Assembly (NCBI GenBank): GCA_016285455.1
Contig: JAEEQS010000001.1
Location: 1-64,000, forward strand
Source: Bacteroidales bacterium
GTDB taxonomy: Bacteria > Bacteroidota > Bacteroidia > Bacteroidales > UBA932
Length of the DNA: 64,000 bases
Direction of reading: 5' to 3'
The notes beneath the pieces are model-generated. The model worked only from the letters and a program-made list of their open reading frames with translations, searched no databases and had not been told where the DNA came from. The first letter of the stretch is position 1. The number at the start of each line of letters is the position of its first letter. Below are positions 1 through 64,000 of the stretch, one piece after another. Position numbers and translations under genes: made by a program.

Positions 1-46
1 AAAAAGCAGGGCTGAAAATCTTTTTTGCGGTTTTGATTAAATCGCT

Positions 47-54
47 TATATTTG
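47..54 (+). promoter_or_regulatory. Bacteroidetes -7 box TATATTTG upstream of tRNA-Ser
   Basis: TATATTTG 11 nt before the tRNA, with TTTTTTG about 20 nt further upstream. Confidence 0.6.
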
Positions 55-64
55 CAGCCCAATT

Positions 65-149
65 GGAGAGATGGCAGAGTGGTCGATTGCGGCAGTCTTG
101 AAAACTGTTGAGGTGAAAGCCTCCCGGGGTTCGAATCCCTGTCTCTCCG
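65..149 (+). tRNA. tRNA-Ser(TGA)
   Basis: GGAGAGA/TCTCTCC acceptor stem, anticodon loop CTTGAAA, long variable arm, GGTTCGAATCC T-arm. Confidence 0.95.
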
Positions 150-194
150 CAACAAAATTGATTCTCAATCATTTAGATTATCAATATATATATT

Positions 195-227
195 AACGCA
201 CACCAAAAGTGTGCGTTTTTCTTTTTT
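195..227 (+). terminator. Rho-independent terminator
   Basis: AACGCACAC-CAAAA-GTGTGCGTT followed by TTTTCTTTTTT. Confidence 0.85.
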
Positions 228-231
228 AGAC

Positions 232-1128
232 TTATAATGGATACTTCCTTCTAATTCTAGGACGTGGGAGCTGAATAACAACTTTGGGCTTACACAAGCA
301 TTTAGTAGCGACAGCATTGAATGAGCAATTATACTTACTGAAAGTTACGTCCATTAGCATATCCGCCGTTATTCCTCTTTTTTCCAATTCCAATAAGTCA
401 TTCTTTTCTAGTTTATTAAATAATACAAGCCCTAGAGCTGAGCTGTATTCAATATAAAACACATTACTTTGTTTTCCACAACTTCTACAAGAAGCAATAT
501 CCTCCACTAGATGTCGATCTAACATATTTGATGTGAATCCAGAACATTTTTTATTCAAACAAAGAGAAACAACATCCGGTTTGTGGAGCTTTTCTACAAG
601 TCTAGGCAAATCTTCTGGGTGGACGTTATATTGAACTAGAACAATTCCATTTTCCCTATAAAATGCCAACGTATTTTCCTCTGGAGAATGAGTATACACG
701 ACTTCTAATGCGACTCGGACCTTTCCAGAATCATCTAACAAAGCAATATCTGGACGACAGACCTTCATATCATACTCTACTGATATTGTTTTAGTACAAT
801 ACAAAAGATTACCAGAATATGGCGTATTGCAGACGCGACACCTCCAATCAACAACAAATGCCTTTTTCTCATTTAAGAAACTGTTTAATAATGTTGCCGC
901 CTCTTTCTTGAAGACTGCGTGTAAGACAGATTCCGGATCACAGTTATGTCCTCCTCCCTTATGTGCAAAATGAGGACAACGAGAACCAGGTCCTGACTTG
1001 CCACTATTCTTATAAATCAGTTCCTCTCCACATTCTGGACAGAAATACTTATTTCCCTTAACGGCATCTTTTGCTATGACAAGATGTCCTTTCTCATCAT
1101 ATGCGATTTTTATTAAAACATCTTTCAT
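232..1128 (-). CDS. CoiA-like zinc-ribbon plus nuclease-fold protein
   Basis: CPECGEEL...CPHFAHKGGGHNC N-terminus, then RPDIALL...ALEVVYTH nuclease-like motif. Confidence 0.65.
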   Translation of the reverse strand: MKDVLIKIAYDEKGHLVIAKDAVKGNKYFCPECGEELIYKNSGKSGPGSRCPHFAHKGGGHNCDPESVLHAVFKKEAATLLNSFLNEKKAFVVDWRCRVCNTPYSGNLLYCTKTISVEYDMKVCRPDIALLDDSGKVRVALEVVYTHSPEENTLAFYRENGIVLVQYNVHPEDLPRLVEKLHKPDVVSLCLNKKCSGFTSNMLDRHLVEDIASCRSCGKQSNVFYIEYSSALGLVLFNKLEKNDLLELEKRGITADMLMDVTFSKYNCSFNAVATKCLCKPKVVIQLPRPRIRRKYPL

Positions 1129-1166
1129 ATCTCGCTTTTACATATTTCTGCAAAAATAGATTGTCG

Positions 1167-1232
1167 TTTTGACAGTTCTTGTCAAAATTTAAAATCTTAC
1201 AATAATTGTTTTGATTGACGTGAATTGTCAAT
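1167..1232. promoter_or_regulatory. Two inverted repeats TTGAC-N7-GTCAA in a divergent intergenic region
   Basis: TTTTGACA-GTTCT-TGTCAAAA (1167-1187) and ATTGAC-GTGAATT-GTCAAT (1214-1232). Confidence 0.55.
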
Positions 1233-1270
1233 ACAAAGGGCTACCTTTGTCACTATGAATAGGATGGTTT

Positions 1271-1510
1271 ATGAGAGTCGCAATTAGATGTATTTTTTAC
1301 AAGGCGGTAACACCTTCTTGTGATATAGTTGATATGGATGACGAGACATGGAGTTTATTTTTACGATCTGACAAATACAAGCGTATAGAAATAGCTCTTC
1401 ATATACTTCATAGAGAGAATCTAGAAGGAATGGTCCGCGAAATTGCGTGGATCCCATTAAACGACCAAACCAAACTTCAAGAGATGCCTAATCCGTTTGA
1501 AAAGGGATAA
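1271..1510 (+). CDS. small hypothetical protein (79 aa)
   Basis: ORF divergent from the CoiA-like gene. Confidence 0.5.
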   Translation: MRVAIRCIFYKAVTPSCDIVDMDDETWSLFLRSDKYKRIEIALHILHRENLEGMVREIAWIPLNDQTKLQEMPNPFEKG

Positions 1511-1591
1511 ATAAACAAATCCCCCTTGTTCAGAGACAATCGGAATTGTTGTAATTAATTGGAAACGTTGAAGTTGTTGATAGGAAGATGG

Positions 1592-2731
1592 TTATAAAGC
1601 TCCTAACAGCTCTTGAAGTTTTGCTTTTAATGTATCGACGTCTTTAGGTTTTGTTATTGATTTAAGATATGAAATCCTTTGCAACTTGTTCTTTTTGAAC
1701 AAATAAATGCCCAATGTGTCTATCAAGGCCACAGCTTTGTGACACTCTTTTCCTGATATTTCCAAATCTTCTTCTAGACAAATGCTGCTAGGACGATAGT
1801 ATTTCTTCAACTGAGCAGATAGATGGTCTTCTATCTCTTGATTTAGTTTAACCTCCACAGGCAGATATTTACCACCTAGTGCTATTACATTATCAATTTT
1901 GCCGGTTTTTCCACTCATATCACCAGCTACACAATAACATTCGCTGTACAGTTTCCCCGATGTTTTTAGTTTCGCTAAAAGATAATCAACATAATAACGT
2001 CTAAACTGATCCTCAGAGATGAACTTGAATTCGTGCATCTTTGTAACTGTAAGCCAATTCTTCCCATCAATCTTCTTTAAAGGGATCGGAGAAGAAATGC
2101 AGTTCTTGAAAAACGAGGATAGCCTTGGATTCTTTTTTAGGATTAAATCCCTCACTTTGTTGTAAGACTCTCCTAGCACAGATGTTATAGCCCCTTGCTG
2201 CTGAAAAGAAACAAGTTTCTTAAACTCAGAAAGCGGAATAGGGGTGTCTAGAACCCTAACATCTTCATATGTACAATAAACATTTGATTTCCAATGATTC
2301 TCCGCTCCCACTTCATTCTTTTCTCGCCAAGCAGATGATGTCACCTTCCCAACTGCAAATATTTTCCCTCCAAAAGCACGATAAGCTATCTCGGCCTCAC
2401 TTAGAGCATGAAGTAAATTGTAGTAAAACATGCGATCCGCCTCTGTATGCTTCTTGTCTCTTAGAAGTCCAGAGCCGATACTCATCAATTCTCGCTTTAG
2501 CTTATTTAATATGCTCTTGCTAGATACAGATTGCATAAAGAAACAAATATCGCCTGCTTTAGCCCAGCGAGGAGCCGTATACTCAATAGGAATATCGTTT
2601 ACATAAAAGGAGGATAACATATACAGCCTCTCGACATTTCCTGGAGTAAACCCAACTTCAACGTATTCATGCAGGTCTTCCAAAGATTTTACAGGAGATA
2701 GATTCAGAATATAGGATTGGATGTATTTCAT
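1592..2731 (-). CDS. putative EVE/PUA-like plus PD-(D/E)XK nuclease-like protein
   Basis: GDICFF...KIFAVGKV...VRVLDTPIPLSEFKKL N-terminal pattern; C-terminal GKIDNVIALGGKYLPVEVK fits D-Xn-ExK. Confidence 0.5.
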   Translation of the reverse strand: MKYIQSYILNLSPVKSLEDLHEYVEVGFTPGNVERLYMLSSFYVNDIPIEYTAPRWAKAGDICFFMQSVSSKSILNKLKRELMSIGSGLLRDKKHTEADRMFYYNLLHALSEAEIAYRAFGGKIFAVGKVTSSAWREKNEVGAENHWKSNVYCTYEDVRVLDTPIPLSEFKKLVSFQQQGAITSVLGESYNKVRDLILKKNPRLSSFFKNCISSPIPLKKIDGKNWLTVTKMHEFKFISEDQFRRYYVDYLLAKLKTSGKLYSECYCVAGDMSGKTGKIDNVIALGGKYLPVEVKLNQEIEDHLSAQLKKYYRPSSICLEEDLEISGKECHKAVALIDTLGIYLFKKNKLQRISYLKSITKPKDVDTLKAKLQELLGAL

Positions 2732-2901
2732 AATGCTTTTTGCTTACAAAACAAAAATATCAAAATATATCTAGGTTTCCAAGATTATCTCTTATTATAA
2801 AACTCCCAGTTTTTGCCTGTTATGATTATTTTAGAACAACTCTTTCAGCGGTGAATTCATAATATTTATTCAAGTTTTTCTTTATCTTGCATTCATTAAT
2901 T

Positions 2902-2988
2902 GGTGAGTTGTCCGAGCGGTTGAAGGAGCCTGCCTCGAAAACAGGTTTGCAGTAAAATGCAACGGGGGTTCGAATCCCTCACTCACCG
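2902..2988 (+). tRNA. tRNA-Ser(CGA)
   Basis: GGTGAGT/ACTCACC acceptor stem, loop CTCGAAA, class II variable arm. Confidence 0.95.
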
Positions 2989-3043
2989 CGTTTTTCCAAG
3001 ATATTTGCTACATTTGCATTTGAATCTTTAAAATTACTCAGCG

Positions 3044-3490
3044 ATGGAAGAGAATTATCAGGGCTACAACCAGTCCCAGAGCCAGTGGCAGGGCCAGGAC
3101 CCTAACCAGCAGCAGGGTTACGGCTACCAGAATCAACAGCCGAACTACGGCTATCAGCAGAATTACCAGAACCAGCAGGGTTACCCTTACGGGAACCAGC
3201 CTCCTAAACCTTCCAACAATCTGGTTTGGGGAATATTGACCACAATTTGCTGCTGCCTTCCTTTCGGAATAGTGTCAATCGTTTTTGCAGCCAAGGTAGA
3301 TTCCCTGTATTATTCAGGCAGATATGAGGAGGCTCAAACTGCCGCAAGAAAAGCAGGAACCTGGGCAATTGTGGCAGCCGTTGTAGGATTCCTTACTTCT
3401 GCCGCCTGGGGAATTTTAAATTTGATAGCCGCAAAGCAAGGTTACAATTGGTATGACAGCGGGATGTTTGACAGCACTGGGTTGTTCTAA
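3044..3490 (+). CDS. CD225/dispanin-family membrane protein with Q/N/Y/G-rich N-terminus
   Basis: NNLVWGILTTICCCLPFGIVSIVFAAKVDSLYYSGRYEEAQTAARKAGTWAIVAAVVGF. Confidence 0.85.
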   Translation: MEENYQGYNQSQSQWQGQDPNQQQGYGYQNQQPNYGYQQNYQNQQGYPYGNQPPKPSNNLVWGILTTICCCLPFGIVSIVFAAKVDSLYYSGRYEEAQTAARKAGTWAIVAAVVGFLTSAAWGILNLIAAKQGYNWYDSGMFDSTGLF

Positions 3491-3496
3491 CAGATT

Positions 3497-3901
3497 TTGA
3501 TGCCGCTGAAATCCTCAAAGATATGGATGTGGATTATTCCTGTCGCCTTGGTGGCGGCAGGAATATTTTATTATTTCTTTGATCCGTCAAAGTCTTCTTA
3601 TGCGCCAAAATGTGTAATGAAGGCCATAACCGGATACCAGTGCCCCGGCTGCGGATTCCAAAGGGCGGCACACGCTTTCCTCCACGGAAATATCGCTGAG
3701 GCTGTGTCTTATAATCTGTTCTTTATTATCGCGATTCCTTATTTGCTTGTTCTGCTTTATTCATCGCTGATGATGCACGGTAAGAATCCTTCAAGGACAA
3801 CGGTGAAACTCTACGATTTGGCAACGAGCAGATACGCCATTTTTTCATATATTGCCATCTACTTGATTTGGTGGGTTGTCAGAAACATTTTAGGAATATG
3901 A
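3497..3901 (+). CDS. DUF2752 domain protein
   Basis: ITGYQCPGCGFQRAAHAFLHGN motif; downstream of the CD225 gene. Confidence 0.85.
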   Translation: MMPLKSSKIWMWIIPVALVAAGIFYYFFDPSKSSYAPKCVMKAITGYQCPGCGFQRAAHAFLHGNIAEAVSYNLFFIIAIPYLLVLLYSSLMMHGKNPSRTTVKLYDLATSRYAIFSYIAIYLIWWVVRNILGI

Positions 3902-5466
3902 AAGCGGCAAAGAAAATACCCCATACTTTTGTGATAGTGGGATTCGTGCTTTTGGTGTGTGGAATCCTGACCTGGGTGCTTCCTGCAGGAGAGTTCGACC
4001 ATCAGACTGTTACAGTTGACGGGGTAGAGAAAGACGTGATTGTGGCGGGTTCCTATCACCAGGTGGAAAGCAGTCCTCAGAGCTGGCAGATACTGGGAGC
4101 CATTGTAGATGGTTTCAAGAGGCAGGCCGGGATAATTGCCTTTGTGCTCATTATCGGCGGAGCTTTCCAGATTCTGAATTCGAGCAGGGCCATAGACTTT
4201 GGCATAAGATCCTTCCTGAAAAGAGTCCATAAGCATTGGGCTATTATTGTTGCCACAATGGTGATATTCAGCCTTTTTGGAGCGGTCTTCGGAATGAGCG
4301 AAGAAACCATTGCATTCATCATAATCTTTGTTCCGCTTGCCATATCAATGGGCTATGACTCCATAACCGGAGTGCTTATGGTTTATGTGGCGGCGCATAT
4401 CGGATTCAGCGGAGCCGTTTTCAATCCTTTCACCATCGGCATTGCTCAGGGCCTTAGCGGCCTGCCTCTGTTCTCGGGCTTTGAGTACAGGATGGCGGTG
4501 TGGGTAATACTCACGCTTCTGATAATTGCTTTTACCCTCTGGTATGCCAACAGGGTTAAGAAGAATCCTAAGCTGAGTCCGACATACTCTATCGATGAAT
4601 ACTGGAGAAAGAGAGAAGAGGAAAGCGCCTCAATGGAGTTCAAAGAAAAGACATCGCTGAGCGCCTGGGTTGCATTTATTATCTCGGCGATTGCAATAGT
4701 AACAGCTGCAGTGCTTTATCCTAAAACCAGCGTGAGTTTCGGAGGCAGGGAATTCACGTTTGTTTGCCTTCCTGTAATTGCCGGGCTTTACATAATTTCC
4801 GGAATACTGACTCTGCGAAAATCTTATCTATTTTTCATATTAAGCGTGCTAGCATTCACAATAGTCTTCCTGATTGTTGGAGTGCTTGGTTACGGCTGGT
4901 ACGTGAAAGAGATTTCAGCCCTGTTCCTGGGTATGGGAATCATCAGCGGAGCTGCAATGGGAAGCAGCGCCAGCAAGATTGCAGTTGAGTTTGTCAACGG
5001 CGCAAAAGACATTTTGACGGCGGCTTTGATAGTCGGCCTTGCAGGCGGAATCATAGAGGTTCTGACGGCGGGAAAGGTTATGGATACCATACTCTACGGC
5101 CTGGCAAATACAATGAGCGGAACCAGCCAGGGCGGAACTGTTTCCATAATGTACGGTATCCAGACTGTCCTCAATCTTTTCATTCCTAGCGGTACAGCCA
5201 AGGCAGCTCTCACAATGCCAATCATGGCTCCGTTCTCTGACGTGATCGGCCTCAGCCGCCAGGCAACGGTAATGGCCTACCAGTTCGGAGACGGATTCAC
5301 CAATATGATAACTCCTACATCCGCCGTTCTGATGGGCGTGCTTGGAGCGGCTAGAATTCCTTACGAAGTCTGGCTGAAATGGTTTTGGAAGATATTGCTG
5401 GTATTCATGCTGATAGGCCTTCTGCTTCTGATGCCTACCGTTTACATGAACCTCAACGGATTTTAG
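3898..5466 (+). CDS. YfcC/DcuC-like C4-dicarboxylate carrier family permease
   Basis: IPHTFVIVGFVLLVCGILTWVLPAGEFD...; ATGA overlap with the DUF2752 gene. Confidence 0.8.
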   Translation: MKAAKKIPHTFVIVGFVLLVCGILTWVLPAGEFDHQTVTVDGVEKDVIVAGSYHQVESSPQSWQILGAIVDGFKRQAGIIAFVLIIGGAFQILNSSRAIDFGIRSFLKRVHKHWAIIVATMVIFSLFGAVFGMSEETIAFIIIFVPLAISMGYDSITGVLMVYVAAHIGFSGAVFNPFTIGIAQGLSGLPLFSGFEYRMAVWVILTLLIIAFTLWYANRVKKNPKLSPTYSIDEYWRKREEESASMEFKEKTSLSAWVAFIISAIAIVTAAVLYPKTSVSFGGREFTFVCLPVIAGLYIISGILTLRKSYLFFILSVLAFTIVFLIVGVLGYGWYVKEISALFLGMGIISGAAMGSSASKIAVEFVNGAKDILTAALIVGLAGGIIEVLTAGKVMDTILYGLANTMSGTSQGGTVSIMYGIQTVLNLFIPSGTAKAALTMPIMAPFSDVIGLSRQATVMAYQFGDGFTNMITPTSAVLMGVLGAARIPYEVWLKWFWKILLVFMLIGLLLLMPTVYMNLNGF

Positions 5467-5469
5467 AAC

Positions 5470-6381
5470 TTACTTGTTGTAGCCAATAAGCTCCACGTCT
5501 TTATCGGCCATCGCCAAACTGATTTTCGGGTTGTTGGTCAAGTCGATTTTTGTGAGCTTGTTTCTGTTGCACATCAGCCATTCCAACTTAGGGTTCTTGC
5601 TGACATCCAAAGAAGTAAGCTGGTTGCCCTCGCAATTTAAAGATGATAGTTCAGGGAGATTGCTTAAGTCAAGGCTTGTAAGCTGATTGTTGACGCAATA
5701 CAAGCGTTCTATTTTGGTGTTGTTGCTTACATCCAGATTTTTGATCTCATTTGTAGAACAAGCAAGATCCGTCAGCTTGGTGCATTTGCTAACATCCAGG
5801 ACAGGAATCTGATTGTCGCTGCAATTAAGATTATATAGTTCGGTGTTCTTGCTCACATCCAGACTGGTCAGGCCACATGAAAAGCAGTGCAAGTCTCTAA
5901 GCAGCGGATTGTGGCTCACGTCCAGGTTTCCGATTTTATTGGAGCTGCAATACAGATGTACCAGTTTAGGGTTCTTGCTTACATCCAGACTTGTTACCTC
6001 ATGATCTTCGAATACCAGCGCCTCAATGTTAGGGAAATACTCAAGACCCTTCAGAGAGAACAGAGGCTGGTCATATTCCCAGCCGGAAGGACCTTCTTCA
6101 CTAGCGTAAGTGGAAGGAAACACCAGTTCGAGTACACCTGCTGCTTCCGCCATGGAAAGCTTGCCGTCTGAATCGGCGTCAAAATTTATAATGCAGAATG
6201 ACTTGAATGAAGGATCATCCATAACAGTGCAAACGTCTTCAACTTCAGGAAGAACAAACGCATCCTCTGCCGCAGCGGCATTCTCTGTGTTTGCGGTATT
6301 CTCGTTATTATCTCCGCGATTCTTGCAGGAGAATAAGCACATCAAGGCGATAAGCAGCGATGCAAAAACGTATTTTTTCAT
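5470..6381 (-). CDS. leucine-rich repeat lipoprotein
   Basis: lipobox LMCLFSC; tandem LDVSKNPKLxxLxCxxNxI repeats of about 21 aa. Confidence 0.85.
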   Translation of the reverse strand: MKKYVFASLLIALMCLFSCKNRGDNNENTANTENAAAAEDAFVLPEVEDVCTVMDDPSFKSFCIINFDADSDGKLSMAEAAGVLELVFPSTYASEEGPSGWEYDQPLFSLKGLEYFPNIEALVFEDHEVTSLDVSKNPKLVHLYCSSNKIGNLDVSHNPLLRDLHCFSCGLTSLDVSKNTELYNLNCSDNQIPVLDVSKCTKLTDLACSTNEIKNLDVSNNTKIERLYCVNNQLTSLDLSNLPELSSLNCEGNQLTSLDVSKNPKLEWLMCNRNKLTKIDLTNNPKISLAMADKDVELIGYNK

Positions 6382-6387
6382 ATCGGT

Positions 6388-6804
6388 TTATTTTTGGTTT
6401 TCTGGAGACGGTTCCGGCGCTACTGGCATCGGCTCTGCCAGAAGCGGGAACTTGCGGTGAATGTTTTCCTTTTCTTTGATAAAAACGTGACCTAGAATTC
6501 CGAAGGAAATCTTTTTTTCCGGCTCTTTTCCGGTATTAATGTATCCTATGCTGAACAAGCCGTATCCCATAACCCTAAGGCAAGGGTTAACAGCGCTGTT
6601 GTAAAGTCCGTAACTAGCATATTTAAGAGATTTTGCGGCATCGCCTAGATTATTCAGGTTGGCCTTTTCCACAATATCATTTCCGATGGCGTCTATAATT
6701 GCTTCTCTGTGCGCCCTTCTGCCCGGGCAGGTCAGAAGAAGCACAGCCAGGATTGCAACCCCAATTGCAGATATGGTAATCTTGAAAACTTTTCCTCTTT
6801 TCAT
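6388..6804 (-). CDS. hypothetical membrane-anchored protein
   Basis: ORF from ATG 6804 with an N-terminal TM segment. Confidence 0.6.
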   Translation of the reverse strand: MKRGKVFKITISAIGVAILAVLLLTCPGRRAHREAIIDAIGNDIVEKANLNNLGDAAKSLKYASYGLYNSAVNPCLRVMGYGLFSIGYINTGKEPEKKISFGILGHVFIKEKENIHRKFPLLAEPMPVAPEPSPENQK

Positions 6805-6887
6805 AATGCCTTTCTTTTCTTCTAAATGCAAATTTAGCAAAAAATGAAAACCACTGCCCAGGTGTGTTTTTGTATCTTTGTGGTGTT

Positions 6888-7760
6888 ATGAAAAGATTTG
6901 TTTTGCTTGCTTCTCTGGTGTTTGTTTGTGCATCTGTTTTTGCACAGGTTAAGATAAAAGACGCGAAAGCTCTGCCGCTGAAGGCGGAACGGGTGGCGGA
7001 TCTGGCAGACTGGACTCCAAACAGTGTTGAAATCAAAGGTTCCACTCAGGGAATGGCGATGTACAAGAAATATGTGGTGGTGCTTCACGACGATGGAATG
7101 TGCTGCATCTACGACATGAAGAAGAAAGCTCTGGTTTCGGCTTTCATGCTGGAGGGTAATACCTCTCACTGCAACAATGCCTTTTTCGGGAAGGAGAAGT
7201 ATTCAAAGAAATCCAAGTTCCCGCTATTGTATGTTTCAGAATGCAGAGGAAAGCACGCCTGCCTAGTCACCGATATTAGTTTTGACGGCGGAAAGATTGT
7301 GCAGAAGATTTACTATGAAGGAACAGATTATCCGGGTTCTATCGACTGGTGCGCAGATGTAAAGAACGGTTTCATCTATACCTTTGGCGGTAGGAACGGA
7401 AGCTTTAAGCTACTCAAGAAATTTAAGATGCCGGCTCTGGCGGACTCTGACGAGAATGGGGAAGTGCATCTGAAAGATTCAGACGTTTTAGACGTAACCA
7501 GGATAGAAAGCGGTATCAATATCTGGCAGGGAAGCTATGTTATGGGAGACTTTGCCTTTCTTCCGGACGGTTACGCTCCGCACGACAGGCTTCTTCACAT
7601 TGTCAATCTGAAAACCAAGCAGCTGGAGCGCACAGAAAACATCAATGCCCTCGTGGATGAACCAGAGGGCATCGATATTCACGGCAAATGGGTCTATGTT
7701 GTTTTCCATACATCCCGTCAGCCGAAGCATTCCAAGCTGTGGAGATTTTCCCTTAAGTAA
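6888..7760 (+). CDS. secreted hypothetical protein, possible beta-propeller
   Basis: signal peptide MKRFVLLASLVFVCASVFAQ; ATG 8 nt after a TATCTTTG box. Confidence 0.7.
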   Translation: MKRFVLLASLVFVCASVFAQVKIKDAKALPLKAERVADLADWTPNSVEIKGSTQGMAMYKKYVVVLHDDGMCCIYDMKKKALVSAFMLEGNTSHCNNAFFGKEKYSKKSKFPLLYVSECRGKHACLVTDISFDGGKIVQKIYYEGTDYPGSIDWCADVKNGFIYTFGGRNGSFKLLKKFKMPALADSDENGEVHLKDSDVLDVTRIESGINIWQGSYVMGDFAFLPDGYAPHDRLLHIVNLKTKQLERTENINALVDEPEGIDIHGKWVYVVFHTSRQPKHSKLWRFSLK

Positions 7761-8453
7761 TTATCTGAGCTGGAAGATAATAGGGAAGGTGTACTTTACC
7801 TTGACGGCCTTGTTCCTCTGGCGGCCTGGAGTCCATTTCGGTGACTTGGAAATAACCCTTACGGCTTCCTTGTCCAGAGAAGGATCCACACCTCTTAGAA
7901 CAGTCACGTCTTTGACGCTTCCGTCTTTGTCTATGGTGAACTGAACGGTCACCCTTCCCTGTATTCCGTTTTCGCGTGGAAGTTCCGGATACTCGATGTT
8001 GTTGTAAACCCACTTGGTAAATTCATTGGCATCTTTTCCCTGGAACATTGGCTTGTCCTCAACAATTGCAAACGGAATATATTCCTCTTCTTCAGCCTCT
8101 TCAACCTCCGGCTTGGTCTCTATGTAAGGAACAATCTTTATAGGAGCGGCATTGTCGTCGGGGCTGAGGAACTCAGTGTCTATCTTCACGTCGTTTTCAA
8201 CGATCTGAAGGTCTTCGCTCATTACAGGCTCCTTGATGGCCTCAGGCGGAGGAGGGGTTTCCTGCTGGGTGATAGGGACAGTCTCGTCATCGATAAGGGA
8301 AATTCTTCCGGCGGATATTGATGCTACGTCTTTGGTGGAAGAGTTCCACTCAAAGGAAGTCAGTACTAACGCAAGAGATGCGATAAGCCCGATCTCAAAG
8401 AACAAAGCTCTTTTGTTTTCCAGGCTGGCTCTGCTGTTTTTCTTTGCTTCCAT
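7761..8453 (-). CDS. energy transducer TonB family protein
   Basis: TM, PPPPEAIKEP, C-terminal YPELPRENGIQGRVTVQFTIDKDGSVKDVTVLRGVDPSLDKEAVRVI. Confidence 0.9.
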   Translation of the reverse strand: MEAKKNSRASLENKRALFFEIGLIASLALVLTSFEWNSSTKDVASISAGRISLIDDETVPITQQETPPPPEAIKEPVMSEDLQIVENDVKIDTEFLSPDDNAAPIKIVPYIETKPEVEEAEEEEYIPFAIVEDKPMFQGKDANEFTKWVYNNIEYPELPRENGIQGRVTVQFTIDKDGSVKDVTVLRGVDPSLDKEAVRVISKSPKWTPGRQRNKAVKVKYTFPIIFQLR

Positions 8454-8637
8454 AGTTTTGTGCTTTAATGGTTAGAAATGGTATTCGCTTTTTGTTTCAA
8501 TGCAAATGTCATCTCTTTGCACTGTGGTTGCAAAGAATTGTACATCAATAAATTATCAAAGTGAATAATCCTCAAATCTTCATCAACGGAACGTCAAATT
8601 CACCTCAAATTTCCGTCAATAAAATATCAATTTTGGA

Positions 8638-9792
8638 TTATCTGTAAAGAGACTGAAGACTTTCAACGGCTTTTTGCATTATTGCCTTGGCATTTGGATT
8701 TTCTTCCAGGGCATATGCTGCTTCAAGATCTTTCTTTGCCGTAAGAAGTTCTGTTGAAAGTATGTATGATGCGGCGGCTCCCCTGACTTCAAAGTCTTTG
8801 TCGTAGAGAAGGCACGTTGCCCAGGTTTTCATGCTCCAGGAAGGATGGGTCATCATCCAGTTGATGCCTTCCAGTTTCTCTTCCTTTGTTCCGTAAACAA
8901 ATGTGCGGTAGAGAGATCCTTCTTTCTGAAGGTCTTCCTCGTCCATAATAACTTCCCTGTCCAGGAAAGGAGCCTTGTACTCAACAGGCAAGGCAAGGTC
9001 TTCTTTGCCTGCGCACCAGAAAAGTATTCTCGGAATCATCCAGGAGAAAGAAGCGCTTCCTTCCGGATGGCCTATGGATGTGAACACTCTTCCCTTGCCG
9101 TAGTTGTTTGCCAGGAAGAATGGCTTGCCTGGACTTATTCCGCTCTGGAACTCTGCTCCTGTGTGCACATCGCTGAGCATAAGGGCAATAGGGGCATACT
9201 CTGTTGCGGGAGATTCCGCCAGAGCTGCAGAATCTGCGGGAACGAGCATTGGGCCGTTTTCAAAGAGTATATGAAGGGTGTCTGTGTCTTTGAGTTCAGG
9301 AAACAGTTTTTTGCCTTCTTCTGTCAGGGCTATGGAGCAAAGCCCCTGGCCCCTGGAGGAATGGTCAAGGTCAAAGACCTGGGCTCCGTTCATCCCAAAG
9401 CAGGCATAGTCCGGAGTGTGGCTTAGGGCATAGGCTCCGGCACAGATGCAGAGTATTCCGCCGCCGTTCTCAGCCCATTTCTTTATTATGTCTATGTTAG
9501 TGTTTCCGAGGCTGAACGTGTGCATGCTTCCGCCTCCGCCAGGAATTATCAGCACATCCAGGCTGTCCAGAACACCCCAGGCTATGTTTGCGCTGGTTAT
9601 GTATTTTATGCTTATGCGGGAATCCAGCTGCGCTGCCGCAAAGGCTTCAGTCATATTGGTATGGCCGCTTCCCAGGCCGTCCAGCATTCCAACTTTCAAG
9701 AGAGGCTGAACTGTCTTTTCACGGTTGCAGGAAATTCCAATAAGTATTCCGCACAGAATCGCGGAAATCAGGATTAGAGTTCTTTTATTCAT
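8638..9792 (-). CDS. BPL_N / glutamine-amidotransferase-like lipoprotein
   Basis: LDVLIIPGGGGSMHTFSLG...GGGILCICAGAYALS. Confidence 0.7.
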   Translation of the reverse strand: MNKRTLILISAILCGILIGISCNREKTVQPLLKVGMLDGLGSGHTNMTEAFAAAQLDSRISIKYITSANIAWGVLDSLDVLIIPGGGGSMHTFSLGNTNIDIIKKWAENGGGILCICAGAYALSHTPDYACFGMNGAQVFDLDHSSRGQGLCSIALTEEGKKLFPELKDTDTLHILFENGPMLVPADSAALAESPATEYAPIALMLSDVHTGAEFQSGISPGKPFFLANNYGKGRVFTSIGHPEGSASFSWMIPRILFWCAGKEDLALPVEYKAPFLDREVIMDEEDLQKEGSLYRTFVYGTKEEKLEGINWMMTHPSWSMKTWATCLLYDKDFEVRGAAASYILSTELLTAKKDLEAAYALEENPNAKAIMQKAVESLQSLYR

Positions 9793-9865
9793 ATCGCTGA
9801 AGATTATATTTCAAAAATACAACTTTTTGTAAATTTGTCAGACAAACATTCAAGTTTTGATTCTT

Positions 9866-10663
9866 ATGAAAAGGTATTTAGTTCTTTTTACGGCAGCTTT
9901 GGCAATTTGCCTGGCTGGCTGCTCCGGCAAGAAAACTCAGACAGATGTAAAAACAGTCCCAGACACTCTGGCGGTTGTGGATGAAACCTCTGATTCTGGA
10001 TTCGGGGATCCTGCTGTAAAGGATGTTGTAAAAAAGCTTCCCGCAAATATGATCAGAGACGGCTTTGTGGTTATTTCCGAGGCCGTTCCGGATGTGATTC
10101 TGGAAATAAGATATTATTCAACCTACAATTTTGTAGGCTCAAGGATAGACGGCTATGAGCAGCCTGTTGCCCTTATGACAAAGGAGGCGGCAAAGGCTTT
10201 GAAGGCGGTCAGCGATGACGTGAAGGCCCAGGGCTACCGTCTGAAGATATATGACGCTTACCGTCCTGCAAGGGCAGTGGCTCATTTCTGCCGCTGGGCG
10301 AAAGATGCCGACACTTCAATGAAACGTGCCTTCTATCCAAATCTGGAAAAGGCAAACCTTTTCAAGCAGGACTACATAGCCACCAAATCCGGCCACAGCA
10401 GGGGAAGCACCGTGGACCTTACTCTCTTTGATATGAGGACCGGAAAGGAAGTGGATATGGGCGGCACCTTTGATATGCTAGACCCTTCTGCCCATCCGGA
10501 CTACAAGGGCGTAACTCCTGAGCAGTATGCCAACCGCCAGCTTCTCAGGCAGGCTATGATGCGCCACGGCTTCAAGCCGCTGTACTCAGAGTGGTGGCAT
10601 TTCACCCTACGCGATGAGCCGTACCCGAACACTTACTTCGATTTCCCTGTAACCTTCAAATAG
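9866..10663 (+). CDS. D-Ala-D-Ala dipeptidase (M15D, VanX-like)
   Basis: RLKIYDAYRPARAV...GHSRGSTVDLTL...EWWHFTL. Confidence 0.9.
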   Translation: MKRYLVLFTAALAICLAGCSGKKTQTDVKTVPDTLAVVDETSDSGFGDPAVKDVVKKLPANMIRDGFVVISEAVPDVILEIRYYSTYNFVGSRIDGYEQPVALMTKEAAKALKAVSDDVKAQGYRLKIYDAYRPARAVAHFCRWAKDADTSMKRAFYPNLEKANLFKQDYIATKSGHSRGSTVDLTLFDMRTGKEVDMGGTFDMLDPSAHPDYKGVTPEQYANRQLLRQAMMRHGFKPLYSEWWHFTLRDEPYPNTYFDFPVTFK

Positions 10664-10665
10664 GC

Positions 10666-11013
10666 TCAGCGATTTTTTATGAAACAATAGGGCAGCCAGG
10701 CGTAGAATTTCCGCTTGGCAAGATATTCCGTGTCTTTTTCGTTGGCGTATGCCTCTTTTTCAAAGCCGATTCTCCAGTATGCCTTCCTTGCTGAAAAGCA
10801 GCAAAGGAATCTCACTATCCATTCTAGCGTATACCACAGGTAGAAAAAGATGAAAAGCATCTCCCTCTGCTGGGCGGTATGTATCTTTTCGTGGTTCAGC
10901 GATGAAGGCGGAAAGAATGCGCCTTTGCGCACGATTATCAGGCCGAAAAGGTTGATTGCGATGAAGTCCTTTCCGGCAAAGGGAAAACGTCTTGAATATT
11001 TGACGATTGCCAT
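10666..11013 (-). CDS. hypothetical protein with HEKIH motif
   Basis: LNHEKIHTAQQREMLFIFFYLWYTLEW. Confidence 0.6.
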   Translation of the reverse strand: MAIVKYSRRFPFAGKDFIAINLFGLIIVRKGAFFPPSSLNHEKIHTAQQREMLFIFFYLWYTLEWIVRFLCCFSARKAYWRIGFEKEAYANEKDTEYLAKRKFYAWLPYCFIKNR

Positions 11014-11014
11014 T

Positions 11015-11542
11015 TTAGTTTCCCCAGTCGTTATGATAGGCAATGCCTAAGCTGTCTTCCGGAGCGGCGGCCGTATAGAGAGAATCCAGGTAATTGTTGA
11101 TGGAATGATATCCAGCGCTCAGTTCACTTTTTGGCCCGGCATTGGTGCCTCCTGAAGAAATGCTGCCCTTTTCGCACTCAATGTAAACATGCCATCCGTA
11201 ACCGTCCAGAATTTCCATTTTCGGGCGGTAGGATCTTTTGAGTTTCCAGAGCTGGTATTTCTCAACCATATCGGTGACCTTGGTAATAACTTCCTCAGGA
11301 ACCCTGATAAGATGAATGTCGTTGTCGTAGTGTGAGTAGCCCAGCTGAACGGTTCCGTCTTCCAGCTTTTCCAGTTTGTAATAATCTATAGGGTAAGCCA
11401 TTGTTCCGCTGTAGGAATAGGTATAGCTGGTTACAGGGCCTTCCGGCTTTTTGTTGTCGCCTTCTTCTATGGTTCCAAAGTTTCCTCTGGAACAGAAATT
11501 CAGAAATCCAAGCATACAGGTTAATGTGAAAAGATATTTCAT
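11015..11542 (-). CDS. hypothetical lipoprotein
   Basis: MKYLFTLTCMLGFLNFCSRGN signal/lipobox. Confidence 0.6.
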   Translation of the reverse strand: MKYLFTLTCMLGFLNFCSRGNFGTIEEGDNKKPEGPVTSYTYSYSGTMAYPIDYYKLEKLEDGTVQLGYSHYDNDIHLIRVPEEVITKVTDMVEKYQLWKLKRSYRPKMEILDGYGWHVYIECEKGSISSGGTNAGPKSELSAGYHSINNYLDSLYTAAAPEDSLGIAYHNDWGN

Positions 11543-11564
11543 AATGTATGTTTTTATTTTATTC

Positions 11565-13373
11565 TCAGCGAATTCCGCCGCCGCTGCCTCCTCCGGAGTG
11601 TCCGCCTCCGCCATGGTAGGAGGAATGGCCGCCGCCACCTCTGTAGCTGCTGCTGCCGCTCCCCGCGCTCCAAAGAGCGGCGGATGTTGCAGCCCTTTCT
11701 GCGGAGAGTTGGGAATACGTTGCGGCATTTGCCGTGTAGTATGCAATATTGCTTACAGCGGCTCCAAAGTTGAATGAAGAAGATTCCAAAATGTTTGCAG
11801 CCTTGCTCATTGAGAAATATTCAGGGCAGACTTTCCTGAAATCTTTCCTTACCTGGTCTGCCATTCCCAGAAGAGTTGCAAACACAAGATATTCGTCCCA
11901 GAGCCTGACTTCCATAACCCCACGTTCCTCTATGAGAGTGAAGTCTTTGAGGAAATTCTTCAGCTTAAAAAGACGGGCCAGTTCTTCCTTTTTCGGAGAA
12001 GACGAAGACTGCCTTAAACTCAAGATTTCCTTGGCGTAGGAGTTATTGTTCTTCAGCCACCTCTTAAGTTCGTTTTCCTGGAGGATGCCGTCTTTTCCGG
12101 CGGCACTGCGGAAGATGTAATAGAGGGTGTTTTCAATCTTTATGTCTTTGGCGCTCTTGCGGCCGTCTTCCGCCTGCTCAACGTGCTCTCCGATCTTAAT
12201 TGTCTGAATACCGTTTTCCTCATAAAGAATCAGTTCTCCTCTTTGGAAAAGACGGAGGATGTAGGCTCCAAGAACATTGTTTATTTCTGGAGTTTCCTTG
12301 TAAGACAAAGTGTTGAGAGCCTTGTTGGAAGCAAAGAGACTACCGTTGAAAGGAATCTCTCTCTGCCACGGAGAAAGGCCGCCTTTAGCAAGCCTTTTGA
12401 TTCTAAGCCTTTTCAGCCAAACCCTAAGAGGCTTCAGACTGATTATATATGCCAGATAGGTAAGAAGAGTCTTCAGCTTGGCAAAAAGCAGCACTATAAG
12501 CCCTATTACGCCCACGCTAACGCCCATAGCCACATTCTCTATGGTGTTGGGGTTATCTATGCCAAATTTGCCGCAAATCCACTCGGCAATGTCATCTGTA
12601 AAAAGACGGTCGCTGGAAGGATCATATTCTCCTCCAAAGTTGGCTCCTTCCAGAGCTATGTCAACTACATTCTGGAACGGAGAGTCAAGCGTGTCTGCAG
12701 GATGGATGATGCCTTTCTTGAGAGCAACCATCACTATCATCCTGCTGGAAGAAGTGAAGTTTTCTGTCCAGGCGTCAAAACATCCTTCCCTGAACTCTGT
12801 TTCTCCGTAATAGCCAAAAGCCCAGCCTCTTGCGTTGGAGGTGTCTATAGGAACGCCTTCAACTTCAACTCTTAGGTTAACCTTGTCTGGCAATGGGTAG
12901 ATGCCGGGGGCTATGAAAAGATGGTTGAAGCCTTCAGCCTCTTGGTAAGACTTCATCAAAGAACCCAAAGTGTAGGATATGGTGTAAACTTTTTCTTTTT
13001 GGCTTTCTCCGCCTGCAAGAAGGTCTAGTCCCCAGCAAAGCTCATATGCTCCGTCTCCTTTGGAGACTATGCCGCACCGCCCCGCTTTTTCTCTTCTTGT
13101 TGCAGACACGTCCCATCCTACAAGGCTGTATCCCAGGCCGGTCTCATCGGTGACCCTGAAATCTGAAAGGGTAATTTCCCTCAGGCCGTCCATTGCTATG
13201 TAGCACTCGCTTCCCTTGGAAGTGATGGTCATCCTGCGGGTTTCAGTAACAAGAGCGTCCCCGTTGTCTCTGACATTTACAACCAGCTCCAGATCTTTCA
13301 AATAGGGCTGGCCTGCCGCTGAAAAAGACAGCAGCAGGAAAAGGGCCAGAATCGCAACGGGGAGTCTTTTCAT
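11565..13373 (-). CDS. DUF2207 domain membrane protein, Gly-rich C-terminus
   Basis: signal peptide, DUF2207-like region, TM segments, SSYRGGGGHSSYHGGGGHSGGGSGGG tail; start overlaps LemA stop (TAATG). Confidence 0.85.
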   Translation of the reverse strand: MKRLPVAILALFLLLSFSAAGQPYLKDLELVVNVRDNGDALVTETRRMTITSKGSECYIAMDGLREITLSDFRVTDETGLGYSLVGWDVSATRREKAGRCGIVSKGDGAYELCWGLDLLAGGESQKEKVYTISYTLGSLMKSYQEAEGFNHLFIAPGIYPLPDKVNLRVEVEGVPIDTSNARGWAFGYYGETEFREGCFDAWTENFTSSSRMIVMVALKKGIIHPADTLDSPFQNVVDIALEGANFGGEYDPSSDRLFTDDIAEWICGKFGIDNPNTIENVAMGVSVGVIGLIVLLFAKLKTLLTYLAYIISLKPLRVWLKRLRIKRLAKGGLSPWQREIPFNGSLFASNKALNTLSYKETPEINNVLGAYILRLFQRGELILYEENGIQTIKIGEHVEQAEDGRKSAKDIKIENTLYYIFRSAAGKDGILQENELKRWLKNNNSYAKEILSLRQSSSSPKKEELARLFKLKNFLKDFTLIEERGVMEVRLWDEYLVFATLLGMADQVRKDFRKVCPEYFSMSKAANILESSSFNFGAAVSNIAYYTANAATYSQLSAERAATSAALWSAGSGSSSYRGGGGHSSYHGGGGHSGGGSGGGIR

Positions 13374-13918
13374 TAGCCTATTGGAGGGAAGTCCTTCTTG
13401 CTTTCGTCTGACTGGAGATACTCTCTCTTTCCGAAATGCAGCAAATTGGCTACAAACGAACTCGGCCACTGCCTTACCATACGGTTCATCTTGGTGGCGC
13501 AGTCGTTGTAAACCATACGGCTCAGCCTAACGTTCTCCTCATAGCCTCTGATGGAAGCCATAGTGTCTTTGTAAACGTCTGCAGCCTGGAGCTGAGGATA
13601 CTGCTCTCCGATAGCCATCAGTCTTCCTAAAACCTGTCCAATGGCATTCTGCTGATTGTTAATATCTTCTGCAGTTGAAACGTTATTCATTCTCCTCTGG
13701 GCGATGGTTTCAACCATTGTGTCGTGCTCGTGCTTTGCATATTGCTCGGTGAGCTTTACCAAAGCGGAAACGGCATCCCATCTGGTGTTCAGCTGAACTG
13801 CAATCTGGCTTATGGCGTTGTTGGCCTTCTCATCCAGATTAACCAGGTTTCTCTGCGTAGAATAGATGTACAGTCCAACAATCACCAGGATTGCGACTAT
13901 AATAATCACGGCAATCAT
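13373..13918 (-). CDS. LemA family protein
   Basis: YSTQRNLVNLDEKANNAISQIAVQLNTRWDAVSALVKLTEQYAKHE. Confidence 0.93.
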   Translation of the reverse strand: MIAVIIIVAILVIVGLYIYSTQRNLVNLDEKANNAISQIAVQLNTRWDAVSALVKLTEQYAKHEHDTMVETIAQRRMNNVSTAEDINNQQNAIGQVLGRLMAIGEQYPQLQAADVYKDTMASIRGYEENVRLSRMVYNDCATKMNRMVRQWPSSFVANLLHFGKREYLQSDESKKDFPPIG

Positions 13919-13943
13919 CTTGTATCGAGTTTAAGGTTTATTA

Positions 13944-15389
13944 TCAATATTTTTCAGTCAGGCATTTGCGGCCCTGGTAGTTGACTTTCTTCATCTTTTC
14001 CAGATATTTCATCAGTATGTCTGCAGTCAGGGCGTTAATATCTTCTCCCTGATTGTCATCTGGAAGATCGCTGGTAATGATGGCATATGAATTAGCAATC
14101 ACCTTGTAGGTCTTCTTAGGGTTCAGAGGCTTTCCGTCCGGCCCAAAAATCTTGAGGTCCTTGATGCCGCTCTGCTCCTTGTCTGTGTAGGTGACTTCGC
14201 AGCTGCAGCCGGAAGTGAACGGGAATCCGTGAGAATCCTGGCTCTTGCAGGCTATGAGCATATCGTGGAGCTGCGCTCCCGTAACGTTCACAACAACAGC
14301 GGTGTTGCCAAACGGATCCAGACGGAGCACGTCACTTACCGTAAAGTCTCCTGCAGGATGGTCTTCGTACCTTACTCCGCCGGCATTGCAATAGGCTATG
14401 TCGGCTCCGCTGAAATCTTTCAGAGCGTCGCACATCAGGATTCCAAGCTCCTCGTAGCTTGAGAAAGGAGCCTCGGCCTGCGCAAGCACTCTCTGGAATT
14501 CAGGATTGTCGCTGAAGAAATCCAGAAGAGCCTTTGACGCAACGTTTGTCTTAGGATAATTGGCAACGTCTATGTTAGTTGCGCTCTTGCCTGTAACCTT
14601 TCCGTTTTCCACAACGAGTACCGTGTGGGTAAGCTTTTTGAGCTTGTTCACGTTCTGGGTGATCAGCACTCCGTTATGAAGTTCTCCTCCGTCTATCTGT
14701 GTGTGGGAATGTCCGCCGATTATAAGGTCAAATTCAGGGAACTTCTTTGCAACTTCCACGTCTTCGTCATATCCTATGTGAGACAGCAGAATGAATACGT
14801 CGCACTCGTTTCTCAGCCAGAGATACTTTTTGATTGTTTCTTCTGCCTGGGCAAACCTCATTCCCTTTACGTTGTTCGGATGAGTTGAAGGTATGCCGTT
14901 GAACTCGGCTTCCACAACTCCCAGTATGCAGATTTTAACGCCCTTTACATAGTAGAACTTGTAAGGCTCGTACTGGATTCCCAGATCCTGGTCTGTAAAG
15001 ATGTTGGCGCAGATATAAGGGAAAACAGACTCGTTGATATTCCTTGCAAGGCCGGCCTGTCCTGAGTCAAACTCGTGGTTTCCAAAGGCGGAGCAGAGAA
15101 ATCCCATCTGGTTCATCAGCGCTACCATAGGATAGGACGGGTCCGAATACATATCGTTTACAGGATTACCAGTGCGATTGTCTCCGGCGCTTATTACCAA
15201 CAGGCTTTTGTCTATTGCCCTGAGGCTATCTACGATGGCTGCCATCTTTGGCATATTCTCAATTGCGGCGTGCACGTCATTTACAGACACTATGTTGATG
15301 TCTGTCTTGTAAGATGCCCTGACTCCGTTCTGCCCGTAGGCAATGCCTGCAAAAGCCAGAGCAAGAAGCATTGTTAGAACTCTCTTCAT
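13944..15389 (-). CDS. 5'-nucleotidase / metallophosphatase family protein
   Basis: INIVSVNDVHAAIENMPKMAAIV, GNHEFD, GGHSHTQ. Confidence 0.9.
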   Translation of the reverse strand: MKRVLTMLLALAFAGIAYGQNGVRASYKTDINIVSVNDVHAAIENMPKMAAIVDSLRAIDKSLLVISAGDNRTGNPVNDMYSDPSYPMVALMNQMGFLCSAFGNHEFDSGQAGLARNINESVFPYICANIFTDQDLGIQYEPYKFYYVKGVKICILGVVEAEFNGIPSTHPNNVKGMRFAQAEETIKKYLWLRNECDVFILLSHIGYDEDVEVAKKFPEFDLIIGGHSHTQIDGGELHNGVLITQNVNKLKKLTHTVLVVENGKVTGKSATNIDVANYPKTNVASKALLDFFSDNPEFQRVLAQAEAPFSSYEELGILMCDALKDFSGADIAYCNAGGVRYEDHPAGDFTVSDVLRLDPFGNTAVVVNVTGAQLHDMLIACKSQDSHGFPFTSGCSCEVTYTDKEQSGIKDLKIFGPDGKPLNPKKTYKVIANSYAIITSDLPDDNQGEDINALTADILMKYLEKMKKVNYQGRKCLTEKY

Positions 15390-15393
15390 AACT

Positions 15394-15591
15394 CTAGAAT
15401 TTGAAGGTTATGCTCTGTCCCTCTTTAAGAGGAGAATCGTCACCGATTTCGTGTCCTCTTCCGTCGAAGACTTTGATTTCTCCCAACTTGGAAGCGTCCA
15501 TCTTCTTTTTCAGGATATACCTCAATATGGCGTGCTTTGCTGTTGCGCCTTTGAATATCCTTACCTCTTCCTTGTTAACTTTTACTATCAT
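15394..15591 (-). CDS. small beta-grasp-like protein (65 aa)
   Basis: IVKVNKEEVRIFKGATAKHAILRY...LKEGQSITFKF. Confidence 0.5.
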   Translation of the reverse strand: MIVKVNKEEVRIFKGATAKHAILRYILKKKMDASKLGEIKVFDGRGHEIGDDSPLKEGQSITFKF

Positions 15592-15603
15592 GGCAAAAAA
15601 GTT

Positions 15604-17025
15604 TTATTGTCCGTTGTTTTTCTGCTGCTCCTGCATCTTCTTGAATTCCTGGAATTGCTTCCACTGCTCGAATTCCTTCTGCTGCTCAGGCGTCATCTGT
15701 GGAGGAGCTTGCTGCTGAGGCTGTTCAGGCTGAGGAGGCTGCTGGTACTGCGGTATCTGGATTTCAGGTACAGGAGGAACTTCTGGTCCCTGCGGAGCAT
15801 TTACGTTTGCAGCTTTCCTTTTCTTTGACCTTCTGACAAGCAGGAATATAAGCGCTGCTGCAATTACCAGGAGTATGATTCCAAGCACAGGCCGGTATCT
15901 GATCCAGGCTATCGCAATTACGATCAGAGACCATACGAGGCCTATAATTCCGCAAACAAGTCCAAGTCCGGTTTCAACAATCTGGCCGAGGAACGGCAGA
16001 ACTTTCAGAAGCGTAGGAACTATGCTTACTATGCTCCTCAGGCCGCCAATGACGATAAGAATTCCCAGGATCCTGAGCAGCCAGGTAATCAGTTTGTTGG
16101 TGGCGTGCTCGCTGTCGAACATTTCCTCTGCGGTGTTTTCTCCCATATACAGAAGGTCCAGCTTGTAGCCGTTCTTTGCCTTGTAATAGGTGAAGGTGTC
16201 TCCAGCAACTTTTGCAATCAGGGAAACCTTGCTCGGCATGTCCTTGGTGAAGGTAATCTTCACGTCTCCCACTTCCGGCACGTTAGGGTTGCGGCCAATG
16301 TAAACCACGTTGCCCTGGGTATGGACAATAGCCGCTGAATCCGGAACAAGGTCAAGCAAGCCGCCCCTGGACAGGAATGCCTTGGCGTTGTCTCTTGCAG
16401 CCTTGTCCATTTGTTTTGAAAGGTCGGCATCCAGAGCCGCTGCCAATGGCTGCTCGTTATGGAAAGATCCAACCTGTGAAGAATTCAGCCTGTAGGCTCC
16501 GAAAGTCACGTTCTCGGCAGCGCTGGAAGCGTCTTCAACAGTCTGGTACACAAAATTCAGGGCCTGGTAGTCAGGATCCTTGAATTCCGCCGAATTTATC
16601 GGTGAACCGCTCCATTCCTTTGTATATGTGTAGGTGTGCGTGGTTTCCTGAGCTCCGCCTATCTTGTCTTTCTTCTCTGTCTTTTCGTGCTCTATCCACT
16701 GGTAGTATTCCACATTTCTGTGGATTTTTACTGCCACCGCTCCAAGGTTGAAGGTTCCGTCTGAAAGGGAGTCTGTAGTGGTTGCCAGCGCTACCGCATG
16801 TACCAGCTGCCCGTCCAGCTGGGGATCCTGAACGGCAGGGTTTGCCATTTCCACATAGTTTTTCTGCCCTTCCTTGAGCATATCAGATGTCTTTACCGCC
16901 CTGCCTTCGTTCCACCAAAGGAGGATGGTTCCGCCAATGAACATCAGGATGCCGATCAAAACGCCACCCAGTGAATTCTTTAGTCTTGTCCCGTATCCTG
17001 TACGGGTAACTTCCGTGTAAGCCAT
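15604..17025 (-). CDS. TMEM43 family membrane protein
   Basis: SLGGVLIGILMFIGGTILLWWNEGRAVKTSDMLKEGQ...; Pro/Gln-rich tail. Confidence 0.8.
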   Translation of the reverse strand: MAYTEVTRTGYGTRLKNSLGGVLIGILMFIGGTILLWWNEGRAVKTSDMLKEGQKNYVEMANPAVQDPQLDGQLVHAVALATTTDSLSDGTFNLGAVAVKIHRNVEYYQWIEHEKTEKKDKIGGAQETTHTYTYTKEWSGSPINSAEFKDPDYQALNFVYQTVEDASSAAENVTFGAYRLNSSQVGSFHNEQPLAAALDADLSKQMDKAARDNAKAFLSRGGLLDLVPDSAAIVHTQGNVVYIGRNPNVPEVGDVKITFTKDMPSKVSLIAKVAGDTFTYYKAKNGYKLDLLYMGENTAEEMFDSEHATNKLITWLLRILGILIVIGGLRSIVSIVPTLLKVLPFLGQIVETGLGLVCGIIGLVWSLIVIAIAWIRYRPVLGIILLVIAAALIFLLVRRSKKRKAANVNAPQGPEVPPVPEIQIPQYQQPPQPEQPQQQAPPQMTPEQQKEFEQWKQFQEFKKMQEQQKNNGQ

Positions 17026-17125
17026 TTCAGTTTTAGGTTTATCTAGTTAATAATTTGTTGCGGTTTTATTCAACTTCAAAATTAACGAAAAAAACATAAA
17101 GATTTTTATTCTCCTGTTTTTGTTG

Positions 17126-18673
<1,548 letters not shown>

Positions 18674-18678
18674 GCAAA

Positions 18679-18924
18679 ATGGAAAAACTTCAGCTGAATA
18701 TAATATCGCCGGAAAAATCGCTGTTCAAGGGAGAAGTCTCCAGGGTAACTCTTCCCGGAACCCTGGCGCCTTTTACCATATTGCCGGACCACGCGCCAAT
18801 CATAACTTCTCTAGAAAAGGGAAAGATTGTGTTCACCGATGGGGAAGGCAACTCTCAGGAAGTTGAAATAGAAGGAGGCTTTGCCGAGATGAGCAATGGA
18901 ACGGTAACTGTATGCATCTGCTAG
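18679..18924 (+). CDS. atpC: ATP synthase subunit epsilon (short)
   Basis: LPGTLAPFTILPDHAPIITSL; follows atpD. Confidence 0.95.
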   Translation: MEKLQLNIISPEKSLFKGEVSRVTLPGTLAPFTILPDHAPIITSLEKGKIVFTDGEGNSQEVEIEGGFAEMSNGTVTVCIC

Positions 18925-18925
18925 A

Positions 18926-19306
18926 ATGGAACTTGGAATAAGGAAATATATCATTGGAATTCTCATCTGCCTGGTCGGTGTGGCGGCTCTGGCTATGGGA
19001 GCCGCATATATGTGGTTCCCTGAGGCTATGTCCTGGAAGATTACTGTTTTGGCAGCCGTGTTCTTTGCCGTAAGCGTATTGGGCATACTGATGCTGAACC
19101 GCTACTCCAAGAAAGGAGACAGGACTCTGGTTTCAGGCTATATGGCGGTAAAGGGAATTAGGATGGTTATATTTGTGGGCGTTCTGCTAGTTTTCTTCCT
19201 TATGGATAGAAGCTCAGTCAAATGGGTAACAGCCGCATTCATCCTTTTCTACATTACGATGCTGGTGTTTGACACAATTTATTTTTCAAAGAAATTCAAG
19301 AAGTAA
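18926..19306 (+). CDS. membrane protein in the ATP synthase operon (AtpI-like position)
   Basis: four predicted TM segments between atpC and atpB. Confidence 0.7.
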   Translation: MELGIRKYIIGILICLVGVAALAMGAAYMWFPEAMSWKITVLAAVFFAVSVLGILMLNRYSKKGDRTLVSGYMAVKGIRMVIFVGVLLVFFLMDRSSVKWVTAAFILFYITMLVFDTIYFSKKFKK

Positions 19307-20382
19307 TGCGCAGGGCTTTGATCATAATCGCGATGCTGTTGGCGGGATGCGTTTTCTTCCCGACCAGGAGCTTTGCATCTCCTTCCGAGGAAGGCGAGCC
19401 GATCAATGTCCAGCACATAATCTTTGAACATATGCTAGACTCCTATTCCTGGCACATAACCAAGATAGGGGAAAAGGATGTGGTAATTTACCTTCCTGTC
19501 ATACTTTACAGCAAGACAAGCGGATGGCACGTGTTCTCATCCAGAAGGCTTCACGAAAACGGTGGAAGCTACGAGGGCTTCTACCCTGCTCCTGAAGACG
19601 GGCCTCACGCCTACAAGCTGATGGAGAAGATGAGCGACGGCTCTATGGTAAGGCCTATAGACCTGAGTCTTACAAAAATGAGCCTTGCCCTGCTTATAAA
19701 CGGAGCCATACTTCTTCTGATATTCCTTCCTGCAGCAAGATGGTACAGAAAACATCGCGGAGACAAAACGGCTGTCCCGACCAAATACGTGAGCTTTGTG
19801 GAAATGATTGTGGCGATGGTGGAAGACGGAATCATAAAGCCTTGCGTGGGAGAAAACTACAGGAAATTCTCCCCGTATCTCCTGACGGCATTCTTCTTCA
19901 TCTTCACCTGCAACCTTATGAGCCTTCTCCCGATATTCCCTGGCGGAGTGGGAGTTACGGCAAACCTCAGCATCACCCTGTTCCTTGCCCTCTGCACCTT
20001 CATAGCGGTGAACGTGTTCGGTACAAAGGAATACTGGAAGGAAATCATCTGGCCCGATGTGCCAACTTGGCTCAAGGCTCCGATACCTATTATGCCGTTC
20101 ATTGAGTTCATAGGCATTTTCACCAAGCCTATAGCCCTTATGATAAGGCTCTTTGCCAATATGCTCGGCGGCCATATGGCTATGCTGGTGCTTACAGTGC
20201 TGATTTTCATAGGCTTTAGCGTTGGCACAACTATGGGAAGTTCAATGACTTTCCTTAGCGTGCTGTTCAACATATTTATGTATGCCCTGGAACTTCTGGT
20301 GGCATACATCCAGGCATATGTATTTACCCTCCTGAGCGCGGTCTTCATAGGCTCCGCTCAGATTTACCACCATAAGAAATAA
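19306..20382 (+). CDS. atpB: ATP synthase F0 subunit a
   Basis: IRLFANMLGGHMAMLVL...LELLVAYIQAYVFTLLSAVFIGSA. Confidence 0.97.
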   Translation: MRRALIIIAMLLAGCVFFPTRSFASPSEEGEPINVQHIIFEHMLDSYSWHITKIGEKDVVIYLPVILYSKTSGWHVFSSRRLHENGGSYEGFYPAPEDGPHAYKLMEKMSDGSMVRPIDLSLTKMSLALLINGAILLLIFLPAARWYRKHRGDKTAVPTKYVSFVEMIVAMVEDGIIKPCVGENYRKFSPYLLTAFFFIFTCNLMSLLPIFPGGVGVTANLSITLFLALCTFIAVNVFGTKEYWKEIIWPDVPTWLKAPIPIMPFIEFIGIFTKPIALMIRLFANMLGGHMAMLVLTVLIFIGFSVGTTMGSSMTFLSVLFNIFMYALELLVAYIQAYVFTLLSAVFIGSAQIYHHKK

Positions 20383-20410
20383 AGTATAAACATTTAAATA
20401 ACAGTAAATT

Positions 20411-20680
20411 ATGTTAACAATTCTTTCAGTAATCCTTGAGTACACGATGGCACTGGCAGTCAGCAAAGCTGCAGCAGCAATCGGAGCAGGAATCGTTGTA
20501 ATAGGCGCCGGTCTGGGCATCAGCAAGATCGGATCCAACGCAATGGACGCTATCGCCCGCCAGCCTCAGGCAGCAGGTGACATCCGCAGCGGCATGATCC
20601 TTTCCGCAGCATTGATCGAGGGCGTTGCCCTTATCGCAGTTATCGTCTGCATGCTTTCATACTTTGTTCAGCAAGGATAA
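20411..20680 (+). CDS. atpE: ATP synthase F0 subunit c
   Basis: GAGLGISKIGSNAMDAIARQPQA...ALIEGVALIAVIV. Confidence 0.97.
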   Translation: MLTILSVILEYTMALAVSKAAAAIGAGIVVIGAGLGISKIGSNAMDAIARQPQAAGDIRSGMILSAALIEGVALIAVIVCMLSYFVQQG

Positions 20681-20703
20681 AAAAGGTTTATAAACAATAA
20701 GTT

Positions 20704-21210
20704 ATGTCATTACTTGTTCCCGACAGCGGATTGTTGTTCTGGATGCTGATCTCTTTTGGCGTGGTGTTTTTCATCCTCGCCAAGTTCGCGTTCCCTATGA
20801 TAACAAAGTCTGTCGAGGAGAGAAAGACTTACGTGGAAACCTCTTTGAACGATGCCAAGGCCGCCAAGGAAACTCTTGCCAGAGTGGAAGACGACACCAA
20901 GGCTCTCATCGCTGAGGCTAACAAAGAGCAGGGAAGGGTTCTCAACGAAGCCGCCGAGCAGAGGGAGAAGATAATCTCCGCAGCAAAGGATGAAGCTTCG
21001 GCAGAGGCCCGCAAGACTCTTGAAGATGCCAAGGCCCAGATCCAGAGAGAAAAGGATGAAGCCATGCTTTCCGTAAGAAGAGAGATGGCCAGCCTTTCCT
21101 GCGACATCGCCGAGAAAGTCCTTAAAGAGAAACTCTCAGACAAGGACAGTCAGATGGCCTTGATTGACAGGATGCTCGAAGAGGTTGTAAGTGAGGGAAA
21201 ATGGACGTAG
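20704..21210 (+). CDS. atpF: ATP synthase F0 subunit b
   Basis: N-terminal TM plus long charged helix; operon position. Confidence 0.95.
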   Translation: MSLLVPDSGLLFWMLISFGVVFFILAKFAFPMITKSVEERKTYVETSLNDAKAAKETLARVEDDTKALIAEANKEQGRVLNEAAEQREKIISAAKDEASAEARKTLEDAKAQIQREKDEAMLSVRREMASLSCDIAEKVLKEKLSDKDSQMALIDRMLEEVVSEGKWT

Positions 21211-21761
21211 GAGTATTGGCTGTAAGATATGCGCGGGCGCTTTTGGACTATGCCCGCAGCCGTGGAGTGGAAGGGGAAATTTATTCCCTGTCTTCTGCTC
21301 TGCTGGAATGTTTTGCAGATAATCCTGATCTTTCCCGCACACTGGAGGACCCTCTTCTCTCCCGGCAGAAGAAACTGGAGCTGCTCTCTTCTGCAACTCC
21401 CGCAGAAGGAGACGTGAAAGACGTTATGGACAGGTATTATTCTCTGGTTGTGGAAAAGCGCAGAGAATCCTATCTGGCATCGTCGCTGCGCAGCTATATG
21501 GACCTCTACCGCAAGAGCGAGGGCATAGCGGTTGTCAAGATTACGACAGCCGTTCCCCTGAATAAAGAAATGGAAGACAAGATTCTTTCCAAGGTTTCTT
21601 CAGCCCTTGGGAAGAAGATTGAGCTTCAGAAGATTGTGGATCCGCAGATTGAGGGCGGCCTGATCTTCGATATAGATGACTACAGATTAGATGCAAGCGT
21701 GGCGGCTAGGCTAAGGAAGATACGCCGCCAGCTTCTGGACAAGAACAAGCGAATAGTATAA
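21201..21761 (+). CDS. atpH: ATP synthase F1 subunit delta
   Basis: [10 protein letters not shown]...[32 protein letters not shown]. Confidence 0.95.
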
Positions 21762-21762
21762 T

Positions 21763-23349
21763 ATGGCACTGAATATCAAAGCAAGTGAAGTTTCCCAGGT
21801 GCTCCGCAAGCAGCTGGAAGGAATCCAGGACAAGATACAGCTAGACGAGGTTGGAACAGTCCTTCAGGTCAGCGATGGAGTTGTCCGCATTTACGGCCTG
21901 AGAAACGCCGAGGCCAGCGAGCTTCTGGAGTTTGAAAACGGAGAGATGGCCGTGGTGATGAACCTGGAGGAAGACAATGTGGGAGCGGTGCTGCTCGGTC
22001 CTACAGACGACATCAAGGAAGGCTTCACGGTACGCAGGACAAAGCGAATCGCCTCCATAAGGGTAGGCGAGAGCATGCTCGGCAGAGTCATAAATCCTCT
22101 GGGCCAGCCTCTTGACGGCAAAGGGGAGATAGAAGGAGAACTCTTTGAGATGCCGCTGGAAAGAAAGGCCCCTGGAGTTGTTTTCCGCCAGCCGGTAAAC
22201 CAGCCGCTCCAGACCGGAATCAAAGCCATAGACTCTATGATTCCGATTGGAAGGGGCCAGAGAGAGCTCATCATTGGAGACCGCCAGACAGGAAAGACAG
22301 CCATTGCCATAGACACCATTATAAACCAGAAGAACGCTATGCGCAAAGGCAAGCCAGTTTATTGCATCTATGTGGCTGTAGGACAGAAAGGCTCCACGGT
22401 GGCTGCACTGGTGGAGACTCTGAGAAAGAGCGGGGCTATGGATTATACCATTGTGGTTTGCGCCACAGCGGCCGATCCTGCCGCCCTGCAGTATTTTGCT
22501 CCGTTTGCCGGAGCTGCCATCGGCGAGTATTTCAGAGATACCGGAAGAGATGCGCTAGTGGTTTACGACGACCTTTCAAAGCAGGCAGTTTCCTATAGGG
22601 AAGTTTCACTGATTCTTCGCCGCCCTTCCGGAAGAGAGGCTTATCCTGGAGACATCTTCTATCTGCACTCAAGGCTTCTGGAAAGAGCCGCCAAGATAAT
22701 TGACCAGCAGGAAGTTGCAGAAAAGATGAACGACCTTCCTGCATCGCTGATGGGAAAGGTAAAAGGAGGCGGTTCACTTACAGCTCTTCCTATAATTGAG
22801 ACCCAGGAAGGAGACGTTTCCGCATACATTCCTACAAACGTTATTTCCATTACAGACGGACAGATCTTCCTGGATACAGACCTGTTCAACCAAGGAAACC
22901 GCCCGGCAATCAACGTGGGTATTTCTGTTTCCCGTGTGGGAGGAAACGCCCAGATCAAGCCTATGAAGAAAGTAGCCGGAACACTTAAGATAGACCAGGC
23001 CCAGTATCAGGAGCTGGAGGCTTTCTCCAAGTTCGGCGGAGAAATGGACAAGGTTACCGCAATGACCATAGACAAGGGAAGGAAAAACACCCGACTTCTC
23101 ATACAGCCTCAGTACTCGCCGATGCCTGTAGAGGAACAGGTTGCCATTCTCTACTGCGGAACCCACGGCCTTTTCAAAGACATAGATATCAGCCAGATTC
23201 AGGATTTTGAGAAGACTTTCCTCAATTCTCTGAGGCTCAACCATCAGGAAGACGTGCTTGACCTTCTTGCAAAAGGAGAGTTCAACGATGATATCACGTC
23301 TAAGATCGAGAAAACGGCCAAGATGACTTTGAACCAGTTTATAGCATAG
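21763..23349 (+). CDS. atpA: ATP synthase F1 subunit alpha
   Basis: [18 protein letters not shown]. Confidence 0.98.
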
Positions 23350-23353
23350 CATT

Positions 23354-24250
23354 ATGGCATCGCTGAAGGAAATAAAGTCCAGGATAGGTTCCGTAAAGGG
23401 AACAAGCAAGGTGACTTCCGCAATGAAGATGGTTTCTTCCGCCAAGCTTCACAAGGCGCAGGGAATCATAACCTCTATGCTTCCTTACCAGCGGAGCCTA
23501 GACAATATCGTTTCCAATTTCCTGGGCGGAGAGACTCCTTTCGAGTCTCCGTTTGTGGCGGATGAGATTCCTCAGGCCGATGCTTCAAAAAGAGTGGCCA
23601 TTGTGGCCTTTTCTTCAAACTCTTCTTTGTGCGGTCCGTTCAACTACAATGTAATCAGGGAGTTGATGTCTCTTCTTCTGGACCTTAAGACAGAAGGTAT
23701 TCCAGATGAGCAGATAGACATTTACCCGATAGGAAAGAAGGTTGAGGATGCCGTCAGGAAGATGGAATTCAAGCCTGAGTCTTTCCAGAGCCTTGCAGCC
23801 AAGCCAGACTACAAAAAGATTTTCGCCCTGTCTTCTCATTTGATGGAGCGTTACAAATCGGGAGAGCTGTCTAAGGTTTATGTCATCTACCAGCATTTCA
23901 AGTCTGTCGGAGTCCAGAAGGTTCAGAGGGAGGTTTATCTTCCAATGGAATTGTCTTCATTCAAGAAGGCAGACAAGGAAAGCGCTGATGGCTACCTGAA
24001 TAACTACATCGTTGAACCATCTGTTCCTGAGGTCATTGCATCTTTGATGCCGCAGGTTCTCAAGCAGAAGCTCTACACTTGCCTTGCGGATTCCTACGCC
24101 AGCGAACACGCTGCCAGAACCATTGCAATGCAGGTGGCAACAGACAATGCTGATGATCTGATTCAGGAGCTAACCATCCTCTACAACAAGAGCCGCCAGC
24201 AGGCAATCACCGCCGAACTTCTCGACATCGTAGCTGGCAGTGCCCAATAG
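23354..24250 (+). CDS. atpG: ATP synthase F1 subunit gamma
   Basis: LKEIKSRIGSVKGTSKVTSAMKMVSSAKLHKAQ. Confidence 0.97.
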   Translation: MASLKEIKSRIGSVKGTSKVTSAMKMVSSAKLHKAQGIITSMLPYQRSLDNIVSNFLGGETPFESPFVADEIPQADASKRVAIVAFSSNSSLCGPFNYNVIRELMSLLLDLKTEGIPDEQIDIYPIGKKVEDAVRKMEFKPESFQSLAAKPDYKKIFALSSHLMERYKSGELSKVYVIYQHFKSVGVQKVQREVYLPMELSSFKKADKESADGYLNNYIVEPSVPEVIASLMPQVLKQKLYTCLADSYASEHAARTIAMQVATDNADDLIQELTILYNKSRQQAITAELLDIVAGSAQ

Positions 24251-24257
24251 CACTTAT

Positions 24258-25334
24258 TTATTGCAAGTATTGGAGGTGTCCGATCTGAAGGACGGTGAGA
24301 TCTTTGCCGGACTGTTCAGATGCTCTCTTCTCGTTAAAAAGAGGCTCGTCCCAATTGTGCTGGCCAAGCGCGAACTTGGAATGATGCACTGTAATATAAT
24401 GCTTTGCATCAAGGTCTTCCATAACCTTATGGAGCTGCTCCGGCAAAGTGTGTATCTGAGCCCAACGGTCGCTGTACTGGCCGTTTTCTATGAAAGCCCA
24501 GTCTATGTCGTATTCTTCACCGATTTTCTTGAAGTGGCTGCCATAGCCGCCGTCTCCGCCAATGAAGATGCACTTGTCTGCTGCCTGGAGGATGAACGAA
24601 GCCCAAAGTGTTTTGTTGCGCTTGAAGCTTCTCCCTGAAAAATGCTTTGCCGGAGTGCAGATGAAACTTATGGGATTTCCGTCGTTTGATGTGGAGATGA
24701 ACTGATAGCCCCAGTCCAATTCTTCCAGCATATCAGGATCAAAGCCCCAGTATTCAAGGTGTGAGCCTATGCCAAGAGGAAGGATGACCTTGCCAACTTT
24801 ATGCTTAAGCCTCTTAACCGCCTTATAGTCCAGATGGTCGTAGTGGTCGTGAGTCAAAACCAGATAGTTGATGGCAGGAAAATCTTCCGGCCTGTAGATT
24901 GCTGTTCCCTTGAACGGGCGGTTTATGAAAGATACAGGAGATCCGCGGTAAAGAACTGGATCTACGAGTATGGTCTTTCCGTCTATGACAAGAAGATAAG
25001 ATGAATGCCCCAGCCAAATAACCGCATCTTTCTTTTCCTTGATTGCCAGAGCAATGGCATCCTTGTCCAAAGGCTCGGCCTTCATCGGCTCTCTTGGCTT
25101 TAAGCCTTTCTTGCTGGAGAAGATGAAGTTCCAGATAATTGAAGCCATGCTCTGCTTCTTAGCCGAATCGGTGAACATCTTTACAGGCTCCAGATTCACG
25201 AACTTTCCGCCGCTGTAATTAGGACTCCCCTGGCACCTTTCAAGCCTATCTCCGCTCGGAACTCTTCCGATACTGACATAGTCCGTAAAAAACAGGGCCA
25301 CTATCGCGATGATTATAAACAGAGAGATGAGCAT
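24258..25334 (-). CDS. MBL-fold metallohydrolase (UlaG/NAPE-PLD-like)
   Basis: VIWLGHSSYLLVIDGKTILVDPVL...LTHDHYDHLD. Confidence 0.9.
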   Translation of the reverse strand: MLISLFIIIAIVALFFTDYVSIGRVPSGDRLERCQGSPNYSGGKFVNLEPVKMFTDSAKKQSMASIIWNFIFSSKKGLKPREPMKAEPLDKDAIALAIKEKKDAVIWLGHSSYLLVIDGKTILVDPVLYRGSPVSFINRPFKGTAIYRPEDFPAINYLVLTHDHYDHLDYKAVKRLKHKVGKVILPLGIGSHLEYWGFDPDMLEELDWGYQFISTSNDGNPISFICTPAKHFSGRSFKRNKTLWASFILQAADKCIFIGGDGGYGSHFKKIGEEYDIDWAFIENGQYSDRWAQIHTLPEQLHKVMEDLDAKHYITVHHSKFALGQHNWDEPLFNEKRASEQSGKDLTVLQIGHLQYLQ

Positions 25335-25396
25335 TCTTCTTTTTCCTTTTTCAACCCCGCAAAATTAGTGAATTCAAAATAAACACCAATTATATG

Positions 25397-25416
25397 TATA
25401 TTTGTTGTACAACAAA
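25397..25416 (+). promoter_or_regulatory. -7 box TATATTTG overlapped by 16-bp palindrome TTTGTTGTACAACAAA
   Basis: palindrome at 25401-25416, 9 bp before ATG 25426. Confidence 0.6.
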
Positions 25417-25425
25417 GCAAAAGAT

Positions 25426-26118
25426 ATGGCACATAGCGTTTACAAATACCGTACAGGCGAGGCTTATCCTCATTGCTACAAATATCCTCAGGTGGCGCTT
25501 ACCGCAGACTGCGTAACATTCTCATTTGACGGCAAAAACCTATATGTTCTGCTGATAAGGAGAGGAGGCGAGCCTTTCAAAGGCTGCTGGGCTTTTCCCG
25601 GAGGGTTTGTAAATCCAGACGAGACTGCAGAAGAAGGAGCCAGGAGAGAGCTTAGAGAAGAGACTTCTCTTGAAGCCGAATATTTTGAACAGATAAAGGT
25701 GTTCTCGGCTCCGGACAGGGATCCTCGTCAAAGAACTGTAACCGTTCCGTTTATTGTGCTTTCTTCTCACACAAATGTTGTTGCCTCAGACGATGCTGCT
25801 CAGGCCAAATGGTTTCCTGTAGACCAGCTTCCTGATTTGGCTTTCGACCACAAGCAGATTTTTGAAGAAGCGCGTGCTGCCCTCAAACGCTCCCTGAACT
25901 TTAATCCTGTGGCATATTATCTTCTTCCTCAGCGATTTACTATGCCACAGCTTCAAAGGCTGCATGAAATCATATTGGACTGCAAATTCGATCGCCGTAA
26001 TTTTGCCCGCAAGATGAACAGTCTTTCTATCCTTGAAGAGGAAGAAAGAAGTCAAGGCATGCCGAGAAGAATAGCGTCCATCTTCTCTTTCAAAAAGGAT
26101 AAATTGCTTTTGCCTTAA
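25426..26118 (+). CDS. NUDIX hydrolase with C-terminal winged-helix-like domain (NrtR-like)
   Basis: Nudix box GGFVNPDETAEEGARRELREET; C-terminal LHEIILDCKFDRRNFARKM. Confidence 0.85.
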   Translation: MAHSVYKYRTGEAYPHCYKYPQVALTADCVTFSFDGKNLYVLLIRRGGEPFKGCWAFPGGFVNPDETAEEGARRELREETSLEAEYFEQIKVFSAPDRDPRQRTVTVPFIVLSSHTNVVASDDAAQAKWFPVDQLPDLAFDHKQIFEEARAALKRSLNFNPVAYYLLPQRFTMPQLQRLHEIILDCKFDRRNFARKMNSLSILEEEERSQGMPRRIASIFSFKKDKLLLP

Positions 26119-27587
26119 GCCAGTATTTCATTTGCCTTATTCTTCAGATGCCTCATATGCAGGCATACAGCCAGAGTAATCACTATCGTAGTGCCACCGG
26201 CGAGCATTGCGCCCAGGTTCTGCTCAAGGCCCATCATCTGTCCTGAAATGAATACGAAGTCGCTGCAGATGAAGGTCATGAATATGGCCGGTATAATTGA
26301 CACCAGCCAGTAAGCCCCCTTGCCCAGAGAGCTGCTTCTAAGATACAGGAACACCGTTATGGCCCACAGGGTGAATACAGCCAGGGTCTGATTTGCCCAT
26401 GCAAAATACCTCCAGAGAATATCGTAGTTCATCAGCGTAATTGCATAGCCTATTGCGAACATCGGGATGCATATGTAGAGCCTCTTGAGAATACTCCTCT
26501 GTTCCAGATGAAGGAAATCGGCGATAATGAGCCTTGAACTTCTGAACGCGGTGTCTCCAGAAGTGATAGGGGCGGCAACCACTCCCAGCAAAGCCAGGAT
26601 TGCTCCAAACTTTCCAAGGGTAGTTTTGGTGATGGTGTTGACTGCCCAGGAAGCGTCATTGCCATTGTCAGCAAGGGCTGCGTTCAGTCCTGCAAGGCTG
26701 TCTTCCAGACCGTTGTAGCCTCTAAAGAAAGCCATTGCGGCAGCGGCCCAGATCAATGCTATTATACTCTCGGAAATCATTGCTCCGTAGAATACGCTGC
26801 GGCTTTCCTTGCGGTCTTTCAGGCATCTTGCCATCATCGGGCTTTGCGTTGCGTGGAATCCAGAGATTGCTCCGCAAGCTATCGTGATAAACATTGTAGG
26901 AATAATAGGGAACTTTGCTGCCTCTGTCTTGAAATTCTGGAACGATGTCAGGTCAGGAATTGTGTATGTTCCGAAGAATAATACATATAGAATTCCCAGC
27001 GCCATAAAAATCAGCGCTATTCCGAATATCGGGTAAACATTTCCTATGATTTTGTCTATAGGCAGCAGTGTTGCAAGAATGTAGTAAGCAAACACTATGT
27101 AGAGCCAGATACTCTTGTCCCATCCGGTCATTGACGCAAGGATACCTGCCGGCCCCAGCATAAACACCGCTCCCACCATTATCATCATAACCACGGCAAA
27201 TAGTCTCATCACCTGCTTTGTGGTCATTCCCAGATACCTTCCAATGATTTCAGGAAGGCTTGCTCCCTTGTGGTTGAGGCTCATCACTCCGGCAACGAAG
27301 TCGTGCATCGCGCCCATAAAGATTCCGCCCAATGTTATCCACAGAAACGCAACCGGCCCGTATGTGGCTCCCAGAACAGCTCCAAAAATTGGCCCCAGTC
27401 CTGCAATGTTCAGAAGCTGAATCAGGAAGGTTTTCCACCTTGGCAGAGGAATGTAGTCCACTCCGTCAAACATTGTCTTTGAAGGAACTTCCTTATCGTG
27501 CTTGATCCCGCAAACTCTCTCCAGAAAACTTCCGTATGTGAAATAGGCGATTATCAACGCCGCCAGGCAAATCAGAAATGTTGTCAT
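26115..27587 (-). CDS. carbon starvation CstA family protein
   Basis: FGAVLGATYGPVAFLWITLGGIFMGAMHDFVAGVMSLNHKGASLPEI. Confidence 0.92.
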   Translation of the reverse strand: MTTFLICLAALIIAYFTYGSFLERVCGIKHDKEVPSKTMFDGVDYIPLPRWKTFLIQLLNIAGLGPIFGAVLGATYGPVAFLWITLGGIFMGAMHDFVAGVMSLNHKGASLPEIIGRYLGMTTKQVMRLFAVVMMIMVGAVFMLGPAGILASMTGWDKSIWLYIVFAYYILATLLPIDKIIGNVYPIFGIALIFMALGILYVLFFGTYTIPDLTSFQNFKTEAAKFPIIPTMFITIACGAISGFHATQSPMMARCLKDRKESRSVFYGAMISESIIALIWAAAAMAFFRGYNGLEDSLAGLNAALADNGNDASWAVNTITKTTLGKFGAILALLGVVAAPITSGDTAFRSSRLIIADFLHLEQRSILKRLYICIPMFAIGYAITLMNYDILWRYFAWANQTLAVFTLWAITVFLYLRSSSLGKGAYWLVSIIPAIFMTFICSDFVFISGQMMGLEQNLGAMLAGGTTIVITLAVCLHMRHLKNKANEILA

Positions 27588-27686
27588 ATCCTAATGAACC
27601 AATAAACGTCTTACAAATTTAGCAATTCTCCCGTGAAATGATTATATTTGAAAGACTAATCTTCATCCAGATAATTAAGAACTTAA

Positions 27687-28508
27687 TTGATGATAACTAT
27701 GAGAACGATTTTGATTGCCGCTTTTGTTGTTGGCATTTGCATCTCCGCCTGCAAGACCAACTCCAGAAATTCAGACGCCGCTCAGGCTCCGGCTGATTCT
27801 TCAGAAGTTAAGGCTGTTGAAGAAATGCCTGCTCCTGCTGCAGAAAACTCAAAGTACAACCCCAATGATGCCCGTACTTATGGTGTTGTAGGGCCTGTTC
27901 AGGAAGTCCGCCTGTCCAAGGCTCTGCTTTCAACAACTTCTACTGAAGAGCAAGGAGATCCTTGGCTGGAAAAGGATGAACTAGAAATGACATTCGACGA
28001 GAACGGAAGAGTTACTCTAGACGGCCTTGCCGGATGCAAATATGTGTATGACGAAAACGGCAATTTCATCAAGGGCTTTTCAGACAAGACTGAACTCAAG
28101 CGCGATGATAACGGTCGTATCGTTTCATATGTCAACACCAACGTAGAAGGGCAGGATTATTCTAACATCAACTTTGACGAATACCTTTCCAAGACTTTTG
28201 ATTATGACGAACTTGGAAGAGTTGTAAAAGCAACATACAGCGGCTGGGAATGGATGACAGATTATGCCTACGAATATTTTGGCGGAAATGTTTATCCAAC
28301 AAAAGCAACTTACGAAAGCACAGCAGAATCTCTGGTGATAAAGGGCACTGTTACCTACACCTACAAAGAATACGACCAGTACGGCAACTGGACTGAAAGG
28401 CAAGTGGTCTGGGAAGAAGAGACTCGCGACTGCGGCGGAGCAGGAGATCCTGAAATCTCAAAGAACGAATACCTGGAACGCCGCGTAATAAAGTACTATC
28501 AGGAATAA
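27687..28508 (+). CDS. hypothetical lipoprotein with RHS-like YDENGN motifs
   Basis: lipobox VGICISAC; TATATTTG box at 27643-27650. Confidence 0.65.
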   Translation: MMITMRTILIAAFVVGICISACKTNSRNSDAAQAPADSSEVKAVEEMPAPAAENSKYNPNDARTYGVVGPVQEVRLSKALLSTTSTEEQGDPWLEKDELEMTFDENGRVTLDGLAGCKYVYDENGNFIKGFSDKTELKRDDNGRIVSYVNTNVEGQDYSNINFDEYLSKTFDYDELGRVVKATYSGWEWMTDYAYEYFGGNVYPTKATYESTAESLVIKGTVTYTYKEYDQYGNWTERQVVWEEETRDCGGAGDPEISKNEYLERRVIKYYQE

Positions 28509-28762
28509 CCTTATCCTTTTCCCCCCCCCCGCAAAGCAACTTCCTTGCATTCTCCGAGGCTCTTTGTTGTATAATCGCAGAAGAAAGAAGCAATAGCCTC
28601 TGCATGGCAAGTATCTGATATTTAATGATATATGACTTTTCTGGTGCGGAAAGAGAAGTACTATGAAATTCATAATGTACTGATAAACAGAGGCTTTGCG
28701 TGCAGGGGCTTATCTTGCTGGTATGGTGTTTGCATAAGAATCAAATAGCTATATTCATCGAT

Positions 28763-29542
28763 ATGTTAAAGAATACAATTAAAGTCACAATCTTTATCGT
28801 GATGATATTGATGACCAAAGGACTGTTAGCACAAGATGCTGATATTGTTGATTCTTTGAATGTCATTTCAATAGAAGATTTAGACGGAAAGGTAATAGAT
28901 GATTATCTTGATGCTGTAAAGCATATCAAGCACAACAACTTTGGAAAGTTCCAGACAACTTACAAGGTGTTTTACGGTAGTGAAAAGCAGACTCCTGACA
29001 AGACGGGCAATACCTGTTTTGTCTATAAGCTCGGAAGCAATGGAGGTGTTCATCCGGCAATATCTTATCCGCTGTCTCCTGACTATGACTCCACGGCAAC
29101 TAGGTTAAGTGCTTGGAACGTATGGCTGGCAGGACATACATTGTACTATCTGGATATGCCGAACAAGAAATTCAAAGAAAAACATAAGGATCTTGAACTC
29201 CTGCTTCACAAGGAAAAGGAAGGAGAATACATACTGTTTACGGTATTTGACAGAAGATACCAGAGAAAAGATGAGACGACTATTAAATACAATCCTAAAG
29301 TTAAACAGGTTGTTGAAATTACACGAGTCATTGAGAACTCAGCTTTCCTGTATATCTCTTTTGCTTCAATTAAAACAACTCTAAAACTTGCCAGGTCCGG
29401 GAGAATGTTGTTGCCGGAAACAATATCTACGCAAATAATCACTCAACAGGGAAGCATCATTGAAATTGAAAATACGGATCTAGTCTACACAGATGTCTCT
29501 CCTAAGGAATACAAAAGTCTTAAGAAAGCCGGTGTCTGGTAA
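28763..29542 (+). CDS. secreted hypothetical protein
   Basis: signal peptide MLKNTIKVTIFIVMILMTKGLLAQ. Confidence 0.65.
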   Translation: MLKNTIKVTIFIVMILMTKGLLAQDADIVDSLNVISIEDLDGKVIDDYLDAVKHIKHNNFGKFQTTYKVFYGSEKQTPDKTGNTCFVYKLGSNGGVHPAISYPLSPDYDSTATRLSAWNVWLAGHTLYYLDMPNKKFKEKHKDLELLLHKEKEGEYILFTVFDRRYQRKDETTIKYNPKVKQVVEITRVIENSAFLYISFASIKTTLKLARSGRMLLPETISTQIITQQGSIIEIENTDLVYTDVSPKEYKSLKKAGVW

Positions 29543-29675
29543 TAAGTGAGATCTCTCTCCGGATTCCGTCGGGCTGGCTCCCTCCGGCATCCCTGCCCGC
29601 CTGCGGCGGGGCAGTCCAATCTGTCAATAAAAAACGCGCTCAAGCAAGCTTGGCGCGTTTCCTATTTCCATCTTG

Positions 29676-29762
29676 CGGAGAGATAGGGATTCGAACCCTA
29701 GTGACGGTTACCCGCCAACCCGCCCTCCAAACGGGCGCTTTAGACCACTCAGCCATCTCTCC
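29676..29762 (-). tRNA. tRNA-Ser(GGA)
   Basis: reverse complement GGAGAGATGGCTGAGTGG..., loop TTGGAGG with CCCGT/GCGGG stem, long variable arm. Confidence 0.95.
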
Positions 29763-29862
29763 CGGGGTTGTTTGGGAGTGCGAATATAGCATATTTTTTG
29801 TTAAGTTGTTACATCGCGGAGGAAAAAAGTTATTCCCATCATAAAATGCTGATGATTTGAGG

Positions 29863-29883
29863 GTTGTAAATTATGTTTACAAC
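29863..29883. promoter_or_regulatory. inverted repeat GTTGTAAA-TTATG-TTTACAAC upstream of nrdD
   Basis: perfect 8-bp arms just upstream of the promoter elements. Confidence 0.55.
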
Positions 29884-29931
29884 TTGTTGATTTCTTTGTT
29901 TGCATTGATTTTTTGAGACGGGTTAAATTCT

Positions 29932-29939
29932 TACATTTG
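29932..29939 (+). promoter_or_regulatory. -7 box TACATTTG of nrdDG
   Basis: TACATTTG with TTTTG 16 nt upstream. Confidence 0.6.
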
Positions 29940-29943
29940 TGGT

Positions 29944-29974
29944 GCGCAATACCCCCCAAGGTGTTGTGCTTTTT
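29944..29974 (+). promoter_or_regulatory. hairpin plus T5 at the predicted 5' end of nrdD mRNA
   Basis: GCGCAATACC-CCCCAA-GGTGTTGTGC then TTTTT. Confidence 0.5.
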
Positions 29975-30020
29975 ACTCAAACCTAAAGTTTATTATATAG
30001 ATATTTTTTTGTTGAACACT

Positions 30021-32216
30021 ATGTCAGCCACTCAGATTTCTATTGTCAAGAGGGACGGAAAACAGGAATTGTTTTCAATTGAGAAGATTAAAAACGCAAT
30101 TAGAAAGGCTTTTCTTGCAACAGGAAGCTTCGCATCGGACGAAGACCTGACAATTATTCTTTCACACGTAGCTATCCGCAACGGGATGAGCGTAGAGGAG
30201 ATTCAGAACCAGGTGGAAGTTGCATTGATGAAGGAGAAATACTACCAGATTGCAAAGAACTATATGCTCTATCGCCAGAGGCACACAGAGGATCGTGACG
30301 TAAGAGACCGTCTGGATTTTCTGGTAAACTACTGCAAGGCAGACAATGCCGCAACCGGCAGCAAGTACGACGCCAACGCAAATGTGGAGCACAAGAATAT
30401 TGCCACCCTCATCGGCGAGATTCCAAAGGCCGGATTCATCCGCCTGAACAGGCGTCTGCTTACAGACCGCCTGAAGGATATGTACGGAAAGGACTTTGCA
30501 GACAAGTATCTGAGTCTGCTTTCCAAGCATTTCATCTACAAGAACGATGAAACGTCTCTGGCAAACTACTGCGCCAGCATCACTATGTATCCTTGGCTCC
30601 TGAACGGAACACTGAGCATCGGCGGCAATTCAACAAAGCCAACAAACCTGAAGAGTTTCTGCGGCGGATTCGTGAATCTGGTGTTCATAGTTTCATCTAT
30701 GCTCAGCGGCGCATGCGCAACTCCTGAGTTCCTGATGTATATGAACTATTTCCTTCAGAAGGAATACGGAGAGGATTACTACAAGAGGGGAAGCCAGATA
30801 GTTGACCTGAGCGTAAAGCAGAGAAGCATAGAGAAGGTGATCACCGATTGCTTTGAGCAGGTGGTATATTCCATCAACCAGCCAACCGGAGCAAGAAACT
30901 TCCAGGCAGTGTTCTGGAATGTGGCATATTACGACAAGTATTACTTTGAGAGCCTGTTCGGCGAGTTCCGTTTCCCTGACGGAAGCGCTCCTCATTGGGA
31001 GAGCCTGAGCTGGCTGCAGAAACTGTTCATGAGGTGGTTCAACGCAGAGAGGCTGAAGACTCCTCTGACCTTCCCTGTAGAGACAATGGCTCTGCTTACT
31101 GAAAACGGAGACGTAAAAGACAAGGAGTGGGGAGATTTCACAGCCCAGATGTACAGCGAAGGACACTCGTTCTTCACTTACCTGTCTGACAACGCAGACT
31201 CTCTGTCTAGCTGCTGCCGCCTCAGGAACGAGATCCAGGACAACGGCTTCAGCTATACCCTCGGTGCCGGCGGAGTTTCCACCGGAAGCAAGAGCGTGCT
31301 GACCATCAACCTCAACCGCTGCATCCAGTATGCTGTAAAGCACAAGATGGACTATATGGAGTTCCTCGGCGAAGTGATTGACCTTGTTCACAAGGTTCAG
31401 CTGGCTTACAACGAGAACCTCAAGGATCTGCAGGCAAAGGGAATGCTTCCTCTGTTCGATGCAGGATACATCAACATCGGAAGGCAGTATCTGACAGTAG
31501 GAATCAACGGCCTGGTAGAGGCAGCCGAATTCCTCGGATACAAGATAGACGACAATCCTGAGTACGCCAACTACGTGCAGCAGGTTCTCGGACTGGTAGA
31601 GAAGTACAACAAGAAGTACCGCACCAAGGACAATATGTTCAACTGCGAAATGATTCCAGCAGAGAACGTGGGTGTTAAGCACGCAAAGTGGGACAGGGAA
31701 GACGGATACTTTGTTCCTAGAGACTGCTACAACAGCTACTTCTACATTGTTGAAGACAAGACTCTAAACATCGTGGACAAGTTCAAGCTCCACGGAAAGA
31801 AATATATTGAGCACCTTACCGGAGGCAGCGCCCTTCATATGAATCTGGAGGAACACCTTTCACAGGCACAGTACCGCCAGCTTCTGAAGGTTGCCGCAAA
31901 GGAAGGCTGCAACTACTTCACCTTCAACATTCCTAATACAATCTGCAACGACTGCGGACACATAGACAAGCGTTACCTGAAGGAATGCCCTCACTGCCAC
32001 AGCACTAATGTTGACTACATGACCCGAATAATCGGCTACATGAAGAGAGTCAGCAACTTCTCCGCTCCAAGGCAGAAAGAGGCCGCCAGAAGGTACTATG
32101 CAAAAGACCACGGCGAGATAGCTTCCGCTCTTACTATGGCCGATGTTGAAAAGCTTGAAGAAACCGCCAAGGCTGAGCAGGTCGCAAAAGAAGAGAAGGC
32201 TCACGTAGAGGTTTAG
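30021..32216 (+). CDS. nrdD: anaerobic ribonucleoside-triphosphate reductase
   Basis: ATP-cone N-terminus, NTICNDCGHIDKRYLKECPHC Zn site, RIIGYMKRVSNFS glycyl-radical region. Confidence 0.95.
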   Translation: MSATQISIVKRDGKQELFSIEKIKNAIRKAFLATGSFASDEDLTIILSHVAIRNGMSVEEIQNQVEVALMKEKYYQIAKNYMLYRQRHTEDRDVRDRLDFLVNYCKADNAATGSKYDANANVEHKNIATLIGEIPKAGFIRLNRRLLTDRLKDMYGKDFADKYLSLLSKHFIYKNDETSLANYCASITMYPWLLNGTLSIGGNSTKPTNLKSFCGGFVNLVFIVSSMLSGACATPEFLMYMNYFLQKEYGEDYYKRGSQIVDLSVKQRSIEKVITDCFEQVVYSINQPTGARNFQAVFWNVAYYDKYYFESLFGEFRFPDGSAPHWESLSWLQKLFMRWFNAERLKTPLTFPVETMALLTENGDVKDKEWGDFTAQMYSEGHSFFTYLSDNADSLSSCCRLRNEIQDNGFSYTLGAGGVSTGSKSVLTINLNRCIQYAVKHKMDYMEFLGEVIDLVHKVQLAYNENLKDLQAKGMLPLFDAGYINIGRQYLTVGINGLVEAAEFLGYKIDDNPEYANYVQQVLGLVEKYNKKYRTKDNMFNCEMIPAENVGVKHAKWDREDGYFVPRDCYNSYFYIVEDKTLNIVDKFKLHGKKYIEHLTGGSALHMNLEEHLSQAQYRQLLKVAAKEGCNYFTFNIPNTICNDCGHIDKRYLKECPHCHSTNVDYMTRIIGYMKRVSNFSAPRQKEAARRYYAKDHGEIASALTMADVEKLEETAKAEQVAKEEKAHVEV

Positions 32217-32683
32217 TGATCAAGTGTTATAATTTTGATATCGTATGTCAGGAAATACCTGACCAGATAACCCTTGCGTTCAATATATCGGGTTGTCCCA
32301 ACCGGTGTCTAGGCTGCCATAGCCCGTGGCTCTGGAAAGATGAAGGCGTGCCGCTTGACGAGCATTTCCTGTCTCTTCTGATAGACAAGTACTCTTCCGG
32401 CATCACTTGCATCTGCTTTATGGGCGGAGATCAGGCTCCGGAGCAGGTCAACTCTCTTGCCGCTTTTGTCAGAGAAAAATTCCCGCATCTTAAAATCGCC
32501 TGGTACTCAGGCTTTGACGATATACATAAAGCCATAACCATCTCCAACTTCGACTTCATAAAGGTGGGCCCTTACATCGCAGAGAAAGGCGGCCTGAGAA
32601 GCGCTACCACCAACCAGAAGTTCTATTTCGTTGAAAAGGACGGAAGCCTTACCCAGTATCATTTTCCGCCCAAGAACGGTTAG
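32216..32683 (+). CDS. nrdG: anaerobic RNR activating protein (radical SAM)
   Basis: NISGCPNRCLGCHSPWLW; GTG start overlaps nrdD stop. Confidence 0.93.
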   Translation: MIKCYNFDIVCQEIPDQITLAFNISGCPNRCLGCHSPWLWKDEGVPLDEHFLSLLIDKYSSGITCICFMGGDQAPEQVNSLAAFVREKFPHLKIAWYSGFDDIHKAITISNFDFIKVGPYIAEKGGLRSATTNQKFYFVEKDGSLTQYHFPPKNG

Positions 32684-32751
32684 TTTCCCTCAATCCGGCA
32701 TTTTTAGCATAATTTTTGTACTTTCATATTGTGAATAAAAACAAAACGGAT

Positions 32752-33957
32752 ATGAAAAAGTTGTTTCTTTTCTCGGCGATGATGCTGGCGGGAGTATTCT
32801 GCCTTGCACAGAACAAGGTCTCCAATGCGGGCATATATTACTATGACTCTAGCTCTTACGGAGTTATGCAGAGAGATAGTGCAGACTACTACAGGGTTGT
32901 GGAAAACAACAACTCTTTCAACGACTATTATTCCAAAGACAATTCCCTAAGGGCCAGCGGCACGGTGGTATCCGTTGATCCTTCAGACGATGCCAACACC
33001 GTGTTCGAAGGAGCTTTCATTGCCTATTACCCTAGCGGAAAGGTATGGATCAAGCAATTCTTCAAAGACGGCAAGAACGATGGGGAATACACCGAGTATT
33101 ACGAGAACGGCCTGATGAAACAGCACGAGTTCTACAAGGCCGGCGTTCTGGACGGAGTTAAAACCGTGTTTGAGGAAGACGGCAAGACCTGCAAGCAATG
33201 GGAATACAAGAACGGGGAACTTGTCAACGATGTCTATACCCAGAGCGGTAGCGGCTATTCAGTTGAATATGACACCCAGACCAAGGAACCTGTTTGGAGA
33301 GATCCTGAAACTTCAGACCTCAAGGCTTACAGGACAGAAGACGGACAAGTAATCCGAGCATACGCAATAAACGGTTTATACGTATCCATAGACGTTGCAT
33401 ATCAGCACTACTACGGCAAGTACTATGTTCTTCAGCTGTTCATTCAGAACAACTCTCCGGAAGATGCCTTGTTCTCTTTCGACAACTCATCCATCCAAAG
33501 TCCTAACGGAAACATAAAGCTCTTTACCAAGAGCGATTTAGAGCGCAGGATGAACAGCCGCCAGGGCTGGGCCCAGTTCGGCATCCAGGCAGCAACTTTC
33601 GCAACCGCTATAACCCTTGAGGCTATTACAGACGAGGCGTTCTACCGCCAGGACAGAAGGCATCATCGCACCTTTGGCAGGGATTTGGCTCACGATATGT
33701 CTGCCTTCCTTATCCGCCAGAGTGCAGTGGTTGGAAGCGTGCTGATTTCCGGAATGTTCAACGAAGCGCACAAGAATGTTGTCAACAACAACATCGGCTA
33801 TCTGAAGAACTATAGAATCAAGCCAAATACCTCCATAACCGGCTTTGCCTACGCAAAGTACAGCCCTTCAGCAAAGCAGATACTGGTTAATCTTCCAATC
33901 AACGGCAAGGTATATCAGTTCCCTGTAGACGTAACCAATCTAAAGACCATCAAATAA
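32752..33957 (+). CDS. MORN-like repeat secreted protein
   Basis: YYPSGKVWIKQFFKDGKNDGEYTEYYENGLMKQHEFYKAGVLDG. Confidence 0.75.
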   Translation: MKKLFLFSAMMLAGVFCLAQNKVSNAGIYYYDSSSYGVMQRDSADYYRVVENNNSFNDYYSKDNSLRASGTVVSVDPSDDANTVFEGAFIAYYPSGKVWIKQFFKDGKNDGEYTEYYENGLMKQHEFYKAGVLDGVKTVFEEDGKTCKQWEYKNGELVNDVYTQSGSGYSVEYDTQTKEPVWRDPETSDLKAYRTEDGQVIRAYAINGLYVSIDVAYQHYYGKYYVLQLFIQNNSPEDALFSFDNSSIQSPNGNIKLFTKSDLERRMNSRQGWAQFGIQAATFATAITLEAITDEAFYRQDRRHHRTFGRDLAHDMSAFLIRQSAVVGSVLISGMFNEAHKNVVNNNIGYLKNYRIKPNTSITGFAYAKYSPSAKQILVNLPINGKVYQFPVDVTNLKTIK

Positions 33958-33960
33958 GGC

Positions 33961-35925
33961 TCAGATTTTCCTGAAATTCAACAGCAGGGAATTGCTAACA
34001 ACGCACACGCTGGAGAGCGCCATTGCGGCTCCGGCTATCATCGGATTGAGCATAAAGCCGTTAATTGGATAAAGAACTCCGGCAGCTATCGGTATTGCTA
34101 TTATATTGTAGATAAAAGCCCAGAATAGGTTCATTTTTATTGTCTTGACCGTCTTCTGCGACAGCCTGACGGCAGATGCGAGTTTTCTTAAATCGGAGCC
34201 GGTGAGAGTGATTTTTGCGCTGTCCATAGCAATGTCGCTGCCGCTTCCCATCGCGATGCTTACATCAGCCCTTGCAAGTGCCGCGGAATCGTTTATGCCG
34301 TCTCCAACCATAGCCACTTTTTTACCCTCTGACTGAAGTTCTCTTATGAAGTTTTCCTTGTCTGCAGGAAGCATTGAAGACTTCACTTCCCTGATGCCGC
34401 ATTCCTCAGCGATTGCCTTTGCAGTTAAAGGATTATCGCCCGACAGCATCACCACTTCCGTTCCCAGATCCTGAAGTTCCTTTATTGCTTGTTTAGACGT
34501 TTCCTTAACCTTGTCCGCCACTGCTATAACAGCCAATACTTCTGCGCTATCTGAGAAATAGACAACGGTCTTTGCCTGAGATTCAAACTCTTTTGCCTTT
34601 TCAAGAATTGAGTAGGAGAGTTTTACCCCTTCATTTTCCATCAGGGCAAGATTGCCTGCAAAGTATTTCTTTCCTTCAAAAATGCAGATTGCTCCCTTTC
34701 CCGGAAAGTTCTTCACACCGGAAACTTCCGTATGCGGATAATGCCTTGCAATTGCCTCAGCTATAGGGTGCTGTGAGATGGCTTCCATTCCGCCCAGAAT
34801 GCCTTTCAGTCTCTCTTCGCAAATTGTCCAGTATTCGTCTGTGACTTCAGGACATCCTGAAGTCAGAGTTCCGGTTTTGTCAAGTGCTACAACATCCGTC
34901 TTGCGGAAATTCTCCAGAGCCTCAGCGTCTTTGATGAGTATTCCGTTCTGCGCACCTTTTCCGATGCCCACCATAATGGCGGTCGGAGTGGCAAGTCCGA
35001 GGGCGCAAGGGCAGGCGATAACCAGCACAGTAACCAGCGTTAAGATGGAATGTATCAGATAGTTGTTGCCGGTTGCCATTCCGCAGATATTCCAGATAAT
35101 GAATGCAAGAACAGCAATGCAGATAACAGCTGGAACAAACACAGATGCAATCTTGTCTGCCAGCCTCTGGCTAGGAGCGCGGCTTCCCTGAGCCTGATGT
35201 ACAAGCTCGATTATCTGGGCCAAAGATGTTTCGGCTCCGACTTTTTCTGCATTGAATGTGAAGCTTCCGGTCTGGTTGATGGTGCCTGCAAACACCTTGT
35301 TCCCAGCCTTTTTCTCTACCGGTATGCTTTCTCCCGTGAGTATGCTTTCATCTACAAAACTTTCTCCTTCCACAACCATTCCGTCTACAGCAATCTTCTC
35401 GCCTGGCTTCACCACAACAATATCCCCAGCCGCCACATCCTCAATATCCGCAATAACGATTTCTCCTCCTCTTTTTATCGTCACATTTCTGGGCTGGAGT
35501 CCTGCCAGGCGCCTTATCGCTGAGGAGGTTGAAAACTTGGCTCTTTCCTCCAGCAGCCTTCCCAAAAGAATGAAGGCGATGATAACCGCGCAGGATTCAA
35601 AGTACACGTGGCTTTCAAGGCCGCGGCTTGTCCAGACAGAAGGGAAGAGGGTGTTGAACATGCTGAAAAGATATGCCACTCCAGTTGAAAGCGCTATCAG
35701 CGTATCCATATTGGCGTGGCCGTGCTTTGCCTGATTCCAGGCATTTACGTAAAAGTCTCTTCCAAAGAAAACTACGGAGATTGTGGCCAGAGCCCACATT
35801 ATGAGATTTGCAGTTTTTTCCGGTAAAAAGAAGTCACCGGAATGCCTCATTGAAGACATCCCGATGACAACTATAGGTATGGCGATGATTATCGCCCAAA
35901 CAGTTTTCCTAAGAAGCCTTTTGAC
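33961..35925 (-). CDS. copA: Cu+ P-type ATPase frame of copA, open upstream to the A10 run
   Basis: [29 protein letters not shown]; frame reads [26 protein letters not shown] upstream of the nominal ATG. Confidence 0.93.
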
Positions 35926-36176
35926 TTTTTTTTTTCGTCTTCGGAGTTGTCGGACGCTGCAGAAAGGGGAGTCGTGTCCATATCATATCCTGCAGCAACC
36001 ACGGCTTCTTTTATCTGCTCGGGAGAAATCTTGCTTTCGTCATATTCTATGAGGGCGCTATTGGAGGCAAGGTTCACGTTCACATCCTTAACTCCAGGCA
36101 AGCTTTCAATTGCTTTCCTCACGTGCGCTACGCACATGGCGCACATCATATTCTTGACTGCAAAACTCTGCTTCAT
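35889..36176 (-). CDS. HMA copper-chaperone domain, zero frame of copA
   Basis: [29 protein letters not shown] (CxxC); ends [17 protein letters not shown]. Confidence 0.9.
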
Positions 36177-36180
36177 AGTT

Positions 36181-37503
36181 TTAGAATTCGTTGCGGATTT
36201 TTTCCATCAGTTCTGGAATCGGCAGATGCTGAGGACATTTCGGAACGCATTCCTGGCAGCCGGCGCATTGGTCAGGACCGCCGCCCTTGGCAAATTCCTT
36301 TCGGAAGGCTTCCGCGAATGCTGCTTTCTTCTTGGCGTATTTTTCAGCGGACTGGTTGGCCTTGTCTGGAATGTTGGACTGCATCACCATCTTGTTGTAG
36401 GTGGCAAAAACGGAAGGTATCTCAACTTCAAACGGGCAAGGCATACAGTAGCGGCAGGCGGTGCAGTTGATTCTCTTGTATCTCTGATATTCCAAAATGG
36501 CTTTCTGAAGGGTGGTCTGCTCGTCCTGGCTAAGCGGCTTGAAATCGGTGAAGGTCTTAAGGTTATCTACAAGGTGCTCCATATAAGTCATTCCGCTCAG
36601 CGATACCAGAACGTTTGGAAGAGATCCCAGCCACCTGAATGCCCAGGAAGCTATGCTCAGATTTGGATTCTTATCTTTGAGTATCTGATTGGCGTCTGTT
36701 GAAAGAGATGCCAGCCTTCCGCCCAGAAGAGGTTCCATAATCACTGCCGGAATCTTCCTTTCTGCCAGGGAGTTGTAGAGATACTCGCCGTCTTCCTGCC
36801 AGTCTATGTAGTTGAGCTGGATCTGGACAAAGTCCCACGGATGCTTGTCTATGATGTGCTCCCAGCAAGCGCGGTCTGAGTGGAAAGAAAATCCCAGATT
36901 CTTGATCCTGCCTTTTTTCTTCTGCTCTTCCAGATATGCATATCCGCCCCATTCCTCGTAAATCTTGTCGTAAGACTTGATGTCTGAAATGGAGTGCAGC
37001 AGGTAATAGTCGAAATAGTCAACTCCGCATCTTTGCAGCTGCTCTTCAAAGATCTTGGCAATTTCTTCCTTGGCCCTTACCCTGTAGCCCGGCATCTTGT
37101 CTGCCAGGTAGTAACTTTCTCTCGGATACTTCTTCAGAGCCTTGCCGATTATGCCTTCGCTCTTTCCGCCGTGATAGACGTATGCGGTGTCGTAGTAGTT
37201 GATGCCGTGGGCATAGGCATAGTCTACAAGCAGCTGTGTCTCAGCCTCGTCAACTGGAGCGTTACGGCCGCGTCCGTTGGTAGGGAATCTCATACAGCCA
37301 AAGCCCAGCATAGAAACCATCGTGTTGTTTTTGTAGTTGAGCTTCTTGTCGCACGGCTTGATTTCTCCTGCCGCGGCTTTAGCCTGGAGGTTGGTCAGGA
37401 ACGGATTGTTCTTGAATGAAATGGTGCTGGCTGCCAGTGCGGCTGCTCCAAGTCCAAAGATCTTGAGGGCTTTCCTGCGGCTGATGTCTTTGTTGTCTGT
37501 CAT
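36181..37503 (-). CDS. aldo/keto reductase with C-terminal Fe-S domain
   Basis: DTAYVYHGGKSEGIIGKAL; CTACRYCMPCPF and CAGCQECVPKCP; Tat-like RRKALKIFG. Confidence 0.9.
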   Translation of the reverse strand: MTDNKDISRRKALKIFGLGAAALAASTISFKNNPFLTNLQAKAAAGEIKPCDKKLNYKNNTMVSMLGFGCMRFPTNGRGRNAPVDEAETQLLVDYAYAHGINYYDTAYVYHGGKSEGIIGKALKKYPRESYYLADKMPGYRVRAKEEIAKIFEEQLQRCGVDYFDYYLLHSISDIKSYDKIYEEWGGYAYLEEQKKKGRIKNLGFSFHSDRACWEHIIDKHPWDFVQIQLNYIDWQEDGEYLYNSLAERKIPAVIMEPLLGGRLASLSTDANQILKDKNPNLSIASWAFRWLGSLPNVLVSLSGMTYMEHLVDNLKTFTDFKPLSQDEQTTLQKAILEYQRYKRINCTACRYCMPCPFEVEIPSVFATYNKMVMQSNIPDKANQSAEKYAKKKAAFAEAFRKEFAKGGGPDQCAGCQECVPKCPQHLPIPELMEKIRNEF

Positions 37504-37547
37504 GGTGCGGAGTATTTATGTTGTGTGTTTCAAATATACCTAAAAAA

Positions 37548-38099
37548 TTAATCGGGGAGGATAGTTACTGGCATTCCCACCCAGGCGTAGTTTTCCTTAA
37601 GATGGATGATGTCTTCATCGCGGAGGCGTATACAGCCCTCGCTTCCTCTGCCGGGCACGCTTTCCTCGTTGTTGGTGCTGCCGTGGATGCCTATGCCGCT
37701 CCACTTGTAGGTGTTGAGCCTGAGGAACCATTTTCCGTATGAGAGTATGCTGCCCCTTCCGTCTCCAAAGTCGTGCTTCCAGTATCCGCTAGGCTGGATC
37801 TGGGAAATCTTGAAAGGCTTTCCCGGAGCCGATTCCGGAGTTCTCATATCGCCTTTTTTCTGCTTGTTGCCGGGGTTCTTTCCAACACAGACCGGATACT
37901 CGGCGATGAGGGTTTTCTCTCCTTTGACCTTGGCGTAAACGTAGAGTTTGAAATCCTTTTTGGAGATCACGATATAGGACGTGCTCTTTGGGAAAGTGCC
38001 TTTGTAGTGTACTTTCCTTTCCGCTTTTTCCTGGGAGAAAGAGGAAGTGCTCACTAGCATTAGAATTGAGGCTAAAATCGCCTGGAAACAAACTCTCAT
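37548..38099 (-). CDS. L,D-transpeptidase (YkuD)
   Basis: GIGIHGSTNNEESVPGRGSEGCIRLRDEDI. Confidence 0.9.
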   Translation of the reverse strand: MRVCFQAILASILMLVSTSSFSQEKAERKVHYKGTFPKSTSYIVISKKDFKLYVYAKVKGEKTLIAEYPVCVGKNPGNKQKKGDMRTPESAPGKPFKISQIQPSGYWKHDFGDGRGSILSYGKWFLRLNTYKWSGIGIHGSTNNEESVPGRGSEGCIRLRDEDIIHLKENYAWVGMPVTILPD

Positions 38100-38100
38100 A

Positions 38101-38676
38101 TCAGCTCCAAGGATCATCTTCTGCCGGCTTGCGTATATCGGCCAGGAAATTGATTGAATTCAGGAACCACTCCTGGGTGCTTTTCTTCTGCCTGAGCTTT
38201 ATAGGGCGCGGACTGTCTGCCCCGCTGCTCTTGAGATAGAGTGTTGCCCATCCGTTTTCCTTGAAGGAATAGGAGTTGGAGGTTACAGTAATGCGGTAGG
38301 GCTCGGTAGGGGTGTATCCGTTGTCTGGAGAACTGCCCTTGAAAAAAGACCATACTTTGTAGGTTTTTCCCATAAGGCGGTCTCTGATCTGAGTCTTTTC
38401 CAGCAAGGTGATTGGATCCGGCCCCTTCAGCCAGTTCAACATCGCAAAGCAGTCTGCCTGGCTTTCTCCAAAACGGGCGAGAGCTGCTACGGTCATCGCT
38501 GAGACAAAATATGGATCTGTCCGGTCAATTTCCATAGATTCAAGCTCTTCCAGATTCTGCGGCAGAGCCTCGAATTTGAATGTGCGGCTGCCCAGCTGGC
38601 CAGTGGCTGAACAGCATAAAATGGCTGTGACAAACAGAGCCAGAGTCGGCAGGGCTAAACTGATAATCTTTTTCAT
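38101..38676 (-). CDS. secreted hypothetical protein
   Basis: signal peptide MKKIISLALPTLALFVTAILCCSATG. Confidence 0.6.
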   Translation of the reverse strand: MKKIISLALPTLALFVTAILCCSATGQLGSRTFKFEALPQNLEELESMEIDRTDPYFVSAMTVAALARFGESQADCFAMLNWLKGPDPITLLEKTQIRDRLMGKTYKVWSFFKGSSPDNGYTPTEPYRITVTSNSYSFKENGWATLYLKSSGADSPRPIKLRQKKSTQEWFLNSINFLADIRKPAEDDPWS

Positions 38677-38752
38677 ACTCAATAACCGATTGATTATAGA
38701 GTAAAGATAAAAATTTTGAGTAATTTTACCCAAAGAATCATTTGAAATTTAT

Positions 38753-39898
38753 ATGAAAAACATCCTCGCCATTTTCCAGAAAAGCATTTTGCTTGCGGCA
38801 TTGCTTCTTGTCTTCAACTTAACTTGGGCGCAAACTCAACCCGAAGCGTCTAACAATTCAGCAGATACTGTAAACGTTGAAAAATCAGCCCAAAGCCAAG
38901 ACGACTGGTATGATCCCAACAAGATGGACACCAACGATGAGTCTATATACGACGAATACGGAGTGGAACATTCACGGTCCATCTTCCGCCAGCCCGCAAA
39001 GAGAATTTACGGATGGCTGTACAATATTGTCAGAAAAACTACAGGCCTTGGGAATGGAGCTACAAGCATAATTGTTCTGATTATAATTCTTATAGCTGCA
39101 TACTTCTTTGTAAAATACTTCTTGAAGATTGTGATCTTCCTCTATTGGCTGCTCACTTTCAAGCCTTTGAGACGCTATCTTACAAGAAAGAAACTTTTGA
39201 AGGGAGAGGAGGAGTATTTCCGCAAGCTGCCTTTCAAGGGAGACATTTTCCAGTCAAATATGGCTTTGAATTCTCTTTCCGGTGGAATCTCGGCGATGGG
39301 AATTGGAACGGATATAGGGCGTGCTATTTCAGCCTATACTCTCAGGATGCTGAATAACGGAAACCTGAAGCTGACAGGCACTCCGGGGCAGATGCAAATA
39401 GAGATAGGAACGGCTCCAGCAGACTGCAAGGTTCCGGCCCTGGAAAAGATCAAGAACGACGCTCCAATTGAAAAGGTTCTCTACAACATTTACAAGGATG
39501 CTGCAGGGAAAGACGGAACGCTCCAGAAAGGAGAACTGATAAGCTACATTTGTTCAAAACCAAAGGTGCTGAACCCTTTGAGGGCCCTACACAGAACTCA
39601 ATCTTGCAGCAATTATGCAAAGACATCAGTTGCTCAGCTCTACGGCCTGAAGAATTACCTGAACGACTATACTCTTCTCAACGAGAGGAAAATGGTGGAA
39701 TCAGGACTTTGGAACGAGTATATGGTATTTGCCGTCCTTTACGGGATAGCAGACAAGGTAAAGGGAGAATTCAAGGCTGTTTGTCCTGAAAACTTTGACA
39801 TGAACCGTATAATCGCCGAGCTTGAAGAAGTTGGCGGAGCCGTTGGCCTTTCCAGCACTCTTGCCAAAAAGGCCAAAAGGAAGGGGAATCTCTTTTAG
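38753..39898 (+). CDS. membrane protein related to the C-terminal half of the DUF2207 protein
   Basis: FKPLRRYLTRKKLL...KDAAGKDGTLQKGEL...YGLKNYLNDYTLLNERKMVESGLWNEYMVFAVLYGIADKVK. Confidence 0.75.
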   Translation: MKNILAIFQKSILLAALLLVFNLTWAQTQPEASNNSADTVNVEKSAQSQDDWYDPNKMDTNDESIYDEYGVEHSRSIFRQPAKRIYGWLYNIVRKTTGLGNGATSIIVLIIILIAAYFFVKYFLKIVIFLYWLLTFKPLRRYLTRKKLLKGEEEYFRKLPFKGDIFQSNMALNSLSGGISAMGIGTDIGRAISAYTLRMLNNGNLKLTGTPGQMQIEIGTAPADCKVPALEKIKNDAPIEKVLYNIYKDAAGKDGTLQKGELISYICSKPKVLNPLRALHRTQSCSNYAKTSVAQLYGLKNYLNDYTLLNERKMVESGLWNEYMVFAVLYGIADKVKGEFKAVCPENFDMNRIIAELEEVGGAVGLSSTLAKKAKRKGNLF

Positions 39899-40467
39899 AA
39901 GTCCTGTGGAGGAGGGCCTTGAGGCCTCTGGCCGCCAGGTCTTTGTCCTCCTTGGCGATTGTTTTTCATTCTCTGCATTCTTTCCTGCTGCTCTCTAAGC
40001 CTTTTTGCTTCATACTCTTCGTATTTGGCATATTGCTCTTCGGTCAGTGCTTTCTTGATTTTCTTGTCGCACCTTTCGCGGAAGCTTTTGATCTTCTCTT
40101 GGTAGCTGTTCATTCCGGTATTCACCTTGGCTACTCCAGGTCCGCCTCCGCCACGCATTCCACCGCCTCCGCCAGGCCTCATACCACCGGGTCTCATTCC
40201 TCCAGGCCTGCCTGCCGGCATAAGATTTTCGGTTTCTTTTTCGCGGTTCAAAATAGCTTTATAGACTTTCTTGTACTGGTCTTCAGTCAGTTCCAGTTCT
40301 TCCTTAAGCCTGTCGGCCTGCATAGTGGCCCTTTCCTGAGGGGTGAGTCTCTTAGGAGCCTGACGCTGTTCCTGCTGAGGCTTTGCGTCCTGAGGCTTAT
40401 CATCTTGAGCCATCGCTGAGGAATAAGCCAGCAAAATTGCTCCAATGATTAAAAAGATCCGTTTCAT
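39895..40467 (-). CDS. secreted hypothetical protein with RPGGM/RGGGG repeats
   Basis: signal peptide; AGRPGGMRPGGMRPGGGGGMRGGGGPG. Confidence 0.65.
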   Translation of the reverse strand: MKRIFLIIGAILLAYSSAMAQDDKPQDAKPQQEQRQAPKRLTPQERATMQADRLKEELELTEDQYKKVYKAILNREKETENLMPAGRPGGMRPGGMRPGGGGGMRGGGGPGVAKVNTGMNSYQEKIKSFRERCDKKIKKALTEEQYAKYEEYEAKRLREQQERMQRMKNNRQGGQRPGGQRPQGPPPQDF

Positions 40468-40520
40468 ATATGTCCGTTTTTATTGATTTGCTTGAAGAAT
40501 TATATAAAGTTCCTTTTTGA

Positions 40521-42344
40521 CTATTTATGGACCAGTCCCAGTTCTGCTCCCTTCTGTTTCATCAGTTCAAAAGCCTGGTCGAAGTTATTCTCTATCTTGC
40601 CGTCCAGTATGGCTTCCTTGACGAATTCCTTCAAAACGCCGATCTCACGCCCTGGACCTATTCCGTAGTACTCCATAATCAGCTCTCCGGTGATAGGGTT
40701 CTTGAAGTTGCGGATGGCGTCTTTGGCTTCCACTTCAATTAGTTTCTGACGTACCATCTTGAAGTTTGCCTTGAGCCTTCTAACCTTGGATTCGTTCTTG
40801 GAAGTGATGTCCGCCTCGCATAGAGTCATAAGGTCATCTATGTCATCTCCTGCGTCAAAGAGTAGTCTTCTTATTGCGGAGTCTGTAACAATATCTTCTA
40901 CTAGAGCTATTGGCCTAAGATGCAGTGCTACAAGCTTCTCCACATATTTCATCTTCTCGTTCAGCGGCATTTTCAGCTGCTTGAACACACCAGGCACCAT
41001 CCTGGAACCTACCACTTCGTGGCCGTGGAAAGTCCATCCAGTTCCGCTTTCGTACTTCTTGGTTGCCGGTTTTCCAATGTCGTGGAGCAGGGCCGCCCAC
41101 CTCAGCCAGAGATTGTCAGATTTCTCTGCCACGTTATCCAGCACCTGGAGCGTGTGGGCAAAGTTCTCTTTGTGGCCTCGCCCTTCCATAGTTTCCACTC
41201 CCTGAAGCGCTGATATCTGCGGCAGGAACTCTTCCAGGAGCCCCGTTTGCTGCAGAAGATTCAGCCCGATGGAAGGCTTTGGGCAGAGGAGAATCTTGTT
41301 CATTTCCTCAGCGATTCTTTCGCGGCTCAGAATTTCCAGCCTGTTCTTGTTTCTCTTGATGCTTTCTATGGATTCCGGAACGATGGTAAAATTCAGCTGT
41401 GCGGCAAACCTTATGGCACGTATCATCCTCAGCGGATCGTCTGAGTAAGTGATATCAGGATCCAGCGGGGTTCTGAGCAGTCCTTTCTGCAAGTCTGTCA
41501 CTCCGCCGAACGGATCTACCAGATTGCCGTAGTCTTCTTTCTGTAGGCTGAACGCCAGCGCGTTAACGGTAAAGTCTCTTCTCTTCTGGTCATCTTCAAG
41601 CGTTCCATTTTCCACTATCGGCTTCCTGGAATTGCGGTTGTAGGATTCTTTCCTTGCTCCCACAAACTCTATCTGCATTCCATTGTATTTGAACATTGCG
41701 GTTCCGAAGTTCTTGAATACAGACACCTTGCTTCCGACTTTCTCTCCAGCGGCCTTTGCTATCTCTATTCCGCTTCCTTCCACCACTATGTCTATGTCGT
41801 TGCGCGGCCTCTGGAGGAAACAGTCACGCACAAAGCCTCCTATCACAAAGGCTCTTACGCCGTGTTCTGCTGCCGTCTCTGATATTATCTCAAATATCTT
41901 GTCCTTGAGGAATATGTCGTTTCCGCCGCTCATTATTTTGTCTTCTTTCTGGTATGCCGGCACGTCCGTTATGAAGCCGTATTGCTTTTTCTGCTGGTCA
42001 TAGCGGCAGGCGAATGTCTGCTTGCCGTTTGTTACAACAATGTACTCTACCTTGAGTATCAGTGCATAATGCCATATCTGCTCAAAGGTCTTTGCCGTAA
42101 TCTTTACACTTGGCCGCTTGCATTCCACAATCATCTTGGGAGAGAGGTTTTTCCCGTAGCAGACTATGTCGCACCTGAGCTTTACGTCTCCTATTGAAAT
42201 CTCGGTCTCGCTCATCATCATATGCAGTGGCCAGCCCCGTTTTTCGTTGAGCCAGCGTATGAACTGCTGCCGGACGTTTTCTTCCGGTGTCAGAGCCACG
42301 CGTTTCTTTCTGAGCGGATCGAAAATCTCTTCCATAACACACAA
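40521..42344 (-). CDS. HsdR_N-like nuclease-fold domain fused to CCA tRNA nucleotidyltransferase/HD domain
   Basis: N-term RKKRVALTPEENVRQQFIRWL...RCDIVCYGKNLSPKMIVECKRP; C-term VIGGFVRDCFLQRPRNDIDIVV...RRDFTVNALAF...LLHDIGKP. Confidence 0.85.
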   Translation of the reverse strand: MCVMEEIFDPLRKKRVALTPEENVRQQFIRWLNEKRGWPLHMMMSETEISIGDVKLRCDIVCYGKNLSPKMIVECKRPSVKITAKTFEQIWHYALILKVEYIVVTNGKQTFACRYDQQKKQYGFITDVPAYQKEDKIMSGGNDIFLKDKIFEIISETAAEHGVRAFVIGGFVRDCFLQRPRNDIDIVVEGSGIEIAKAAGEKVGSKVSVFKNFGTAMFKYNGMQIEFVGARKESYNRNSRKPIVENGTLEDDQKRRDFTVNALAFSLQKEDYGNLVDPFGGVTDLQKGLLRTPLDPDITYSDDPLRMIRAIRFAAQLNFTIVPESIESIKRNKNRLEILSRERIAEEMNKILLCPKPSIGLNLLQQTGLLEEFLPQISALQGVETMEGRGHKENFAHTLQVLDNVAEKSDNLWLRWAALLHDIGKPATKKYESGTGWTFHGHEVVGSRMVPGVFKQLKMPLNEKMKYVEKLVALHLRPIALVEDIVTDSAIRRLLFDAGDDIDDLMTLCEADITSKNESKVRRLKANFKMVRQKLIEVEAKDAIRNFKNPITGELIMEYYGIGPGREIGVLKEFVKEAILDGKIENNFDQAFELMKQKGAELGLVHK

Positions 42345-42394
42345 ATATAGGAAAAAAAGAACTAATTTTGGAGATACAATCAGACAGCTAGGTT

Positions 42395-43438
42395 ATGGCT
42401 CAGAAAGTAGACAAGGAGGGCAGCGTTAAGAAGTTCCAGCAGATAATGGAGAACATCCGTGCAGGAAAGTTCGCCCGCATATATGTTCTTGCAGGCGAGG
42501 AGCCTTATTATTCTGATGTAATCATCGATGCCCTCAACTCTACTGTCTTGGACGAGAGCCAGAAAGACTTCAACCTCAGCATTGTCTACGGCAACGATTC
42601 CGATGCAGGGCAGATTGTCTGCCTTTGCAGAAGATATCCTGTGGCAAGCCCTTATCAGCTTATCATAGTCAAGGAGGCTCAGCAGCTGTCATCTCTCCAG
42701 CCGTTTGAGTATTACCTTGCTTCTCCAGCTCCTGACACCATCCTCGTGCTCAGTTTCACTGGCAAGGCTCTGGACAAGCGCACAGGTTTCTACAAGAAGC
42801 TCAAGGACAAGGCTGAGGTGCTGGAATCCTATACTCTGGACGAGTGGAAGGTTCCGCAGTGGATCACAGACTACACAAAGCAACTTGGCTACAACATCGA
42901 TCCGGACGCGGCCCAGCTTCTTGCCCAGAGCGCAGGCACATCGCTGAGGAAAATTGTACTTGAGATAGACAAACTCATCAAAGGCACAGACGGCACGGTC
43001 ATAAGAGTCAAGGATGTTGAGGTAAACATCGGCGTTTCAAGAGACTACAACCCGTTTGAGCTTTGTAAGGCGATAGGGGAAAAGAATATTCTGCGTGCCT
43101 TCTCCATTGCCGAGGTCTTTGCTTCCAACCCCAAAAAGTACCCTATCCAGGCTACTCTGGGCGCAATGTTCTTCTACTTCAACCAGCTTCTGACTGTTGA
43201 GGCTGAAGTCAGCGCCGGAGAACGGGATTTCTTCTCCGCCTGCCAGAAGGCCGGAGTTTTTGGAACCCAGAGAGTGAGGGAATACCAGACAGCCGCCAGA
43301 AACTTCCCTCTGAAAAAGACTATGGGCGTAATTTCCCTGATCAAAGATACAGATCTCAAATCCAAGAGCAACTACGGCGGCAACGCAACGGACGGCGCCC
43401 TGCTGAACGCCCTCCTTTCAAAGCTCTTTGTCCTGTAA
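42395..43438 (+). CDS. holA: DNA polymerase III subunit delta
   Basis: IYVLAGEEPYYSDVIIDAL; divergent from the HsdR_N-like gene. Confidence 0.88.
   Translation: MAQKVDKEGSVKKFQQIMENIRAGKFARIYVLAGEEPYYSDVIIDALNSTVLDESQKDFNLSIVYGNDSDAGQIVCLCRRYPVASPYQLIIVKEAQQLSSLQPFEYYLASPAPDTILVLSFTGKALDKRTGFYKKLKDKAEVLESYTLDEWKVPQWITDYTKQLGYNIDPDAAQLLAQSAGTSLRKIVLEIDKLIKGTDGTVIRVKDVEVNIGVSRDYNPFELCKAIGEKNILRAFSIAEVFASNPKKYPIQATLGAMFFYFNQLLTVEAEVSAGERDFFSACQKAGVFGTQRVREYQTAARNFPLKKTMGVISLIKDTDLKSKSNYGGNATDGALLNALLSKLFVL
43347..43431 (+). repeat. direct repeat copy 1 (native holA 3' end)
   Basis: 85 bp, 76/85 identical to 45304-45388 with a 44-bp perfect core. Confidence 0.9.
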
Positions 43439-43482
43439 TTCCACTTGAAACTAATAATGCTTTGAACTTGAATCCGCATTCT

Positions 43483-44010
43483 TTAATGCAAAGTACCGTA
43501 TTCTTTATTGTGGACGGCAGCGTTTGGAGTCATACCCCTAACAGGGGCCGCTTTCTGATACCGTAACGACTGAGCACTGTTTTTAGGAACATCATAGTAC
43601 TCTACTTCAAATGGAACTGTGAAGGAATAATCTACAGGACCTTCACTGGAATAAGCTGGAGTAACATGCTTCTTTTTTACAAAATTCTTACAGGCAACAA
43701 TAATTTCATGGTCCAATTCTGGAATTCCTGTAGATTTCGTCATTATTACAGTTTTTAAAGATCCGTTCTTCTTTAATTGAAACTGCACTTCCGAATAATA
43801 TTTTGAAAGAGGAAACACAGATGGATAAACATTAATAGCAACGTTATCAACATAGTTTTTTACAGCCTCTTGAAATAAAGTTCCTTTATACAAAGGCTGA
43901 CTTACTATCGTTGCTTCTCCACTACCTTTTCCGGCCTTAATAGTCTGAGCATCCGAAAAAGTCACAGAAAACAACAATAATAAAATTGATATAAAATAAA
44001 ACCTTCTCAT
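43483..44010 (-). CDS. TonB C-terminal-like secreted protein
   Basis: YYSEVQFQLKKNGSLKTVIMTKSTGIPELDHEII. Confidence 0.55.
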   Translation of the reverse strand: MRRFYFISILLLLFSVTFSDAQTIKAGKGSGEATIVSQPLYKGTLFQEAVKNYVDNVAINVYPSVFPLSKYYSEVQFQLKKNGSLKTVIMTKSTGIPELDHEIIVACKNFVKKKHVTPAYSSEGPVDYSFTVPFEVEYYDVPKNSAQSLRYQKAAPVRGMTPNAAVHNKEYGTLH

Positions 44011-44057
44011 ACTTGTACATTTTTATTGTTCTTCAAAAAATGCATATATTGTGAATT

Positions 44058-44978
44058 CTAATTAGAAGTGCAACGACTTCCAAAGTCAAAGTTAAACATT
44101 TTCTTACAATACTCCAACGGAGTCAGATAGCCGAGGGATTTGCGAGGCCTGTTGTTCAGTTTCCACTCAATCTCCTCAATCATCTTATCCGTCAGTTTGC
44201 TGAAATCCGTACCCTTCGGGATGTACTGGCGAATCAGACCGTTTGTATTTTCGTTTGCGCCCCGCTCCCAGGAGTGGTACGGACGTGTGTGTATCTTGTC
44301 CTTGTAGGGTAGCAGCGCTTCGATTGCCGTGCTGGCCAGCGGGGCGGCTTCTTTCCCGGCAAGCTTGCGGATCAGCACCAGATGCGTGCACCTGTCATTT
44401 GTCGTCATTATGGCCCCCTTGCGGTTCTTGCCAATCAGCGTGTCTATCTCAAAGTCTCCGAAACGCTTCTTCTCATCTACAACCGCCGGCCTCAGCGATA
44501 TGTCAACGCGGTCCTGGATAATCCCCCTGGAACTGTATAGGCTGTCACGTCTTCGTTTCCGGCGCCCGTGATGCCTGAGGTTGCGGGCCATCTCGTCGTT
44601 GCCCCGGCGCTTCTCCTGCCAGATCCAACGGTAGATGGTCTCCGCACATACCATCTCTTCCCCCCTCAACCGAAACCGGCCGCAGATCTGCTCCGGACTG
44701 TACTGTCCGTAGATGAGGAGCCTTCTAACGGTACGTTTCATATCGTCGGTGAACTTCAGGTAGTGTCTCCTGGACTTCATCCTTCTCTCATACTTCTTCT
44801 GTGCCAGCCCCCATCGGTAATGGTGATAGCCTCGCATATCACTGTTCCTCCGGATCTCACGGCTCACTGTACCTGTACTGACCCCTATCACTTCTCCTAT
44901 CTCCCTCAAGTTCATAGGTGTCTGCAGCAACATCTCTATTGTATATCGCTGTTCCCTTGTCAAATGCTTGTAGCCCAT
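44058..44978 (-). pseudogene. IS30 family transposase lacking the central catalytic segment
   Basis: FEIDTLIG and SWERGANENTNGLIRQYIPKG present; segment with the DNGxEF motif absent (YKDKIHT|RPYHSW). Confidence 0.75.
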
Positions 44979-45042
44979 CCTCTGTCGCTTTTCTGTTTAT
45001 GACAGTAAAGTTATACTGTCAGACTTCATTGCGTTGCACTTC
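44065..45042. mobile_element. IS30-family insertion sequence
   Basis: terminal inverted repeats GAAGTGCAACG (44065-44075) and CGTTGCACTTC (45032-45042) around the transposase. Confidence 0.8.
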
Positions 45043-45303
45043 AGAGTAGAATCCAGCATCTGCCCCTCGTACTTATAATGCCATTACAATAGAGATAAAG
45101 GCTGCCGCAAGAGAGTTTGTGAAGAGTAGCCGATAATTAACATAGATGATTCAAATATCGTTTTTTGCTTTTCTGAATAGGTTTCATCATCAACCTTAGA
45201 AATGAACACTACAGATGACCAAAGTACAAGTGCTTTGGCTGGAGGAATTAGAGAATGAAGCTTCTTTTTTGCAATAAGGCAGGGGGGCTATAAGAGTCTA
45301 GGA

Positions 45304-45388
45304 ATACTATTCTCAAATCCAAGAGGTATTACGGCGGCAACGCAACGGACGGCGCCCTGCTGAACGCCCTCCTGACAAAGCTTTTTGT
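45304..45388 (+). repeat. direct repeat copy 2 (orphan holA 3'-end fragment)
   Basis: TACGGCGGCAACGCAACGGACGGCGCCCTGCTGAACGCCCTCCT core; encodes YYGGNATDGALLNALLTKLFV*. Confidence 0.9.
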
Positions 45389-45394
45389 ATAGGG

Positions 45395-46744
45395 CTATAG
45401 TTTATTTGGATGTTCTTTTAGAAATCGCTTTACCATAAACGTCAGGAAATAGGGAAATGTGTAGAACTTGCCATTCCAACCGATGTTTTTGTAGCCCAGT
45501 TTGATGCCATAGTGAATATCAGAATAGGAATTCCAATCGATTAGATGATTCAGAGATGCTGTAGAGCCATCGTTGGATTTCACTTCAACAGGGATCAAGG
45601 TATTTGCATCCCGAACAAAGAAATCCATTTCCAGAGCGGGGTTATCTTTCTTGAAAAAGTACAGATCTTTGTACCCTGATTTTACGAGCATTTCTCCAAC
45701 GATATTCTCATATATGGCACCTTTGTATGTGCCAAAGTTCTTGTTAGCTCTGAGATCTTCTTGGGCTTCCTCATCAAGCGATGCAATGAGAAGCCCTGTG
45801 TCATGGTAATAGATTTTATAGTTATTGGCTTCATAATTGCCCTTGAGTGGAAGCTCTGCCTTGTCAAGACAGTAGGCAACATTAATAACCCCAGCTTCTT
45901 TCAGCCAATCCACACAGCCTACATACTCGCGGTTGCGAGCTCCTTTTGCGACCTTCGTTACCTGGAATTTTTTGTTGTCCTTGGCAAGAAAGGTGGAAAT
46001 ATGATTATATATAGCCAGTATCTTCGCCTTGTCAGTTTCTTTGGCATATTTCGTAATATCTTCCTCGTAGTCTTTAAGGAGTTGCCGCTGGATTTTTAAA
46101 GTTCCTCCAAAATGGCCGTTGCTGATATAGGTCTTAATTACCTCAGGCATTCCTCCAAGTGTCATATAGTCTCGGAAGACATCCATCATAGTGTCCATTT
46201 CAAGCTTGGAAAAAGGCATCAGGTAAAGCATGTGAGTATAAAGATCCTCTATTTGGGCGGGGGAATATCCCTTTGCCCACAGGAATTCCTCAAAGTCCAT
46301 AGAATACATCTCATAATCGTCTTTAAAGCCGACGGCATTAGATTCAATCTCTTCATAATAAATACCCATCAAAGAGCCAGAACATATTACGTCAAACCTC
46401 TCGTCTTGGCAAAAGGATTTAAGTGAAGTAGCACAGTCTGGGCATTTCTGAAGCTCATCAAAGAAAATAAGTGTTTTGCCAGGGATGAACTCCCAAGATG
46501 GCTCAAGAAGTGAAATGTTCTTGATAATGGTATCTACCTCATACCCGTCATCGAAAATACGCCTGAATTTCTTCTGGAGCACAAAGTTTATTTCTAGGAA
46601 AGACTCATAGTTTGCCTTGCCGAAAGCCCTTACTGACTCTGTCTTTCCAATTTGCCTGGCACCCTTGATGATAAGAGGTTTGTGGTTAGGGTTCTGTTTC
46701 CAAGCTTCTAGATAGCTATCTATCTTTCTTTTAAGTAGTTTCAT
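45395..46744 (-). CDS. AAA_14/DUF4143-type ATP-binding protein
   Basis: KPLIIKGARQIGKTESVRAFG, IFFDELQKCP, C-terminal LEMDFFVRDANTLIPVEVKS. Confidence 0.9.
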   Translation of the reverse strand: MKLLKRKIDSYLEAWKQNPNHKPLIIKGARQIGKTESVRAFGKANYESFLEINFVLQKKFRRIFDDGYEVDTIIKNISLLEPSWEFIPGKTLIFFDELQKCPDCATSLKSFCQDERFDVICSGSLMGIYYEEIESNAVGFKDDYEMYSMDFEEFLWAKGYSPAQIEDLYTHMLYLMPFSKLEMDTMMDVFRDYMTLGGMPEVIKTYISNGHFGGTLKIQRQLLKDYEEDITKYAKETDKAKILAIYNHISTFLAKDNKKFQVTKVAKGARNREYVGCVDWLKEAGVINVAYCLDKAELPLKGNYEANNYKIYYHDTGLLIASLDEEAQEDLRANKNFGTYKGAIYENIVGEMLVKSGYKDLYFFKKDNPALEMDFFVRDANTLIPVEVKSNDGSTASLNHLIDWNSYSDIHYGIKLGYKNIGWNGKFYTFPYFLTFMVKRFLKEHPNKL

Positions 46745-46864
46745 AGTTATAATCACAAAATCCGGTACAAATATAGGCACTTTTTCACATATTTTGGAAT
46801 AAATATGGATATTTTTCCACATTTTAAGTCTATTCCTGCTCTATTTTGCCCGACAACGACAAAA

Positions 46865-46903
46865 CAAAAGCTCCCGGCTTCAGCAACGAGGCCGGGAACT
46901 TTT
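46865..46903. terminator. bidirectional-type terminator hairpin
   Basis: AAAAGCTCCCGGC-TTCAGCAACGAG-GCCGGGAACTTTT. Confidence 0.75.
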
Positions 46904-46928
46904 ATTACGCCAATAAGGACAGTTTGCT

Positions 46929-47111
46929 TTAATTATAATAATCCGGATACTTTATGTTCTTTTTTAATTGTTTAAGAAAACCTGTAGATGTGAGAGAATG
47001 GTTTTTATAAGAAGGTAAAGACTTAATATCTGATTCTTGAGCCCAAACAGTTTCTCCTATCAGGCATAATAACAAAAGAAGGAATGTAATCTTTAGTATA
47101 TATGCTTTCAT
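46929..47111 (-). CDS. short secreted protein, possibly a truncated TonB-like protein
   Basis: signal peptide then ...FLKQLKKNIKYPDYYN*. Confidence 0.4.
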   Translation of the reverse strand: MKAYILKITFLLLLLCLIGETVWAQESDIKSLPSYKNHSLTSTGFLKQLKKNIKYPDYYN

Positions 47112-47141
47112 ATATATTTTCTTTTTCAAGACTGAATGTTT

Positions 47142-48254
47142 TTAGTTCAGCTTAATCTGAGACACTGAATATTTCACCTTGTCAGGATGGCCTTCTTTGA
47201 AAAACACCAAGTCAAATTGCTCTGCATCAATATTGCTTAATGGAAAAGTTACGGCAAGCAAACGGTTATATTTTACAGGACGGACATCATAATGTTTCTT
47301 TGAGCACTCAATTATTTTATCGCCGATTCTTATGGCTGCGGTATACTTTTTATGAGTAAAGTCTGATGAAATCTTGTTGTTGTCCTGGACAAATAAAACT
47401 AGTTCATCAGTATCAACTCTTTTCTCTGCCATAAACAGTCCTACATTTTCATCAGAAGACGTGTATGAAATATGATAAGATATGTTATTCCCCAATTCAA
47501 ACTTTTTGAACATATCAAAATAAGGGTCTTCTTTTGCAATAAAGCATTTTTGAGGTTTGACGGTTTTCCCGAATGCCCTCATCATCAGATACAACATAGG
47601 TTCATCGGCTTCTAGAAAGTTGCTGCCCCCACGGTTATCTGTAGCCTGAGTCATCCACAAAAGATTTCTGTTTCCGCCGTTAACTTCAAAACCCTCAATA
47701 ACTATAGACTTGTTAAAAGAGTGGCGAGTCTTTTTATTGTTGTTGGAAACCGGAATATTATTGAAATTGTCTCTAAGTGCAACATTTTGTCTGGCGAGTT
47801 CTGTGTCGTAATAATTTTGGCCATAAGTTTTGTCCTGGTTTACAAAAGAACCCGAGCCATCTAATCTGTAATAATTATAGTAGGAAGGATAATTTAAGTT
47901 TCTCTGATTAAGCTTTGGGCTTTTGGTTACATCAGAATCGCTATCCCAGTAATCTACATATACGTTAATATAAAAATCGGCATTCAAACTATCATTTGTC
48001 CGGTTAGCTCCATACAAAGACAAAGCTTCTTCCAGATATTTAAAAAACGATTCTTTAGATTTATCAAACTGAGAAGATATCAGATTATAGTAATGAATAT
48101 CGGAGATGTAATAGTTCTTTCCGGCCAACTCGTAATCTCCCATAGACATAATATCAACAGCATGGAAAGGCGGCTGGGAATAAGGTTGCGCTATCAAGCT
48201 GCTGCTCAGAAAAATATAAGAGATAAGAGAAAATAGATATAGTTTGGTTTTCAT
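47142..48254 (-). CDS. secreted hypothetical protein
   Basis: signal peptide MKTKLYLFSLISYIFLSSSLIAQ. Confidence 0.6.
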   Translation of the reverse strand: MKTKLYLFSLISYIFLSSSLIAQPYSQPPFHAVDIMSMGDYELAGKNYYISDIHYYNLISSQFDKSKESFFKYLEEALSLYGANRTNDSLNADFYINVYVDYWDSDSDVTKSPKLNQRNLNYPSYYNYYRLDGSGSFVNQDKTYGQNYYDTELARQNVALRDNFNNIPVSNNNKKTRHSFNKSIVIEGFEVNGGNRNLLWMTQATDNRGGSNFLEADEPMLYLMMRAFGKTVKPQKCFIAKEDPYFDMFKKFELGNNISYHISYTSSDENVGLFMAEKRVDTDELVLFVQDNNKISSDFTHKKYTAAIRIGDKIIECSKKHYDVRPVKYNRLLAVTFPLSNIDAEQFDLVFFKEGHPDKVKYSVSQIKLN

Positions 48255-48476
48255 AGTATGTATGTTTTAGCAGTTATTGTTCTTTTAGAGAAGCGGTTTT
48301 ATGTTTGTTGCAAATCGTTTCATCTCCATTTGTTTTTTGTTCACCGAACGCAATATAATAAAAGGAATTTTAAAATGAAAGTTTTTGCTTTTTTTTTCTA
48401 AAAATTTTGAATTTGATGGGCTGAATTGTTTGCGTTGTGAAACAAGGTAGTTACAAAATTGACAATTATTAAATAA

Positions 48477-48516
48477 AGAAGCACCCTGCAATAAAAATGC
48501 AAGGTGCTTCTTGTCT
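48477..48516 (-). terminator. terminator downstream of alr
   Basis: GAAGCACCCTGCA-ATAAAA-TGCAAGGTGCTTC; T-rich on the minus-strand side. Confidence 0.7.
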
Positions 48517-48531
48517 TGAAGTAATAATGTG

Positions 48532-49638
48532 TTACTTTACAACCACTCTCTTAACTCGTCTGGCGATGGAGGTGTAGACCTCGTAAGGGATGGTCTGGAG
48601 AACCTTGGCCTGGTCTATGGCTGTTGGCTTGTCTCCAAAGACGGTTACTATGTCTCCAACTTTGACATCCTTTACGCTGGTTACGTCTATCATGCACATA
48701 TCCATACAGATGTTGCCGATGGTAGGAACCAGTTTGCCGTTAACGCAGAACTTGGTTGCGCCTCTTCCAAGGTGGCGGTTGATGCCGTCTGCATAACCCA
48801 GAGGAAGGGTGGCGATCTTGGATTTTCTTGTAATCTTGCCGTGGCGGCCGTAGCCAACGGTGCCGTCTTCAGGAGTGAGTTCCTTTATCTGGAGGATGCG
48901 GCACTTGAGGCTGGCAACAGGCATAACGTTTTTCTGGTTGACAGCGCTTACGCCGTAGATACCAATGCCCAGTCTGCACATATCTTTCTGGAACTGGGAG
49001 AAGCGCTCGATTCCGGCAGAGTTGAGGATGTGGTGGATAGGATGGTATCCTATTGCCTGGTCGATCTGCGGAGCCATCTTGTCATAGAGGGCAACCTGGG
49101 AGAGAGTGAACTTGTCCCACTTCTTCTCGTCAGAAGCGGCAAGGTGGGAGTAGATGCTCTGAACCTTGATCTCCTTGTGAGACTTGAGGAATTTGAGAAG
49201 TTCAGGAAGCTCCTTTTCCATAAATCCCAGGCGGTGCATGCCGGTGTCGAGCTTGATGTGCACAGGATAAGTCTCAACGCCCATCTTCTTGAGGACGGAG
49301 TCGAACTTCTTCAGGGAGTAGAGGTTAGGGATGCCCGGCTCCAGGCCGTTTTCTATGATTTCCTTGTAGTAGTCTGTTCCAGTGGTAAGCACGATGATAG
49401 GGGTGTTGATGCCGCCTTCGCGGAGCTCAATTCCCTCTATCGGATGGGCAACGGCAAAGTAGTCTGCCCCTGCCTTTTCCATCAGCTTGGCAAACTCCAC
49501 TGCCCCGTGGCCGTAAGAATTGGCTTTGATGAGGATCAGAAGCTTGGTTTCCTTCTTGAGGTAGCTTCTGAAATACTTGAAGTTATGGAGAGCAGCCTTG
49601 GTGCTTATCTCCATCTGTGCAAATGTCTCTTTTTCCAT
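48532..49638 (-). CDS. alr: alanine racemase
   Basis: LLILIKANSYGHGAVEFAKL; HIKLDTGMHRLGF; NICMDMCMIDVT. Confidence 0.95.
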   Translation of the reverse strand: MEKETFAQMEISTKAALHNFKYFRSYLKKETKLLILIKANSYGHGAVEFAKLMEKAGADYFAVAHPIEGIELREGGINTPIIVLTTGTDYYKEIIENGLEPGIPNLYSLKKFDSVLKKMGVETYPVHIKLDTGMHRLGFMEKELPELLKFLKSHKEIKVQSIYSHLAASDEKKWDKFTLSQVALYDKMAPQIDQAIGYHPIHHILNSAGIERFSQFQKDMCRLGIGIYGVSAVNQKNVMPVASLKCRILQIKELTPEDGTVGYGRHGKITRKSKIATLPLGYADGINRHLGRGATKFCVNGKLVPTIGNICMDMCMIDVTSVKDVKVGDIVTVFGDKPTAIDQAKVLQTIPYEVYTSIARRVKRVVVK

Positions 49639-49651
49639 TTTGTTAAGACTT

Positions 49652-50629
49652 TTAACTAATCTTGTAAAACGCTTTGTACCAGTTATAAAACTCGGCGATG
49701 CCTTTTTCAAGAGGAGTGTTGGGGCGGAAGGCATAGTCTTCTTCCAGATGCAAAGTAGATGCAAATGTAGTGTAAACATCGCCTGGTTGCATTCCCTTCA
49801 TCACTTTTTTCGCCTTTTTTCCGGCGGTGTTTTCAATGGTGCGTATGAAGTCCATAAGGCCTACAGGCTTGCTGTTTCCGATGTTGTAGACAGGGCGCTT
49901 GGACTTGTTTGGACCTTCTATGACGGAAACGATGCCTTTTACGATGTCGTCTATGTAGCTGAAGTCTCGGCTGAGGTTACCTTTGTTATAAACGTCTATA
50001 GGCTCATCGCTGAGGATTTTCTTCATGAACTTGAAAGGAGCCATATCTGGCCTTCCCCAAGGGCCGTAAACCGTGAAGAACCTGAGTCCGGTGCAAGGGA
50101 GGTTTCTCTGGTGAGTGTAGACGTGGGCCATCAGCTCGTTGGACTTCTTGGTGGCGGCATAGAGGCTCTGAGGATCGTCTGTGCGGTCTTCCTCTTCAAA
50201 CGGAACCTTGGCATTGTTGCCGTAAACGCTTGAGGAACTTGCATATACAAGATGCTTCACTTTGTACTTGCAGCAGAGCTCCAGTATGTTGAAAAAGCCG
50301 ATGATGTTGCAGTGGATGTAACTCTTTGGATTCTCAAAGGAATATCTTACGCCGGCCTGGGCCGCCAGATTGCAGACCTTGTCAAACTTGTGGGTTTTGA
50401 AAATCTTTTCCATTGCGCTGAGGTCTGCGATGTCTTTCTCTGAGAATGAGAAGCTGCCCTTTGCACACTTGGCGCATTTTCTGACGTAAGAAAGCCTGGC
50501 CTTTTTCAGGCTCGGGTCGTAGTAGGAGTTCATATTGTCCACTCCTATGACGTTATGGCCTCTTCTTAAAAGTTCAACTGCGGTATGCGAGCCTATGAAG
50601 CCCGCCACTCCTGTTAATAGTATTTTCAT
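49652..50629 (-). CDS. NAD-dependent epimerase, probable UDP-glucuronate 4-epimerase
   Basis: MKILLTGVAGFIGSHTAVELLRRGHNVIGVDNMNSYYDPSLKKARL. Confidence 0.85.
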   Translation of the reverse strand: MKILLTGVAGFIGSHTAVELLRRGHNVIGVDNMNSYYDPSLKKARLSYVRKCAKCAKGSFSFSEKDIADLSAMEKIFKTHKFDKVCNLAAQAGVRYSFENPKSYIHCNIIGFFNILELCCKYKVKHLVYASSSSVYGNNAKVPFEEEDRTDDPQSLYAATKKSNELMAHVYTHQRNLPCTGLRFFTVYGPWGRPDMAPFKFMKKILSDEPIDVYNKGNLSRDFSYIDDIVKGIVSVIEGPNKSKRPVYNIGNSKPVGLMDFIRTIENTAGKKAKKVMKGMQPGDVYTTFASTLHLEEDYAFRPNTPLEKGIAEFYNWYKAFYKIS

Positions 50630-52296
50630 TGCGATTGTTGTTTCTTTCTGATTATTGCATAGCAAATGTCGTTGCCGAGCTTGGTGTATTCAGAATCTTC
50701 TAGAATCTTCTTCAGGTACGGGCTTTCCCCGGCTTCCATATCCTTTCTTTTGCTAACGTCTTTGACTATCCACTTTTCCTTGAAGAATATGACGCCCTCC
50801 GTAAAATCTTTCATCTGGAGCGTATCCAGTTTCTGAACCTCGAGGCCGTTCTGGCGGAAGTAATAGTCCATATTGTTGCCGGCTCTGAAGCAGCAGAAGT
50901 AAAGCGGAAGATTTTCCTTGGCCGCTATGGCTGAAGCCTCAAGGCAACCATCCTTTACTCCAATCATCTTGTTGACTTTAGGCATAGAAAGGCTTCCCAG
51001 GAAAAGAGTCACGAAAATGGCGGCGGAAATCACGCTTATGGCTATGCTGGTGCTCTTGTCTCTGAGGAACTTGAGAGCCAGTAGCCCGCCCAGAGTCAAA
51101 GGCAAGAGAATCACCCAAAACGGAGCCCAGAGTTCTGGGAGCTCTGAGGAAAGTTTTGCCGGAATGATTAGCCTGGTGAAGATGGAAGCAATGCCTATGG
51201 CAATGAATATCCAGGCAACGGCTGCCACAACGCCTTTAACCAGGCGGTCATCTTTGAAATAAGGCAGCATAAGGGCCGCTGCATAAACGAACATCGGAAC
51301 GGCAGGAAGAAGATAAACGGCAAGCTTGGAGCTCACGATGGTAAGCATCACCAGAATAGTCAGGGCGGAAACCACCATAAGATGAATCCTTATGCCGCCG
51401 AGAAGCCTCTTTCTCCATCCTTTTATCAGAAGGACCACGATCAACACAGACCAGACTGCCGTCATCCACCAGAATCCAGCCAGGTAGAACCAGAACGGCT
51501 CTTTGTGCCTGAAGGAGTTTACTCCGCGATCGATAGTCTGGTGGAAAACAAGGTTGTTGAGATAGGCTTTTCCGCCTTCAAGGTAAACTCCAGTCCACCA
51601 CAGGCCGCAGAGGATTATGAGTATGCCCCAGAATCTCCATCCAAGGTACCTTCCTATGCGCAGTTCCCTGTCGCTGAGCAAAAAGACAATTATGCAGACC
51701 ACAGGCGCTAGGAATCCCACTGCTCCCTTTGAGAAGATGGCGAGGAAAACGTAGATTGGCAGAAGGATCCTGTCTGTCTTGAACCGTCTTGCCTCGTGGG
51801 AGCGGACTTTCATCTTGGCGTCTCTGGCTCCGGCCTTGTTGGCGTACATCTTGCCAAAGGTATATAGAGCCAGGATTATGAACATGCACATCAGCATATC
51901 CATCCTCATCACTATGGCTGCCGTTAGGAAAAGCACGCTGCTGAACATCATCATAAGAGCTGCCGTGCTCTCTGAAGAGTTTAGCTTGTTCTCTGTCCAG
52001 CGGTCCATCACCCAGCCAATTACAAAGGCAGGGATGACGCCGAGAATGGTGCAGAGGAGAAACAGAGAGTGGTCGCCGAAGATTTTCTTCAGCGCCATAG
52101 CGCACCAGAAGTACAGAGGCGGCTTGTCTGCGTAAGGCTCTCCGTGGTCGTAGAAAGTGAAGAAGTTGCCGTTAGCAATTGCGTCGTCGATGATATTCAG
52201 GTAACGCAATTCGTTGCTCGGGGTATATTCCCTCATCCACAGAAGGGGAAACAGCATCGCAAACACAAAAAGGAATATGACGGTTCTTCTTCTCAT
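50626..52296 (-). CDS. GT39 ArnT-like glycosyltransferase
   Basis: LLWMREYTPSNELRYLNIIDDAIANGNFFTFYDHGEPYADKPPLYFW; multi-TM. Confidence 0.85.
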   Translation of the reverse strand: MRRRTVIFLFVFAMLFPLLWMREYTPSNELRYLNIIDDAIANGNFFTFYDHGEPYADKPPLYFWCAMALKKIFGDHSLFLLCTILGVIPAFVIGWVMDRWTENKLNSSESTAALMMMFSSVLFLTAAIVMRMDMLMCMFIILALYTFGKMYANKAGARDAKMKVRSHEARRFKTDRILLPIYVFLAIFSKGAVGFLAPVVCIIVFLLSDRELRIGRYLGWRFWGILIILCGLWWTGVYLEGGKAYLNNLVFHQTIDRGVNSFRHKEPFWFYLAGFWWMTAVWSVLIVVLLIKGWRKRLLGGIRIHLMVVSALTILVMLTIVSSKLAVYLLPAVPMFVYAAALMLPYFKDDRLVKGVVAAVAWIFIAIGIASIFTRLIIPAKLSSELPELWAPFWVILLPLTLGGLLALKFLRDKSTSIAISVISAAIFVTLFLGSLSMPKVNKMIGVKDGCLEASAIAAKENLPLYFCCFRAGNNMDYYFRQNGLEVQKLDTLQMKDFTEGVIFFKEKWIVKDVSKRKDMEAGESPYLKKILEDSEYTKLGNDICYAIIRKKQQSQ

Positions 52297-52985
52297 AACT
52301 GTGCCTCTCTTTTCTTCTGCTTGTGGAGAATCATCAGGTTCCTGGTGTATGAGACAAATCCGGTGGCCTGGCCGATTGCCAGCACGGGGTCTTTCCTTAT
52401 GATGGCGTAGGAGACTATGCAGGCGCTGCCAATCAGGCTTATGATCCAGAACCCGGCAGGAAGATGGCTCTCGTTGCGCTTCTTGGAGTAGAAGAACTGG
52501 TAAACGAATCTAAGGGTAAAGATTATCTGTCCAAGAGAGCCGTAAATAACCAGCCACATAGGAATGCTGCTATTCTGGAAAACCTGGGCCTTGAAGCCTT
52601 CCAGGTCTGTCAGAATGTATCCGATTCCAACGATTGGAGTTATCAGCAAAATGGTAAGAAGCGGAGCTTTCCACCAGATGTTGCCTGTGGAACCTTCCAG
52701 CTGCCCATCTTTGGAGATGCTCCATACTCCCTTGATTTTCAGGTTCCACATATATATGTAGTAGGAAATCACCTGGCCGAACATAATGGCAAAGTCGTTC
52801 CTGAGCCATCCGTAAATGAAAAACAGGTAGGAAGCCAAAAGGCTGAGAACCCAGAAGATAGTAGGGGAAACCACTTTCTTCTTTCTCTCGCTCATTATCC
52901 ACTGGACCAGTATCCTGGCGGAGAAAAGCCCCTGCGCCAGAAATCCAATTCCGAATATGATCCATTGGCTAAGCGTCCTCTCCAT
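52293..52985 (-). CDS. tandem LAB_N (lipid A biosynthesis N-terminal) membrane protein
   Basis: two related segments: LAQGLFSARILVQW...FWVLSLLAS and LGQIIFTLRFVYQF...FWIISLIGS. Confidence 0.8.
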   Translation of the reverse strand: MERTLSQWIIFGIGFLAQGLFSARILVQWIMSERKKKVVSPTIFWVLSLLASYLFFIYGWLRNDFAIMFGQVISYYIYMWNLKIKGVWSISKDGQLEGSTGNIWWKAPLLTILLITPIVGIGYILTDLEGFKAQVFQNSSIPMWLVIYGSLGQIIFTLRFVYQFFYSKKRNESHLPAGFWIISLIGSACIVSYAIIRKDPVLAIGQATGFVSYTRNLMILHKQKKREAQL

Positions 52986-52994
52986 TTGCGGATC

Positions 52995-53729
52995 CTATAA
53001 GTTATTGTCTTTGAAAGAGTAGTTGATGTATCTCTTTTTCATCCAGCGATATGCAAAGCAGTCTTTCATTGGGCCGATCAGCCTGTTCCAGACGTTGTAC
53101 TTGGAGACTCCGGCAACTCTCGGGAAATGCCTTACCGGAACCTGCATCATTTTGCCGCCTTCCTGAAGCTGGATTAAAGCAGGGAAGAAGCGGTGCATGC
53201 CGGTGAACATCGGAACCCTCTTTGCGTAATCAGTGTGGAGAATTTTCAGCGGGCATCCGGTATCCGTAGCTCCGTCGTGAGTGAACATCTTGCGGAAACC
53301 GTTGGCAAAGCGGCTCTGGAAATTCTTCCAGGCGGAATCCTTGCGATTGGCCCTGATTCCCATTACCAGCGGGTACTCGTCTGCATAAGGGAGCAGGAGG
53401 TCAAAGTCCTCCGGAGTAGTCTGAAGATCCGCGTCTATGTATCCTACAAGAGGGGAGAAGGTATTGTCGAATCCGGCCTTGATGGCTCCGCTTAGCCCTG
53501 TTCGCTTTTCAAGAGACAGGTAGTAGAAGTTCTTCCTTTTGGAACACTCTTCTTTAATCATTTCCAGAGACTTGTCTGCGCTTCCGTCGTTGACGAAAAG
53601 AACGCAGGCATTTTTGTCTGGCGATGAATTGATGTACTTGTCCAGGGTTTCGGCCAGCCTTGCTATGTTCCCTTCTTCGTTGAACACGGGGGAAATTATT
53701 GTGAATCTGTAGTCAGCGGTCTTGTTCAT
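52995..53729 (-). CDS. GT2 polyprenyl-phosphate glycosyltransferase
   Basis: TIISPVFNEEGNIARLAETL...DADLQTTPEDFDLLL. Confidence 0.88.
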   Translation of the reverse strand: MNKTADYRFTIISPVFNEEGNIARLAETLDKYINSSPDKNACVLFVNDGSADKSLEMIKEECSKRKNFYYLSLEKRTGLSGAIKAGFDNTFSPLVGYIDADLQTTPEDFDLLLPYADEYPLVMGIRANRKDSAWKNFQSRFANGFRKMFTHDGATDTGCPLKILHTDYAKRVPMFTGMHRFFPALIQLQEGGKMMQVPVRHFPRVAGVSKYNVWNRLIGPMKDCFAYRWMKKRYINYSFKDNNL

Positions 53730-53782
53730 AACTCACAAATTTAAGAAAATGTTTTTATCCTCCTATCTTAAGAAAAACGAAA

Positions 53783-53822
53783 AAAGGGATGCCAATTTCT
53801 TGGACATCCCCTTTTCTCTTTT
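53783..53822 (-). terminator. terminator of the histone H1-like gene
   Basis: GGGATGCCAA-TTTC-TTGGACATCCC flanked by A/T-rich tracts. Confidence 0.7.
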
Positions 53823-53837
53823 TTCAGATCAGCCAGA

Positions 53838-54014
53838 TTACTTCTTGGCAGCCTCTACAGAAGCCTTTCTGAAGTCCTTCATCAGCTTGCTGATTTCCAA
53901 AGCAGCCTTTCTTGCGCGAGTTCCGGCAGCCTTGTTACCCTTTACGATCTGAGCCTCAGCATCCTTTGTGAAAGCCTCAAACTGAGCCTGAATGTTCTTG
54001 AATAATTTTTCCAT
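53838..54014 (-). CDS. histone H1-like (Hc1 family) protein, 58 aa
   Basis: MEKLFKNIQAQFEAFTKDAEAQIVKGNKAAGTRARKAALEISKLMKDFRKASVEAAKK*; absent from the supplied ORF track. Confidence 0.85.
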   Translation of the reverse strand: MEKLFKNIQAQFEAFTKDAEAQIVKGNKAAGTRARKAALEISKLMKDFRKASVEAAKK

Positions 54015-54107
54015 AATACAAATGTTAAAAATTAATTATTGTGTTACATAGTGTATCAAATTCAATCATAAAAATAGCAATAATTATTAATACGAGCAAA
54101 TAAATCG

Positions 54108-55463
54108 CTATTTCTTTATGTAAGCGCCCTTGAAGGATTCTTTCTGCCTAAGCTCCTTGCCGGAGGATGCCTTGGTGGCCTTTGTTGGCGGAAGTTCAGG
54201 GTAAGTGCCTGTGGCTATGTAAGTCAGGCAGGCCTTGATCAGGTCTTCCTCTCCGCCAAAATCGTGGTACAGGTCATCATACCTTTTGTTCTTTGGAGCT
54301 ATTCCGTTGTCATAATCTGCCTTGCCGTCTGCATTAACGCAGTAGAAGCAAATAGGCAGGAAGGCGTAGTCCACATCTTTTGCCTTGGCCTTCTGAGGAT
54401 AGAGGAATACATACATTCCGTTAGGCTTTCCGTAGGTCTGGCCTCCCACATTCTGAACGTCCATATGTGAACTCAGGCAGTTGACCATACTCTCAGAAGC
54501 GGATGCCGTTCCCTTTCCTGTGAGGATGAACAGCCTGCTAAGGTTCAGGGAATTGCCGGTCCTCTTTATGTTGTAGCTCTTGTCCTCTTTCTTGTTTGCA
54601 AGGTTGTGTGCCAAAGTCACAAACACTTTTCCGTCTGCGGAAGCTGGAGCCAGATAACCGGCTATTTCCGCACAAATGTCCAGATCTCCGCCGCCATTGT
54701 ACCTGAGGTCCAGGATAAGGTCTGTGATGCCCTCTGATTTCATCTGGGTTAAGGTGCTGATGATTTCGTTCTTCATGTTGTTGTTGAAAGAAGTGTAGAG
54801 GATATAGCCGATCTTGGCGCTCTTGGAGAGCTTGTCGCAGTCTGCGGAGGTAAATATTTTGGTCAGTGCAACGGAGTTGCTCTGGTAAGAAGTCTGGTTA
54901 AGGTTCATATCTACCGATGTTCCATCTAGCTTCTTGAAGGTGAAAGAGTTAGAAGCTTTGTAGATTTCATCGTAGAACTGGTCGTTCTTTATTAGAGTGG
55001 CCACATCAGTGCCATTCATCTTAGTCAGTTGCCAGCCCCTTGTGACTCCGGCTTTTGCCAGAGGGGAATTCTTGTCTACATATGCTATATAGACACCATA
55101 GTCATTGAAATAATCTATCGGCTGAATAATATGGAATCCGTATGATGTTGCAATGCCAGTCTCCATAGCGTTGTAGCTCTGCCCGCTCATCATCCAGCTC
55201 CAGCGGTCTTTTGCCACCAGCCAGGAAGTGAAGTAATCGTTTACGCTCTTGTTTTTCATGCTCACAGATGAAGGCATCTGGTCTGCCCAGTAATAATATT
55301 GCTTCATCACCTGCTCCACAAAGGTCTTGACCGCTGTGGAATCCTTGTCCATCTCGTCTTTTGAGCTGTCGCTGTCAAAAATGAAGCAAGAAGAAACCGT
55401 AAATGAAAGAGCCAGCAGTACTGCTGAAAGAACCAGCAAGGAACTCTTGAATAATCTTTTCAT
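54108..55463 (-). CDS. S41 family peptidase lipoprotein
   Basis: DLILDLRYNGGGDL; LFILTGKGTASASESMVNCL. Confidence 0.9.
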   Translation of the reverse strand: MKRLFKSSLLVLSAVLLALSFTVSSCFIFDSDSSKDEMDKDSTAVKTFVEQVMKQYYYWADQMPSSVSMKNKSVNDYFTSWLVAKDRWSWMMSGQSYNAMETGIATSYGFHIIQPIDYFNDYGVYIAYVDKNSPLAKAGVTRGWQLTKMNGTDVATLIKNDQFYDEIYKASNSFTFKKLDGTSVDMNLNQTSYQSNSVALTKIFTSADCDKLSKSAKIGYILYTSFNNNMKNEIISTLTQMKSEGITDLILDLRYNGGGDLDICAEIAGYLAPASADGKVFVTLAHNLANKKEDKSYNIKRTGNSLNLSRLFILTGKGTASASESMVNCLSSHMDVQNVGGQTYGKPNGMYVFLYPQKAKAKDVDYAFLPICFYCVNADGKADYDNGIAPKNKRYDDLYHDFGGEEDLIKACLTYIATGTYPELPPTKATKASSGKELRQKESFKGAYIKK

Positions 55464-55554
55464 AATAATCTGTTTAATCAACCGTTGATATGTCTCTGCA
55501 ATAATGAGACCAGTTTGTAAAGGCAAAAATACATTTTTTTGGTTAAATTTGTTG

Positions 55555-57024
55555 ATGGATATATTCACAGCGATTATGGAAGGCAGTTTTGTTTCTCTTT
55601 TGGGCTCCTGGATAAAATGGTTCAGCGATTTTCTCTGGGGATGGCCTCTTATCATTCTTTTGGTGGGAACCCACATATTTTTAACTATTAGATTGAGGTT
55701 TCCTCAGCGATATGTTTTCAAGGCTATCAGGATGTCTTTCAAAAGAGACAAGAACTCTGCCGGAGACGTGAGCCAGTTCGGGGCTTTGACTACGTCTTTG
55801 GCTGCCACAATTGGAACGGGCAATATCATAGGCGTGGCTACTGCCGTTTCTCTGGGAGGTCCGGGAGCCGTGCTTTGGTGCTGGCTGACCGGAGTTCTGG
55901 GTATTGCCACCAAATACAGCGAAGGTTTGCTTGCCATCAAATATCGAGTCAAGACAGCCAAGGGCACTATGCTAGGCGGCCCTATGTACGCTCTGGAGAG
56001 AGGTGTAAAGAGCAAATTCCTGGCAGTCCTGTTCTGCATTCTGGCTGCGCTTGCCGCCTTTGGAATCGGTGACCTTGTTCAGTCCAATGCCATTTCCACA
56101 CTTCTGGATCACGAGGGCCTTTTCGGGCCGAACTTTACCGGTATTCCTAAGCACTGGACCGGTCTTGCGGTTGCTTTCCTGGTTATGCTGGTGACCTTCT
56201 TCGGCATCAAGGGCATTGCCAGAGTATGCGGCTTTCTGGTTCCGTTTATGGCCATATTCTACGTGCTGGGCTGCCTGGTTATCCTCGGAATGAACTGGAG
56301 CGTTCTCGGAGACACCATTTCTCTGATAGTCAATTCCGCTTTCACTGCAAAGGCCGGAGTGGGGGGAATGGCTGGCTTCACCGTTATGATGGCGTGCCGC
56401 TACGGTATTGCCAGAGGCCTTTTCTCCAACGAGTCCGGTATGGGTTCGGCTCCTATAGCCGCCGCTGCTGCTCAGACAAAGAATCCTGTAAGGCAGGCTC
56501 TGGTTTCTTCTACAGGCACCTTCTGGGATACTGTAATCGTATGCGCCCTCACCGGCCTTGTGCTTGTTTCCAGCATCTGTACCAATCCGGAGATAGACTA
56601 CGAAGACGGCGCCAAGCTCACCCAGCTGGCTTTTGACCAGATTCCTTATGTTGGTTCCATAGTCCTTACCGTAAGCCTTGCCACCTTTGCATTCTCAACA
56701 ATCCTCGGCTGGAGTTACTACGCTGAGCGCAGTGTGGAATACCTGGCTGGCAGAAGAACAGTATTCTTCTACAGAATTGTTTGGATTGTACTGGTTTACA
56801 TTGGAGCCGTAATGAATTTGGAAATGGTATGGAACTTTGCAGACATACTCAACGGCCTGATGGCTGTTCCAAATATAATCTCCCTGCTGCTGCTTAGCGG
56901 CGTGCTTGTGCGAGAAACCAGAAAATACCTCTGGAGCCGCCAGCTCGACAAAGAATCTGATGAAGAGATACCAATCCTCACCGGCCGGAGAGCCGCCCGC
57001 GCAGATCTCACGGAAGACAGGTAA
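55555..57024 (+). CDS. AGCS alanine/glycine:cation symporter
   Basis: ALTTSLAATIGTGNIIGVATAVSLGGPGAVLWCWLTG; start uncertain (55555 or 55576). Confidence 0.93.
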   Translation: MDIFTAIMEGSFVSLLGSWIKWFSDFLWGWPLIILLVGTHIFLTIRLRFPQRYVFKAIRMSFKRDKNSAGDVSQFGALTTSLAATIGTGNIIGVATAVSLGGPGAVLWCWLTGVLGIATKYSEGLLAIKYRVKTAKGTMLGGPMYALERGVKSKFLAVLFCILAALAAFGIGDLVQSNAISTLLDHEGLFGPNFTGIPKHWTGLAVAFLVMLVTFFGIKGIARVCGFLVPFMAIFYVLGCLVILGMNWSVLGDTISLIVNSAFTAKAGVGGMAGFTVMMACRYGIARGLFSNESGMGSAPIAAAAAQTKNPVRQALVSSTGTFWDTVIVCALTGLVLVSSICTNPEIDYEDGAKLTQLAFDQIPYVGSIVLTVSLATFAFSTILGWSYYAERSVEYLAGRRTVFFYRIVWIVLVYIGAVMNLEMVWNFADILNGLMAVPNIISLLLLSGVLVRETRKYLWSRQLDKESDEEIPILTGRRAARADLTEDR

Positions 57025-57083
57025 TTTCCGCACGGTTTTTGTATATTGCAAACGTTTAGAATTTGAAAATATAGATTATTGAT

Positions 57084-57566
57084 ATGAAAAAGTTCCGTTT
57101 GATTTCAGCATTTCTGCTCATTGCGGCAGTTCCAGTTTTGTTCTCTTGCTCAAAGAAATCTTCGTCAAATGAAGAGGACCAGACAGAGACTTTCCAGACC
57201 ATAAATGCAAAATTCTTTTACGGCAATTCTTCTGCAGCGCCTGAAAACATAGTTATGGGAGTAGGCAATTCCATTACGCTCTATGTAGGAAACGGCTCAA
57301 CCAAGGAAGTATTCAACGGTGCCGTAAAATGGACATCAACTGGTTCCGGAACCCTGGATCTTTCAGCAGTTCAGAAGACGTCAGCCCAGGCAGCCCCGAA
57401 TACAAAGGCTGGATATAATTATAGCTCCACATCCGCCACGACCAGCGCTAATACTATTTTAAGAGCAACAGCCAAGGCAGATGGATTAGTGTCTCTGACG
57501 GCAAAAGACGCAGCTGGAAACTCCAAGGTCCTGATGATAACTATCTATCCAAAGGACTCCGAATAA
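57084..57566 (+). CDS. hypothetical Ig-like lipoprotein
   Basis: lipobox VPVLFSC. Confidence 0.6.
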   Translation: MKKFRLISAFLLIAAVPVLFSCSKKSSSNEEDQTETFQTINAKFFYGNSSAAPENIVMGVGNSITLYVGNGSTKEVFNGAVKWTSTGSGTLDLSAVQKTSAQAAPNTKAGYNYSSTSATTSANTILRATAKADGLVSLTAKDAAGNSKVLMITIYPKDSE

Positions 57567-57569
57567 CCT

Positions 57570-59579
57570 TTATTCAAAGGAGTATTTCTTGCCGTACTCC
57601 ATCATTTGCTTGAGATAGTCGTCGTTGTATACAATCTTGTAGTCTACAACTTTTCCCTTCTTCTCAACAGGAACAATGTCCGGGTTGATAAAACCCTTGT
57701 AAGGCTTGAGGTTCAAACCGGCATAGCGCTCTAGCACTTCCTTGTGGAGTTCAGGATCAATGTCCACGGCGTAGGTCTCTATGAGTTTCTTTCCGGCCTT
57801 GTAGTCTCCTTCTGACTTGATTCTCTGGATTTCAGCAAGGAGCTCTCCGAACAGGCCGCGGAGCTTTTCGAAATCGTTGATGACAAAATAGGTCTTGCCG
57901 TCTCTGGTCTTCTTCTCGATTACATTGTCTGCCTTTCCGTGTTCGTATGCCCACTCTGCTACAAGCTTGCGGTTCTGCATATGAGCCTCGGTGTTCTTCT
58001 TGCCGAGCTCAATGCGGGTGAACTGGGTGAAAAGGCCGTTGCGGATGTAGGTCATATACTCTGCCTTGTAGGCATCATTGTCCGGGAGAAGCCCCATCTC
58101 AACCAGCTTAGGATCTGCCAGATAGTAGAGGGCAAAGAGGTCTGCCCTGGCTTCCTCCAGCGCGGAGTTGAATTCCTTGAGGGCATTTTCCTGAACATTT
58201 GGAAGCAGCTGGCCGGATGCGTGGCCAAGGCACTCGTGAAGGTCTGTGTGAAGGTTGTCGGTCATAGTGCCGTACTTCTTGCACATATCAATCTCGTCCT
58301 GGTCCCAGGCGAACTCGGTGAGGATACTCTTAGGTGATTCGTTGGCGGCCTTGTCGTATGCCTCGGTGATGTTGTTGATGGTAACGCTCTTGGAGCCGTA
58401 TTCCTTCCTGATCCAGTTGGCGTTAGGCAGGTTGATGCCGATAGGGGTGGAAGGGTAGCAGGCGCCGCCCAGAGCAGTAACATTTATAACCTTGGCGCTT
58501 ACGCCCTTCACGTTCTCCTTCTTGAAACGCTTGTCCACAGGGGAGTTGTCCTCAAACCACTGGGCCTGGGAACTGATGGCCTCAGTCCTCTTGCTGGCTC
58601 CCAGATCCTTGAAGTTGGCTATGCCTTCCCAGGTGGCCTTTCTTCCCAGAGGGTCGTCGTAGTCCTCAATGAAGCCGTTAGTGAAGTCCACAACCTTGGC
58701 TCCGTCATCCACCCACTGGATGTTGTAAGCATCCCAGTCGCGGAGATCGCCTGTGGTATAGTACTTTATCAGAAGCTCAACAGTCTTCTTCTGGCCTTCG
58801 GTTTCAGCAAAATCCTTAGCCTTTTCCAGGTTCTCAATAATCTTCTCTATAGACTTGGAGTAGAGTCCGCCCACTTTCCAAACCTGCTCTGCGATGGTTC
58901 CGTCTTCGTTCTTTACGAGCTTGGAATTCAGGCCGTAGGAGATAGGATGCGGATCATTCGGGTCTTCCATCTTGTCATAGAAGTCGTTGACCTCCTTCTG
59001 AGTCAGGTTTCCTTCGTAGAAGTTTACGGCGGAGTTTGCAACCATATCCACGCGGCTGTCGTTGCACCTTCTCATCGGGAGTATCCAGGTCTCGTACATC
59101 ACAGGCAGAAGCTCCTCGCAGAGATCTCCCTGTTCTGTCTGCTCCATAAGGCTCCTGAAATACTCAGGCGGGCAAGCCGGATAGAACTTGTCCTCAGCAT
59201 AGTGGTGGTATATTCCGTTGGAGAAGAAAACTCTCTTGGCGTAAACCAGAAAGTCCTGGTAGTCTTTGCATTCCTTGTCTCCCTTGTATTCGTCTATGAT
59301 TTTTTCTATGACCTTGCGGATGCGCAGGTTGTACTTTCCCATCTGGTCGAACACAATGTCTCGCCCGCACTTTGCGGCCTCTGAAACGTAGTAGAGGAAG
59401 GCCTTGTTCTCAAAGCTCAGCGAATCCCAGTCTGGAATCTGGTAGCGCAGAATCTGAAGGTCTGCAAATTCATCCACGATGTATGTAAAAGGCTTGTCGT
59501 TCTCAGCCTTCTTTTCATTGGTGCAGCCTGCGGCAAGCGCTGCTGCAAAGATTGTCAGCATAATAGTCAGCTTTTTCAT
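57570..59579 (-). CDS. dipeptidyl-peptidase III family (M49) lipoprotein
   Basis: HTDLHECLGHASGQLLP...EEARADLFALYYL. Confidence 0.9.
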   Translation of the reverse strand: MKKLTIMLTIFAAALAAGCTNEKKAENDKPFTYIVDEFADLQILRYQIPDWDSLSFENKAFLYYVSEAAKCGRDIVFDQMGKYNLRIRKVIEKIIDEYKGDKECKDYQDFLVYAKRVFFSNGIYHHYAEDKFYPACPPEYFRSLMEQTEQGDLCEELLPVMYETWILPMRRCNDSRVDMVANSAVNFYEGNLTQKEVNDFYDKMEDPNDPHPISYGLNSKLVKNEDGTIAEQVWKVGGLYSKSIEKIIENLEKAKDFAETEGQKKTVELLIKYYTTGDLRDWDAYNIQWVDDGAKVVDFTNGFIEDYDDPLGRKATWEGIANFKDLGASKRTEAISSQAQWFEDNSPVDKRFKKENVKGVSAKVINVTALGGACYPSTPIGINLPNANWIRKEYGSKSVTINNITEAYDKAANESPKSILTEFAWDQDEIDMCKKYGTMTDNLHTDLHECLGHASGQLLPNVQENALKEFNSALEEARADLFALYYLADPKLVEMGLLPDNDAYKAEYMTYIRNGLFTQFTRIELGKKNTEAHMQNRKLVAEWAYEHGKADNVIEKKTRDGKTYFVINDFEKLRGLFGELLAEIQRIKSEGDYKAGKKLIETYAVDIDPELHKEVLERYAGLNLKPYKGFINPDIVPVEKKGKVVDYKIVYNDDYLKQMMEYGKKYSFE

Positions 59580-59597
59580 ATAATGTCAATATTATTC

Positions 59598-60176
59598 TCA
59601 GAATTGGTTTGCCTGGTAGTTGTCATTGTCACTGATGTTCTCGTCGTCTGTTTTGCCGTGGAAGATATCGCGGATCTTGTCTATCACAAGGCCTACGTAG
59701 TGCAGCGGGTTGAGCATTTTCTTCAGCATCTGGTATTCAAGGGCTATGTCTTCTTCCTTGTCGCGGATTTCGGTTTCCACAAACTGCTGCTTGAGGTTAA
59801 GTTCCTTCATTCCGGAGAGTTTGCCGTCGCCGAGGAGCATTCCGGTGTAGAACCTGGCCATCTGGTTGGCAAACAGCTTCTTTCTCAGCAGCCAGATAAT
59901 AATGCCCAAGACTAGCACTATTCCTCCGGCACAGAGGAAGCCCAAAGCGTTGCTGCCGAACAGGTCGCCGAGGAAAAAGCCTCCGGCAATGCAGAGCATT
60001 ATCAGCACAATGCTTCCGGTCAGAAGGAGTATTGTGGTTACGATTACACGGTTTGAGATGACAGACATTGTTTCTGCGCCTTTGAGGGCGGCTCTGTCTA
60101 CCTGCATATACAGGTACTTTCGGATAGAAGATCCCAGACCTTCATCCATCGGCTTTGAAAAATTGCTCTTTTCCAT
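59598..60176 (-). CDS. membrane protein, holin-III/DUF1469-like
   Basis: two TM segments, VDRAALKGAETMSVISNRVIVTTILLLTGSI. Confidence 0.55.
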   Translation of the reverse strand: MEKSNFSKPMDEGLGSSIRKYLYMQVDRAALKGAETMSVISNRVIVTTILLLTGSIVLIMLCIAGGFFLGDLFGSNALGFLCAGGIVLVLGIIIWLLRKKLFANQMARFYTGMLLGDGKLSGMKELNLKQQFVETEIRDKEEDIALEYQMLKKMLNPLHYVGLVIDKIRDIFHGKTDDENISDNDNYQANQF

Positions 60177-60302
60177 TGTCTTTATAATTGTCGGGAGTTC
60201 AAATGTAGTAAAAATGCAGAAATGCTCGTTTGGCACGGAAAGTGCGGAATAAGGAATAAAATTGTAATTTTGCCCGTTGAGGTTGATTATTGAAGTCAGT
60301 TT

Positions 60303-61595
60303 ATGAAGTTTATAAGACATTTAGCCGTTTGCCTTGCAGCTTTTGTGGCTGTATTCCAGTCTTGTTCCAAAGTGGAGCCTAAGGATGTGGTTTTTGAGGA
60401 GAAGGAAAAGACCATTCTGCTGTACTTTGCATCTCACAACAATCTGTCTACAGATGCGGCTACTAATATCAGCAAGATAATCTCCGGCTATGTTCCTTCC
60501 GATGGATACATTGTTATGTACTGCAATAACTTCGACCTCCAGACAAGGCAGATGAAGGATACTCTCCCTGTTCTTGTGAACGTGTACAAAGACAAGAAGG
60601 GAGCGGTTCAGATAGATACCATCTACAAATTCCCATACCAGAATTCCTGCACCAAGAACGCAATGAAGTCTGTGATAAATATCACCAAGACCATATGTCC
60701 TGCAAAAGAATACGGACTGGTACTCTGGTCGCACGGAACTGGATGGCTTCCTGCCGGATACTACACGCTGGATCCTTCAACATCCTCTGATGAGGGCAAG
60801 CGTATGGCCGCATTTGCCCCTGCTGGAAACACCTTTGGAAGAGCCAATGCTCCGCGTCAGAGCGGCCAGACCCTGTTCCCTGAGCCAGAAGGCGGCGTTG
60901 ACCCCTATGCCCATATGGTCAAGTCTTTTGGCAGCGAGCTGGGTGTGGAGATGTCTGTTTTCGACATTCAGGAAGCCATCGGTGACACTCATTTTGATTT
61001 CATTGCCCTGGACGCCTGCCTGATGGGAGGAATAGAGATTGCCTATCAGCTCAAGGATTGCTGCGACTATGTGATTTCCTCTCCTGCAGAAATCCTTACA
61101 GACAGCTTCCCTTATGACAAGGTCATAGAGAGGATGTTCAACAAAGACTATGCGGGAGTGGCAAAGGACTTCTACGATTACTACAATGCCCAGAGCGGGG
61201 AGTACAGGTCAGCAACCATCTCCACCGTCAAGTGCTCTGAACTGGAAGCCGTGGCAGACGAAGCAGCCAAACTATTTGCAGTCCATCGCTCAGACATTTC
61301 TTCTTTGGACGTTACCAAAGTTCAACGATATTTCAGGTTCAACGATCACTGGTTCTACGATTTCAAGGACTACTTAGATAATCTCTGCGGAACTTCAGAG
61401 ACCACTGCCCTGGGCGAGGCCCTTCAGAAGGCCGTCATAGCAAAATACACTACAGGCCAGATGATTAGCCTTATCATTGATCCGGCTAAGTTCTCCGGCC
61501 TGAGCAGTTACATAAACAATCCGGTGGAAGCAACTCTTACCACCTACTATCAGAAATACGCCTGGAACGAAAAGGTCCAGATGATAGTTCCGTAG
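60303..61595 (+). CDS. clostripain-like (C11) cysteine peptidase lipoprotein
   Basis: EYGLVLWSHGTGW...DFIALDACLMGGIEIAYQL. Confidence 0.9.
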   Translation: MKFIRHLAVCLAAFVAVFQSCSKVEPKDVVFEEKEKTILLYFASHNNLSTDAATNISKIISGYVPSDGYIVMYCNNFDLQTRQMKDTLPVLVNVYKDKKGAVQIDTIYKFPYQNSCTKNAMKSVINITKTICPAKEYGLVLWSHGTGWLPAGYYTLDPSTSSDEGKRMAAFAPAGNTFGRANAPRQSGQTLFPEPEGGVDPYAHMVKSFGSELGVEMSVFDIQEAIGDTHFDFIALDACLMGGIEIAYQLKDCCDYVISSPAEILTDSFPYDKVIERMFNKDYAGVAKDFYDYYNAQSGEYRSATISTVKCSELEAVADEAAKLFAVHRSDISSLDVTKVQRYFRFNDHWFYDFKDYLDNLCGTSETTALGEALQKAVIAKYTTGQMISLIIDPAKFSGLSSYINNPVEATLTTYYQKYAWNEKVQMIVP

Positions 61596-61600
61596 CCCCT

Positions 61601-62155
61601 TTACTTCTTGAAGAAGCGGTTGTAGAGACCCTCAAAGCCCTGTCCGTGGCGAGCCTCGTCTTTGCACATCTCGTGAACGGTGTCGTGGATGGCATCGTAG
61701 TTGAGCTTCTTGGCCTTGGTGGCAATGTCTTTCTTGCCGGCGCATGCGCCTCTTTCGGCTTCGATTCTCTTCTCTAGGTTGGTCTTGGTATCCCAAACCA
61801 TCTCGCCGAGGAGCTCGCAGAATCTTGCTGCGTGGTCTGCCTCTTCCAGAGCATATCTTCTGAAAGCTTCTCCGATTTCAGGATATCCTTCGCGGTGTGC
61901 CTGGCGGCTCATTGCCAGATACATTCCAACTTCTGTGCACTCGCCGATGAAGTTAGCCTTCAGGCCTTCCCATATTTCAGGGTCGCAGCCCTTGGCAACG
62001 CCGATAACGTGCTCGTCTGCCCAGGCCTTCTTGTTTTCTTCCTCAACAACCTCAACGAATTTCTCTCTTGGCTGCTTGCACTGAGGGCATCTCTCAGGAG
62101 GTTCCGGTCCTTCGTGGATATATCCACAAACTGTACATCTGAATTTCTTAATCAT
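61601..62155 (-). CDS. reverse rubrerythrin (N-terminal rubredoxin plus ferritin-like)
   Basis: [42 protein letters not shown]. Confidence 0.9.
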
Positions 62156-62318
62156 AAAGGTATTGTCTAAAAGGTTAATAAATCTTCTTTACTGCACTTG
62201 TCTATGCAGTAAGTCAAAGATAAACATTTTCGCCGTAGAAACAAACAAGAAGAAACTCTTTGAAGAAGGGCCATTTCCGAAAAAGCATCGCTGAGTTTTG
62301 AGAAACGGAGATTTTGTT

Positions 62319-62326
62319 TATCTTTG
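62319..62326 (+). promoter_or_regulatory. -7 box TATCTTTG of rplY
   Basis: TATCTTTG 85 nt upstream of the ATG. Confidence 0.55.
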
Positions 62327-62410
62327 CGCCGCATTTCGCCCGACGGGTTCGGGCTCGGTGCAATGGGGTCCCCAGAAAGGCGGACTGAGTAACACTTAAA
62401 ATTTACAATT

Positions 62411-63010
62411 ATGCAGATTATCACTTTGAACGCTTCCGAGCGCAAAATCGGAACCAAGCAGGATCTGAAGAAGATCCGCAGAGCAGGCAACGTTCCTTGC
62501 ATCATCTACGGCAACGGAACCCAGCATCTGGACATTGCAATTCCTCTTGCAGACATCAAGAAGATTACAGACACTCCAAAGTCTTACATCATCCACGTAA
62601 ACGTTAATGGCGAGGTTCATCCTTGCATCCTTCACGATGCTCAGTATGACCCAATTACAGATGACGCTATCCACATCGACTTCCTCGCTATCTCTGAGGA
62701 CAAGCCAGTTGAAATAGCTGTTCCTGTAAACGTTTTCGGTAACGCTGAGGGTGTTAAGCAGGGTGGCCGTCTCAGAATAGGCGTTAGAAAGGTAAAGGTT
62801 TGCGGTCCTATGGAAAAGCTTCCTGACCAGATCGACGTAGACATCACTACTCTTGGAGTAGGAAAGGCTATCTATGCAGGCGAACTTTCAGTTGAGGGTT
62901 GCCAGATAGCTTCCCCTAAGAAGCTGATGGTTTGCGAGATCAAGCGTACCCGCGCTGCAGCTGCCGCAGCTGCTGCTGAGTCTGAGACTCCTGCCGCAGA
63001 GGCAAAGTAA
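62411..63010 (+). CDS. rplY: 50S ribosomal protein L25/CTC
   Basis: LNASERKIGTKQDLKKIRRAGNVPCIIYGNG. Confidence 0.93.
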   Translation: MQIITLNASERKIGTKQDLKKIRRAGNVPCIIYGNGTQHLDIAIPLADIKKITDTPKSYIIHVNVNGEVHPCILHDAQYDPITDDAIHIDFLAISEDKPVEIAVPVNVFGNAEGVKQGGRLRIGVRKVKVCGPMEKLPDQIDVDITTLGVGKAIYAGELSVEGCQIASPKKLMVCEIKRTRAAAAAAAAESETPAAEAK

Positions 63011-63026
63011 TTTGATCCTCAAGGCT

Positions 63027-63084
63027 TGGCGTCTTGACGCCTTTTGAATAGTGGATGGCCAAACTTTTTGGTCATCCACTTTAA
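63027..63084 (+). terminator. tandem terminator hairpins between rplY and pth
   Basis: GGCGTC-TT-GACGCC-TTTTG and AGTGGATGGCCAAA-CTT-TTTGGTCATCCACT-TT. Confidence 0.8.
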
Positions 63085-63114
63085 CTTTCTTACCTTGCGG
63101 CTGAATTTGAAAGA

Positions 63115-63852
63115 ATGGCTGGAAAATATCTCATAGCAGGTCTTGGAAACATCGGAAGCGAGTACGCTGGCACCCGCCATAACATTGGCTTTATGGTGGT
63201 GGACCATCTTGCAGAAGAATCTGGCGCGGTTTTCAGCGTAGACCGCCTCGGAAGCATCGCCGAGATTTCTTACAGGGGAAGCAAACTCATTCTCCTGAAG
63301 CCTTCTACATATATGAATCTCAGCGGAAAGGCCGTTCACTACTGGATGCAGAAGGAGAATATTCCGCTGGAAAACCTTATGGTCATCTGCGATGATCTGG
63401 CTCTGCCGATGGGTTCTGTGCGTATGCGCAAGAAGGGCAGCGACGGCGGCCACAACGGCCTTGCAAACATCAACCAGATTCTTGGAACATCTGACTACTG
63501 CCGCATAAGAGTGGGAATCGGCAACGGATTTCCTCGTGGAGGCCAGGTGGATTATGTTCTGGGCCGATTTGAAGGAGAAGAGGCAGCTTGTCTTCCGGCC
63601 GTTCTCAAGCGTGCCGCCCAGGGCATCAAGGACTTCACGTTTATGGGGGCAGACCGCGCAATGAATATCTGCAACACAGATCCTAAGAAAGCCACTCCTG
63701 AAGCAAAGTCAGAAGAAAAGCCGGTAGCTGAGGAAAAGCCAGAAGTTCAGAATAAAGTTGCTGAGAAAAAGGAAACAGCTCCTGAAGAACCTAGAGAAAT
63801 GACCTTCAAGGAAAAGCTTCTCAGTCTTTTCAGAAAATACAGCAAGGATTAA
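63115..63852 (+). CDS. pth: peptidyl-tRNA hydrolase with charged C-terminal extension
   Basis: YLIAGLGNIGSEYAGTRHNIGFMVVD; GGHNGLANI. Confidence 0.95.
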   Translation: MAGKYLIAGLGNIGSEYAGTRHNIGFMVVDHLAEESGAVFSVDRLGSIAEISYRGSKLILLKPSTYMNLSGKAVHYWMQKENIPLENLMVICDDLALPMGSVRMRKKGSDGGHNGLANINQILGTSDYCRIRVGIGNGFPRGGQVDYVLGRFEGEEAACLPAVLKRAAQGIKDFTFMGADRAMNICNTDPKKATPEAKSEEKPVAEEKPEVQNKVAEKKETAPEEPREMTFKEKLLSLFRKYSKD

Positions 63853-63853
63853 A

Positions 63854-64000
63854 TCAGAAACCGTCCATCAGACGGTCTATGTCTCGCCTTTCCTTTTTGG
63901 TAGGGCGTCCGTTGCCCCGTTCCCTTTTCAGGAATATGGTTTCAACCGGAGCAAGGAGCTTGTCTAGTTCGCTTTGCGGGGTAACGTTTTCTGCATACTG
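63854..64000 (-). CDS. S4-domain RNA-binding protein (Hsp15-like), C-terminal part, runs off the window
   Basis: minus-strand translation QYAENVTPQSELDKLLAPVETIFLKRERGNGRPTKKERRDIDRLMDGF*. Confidence 0.7.
   Translation of the reverse strand, partial: QYAENVTPQSELDKLLAPVETIFLKRERGNGRPTKKERRDIDRLMDGF

Follow-up and report, generated by a model that had tools for sequence, protein, structure and literature searches.

Detection of the gene

What does the protein encoded at positions 1592-2731 (minus strand) of the window do, and does it act alone? The window, the whole stretch of 64,000 nucleotides analysed here, carries at this site an intact open reading frame of 379 amino acids with an ATG start. 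A preliminary description, made from the sequence alone, had read the product as a candidate modification-dependent nuclease with an EVE/PUA-like N-terminus joined to a PD-(D/E)XK C-terminus, and had considered this gene, alone or in a small operon with a neighboring CoiA-like gene, a plausible anti-phage system.

In single-sequence searches the protein had no match in PHROGs and none to the Pfam EVE model PF01878, and its matches in Pfam and NCBIfam were at chance level only. One of 19 members of the family described below reached E 0.011 with PF01878, which is below the cut-off. The PADLOC Cas4 model matched weakly over residues 275-358 (E 6e-5). Full-length relatives were not found by this kind of search in the PDB, in plasmids, in phages or in 39 to 396 genomes at the levels of genus, family, order and phylum. 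The weak C-terminal matches were to proteins that we take to be DUF4143-like ATPases; they have the PD-(D/E)XK motif alone in common with the window protein and were rejected as relatives, and the remaining weak matches from the genome searches were judged to be chance. A probe with an N-terminal consensus had no match in plasmids and supports no claim. The EVE likeness is missed by single-sequence search because the similarity is too weak, and it was revealed by the profile-profile comparison given below.

Family and distribution

To find relatives, the core GGKIFAxG[KR]V was turned into a degenerate DNA pattern, which was run over viral contigs and one genome each of about 85,000 species. 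The relatives recovered in this way rest on their own alignments. Together with the window copy the family has 24 members. Of the 23 relatives, 21 are cellular and come from gut-type genomes, mostly of Clostridia (Ruminococcus, Oscillibacter and others) but also of Solobacterium, Olsenella and Christensenella, and two are on phage contigs. One phage-borne relative (L045/L050) is 31% identical to the window protein (pairwise E 8e-50), and the second (L135) was obtained in a scan with the family alignment. A profile built from 20 members recognized all 24. Two other candidates (L200 and L201) were discarded as unrelated. Member L058 (93-1264) consists of two overlapping frames, owing to a frameshift or an assembly error. 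None of the Pfam, NCBIfam, PHROGs and PADLOC libraries appears to recognize the family.

Between close pairs of relatives pN/pS was 0.20-0.28, which indicates that the protein is maintained by purifying selection. The window copy is at most 38% identical to the other members, and of the 39 genomes examined in the genus its own is the only carrier. When 198 genomes of the order were searched with a profile, no further copy was obtained apart from one fragment with E 0.009, and no full-length homolog was present in the other genomes sampled from the family, the order and the phylum. In the tree the window copy stood on a long branch beside phage member L135; as this position may reflect long-branch attraction, no origin is claimed for the window copy. 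The gene is a mobile, patchily distributed cargo.

Elsewhere the gene is solitary; some loci lie near phage integrase or transposase genes, and most relatives are outside obvious defence islands. In one phage the copy sits between the genes for the major head and the major tail protein, in a structural cluster that looks intact. An Olsenella metagenome-assembled genome (L100, 4471-7233) has a frame of 920 amino acids in which the EVE/PD-(D/E)XK part is combined with an unrecognized middle and a NADAR domain (PADLOC candidate defence family PDC-M42C), and the same locus contains an HNH restriction-enzyme-like gene. The tail genes of phage L050 include a toxin-antitoxin pair of the YoeB/RelB type (9646-10183), and the gene adjoining the phage-borne member in L135 (7072-7761) matched phrog_940 (nuclease) and phrog_8680 (unknown). 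A methyltransferase gene was found neither in the islet around the window copy nor among the scanned neighbor proteins, which were part of the relatives' neighbors.

Predicted structure of the reader domain

AlphaFold2 run on the window sequence with 18 relatives (19 aligned sequences) gave a model with a pLDDT of 87.5 and a pTM of 0.83; run on the window sequence alone it reached a pLDDT of 34.1, which was unusable. In the confident model the N-terminal domain (residues 1-215; 2087-2731, minus strand) has an EVE/YTH/PUA-like fold, a member of the PUA superfamily. The top match of Foldseek in the PDB was VcaM4I (6yex), an EVE-HNH modification-dependent endonuclease (E 2.8e-3, prob 0.96), followed by MJECL36, many YTH m6A readers including YTHDF2, PH1033 and Cas4. 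Most of the top 13 PDB matches had a prob of 0.94-1.00 with E above 0.001. Among viral models, PD-(D/E)XK nucleases and one EVE protein were matched. Since no match in the PDB or among the viral models passed E 0.001 and the full-length superpositions were poor (TM of query 0.2), sequence profiles were taken as a second line of evidence.

Ordinary EVE proteins for this comparison were drawn from Bacteroidota genomes, a phylum name that was itself deduced. When the whole N-terminal domain was compared with them by hhalign, only the stretch KxGDIVFFMHS aligned with KxGDxVxFYHS (65.8%). Without the two-helix insertion (residues 71-117) the EVE match extended over 123 columns at 94.7% probability and E 5.7e-8, and 60 column-shuffled versions reached at most 4.2%; the removal was decided after the model had been inspected, and the shuffles control composition, not that decision. 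From this match, set against the shuffles, the N-terminal domain is taken to be an EVE domain with a helical insertion. When profiles are compared, the domain is homologous to EVE proteins, and the order of strands and helices agrees. The insertion forms a helical hairpin of about 50 residues (71-120; 2372-2521, minus strand; helices 71-91 and 97-120 in the model) that is missing from the ordinary EVE proteins in the alignment.

Residues G121, G122, I124, A126, G128, H146, P164, T183 and N201 are identical in all 20 aligned members. Judged by conservation, N10, W56 and H146 are candidates for residues of the base pocket. The loop at H146-W147 had a pLDDT below 50 in the model, and no residue of the window protein was mapped with confidence onto the base pocket of VcaM4I.

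Predicted nuclease domain

The C-terminal domain (residues 227-379; 1595-2053, minus strand) was recognized from the PADLOC match, from Foldseek matches to Cas4 4r5q and to phage PD-(D/E)XK proteins, and from its motifs. Conserved in all 17 members that reach the region are D280 (codon at 1892-1894), predicted to bind metal, E293 and K295 of the (D/E)xK motif E293-V-K295 (1847-1855), and Q307 and Y311 of the motif Q307-x-x-x-Y311 (1799-1813), all on the minus strand; further upstream, all 20 aligned members share E240, R244 and Y247. D, ExK and QxxxY form the signature of RecB/Cas4-type nucleases. Two strands of the model (276-285 and 288-294) carry D280 and the E293-x-K295 region and belong to the nuclease core. 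When the domain was aligned locally with 4r5q, a Cas4 structure, D and ExK fell in the same register. Comparison of the domain with Bacteroidota Cas4 by hhalign reached 0.6%, which is not significant, with the register correct. By predicted fold and by motifs the domain is a RecB/Cas4-like PD-(D/E)XK nuclease.

Both halves of the architecture proposed in the preliminary description were thus recovered. Structure prediction, the point at which that proposal could have failed, gave an EVE/PUA fold as well as a PD-(D/E)XK core; the motifs that it had quoted, D-Xn-ExK among them, are all present, and their conservation among the aligned members is beyond chance. A domain call made from the sequence alone was therefore correct where the family libraries fail.

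Islet between the tRNA-Ser genes and the CoiA-like neighbor

The gene lies on a low-GC islet of 2.75 kb (151-2901) between two tRNA-Ser genes, which were identified by ARAGORN on the plus strand: tRNA-Ser(TGA) at the left border (65-150) and tRNA-Ser(CGA) at the right border (2902-2989). The two tRNA genes are separated by 2,751 bp in the window but by only 33 bp in sister species G185 (L032, 5940-6146), and the genes of the right flank are shared by both. The GC content of the islet is 35-40%, compared with 43-48% in the right flank. The tandem tRNA-Ser site of G185 is an empty site, and the islet was inserted there in the window. A search for direct repeats as attachment sites of the islet found only the natural similarity of the tRNAs. 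The tandem tRNA-Ser genes are an insertion spot; in G098 (L033, 6304-6391) only the TGA gene is retained there.

The islet also carries the CoiA-like gene (232-1128, minus strand; Pfam DUF7828 6e-7, CoiA_N 1.5e-5). Between it and the EVE-nuclease gene lie 463 bp with an opposite-strand open reading frame of 79 amino acids (1271-1510, plus strand), the reality of which is uncertain and which had no match in the family libraries and no homolog in the genus. The CoiA-like gene occurs at other sites, without the EVE-nuclease gene, in four species of the genus (L039, 5644-6579; L040, 5259-6158; L041, 5122-6021; L042, 5774-6517), and the CoiA-like gene is absent from all loci of the EVE-nuclease relatives. 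The suggested small operon accordingly finds no support, and the CoiA-like gene was rejected as an evident partner. As the two genes occur apart, the islet is regarded not as an operon but as a spot for cargo, where at least two genes are independent of each other; the CoiA-like gene is possibly a separate defence gene.

Some details of this neighborhood were recorded in passing. The CoiA-like protein has a zinc-ribbon N-terminus and a predicted nuclease motif D..ExV/ExN, at the end of which a lysine would be expected. In three species its gene is directly 3' of a gene for a protein of 214-223 amino acids, possibly an HTH regulator, which had no Pfam match and a weak match to PADLOC PDC-M69A. 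In L041 the CoiA-like gene is near an HmaC/DUF499 ATPase. At 1170-1245 the window has two palindromes that resemble operators (TTGAC(A)-spacer-TGTCAA), in the interval that separates the CoiA-like gene from the divergent 79-amino-acid frame.

Proposed function

The front half of the protein resembles readers of modified bases and the back half resembles a DNA-cutting enzyme; most likely, therefore, the gene is a one-gene defence against modified phage DNA. A reader domain is fused to a nuclease domain as in type IV enzymes, and the product is probably a modification-dependent (type IV) restriction endonuclease that stands alone and needs no NTP. When phage DNA enters the cell, the EVE-like domain would recognize a modified base in it and flip this base out, and this recognition would lead the RecB/Cas4-type domain, probably as a dimer, to cleave the DNA nearby with the help of a divalent metal held by D280 and E293. 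Host DNA would be without the mark, so that a methyltransferase partner would not be needed. Because YTH domains are among the Foldseek matches, m6A has to be considered as the base as well as modified cytosine.

A more tentative and rather doubtful extension of this reading gives the hairpin a role of its own. It may reshape the pocket for a hypermodified base other than 5mC or 5hmC, in a distinct clade that phages use against modified competitors; as part of the same doubtful extension, that clade would range over gut Firmicutes, Bacteroidota and their phages.

The YTH domains, which are m6A readers and make up a large share of the top PDB matches, could also point to RNA. The protein would then be an EVE/YTH-like RNA reader fused to a PD-(D/E)XK nuclease, and during infection this nuclease would cleave modified tRNA, tmRNA or phage mRNA in an abortive or toxin-like manner. 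RNA targeting has been argued for YTH-containing CoCoNuT systems (PMC11090510), and predictions place some EVE domains in toxin-antitoxin settings (PMC7641849). Cutting of RNA is unlikely, however: the motifs D/ExK/QxxxY in the nuclease of the window protein are RecB/Cas4 motifs of the DNA type, and the relatives' loci showed neither an RNase domain nor an antitoxin gene as a recurrent neighbor.

The two phage-borne copies, one of them among head and tail genes, would suit a gene of phages or mobile elements that serves mainly to exclude competitor phages or to process DNA and was later stranded in bacterial chromosomes. An exclusion role has been proposed for the viral modification-dependent enzyme HHPV4I (PMC10101028). 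Such a main role is nevertheless quite improbable: 22 of the 24 members, the window copy included, are on cellular contigs, several without phage genes nearby, and no invasion of a conserved gene in the manner of homing endonucleases was seen. The kind of enzyme would in any case remain unchanged. RecB/Cas4-like nucleases do work in repair and recombination (PMC5704561), but a cellular nuclease that senses damaged or modified bases outside defence is very improbable for a gene that is patchy, mobile and missing from every other genome sampled in the genus, a poor fit to housekeeping.

Comparison with known enzymes

Bacteria use modification-dependent enzymes as a weapon against phages whose DNA is hidden behind modified bases; in the laboratory the same enzymes are tools for mapping such bases. 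The type IV enzyme proposed here belongs to a family of 24, unnamed in the four libraries, that occurs in gut bacteria and phages and has an unusual insertion in its reader. Being coherent and having clear catalytic residues besides this insertion, the family is directly testable.

The general design had already been predicted. Bell, Wolf and Koonin described EVE-PD(D/E)XK proteins as putative type IV restriction endonucleases in 2020 (PMC7641849), and the window protein resembles them in its two-domain design and in the predicted modification-dependent cutting. It differs in the helical insertion of about 50 residues in the EVE fold and in being missed by the Pfam EVE model. It therefore appears to belong to a new family of that kind. 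For VcaM4I, the mechanism of the EVE domain together with cutting by HNH has been established (PMC7897488; PDB 6yex). The two proteins share an N-terminal EVE reader, a C-terminal nuclease and a solitary gene; VcaM4I has no methyltransferase partner, and for the window family none was found in the islet or among the neighbor proteins scanned. The nuclease of VcaM4I is of the HNH type and that of the window protein is PD-(D/E)XK, and identity in structural alignments was 10-12%.

The MspJI and PvuRts1I families likewise join a PUA-superfamily reader to a PD-(D/E)XK nuclease and are NTP-independent, although their reader is SRA and not EVE (PMC7897488, PMC12707154). MspJI has an Mrr-like PD-QxK site according to the papers that describe its architecture (PMC7897488, PMC12707154).

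With Cas4 and the RecB-family nucleases the window protein shares D, ExK and QxxxY in identical order and register. Cas4 is defined by four cysteines that bind an Fe-S cluster (PMC5704561), and identity with Cas4 was rejected since this four-cysteine cluster is missing from the window protein, in which C265 and C267 in the core strand 258-269 are the only conserved cysteines. Neither cas1 nor cas2 is present within the 2.75-kb islet. The segment E264-C265-x-C267 (about 1931-1942, minus strand) in strand 258-269 is nearly invariant among the members, with E in 18/18, C265 in 17/18 and C267 in 19/19.
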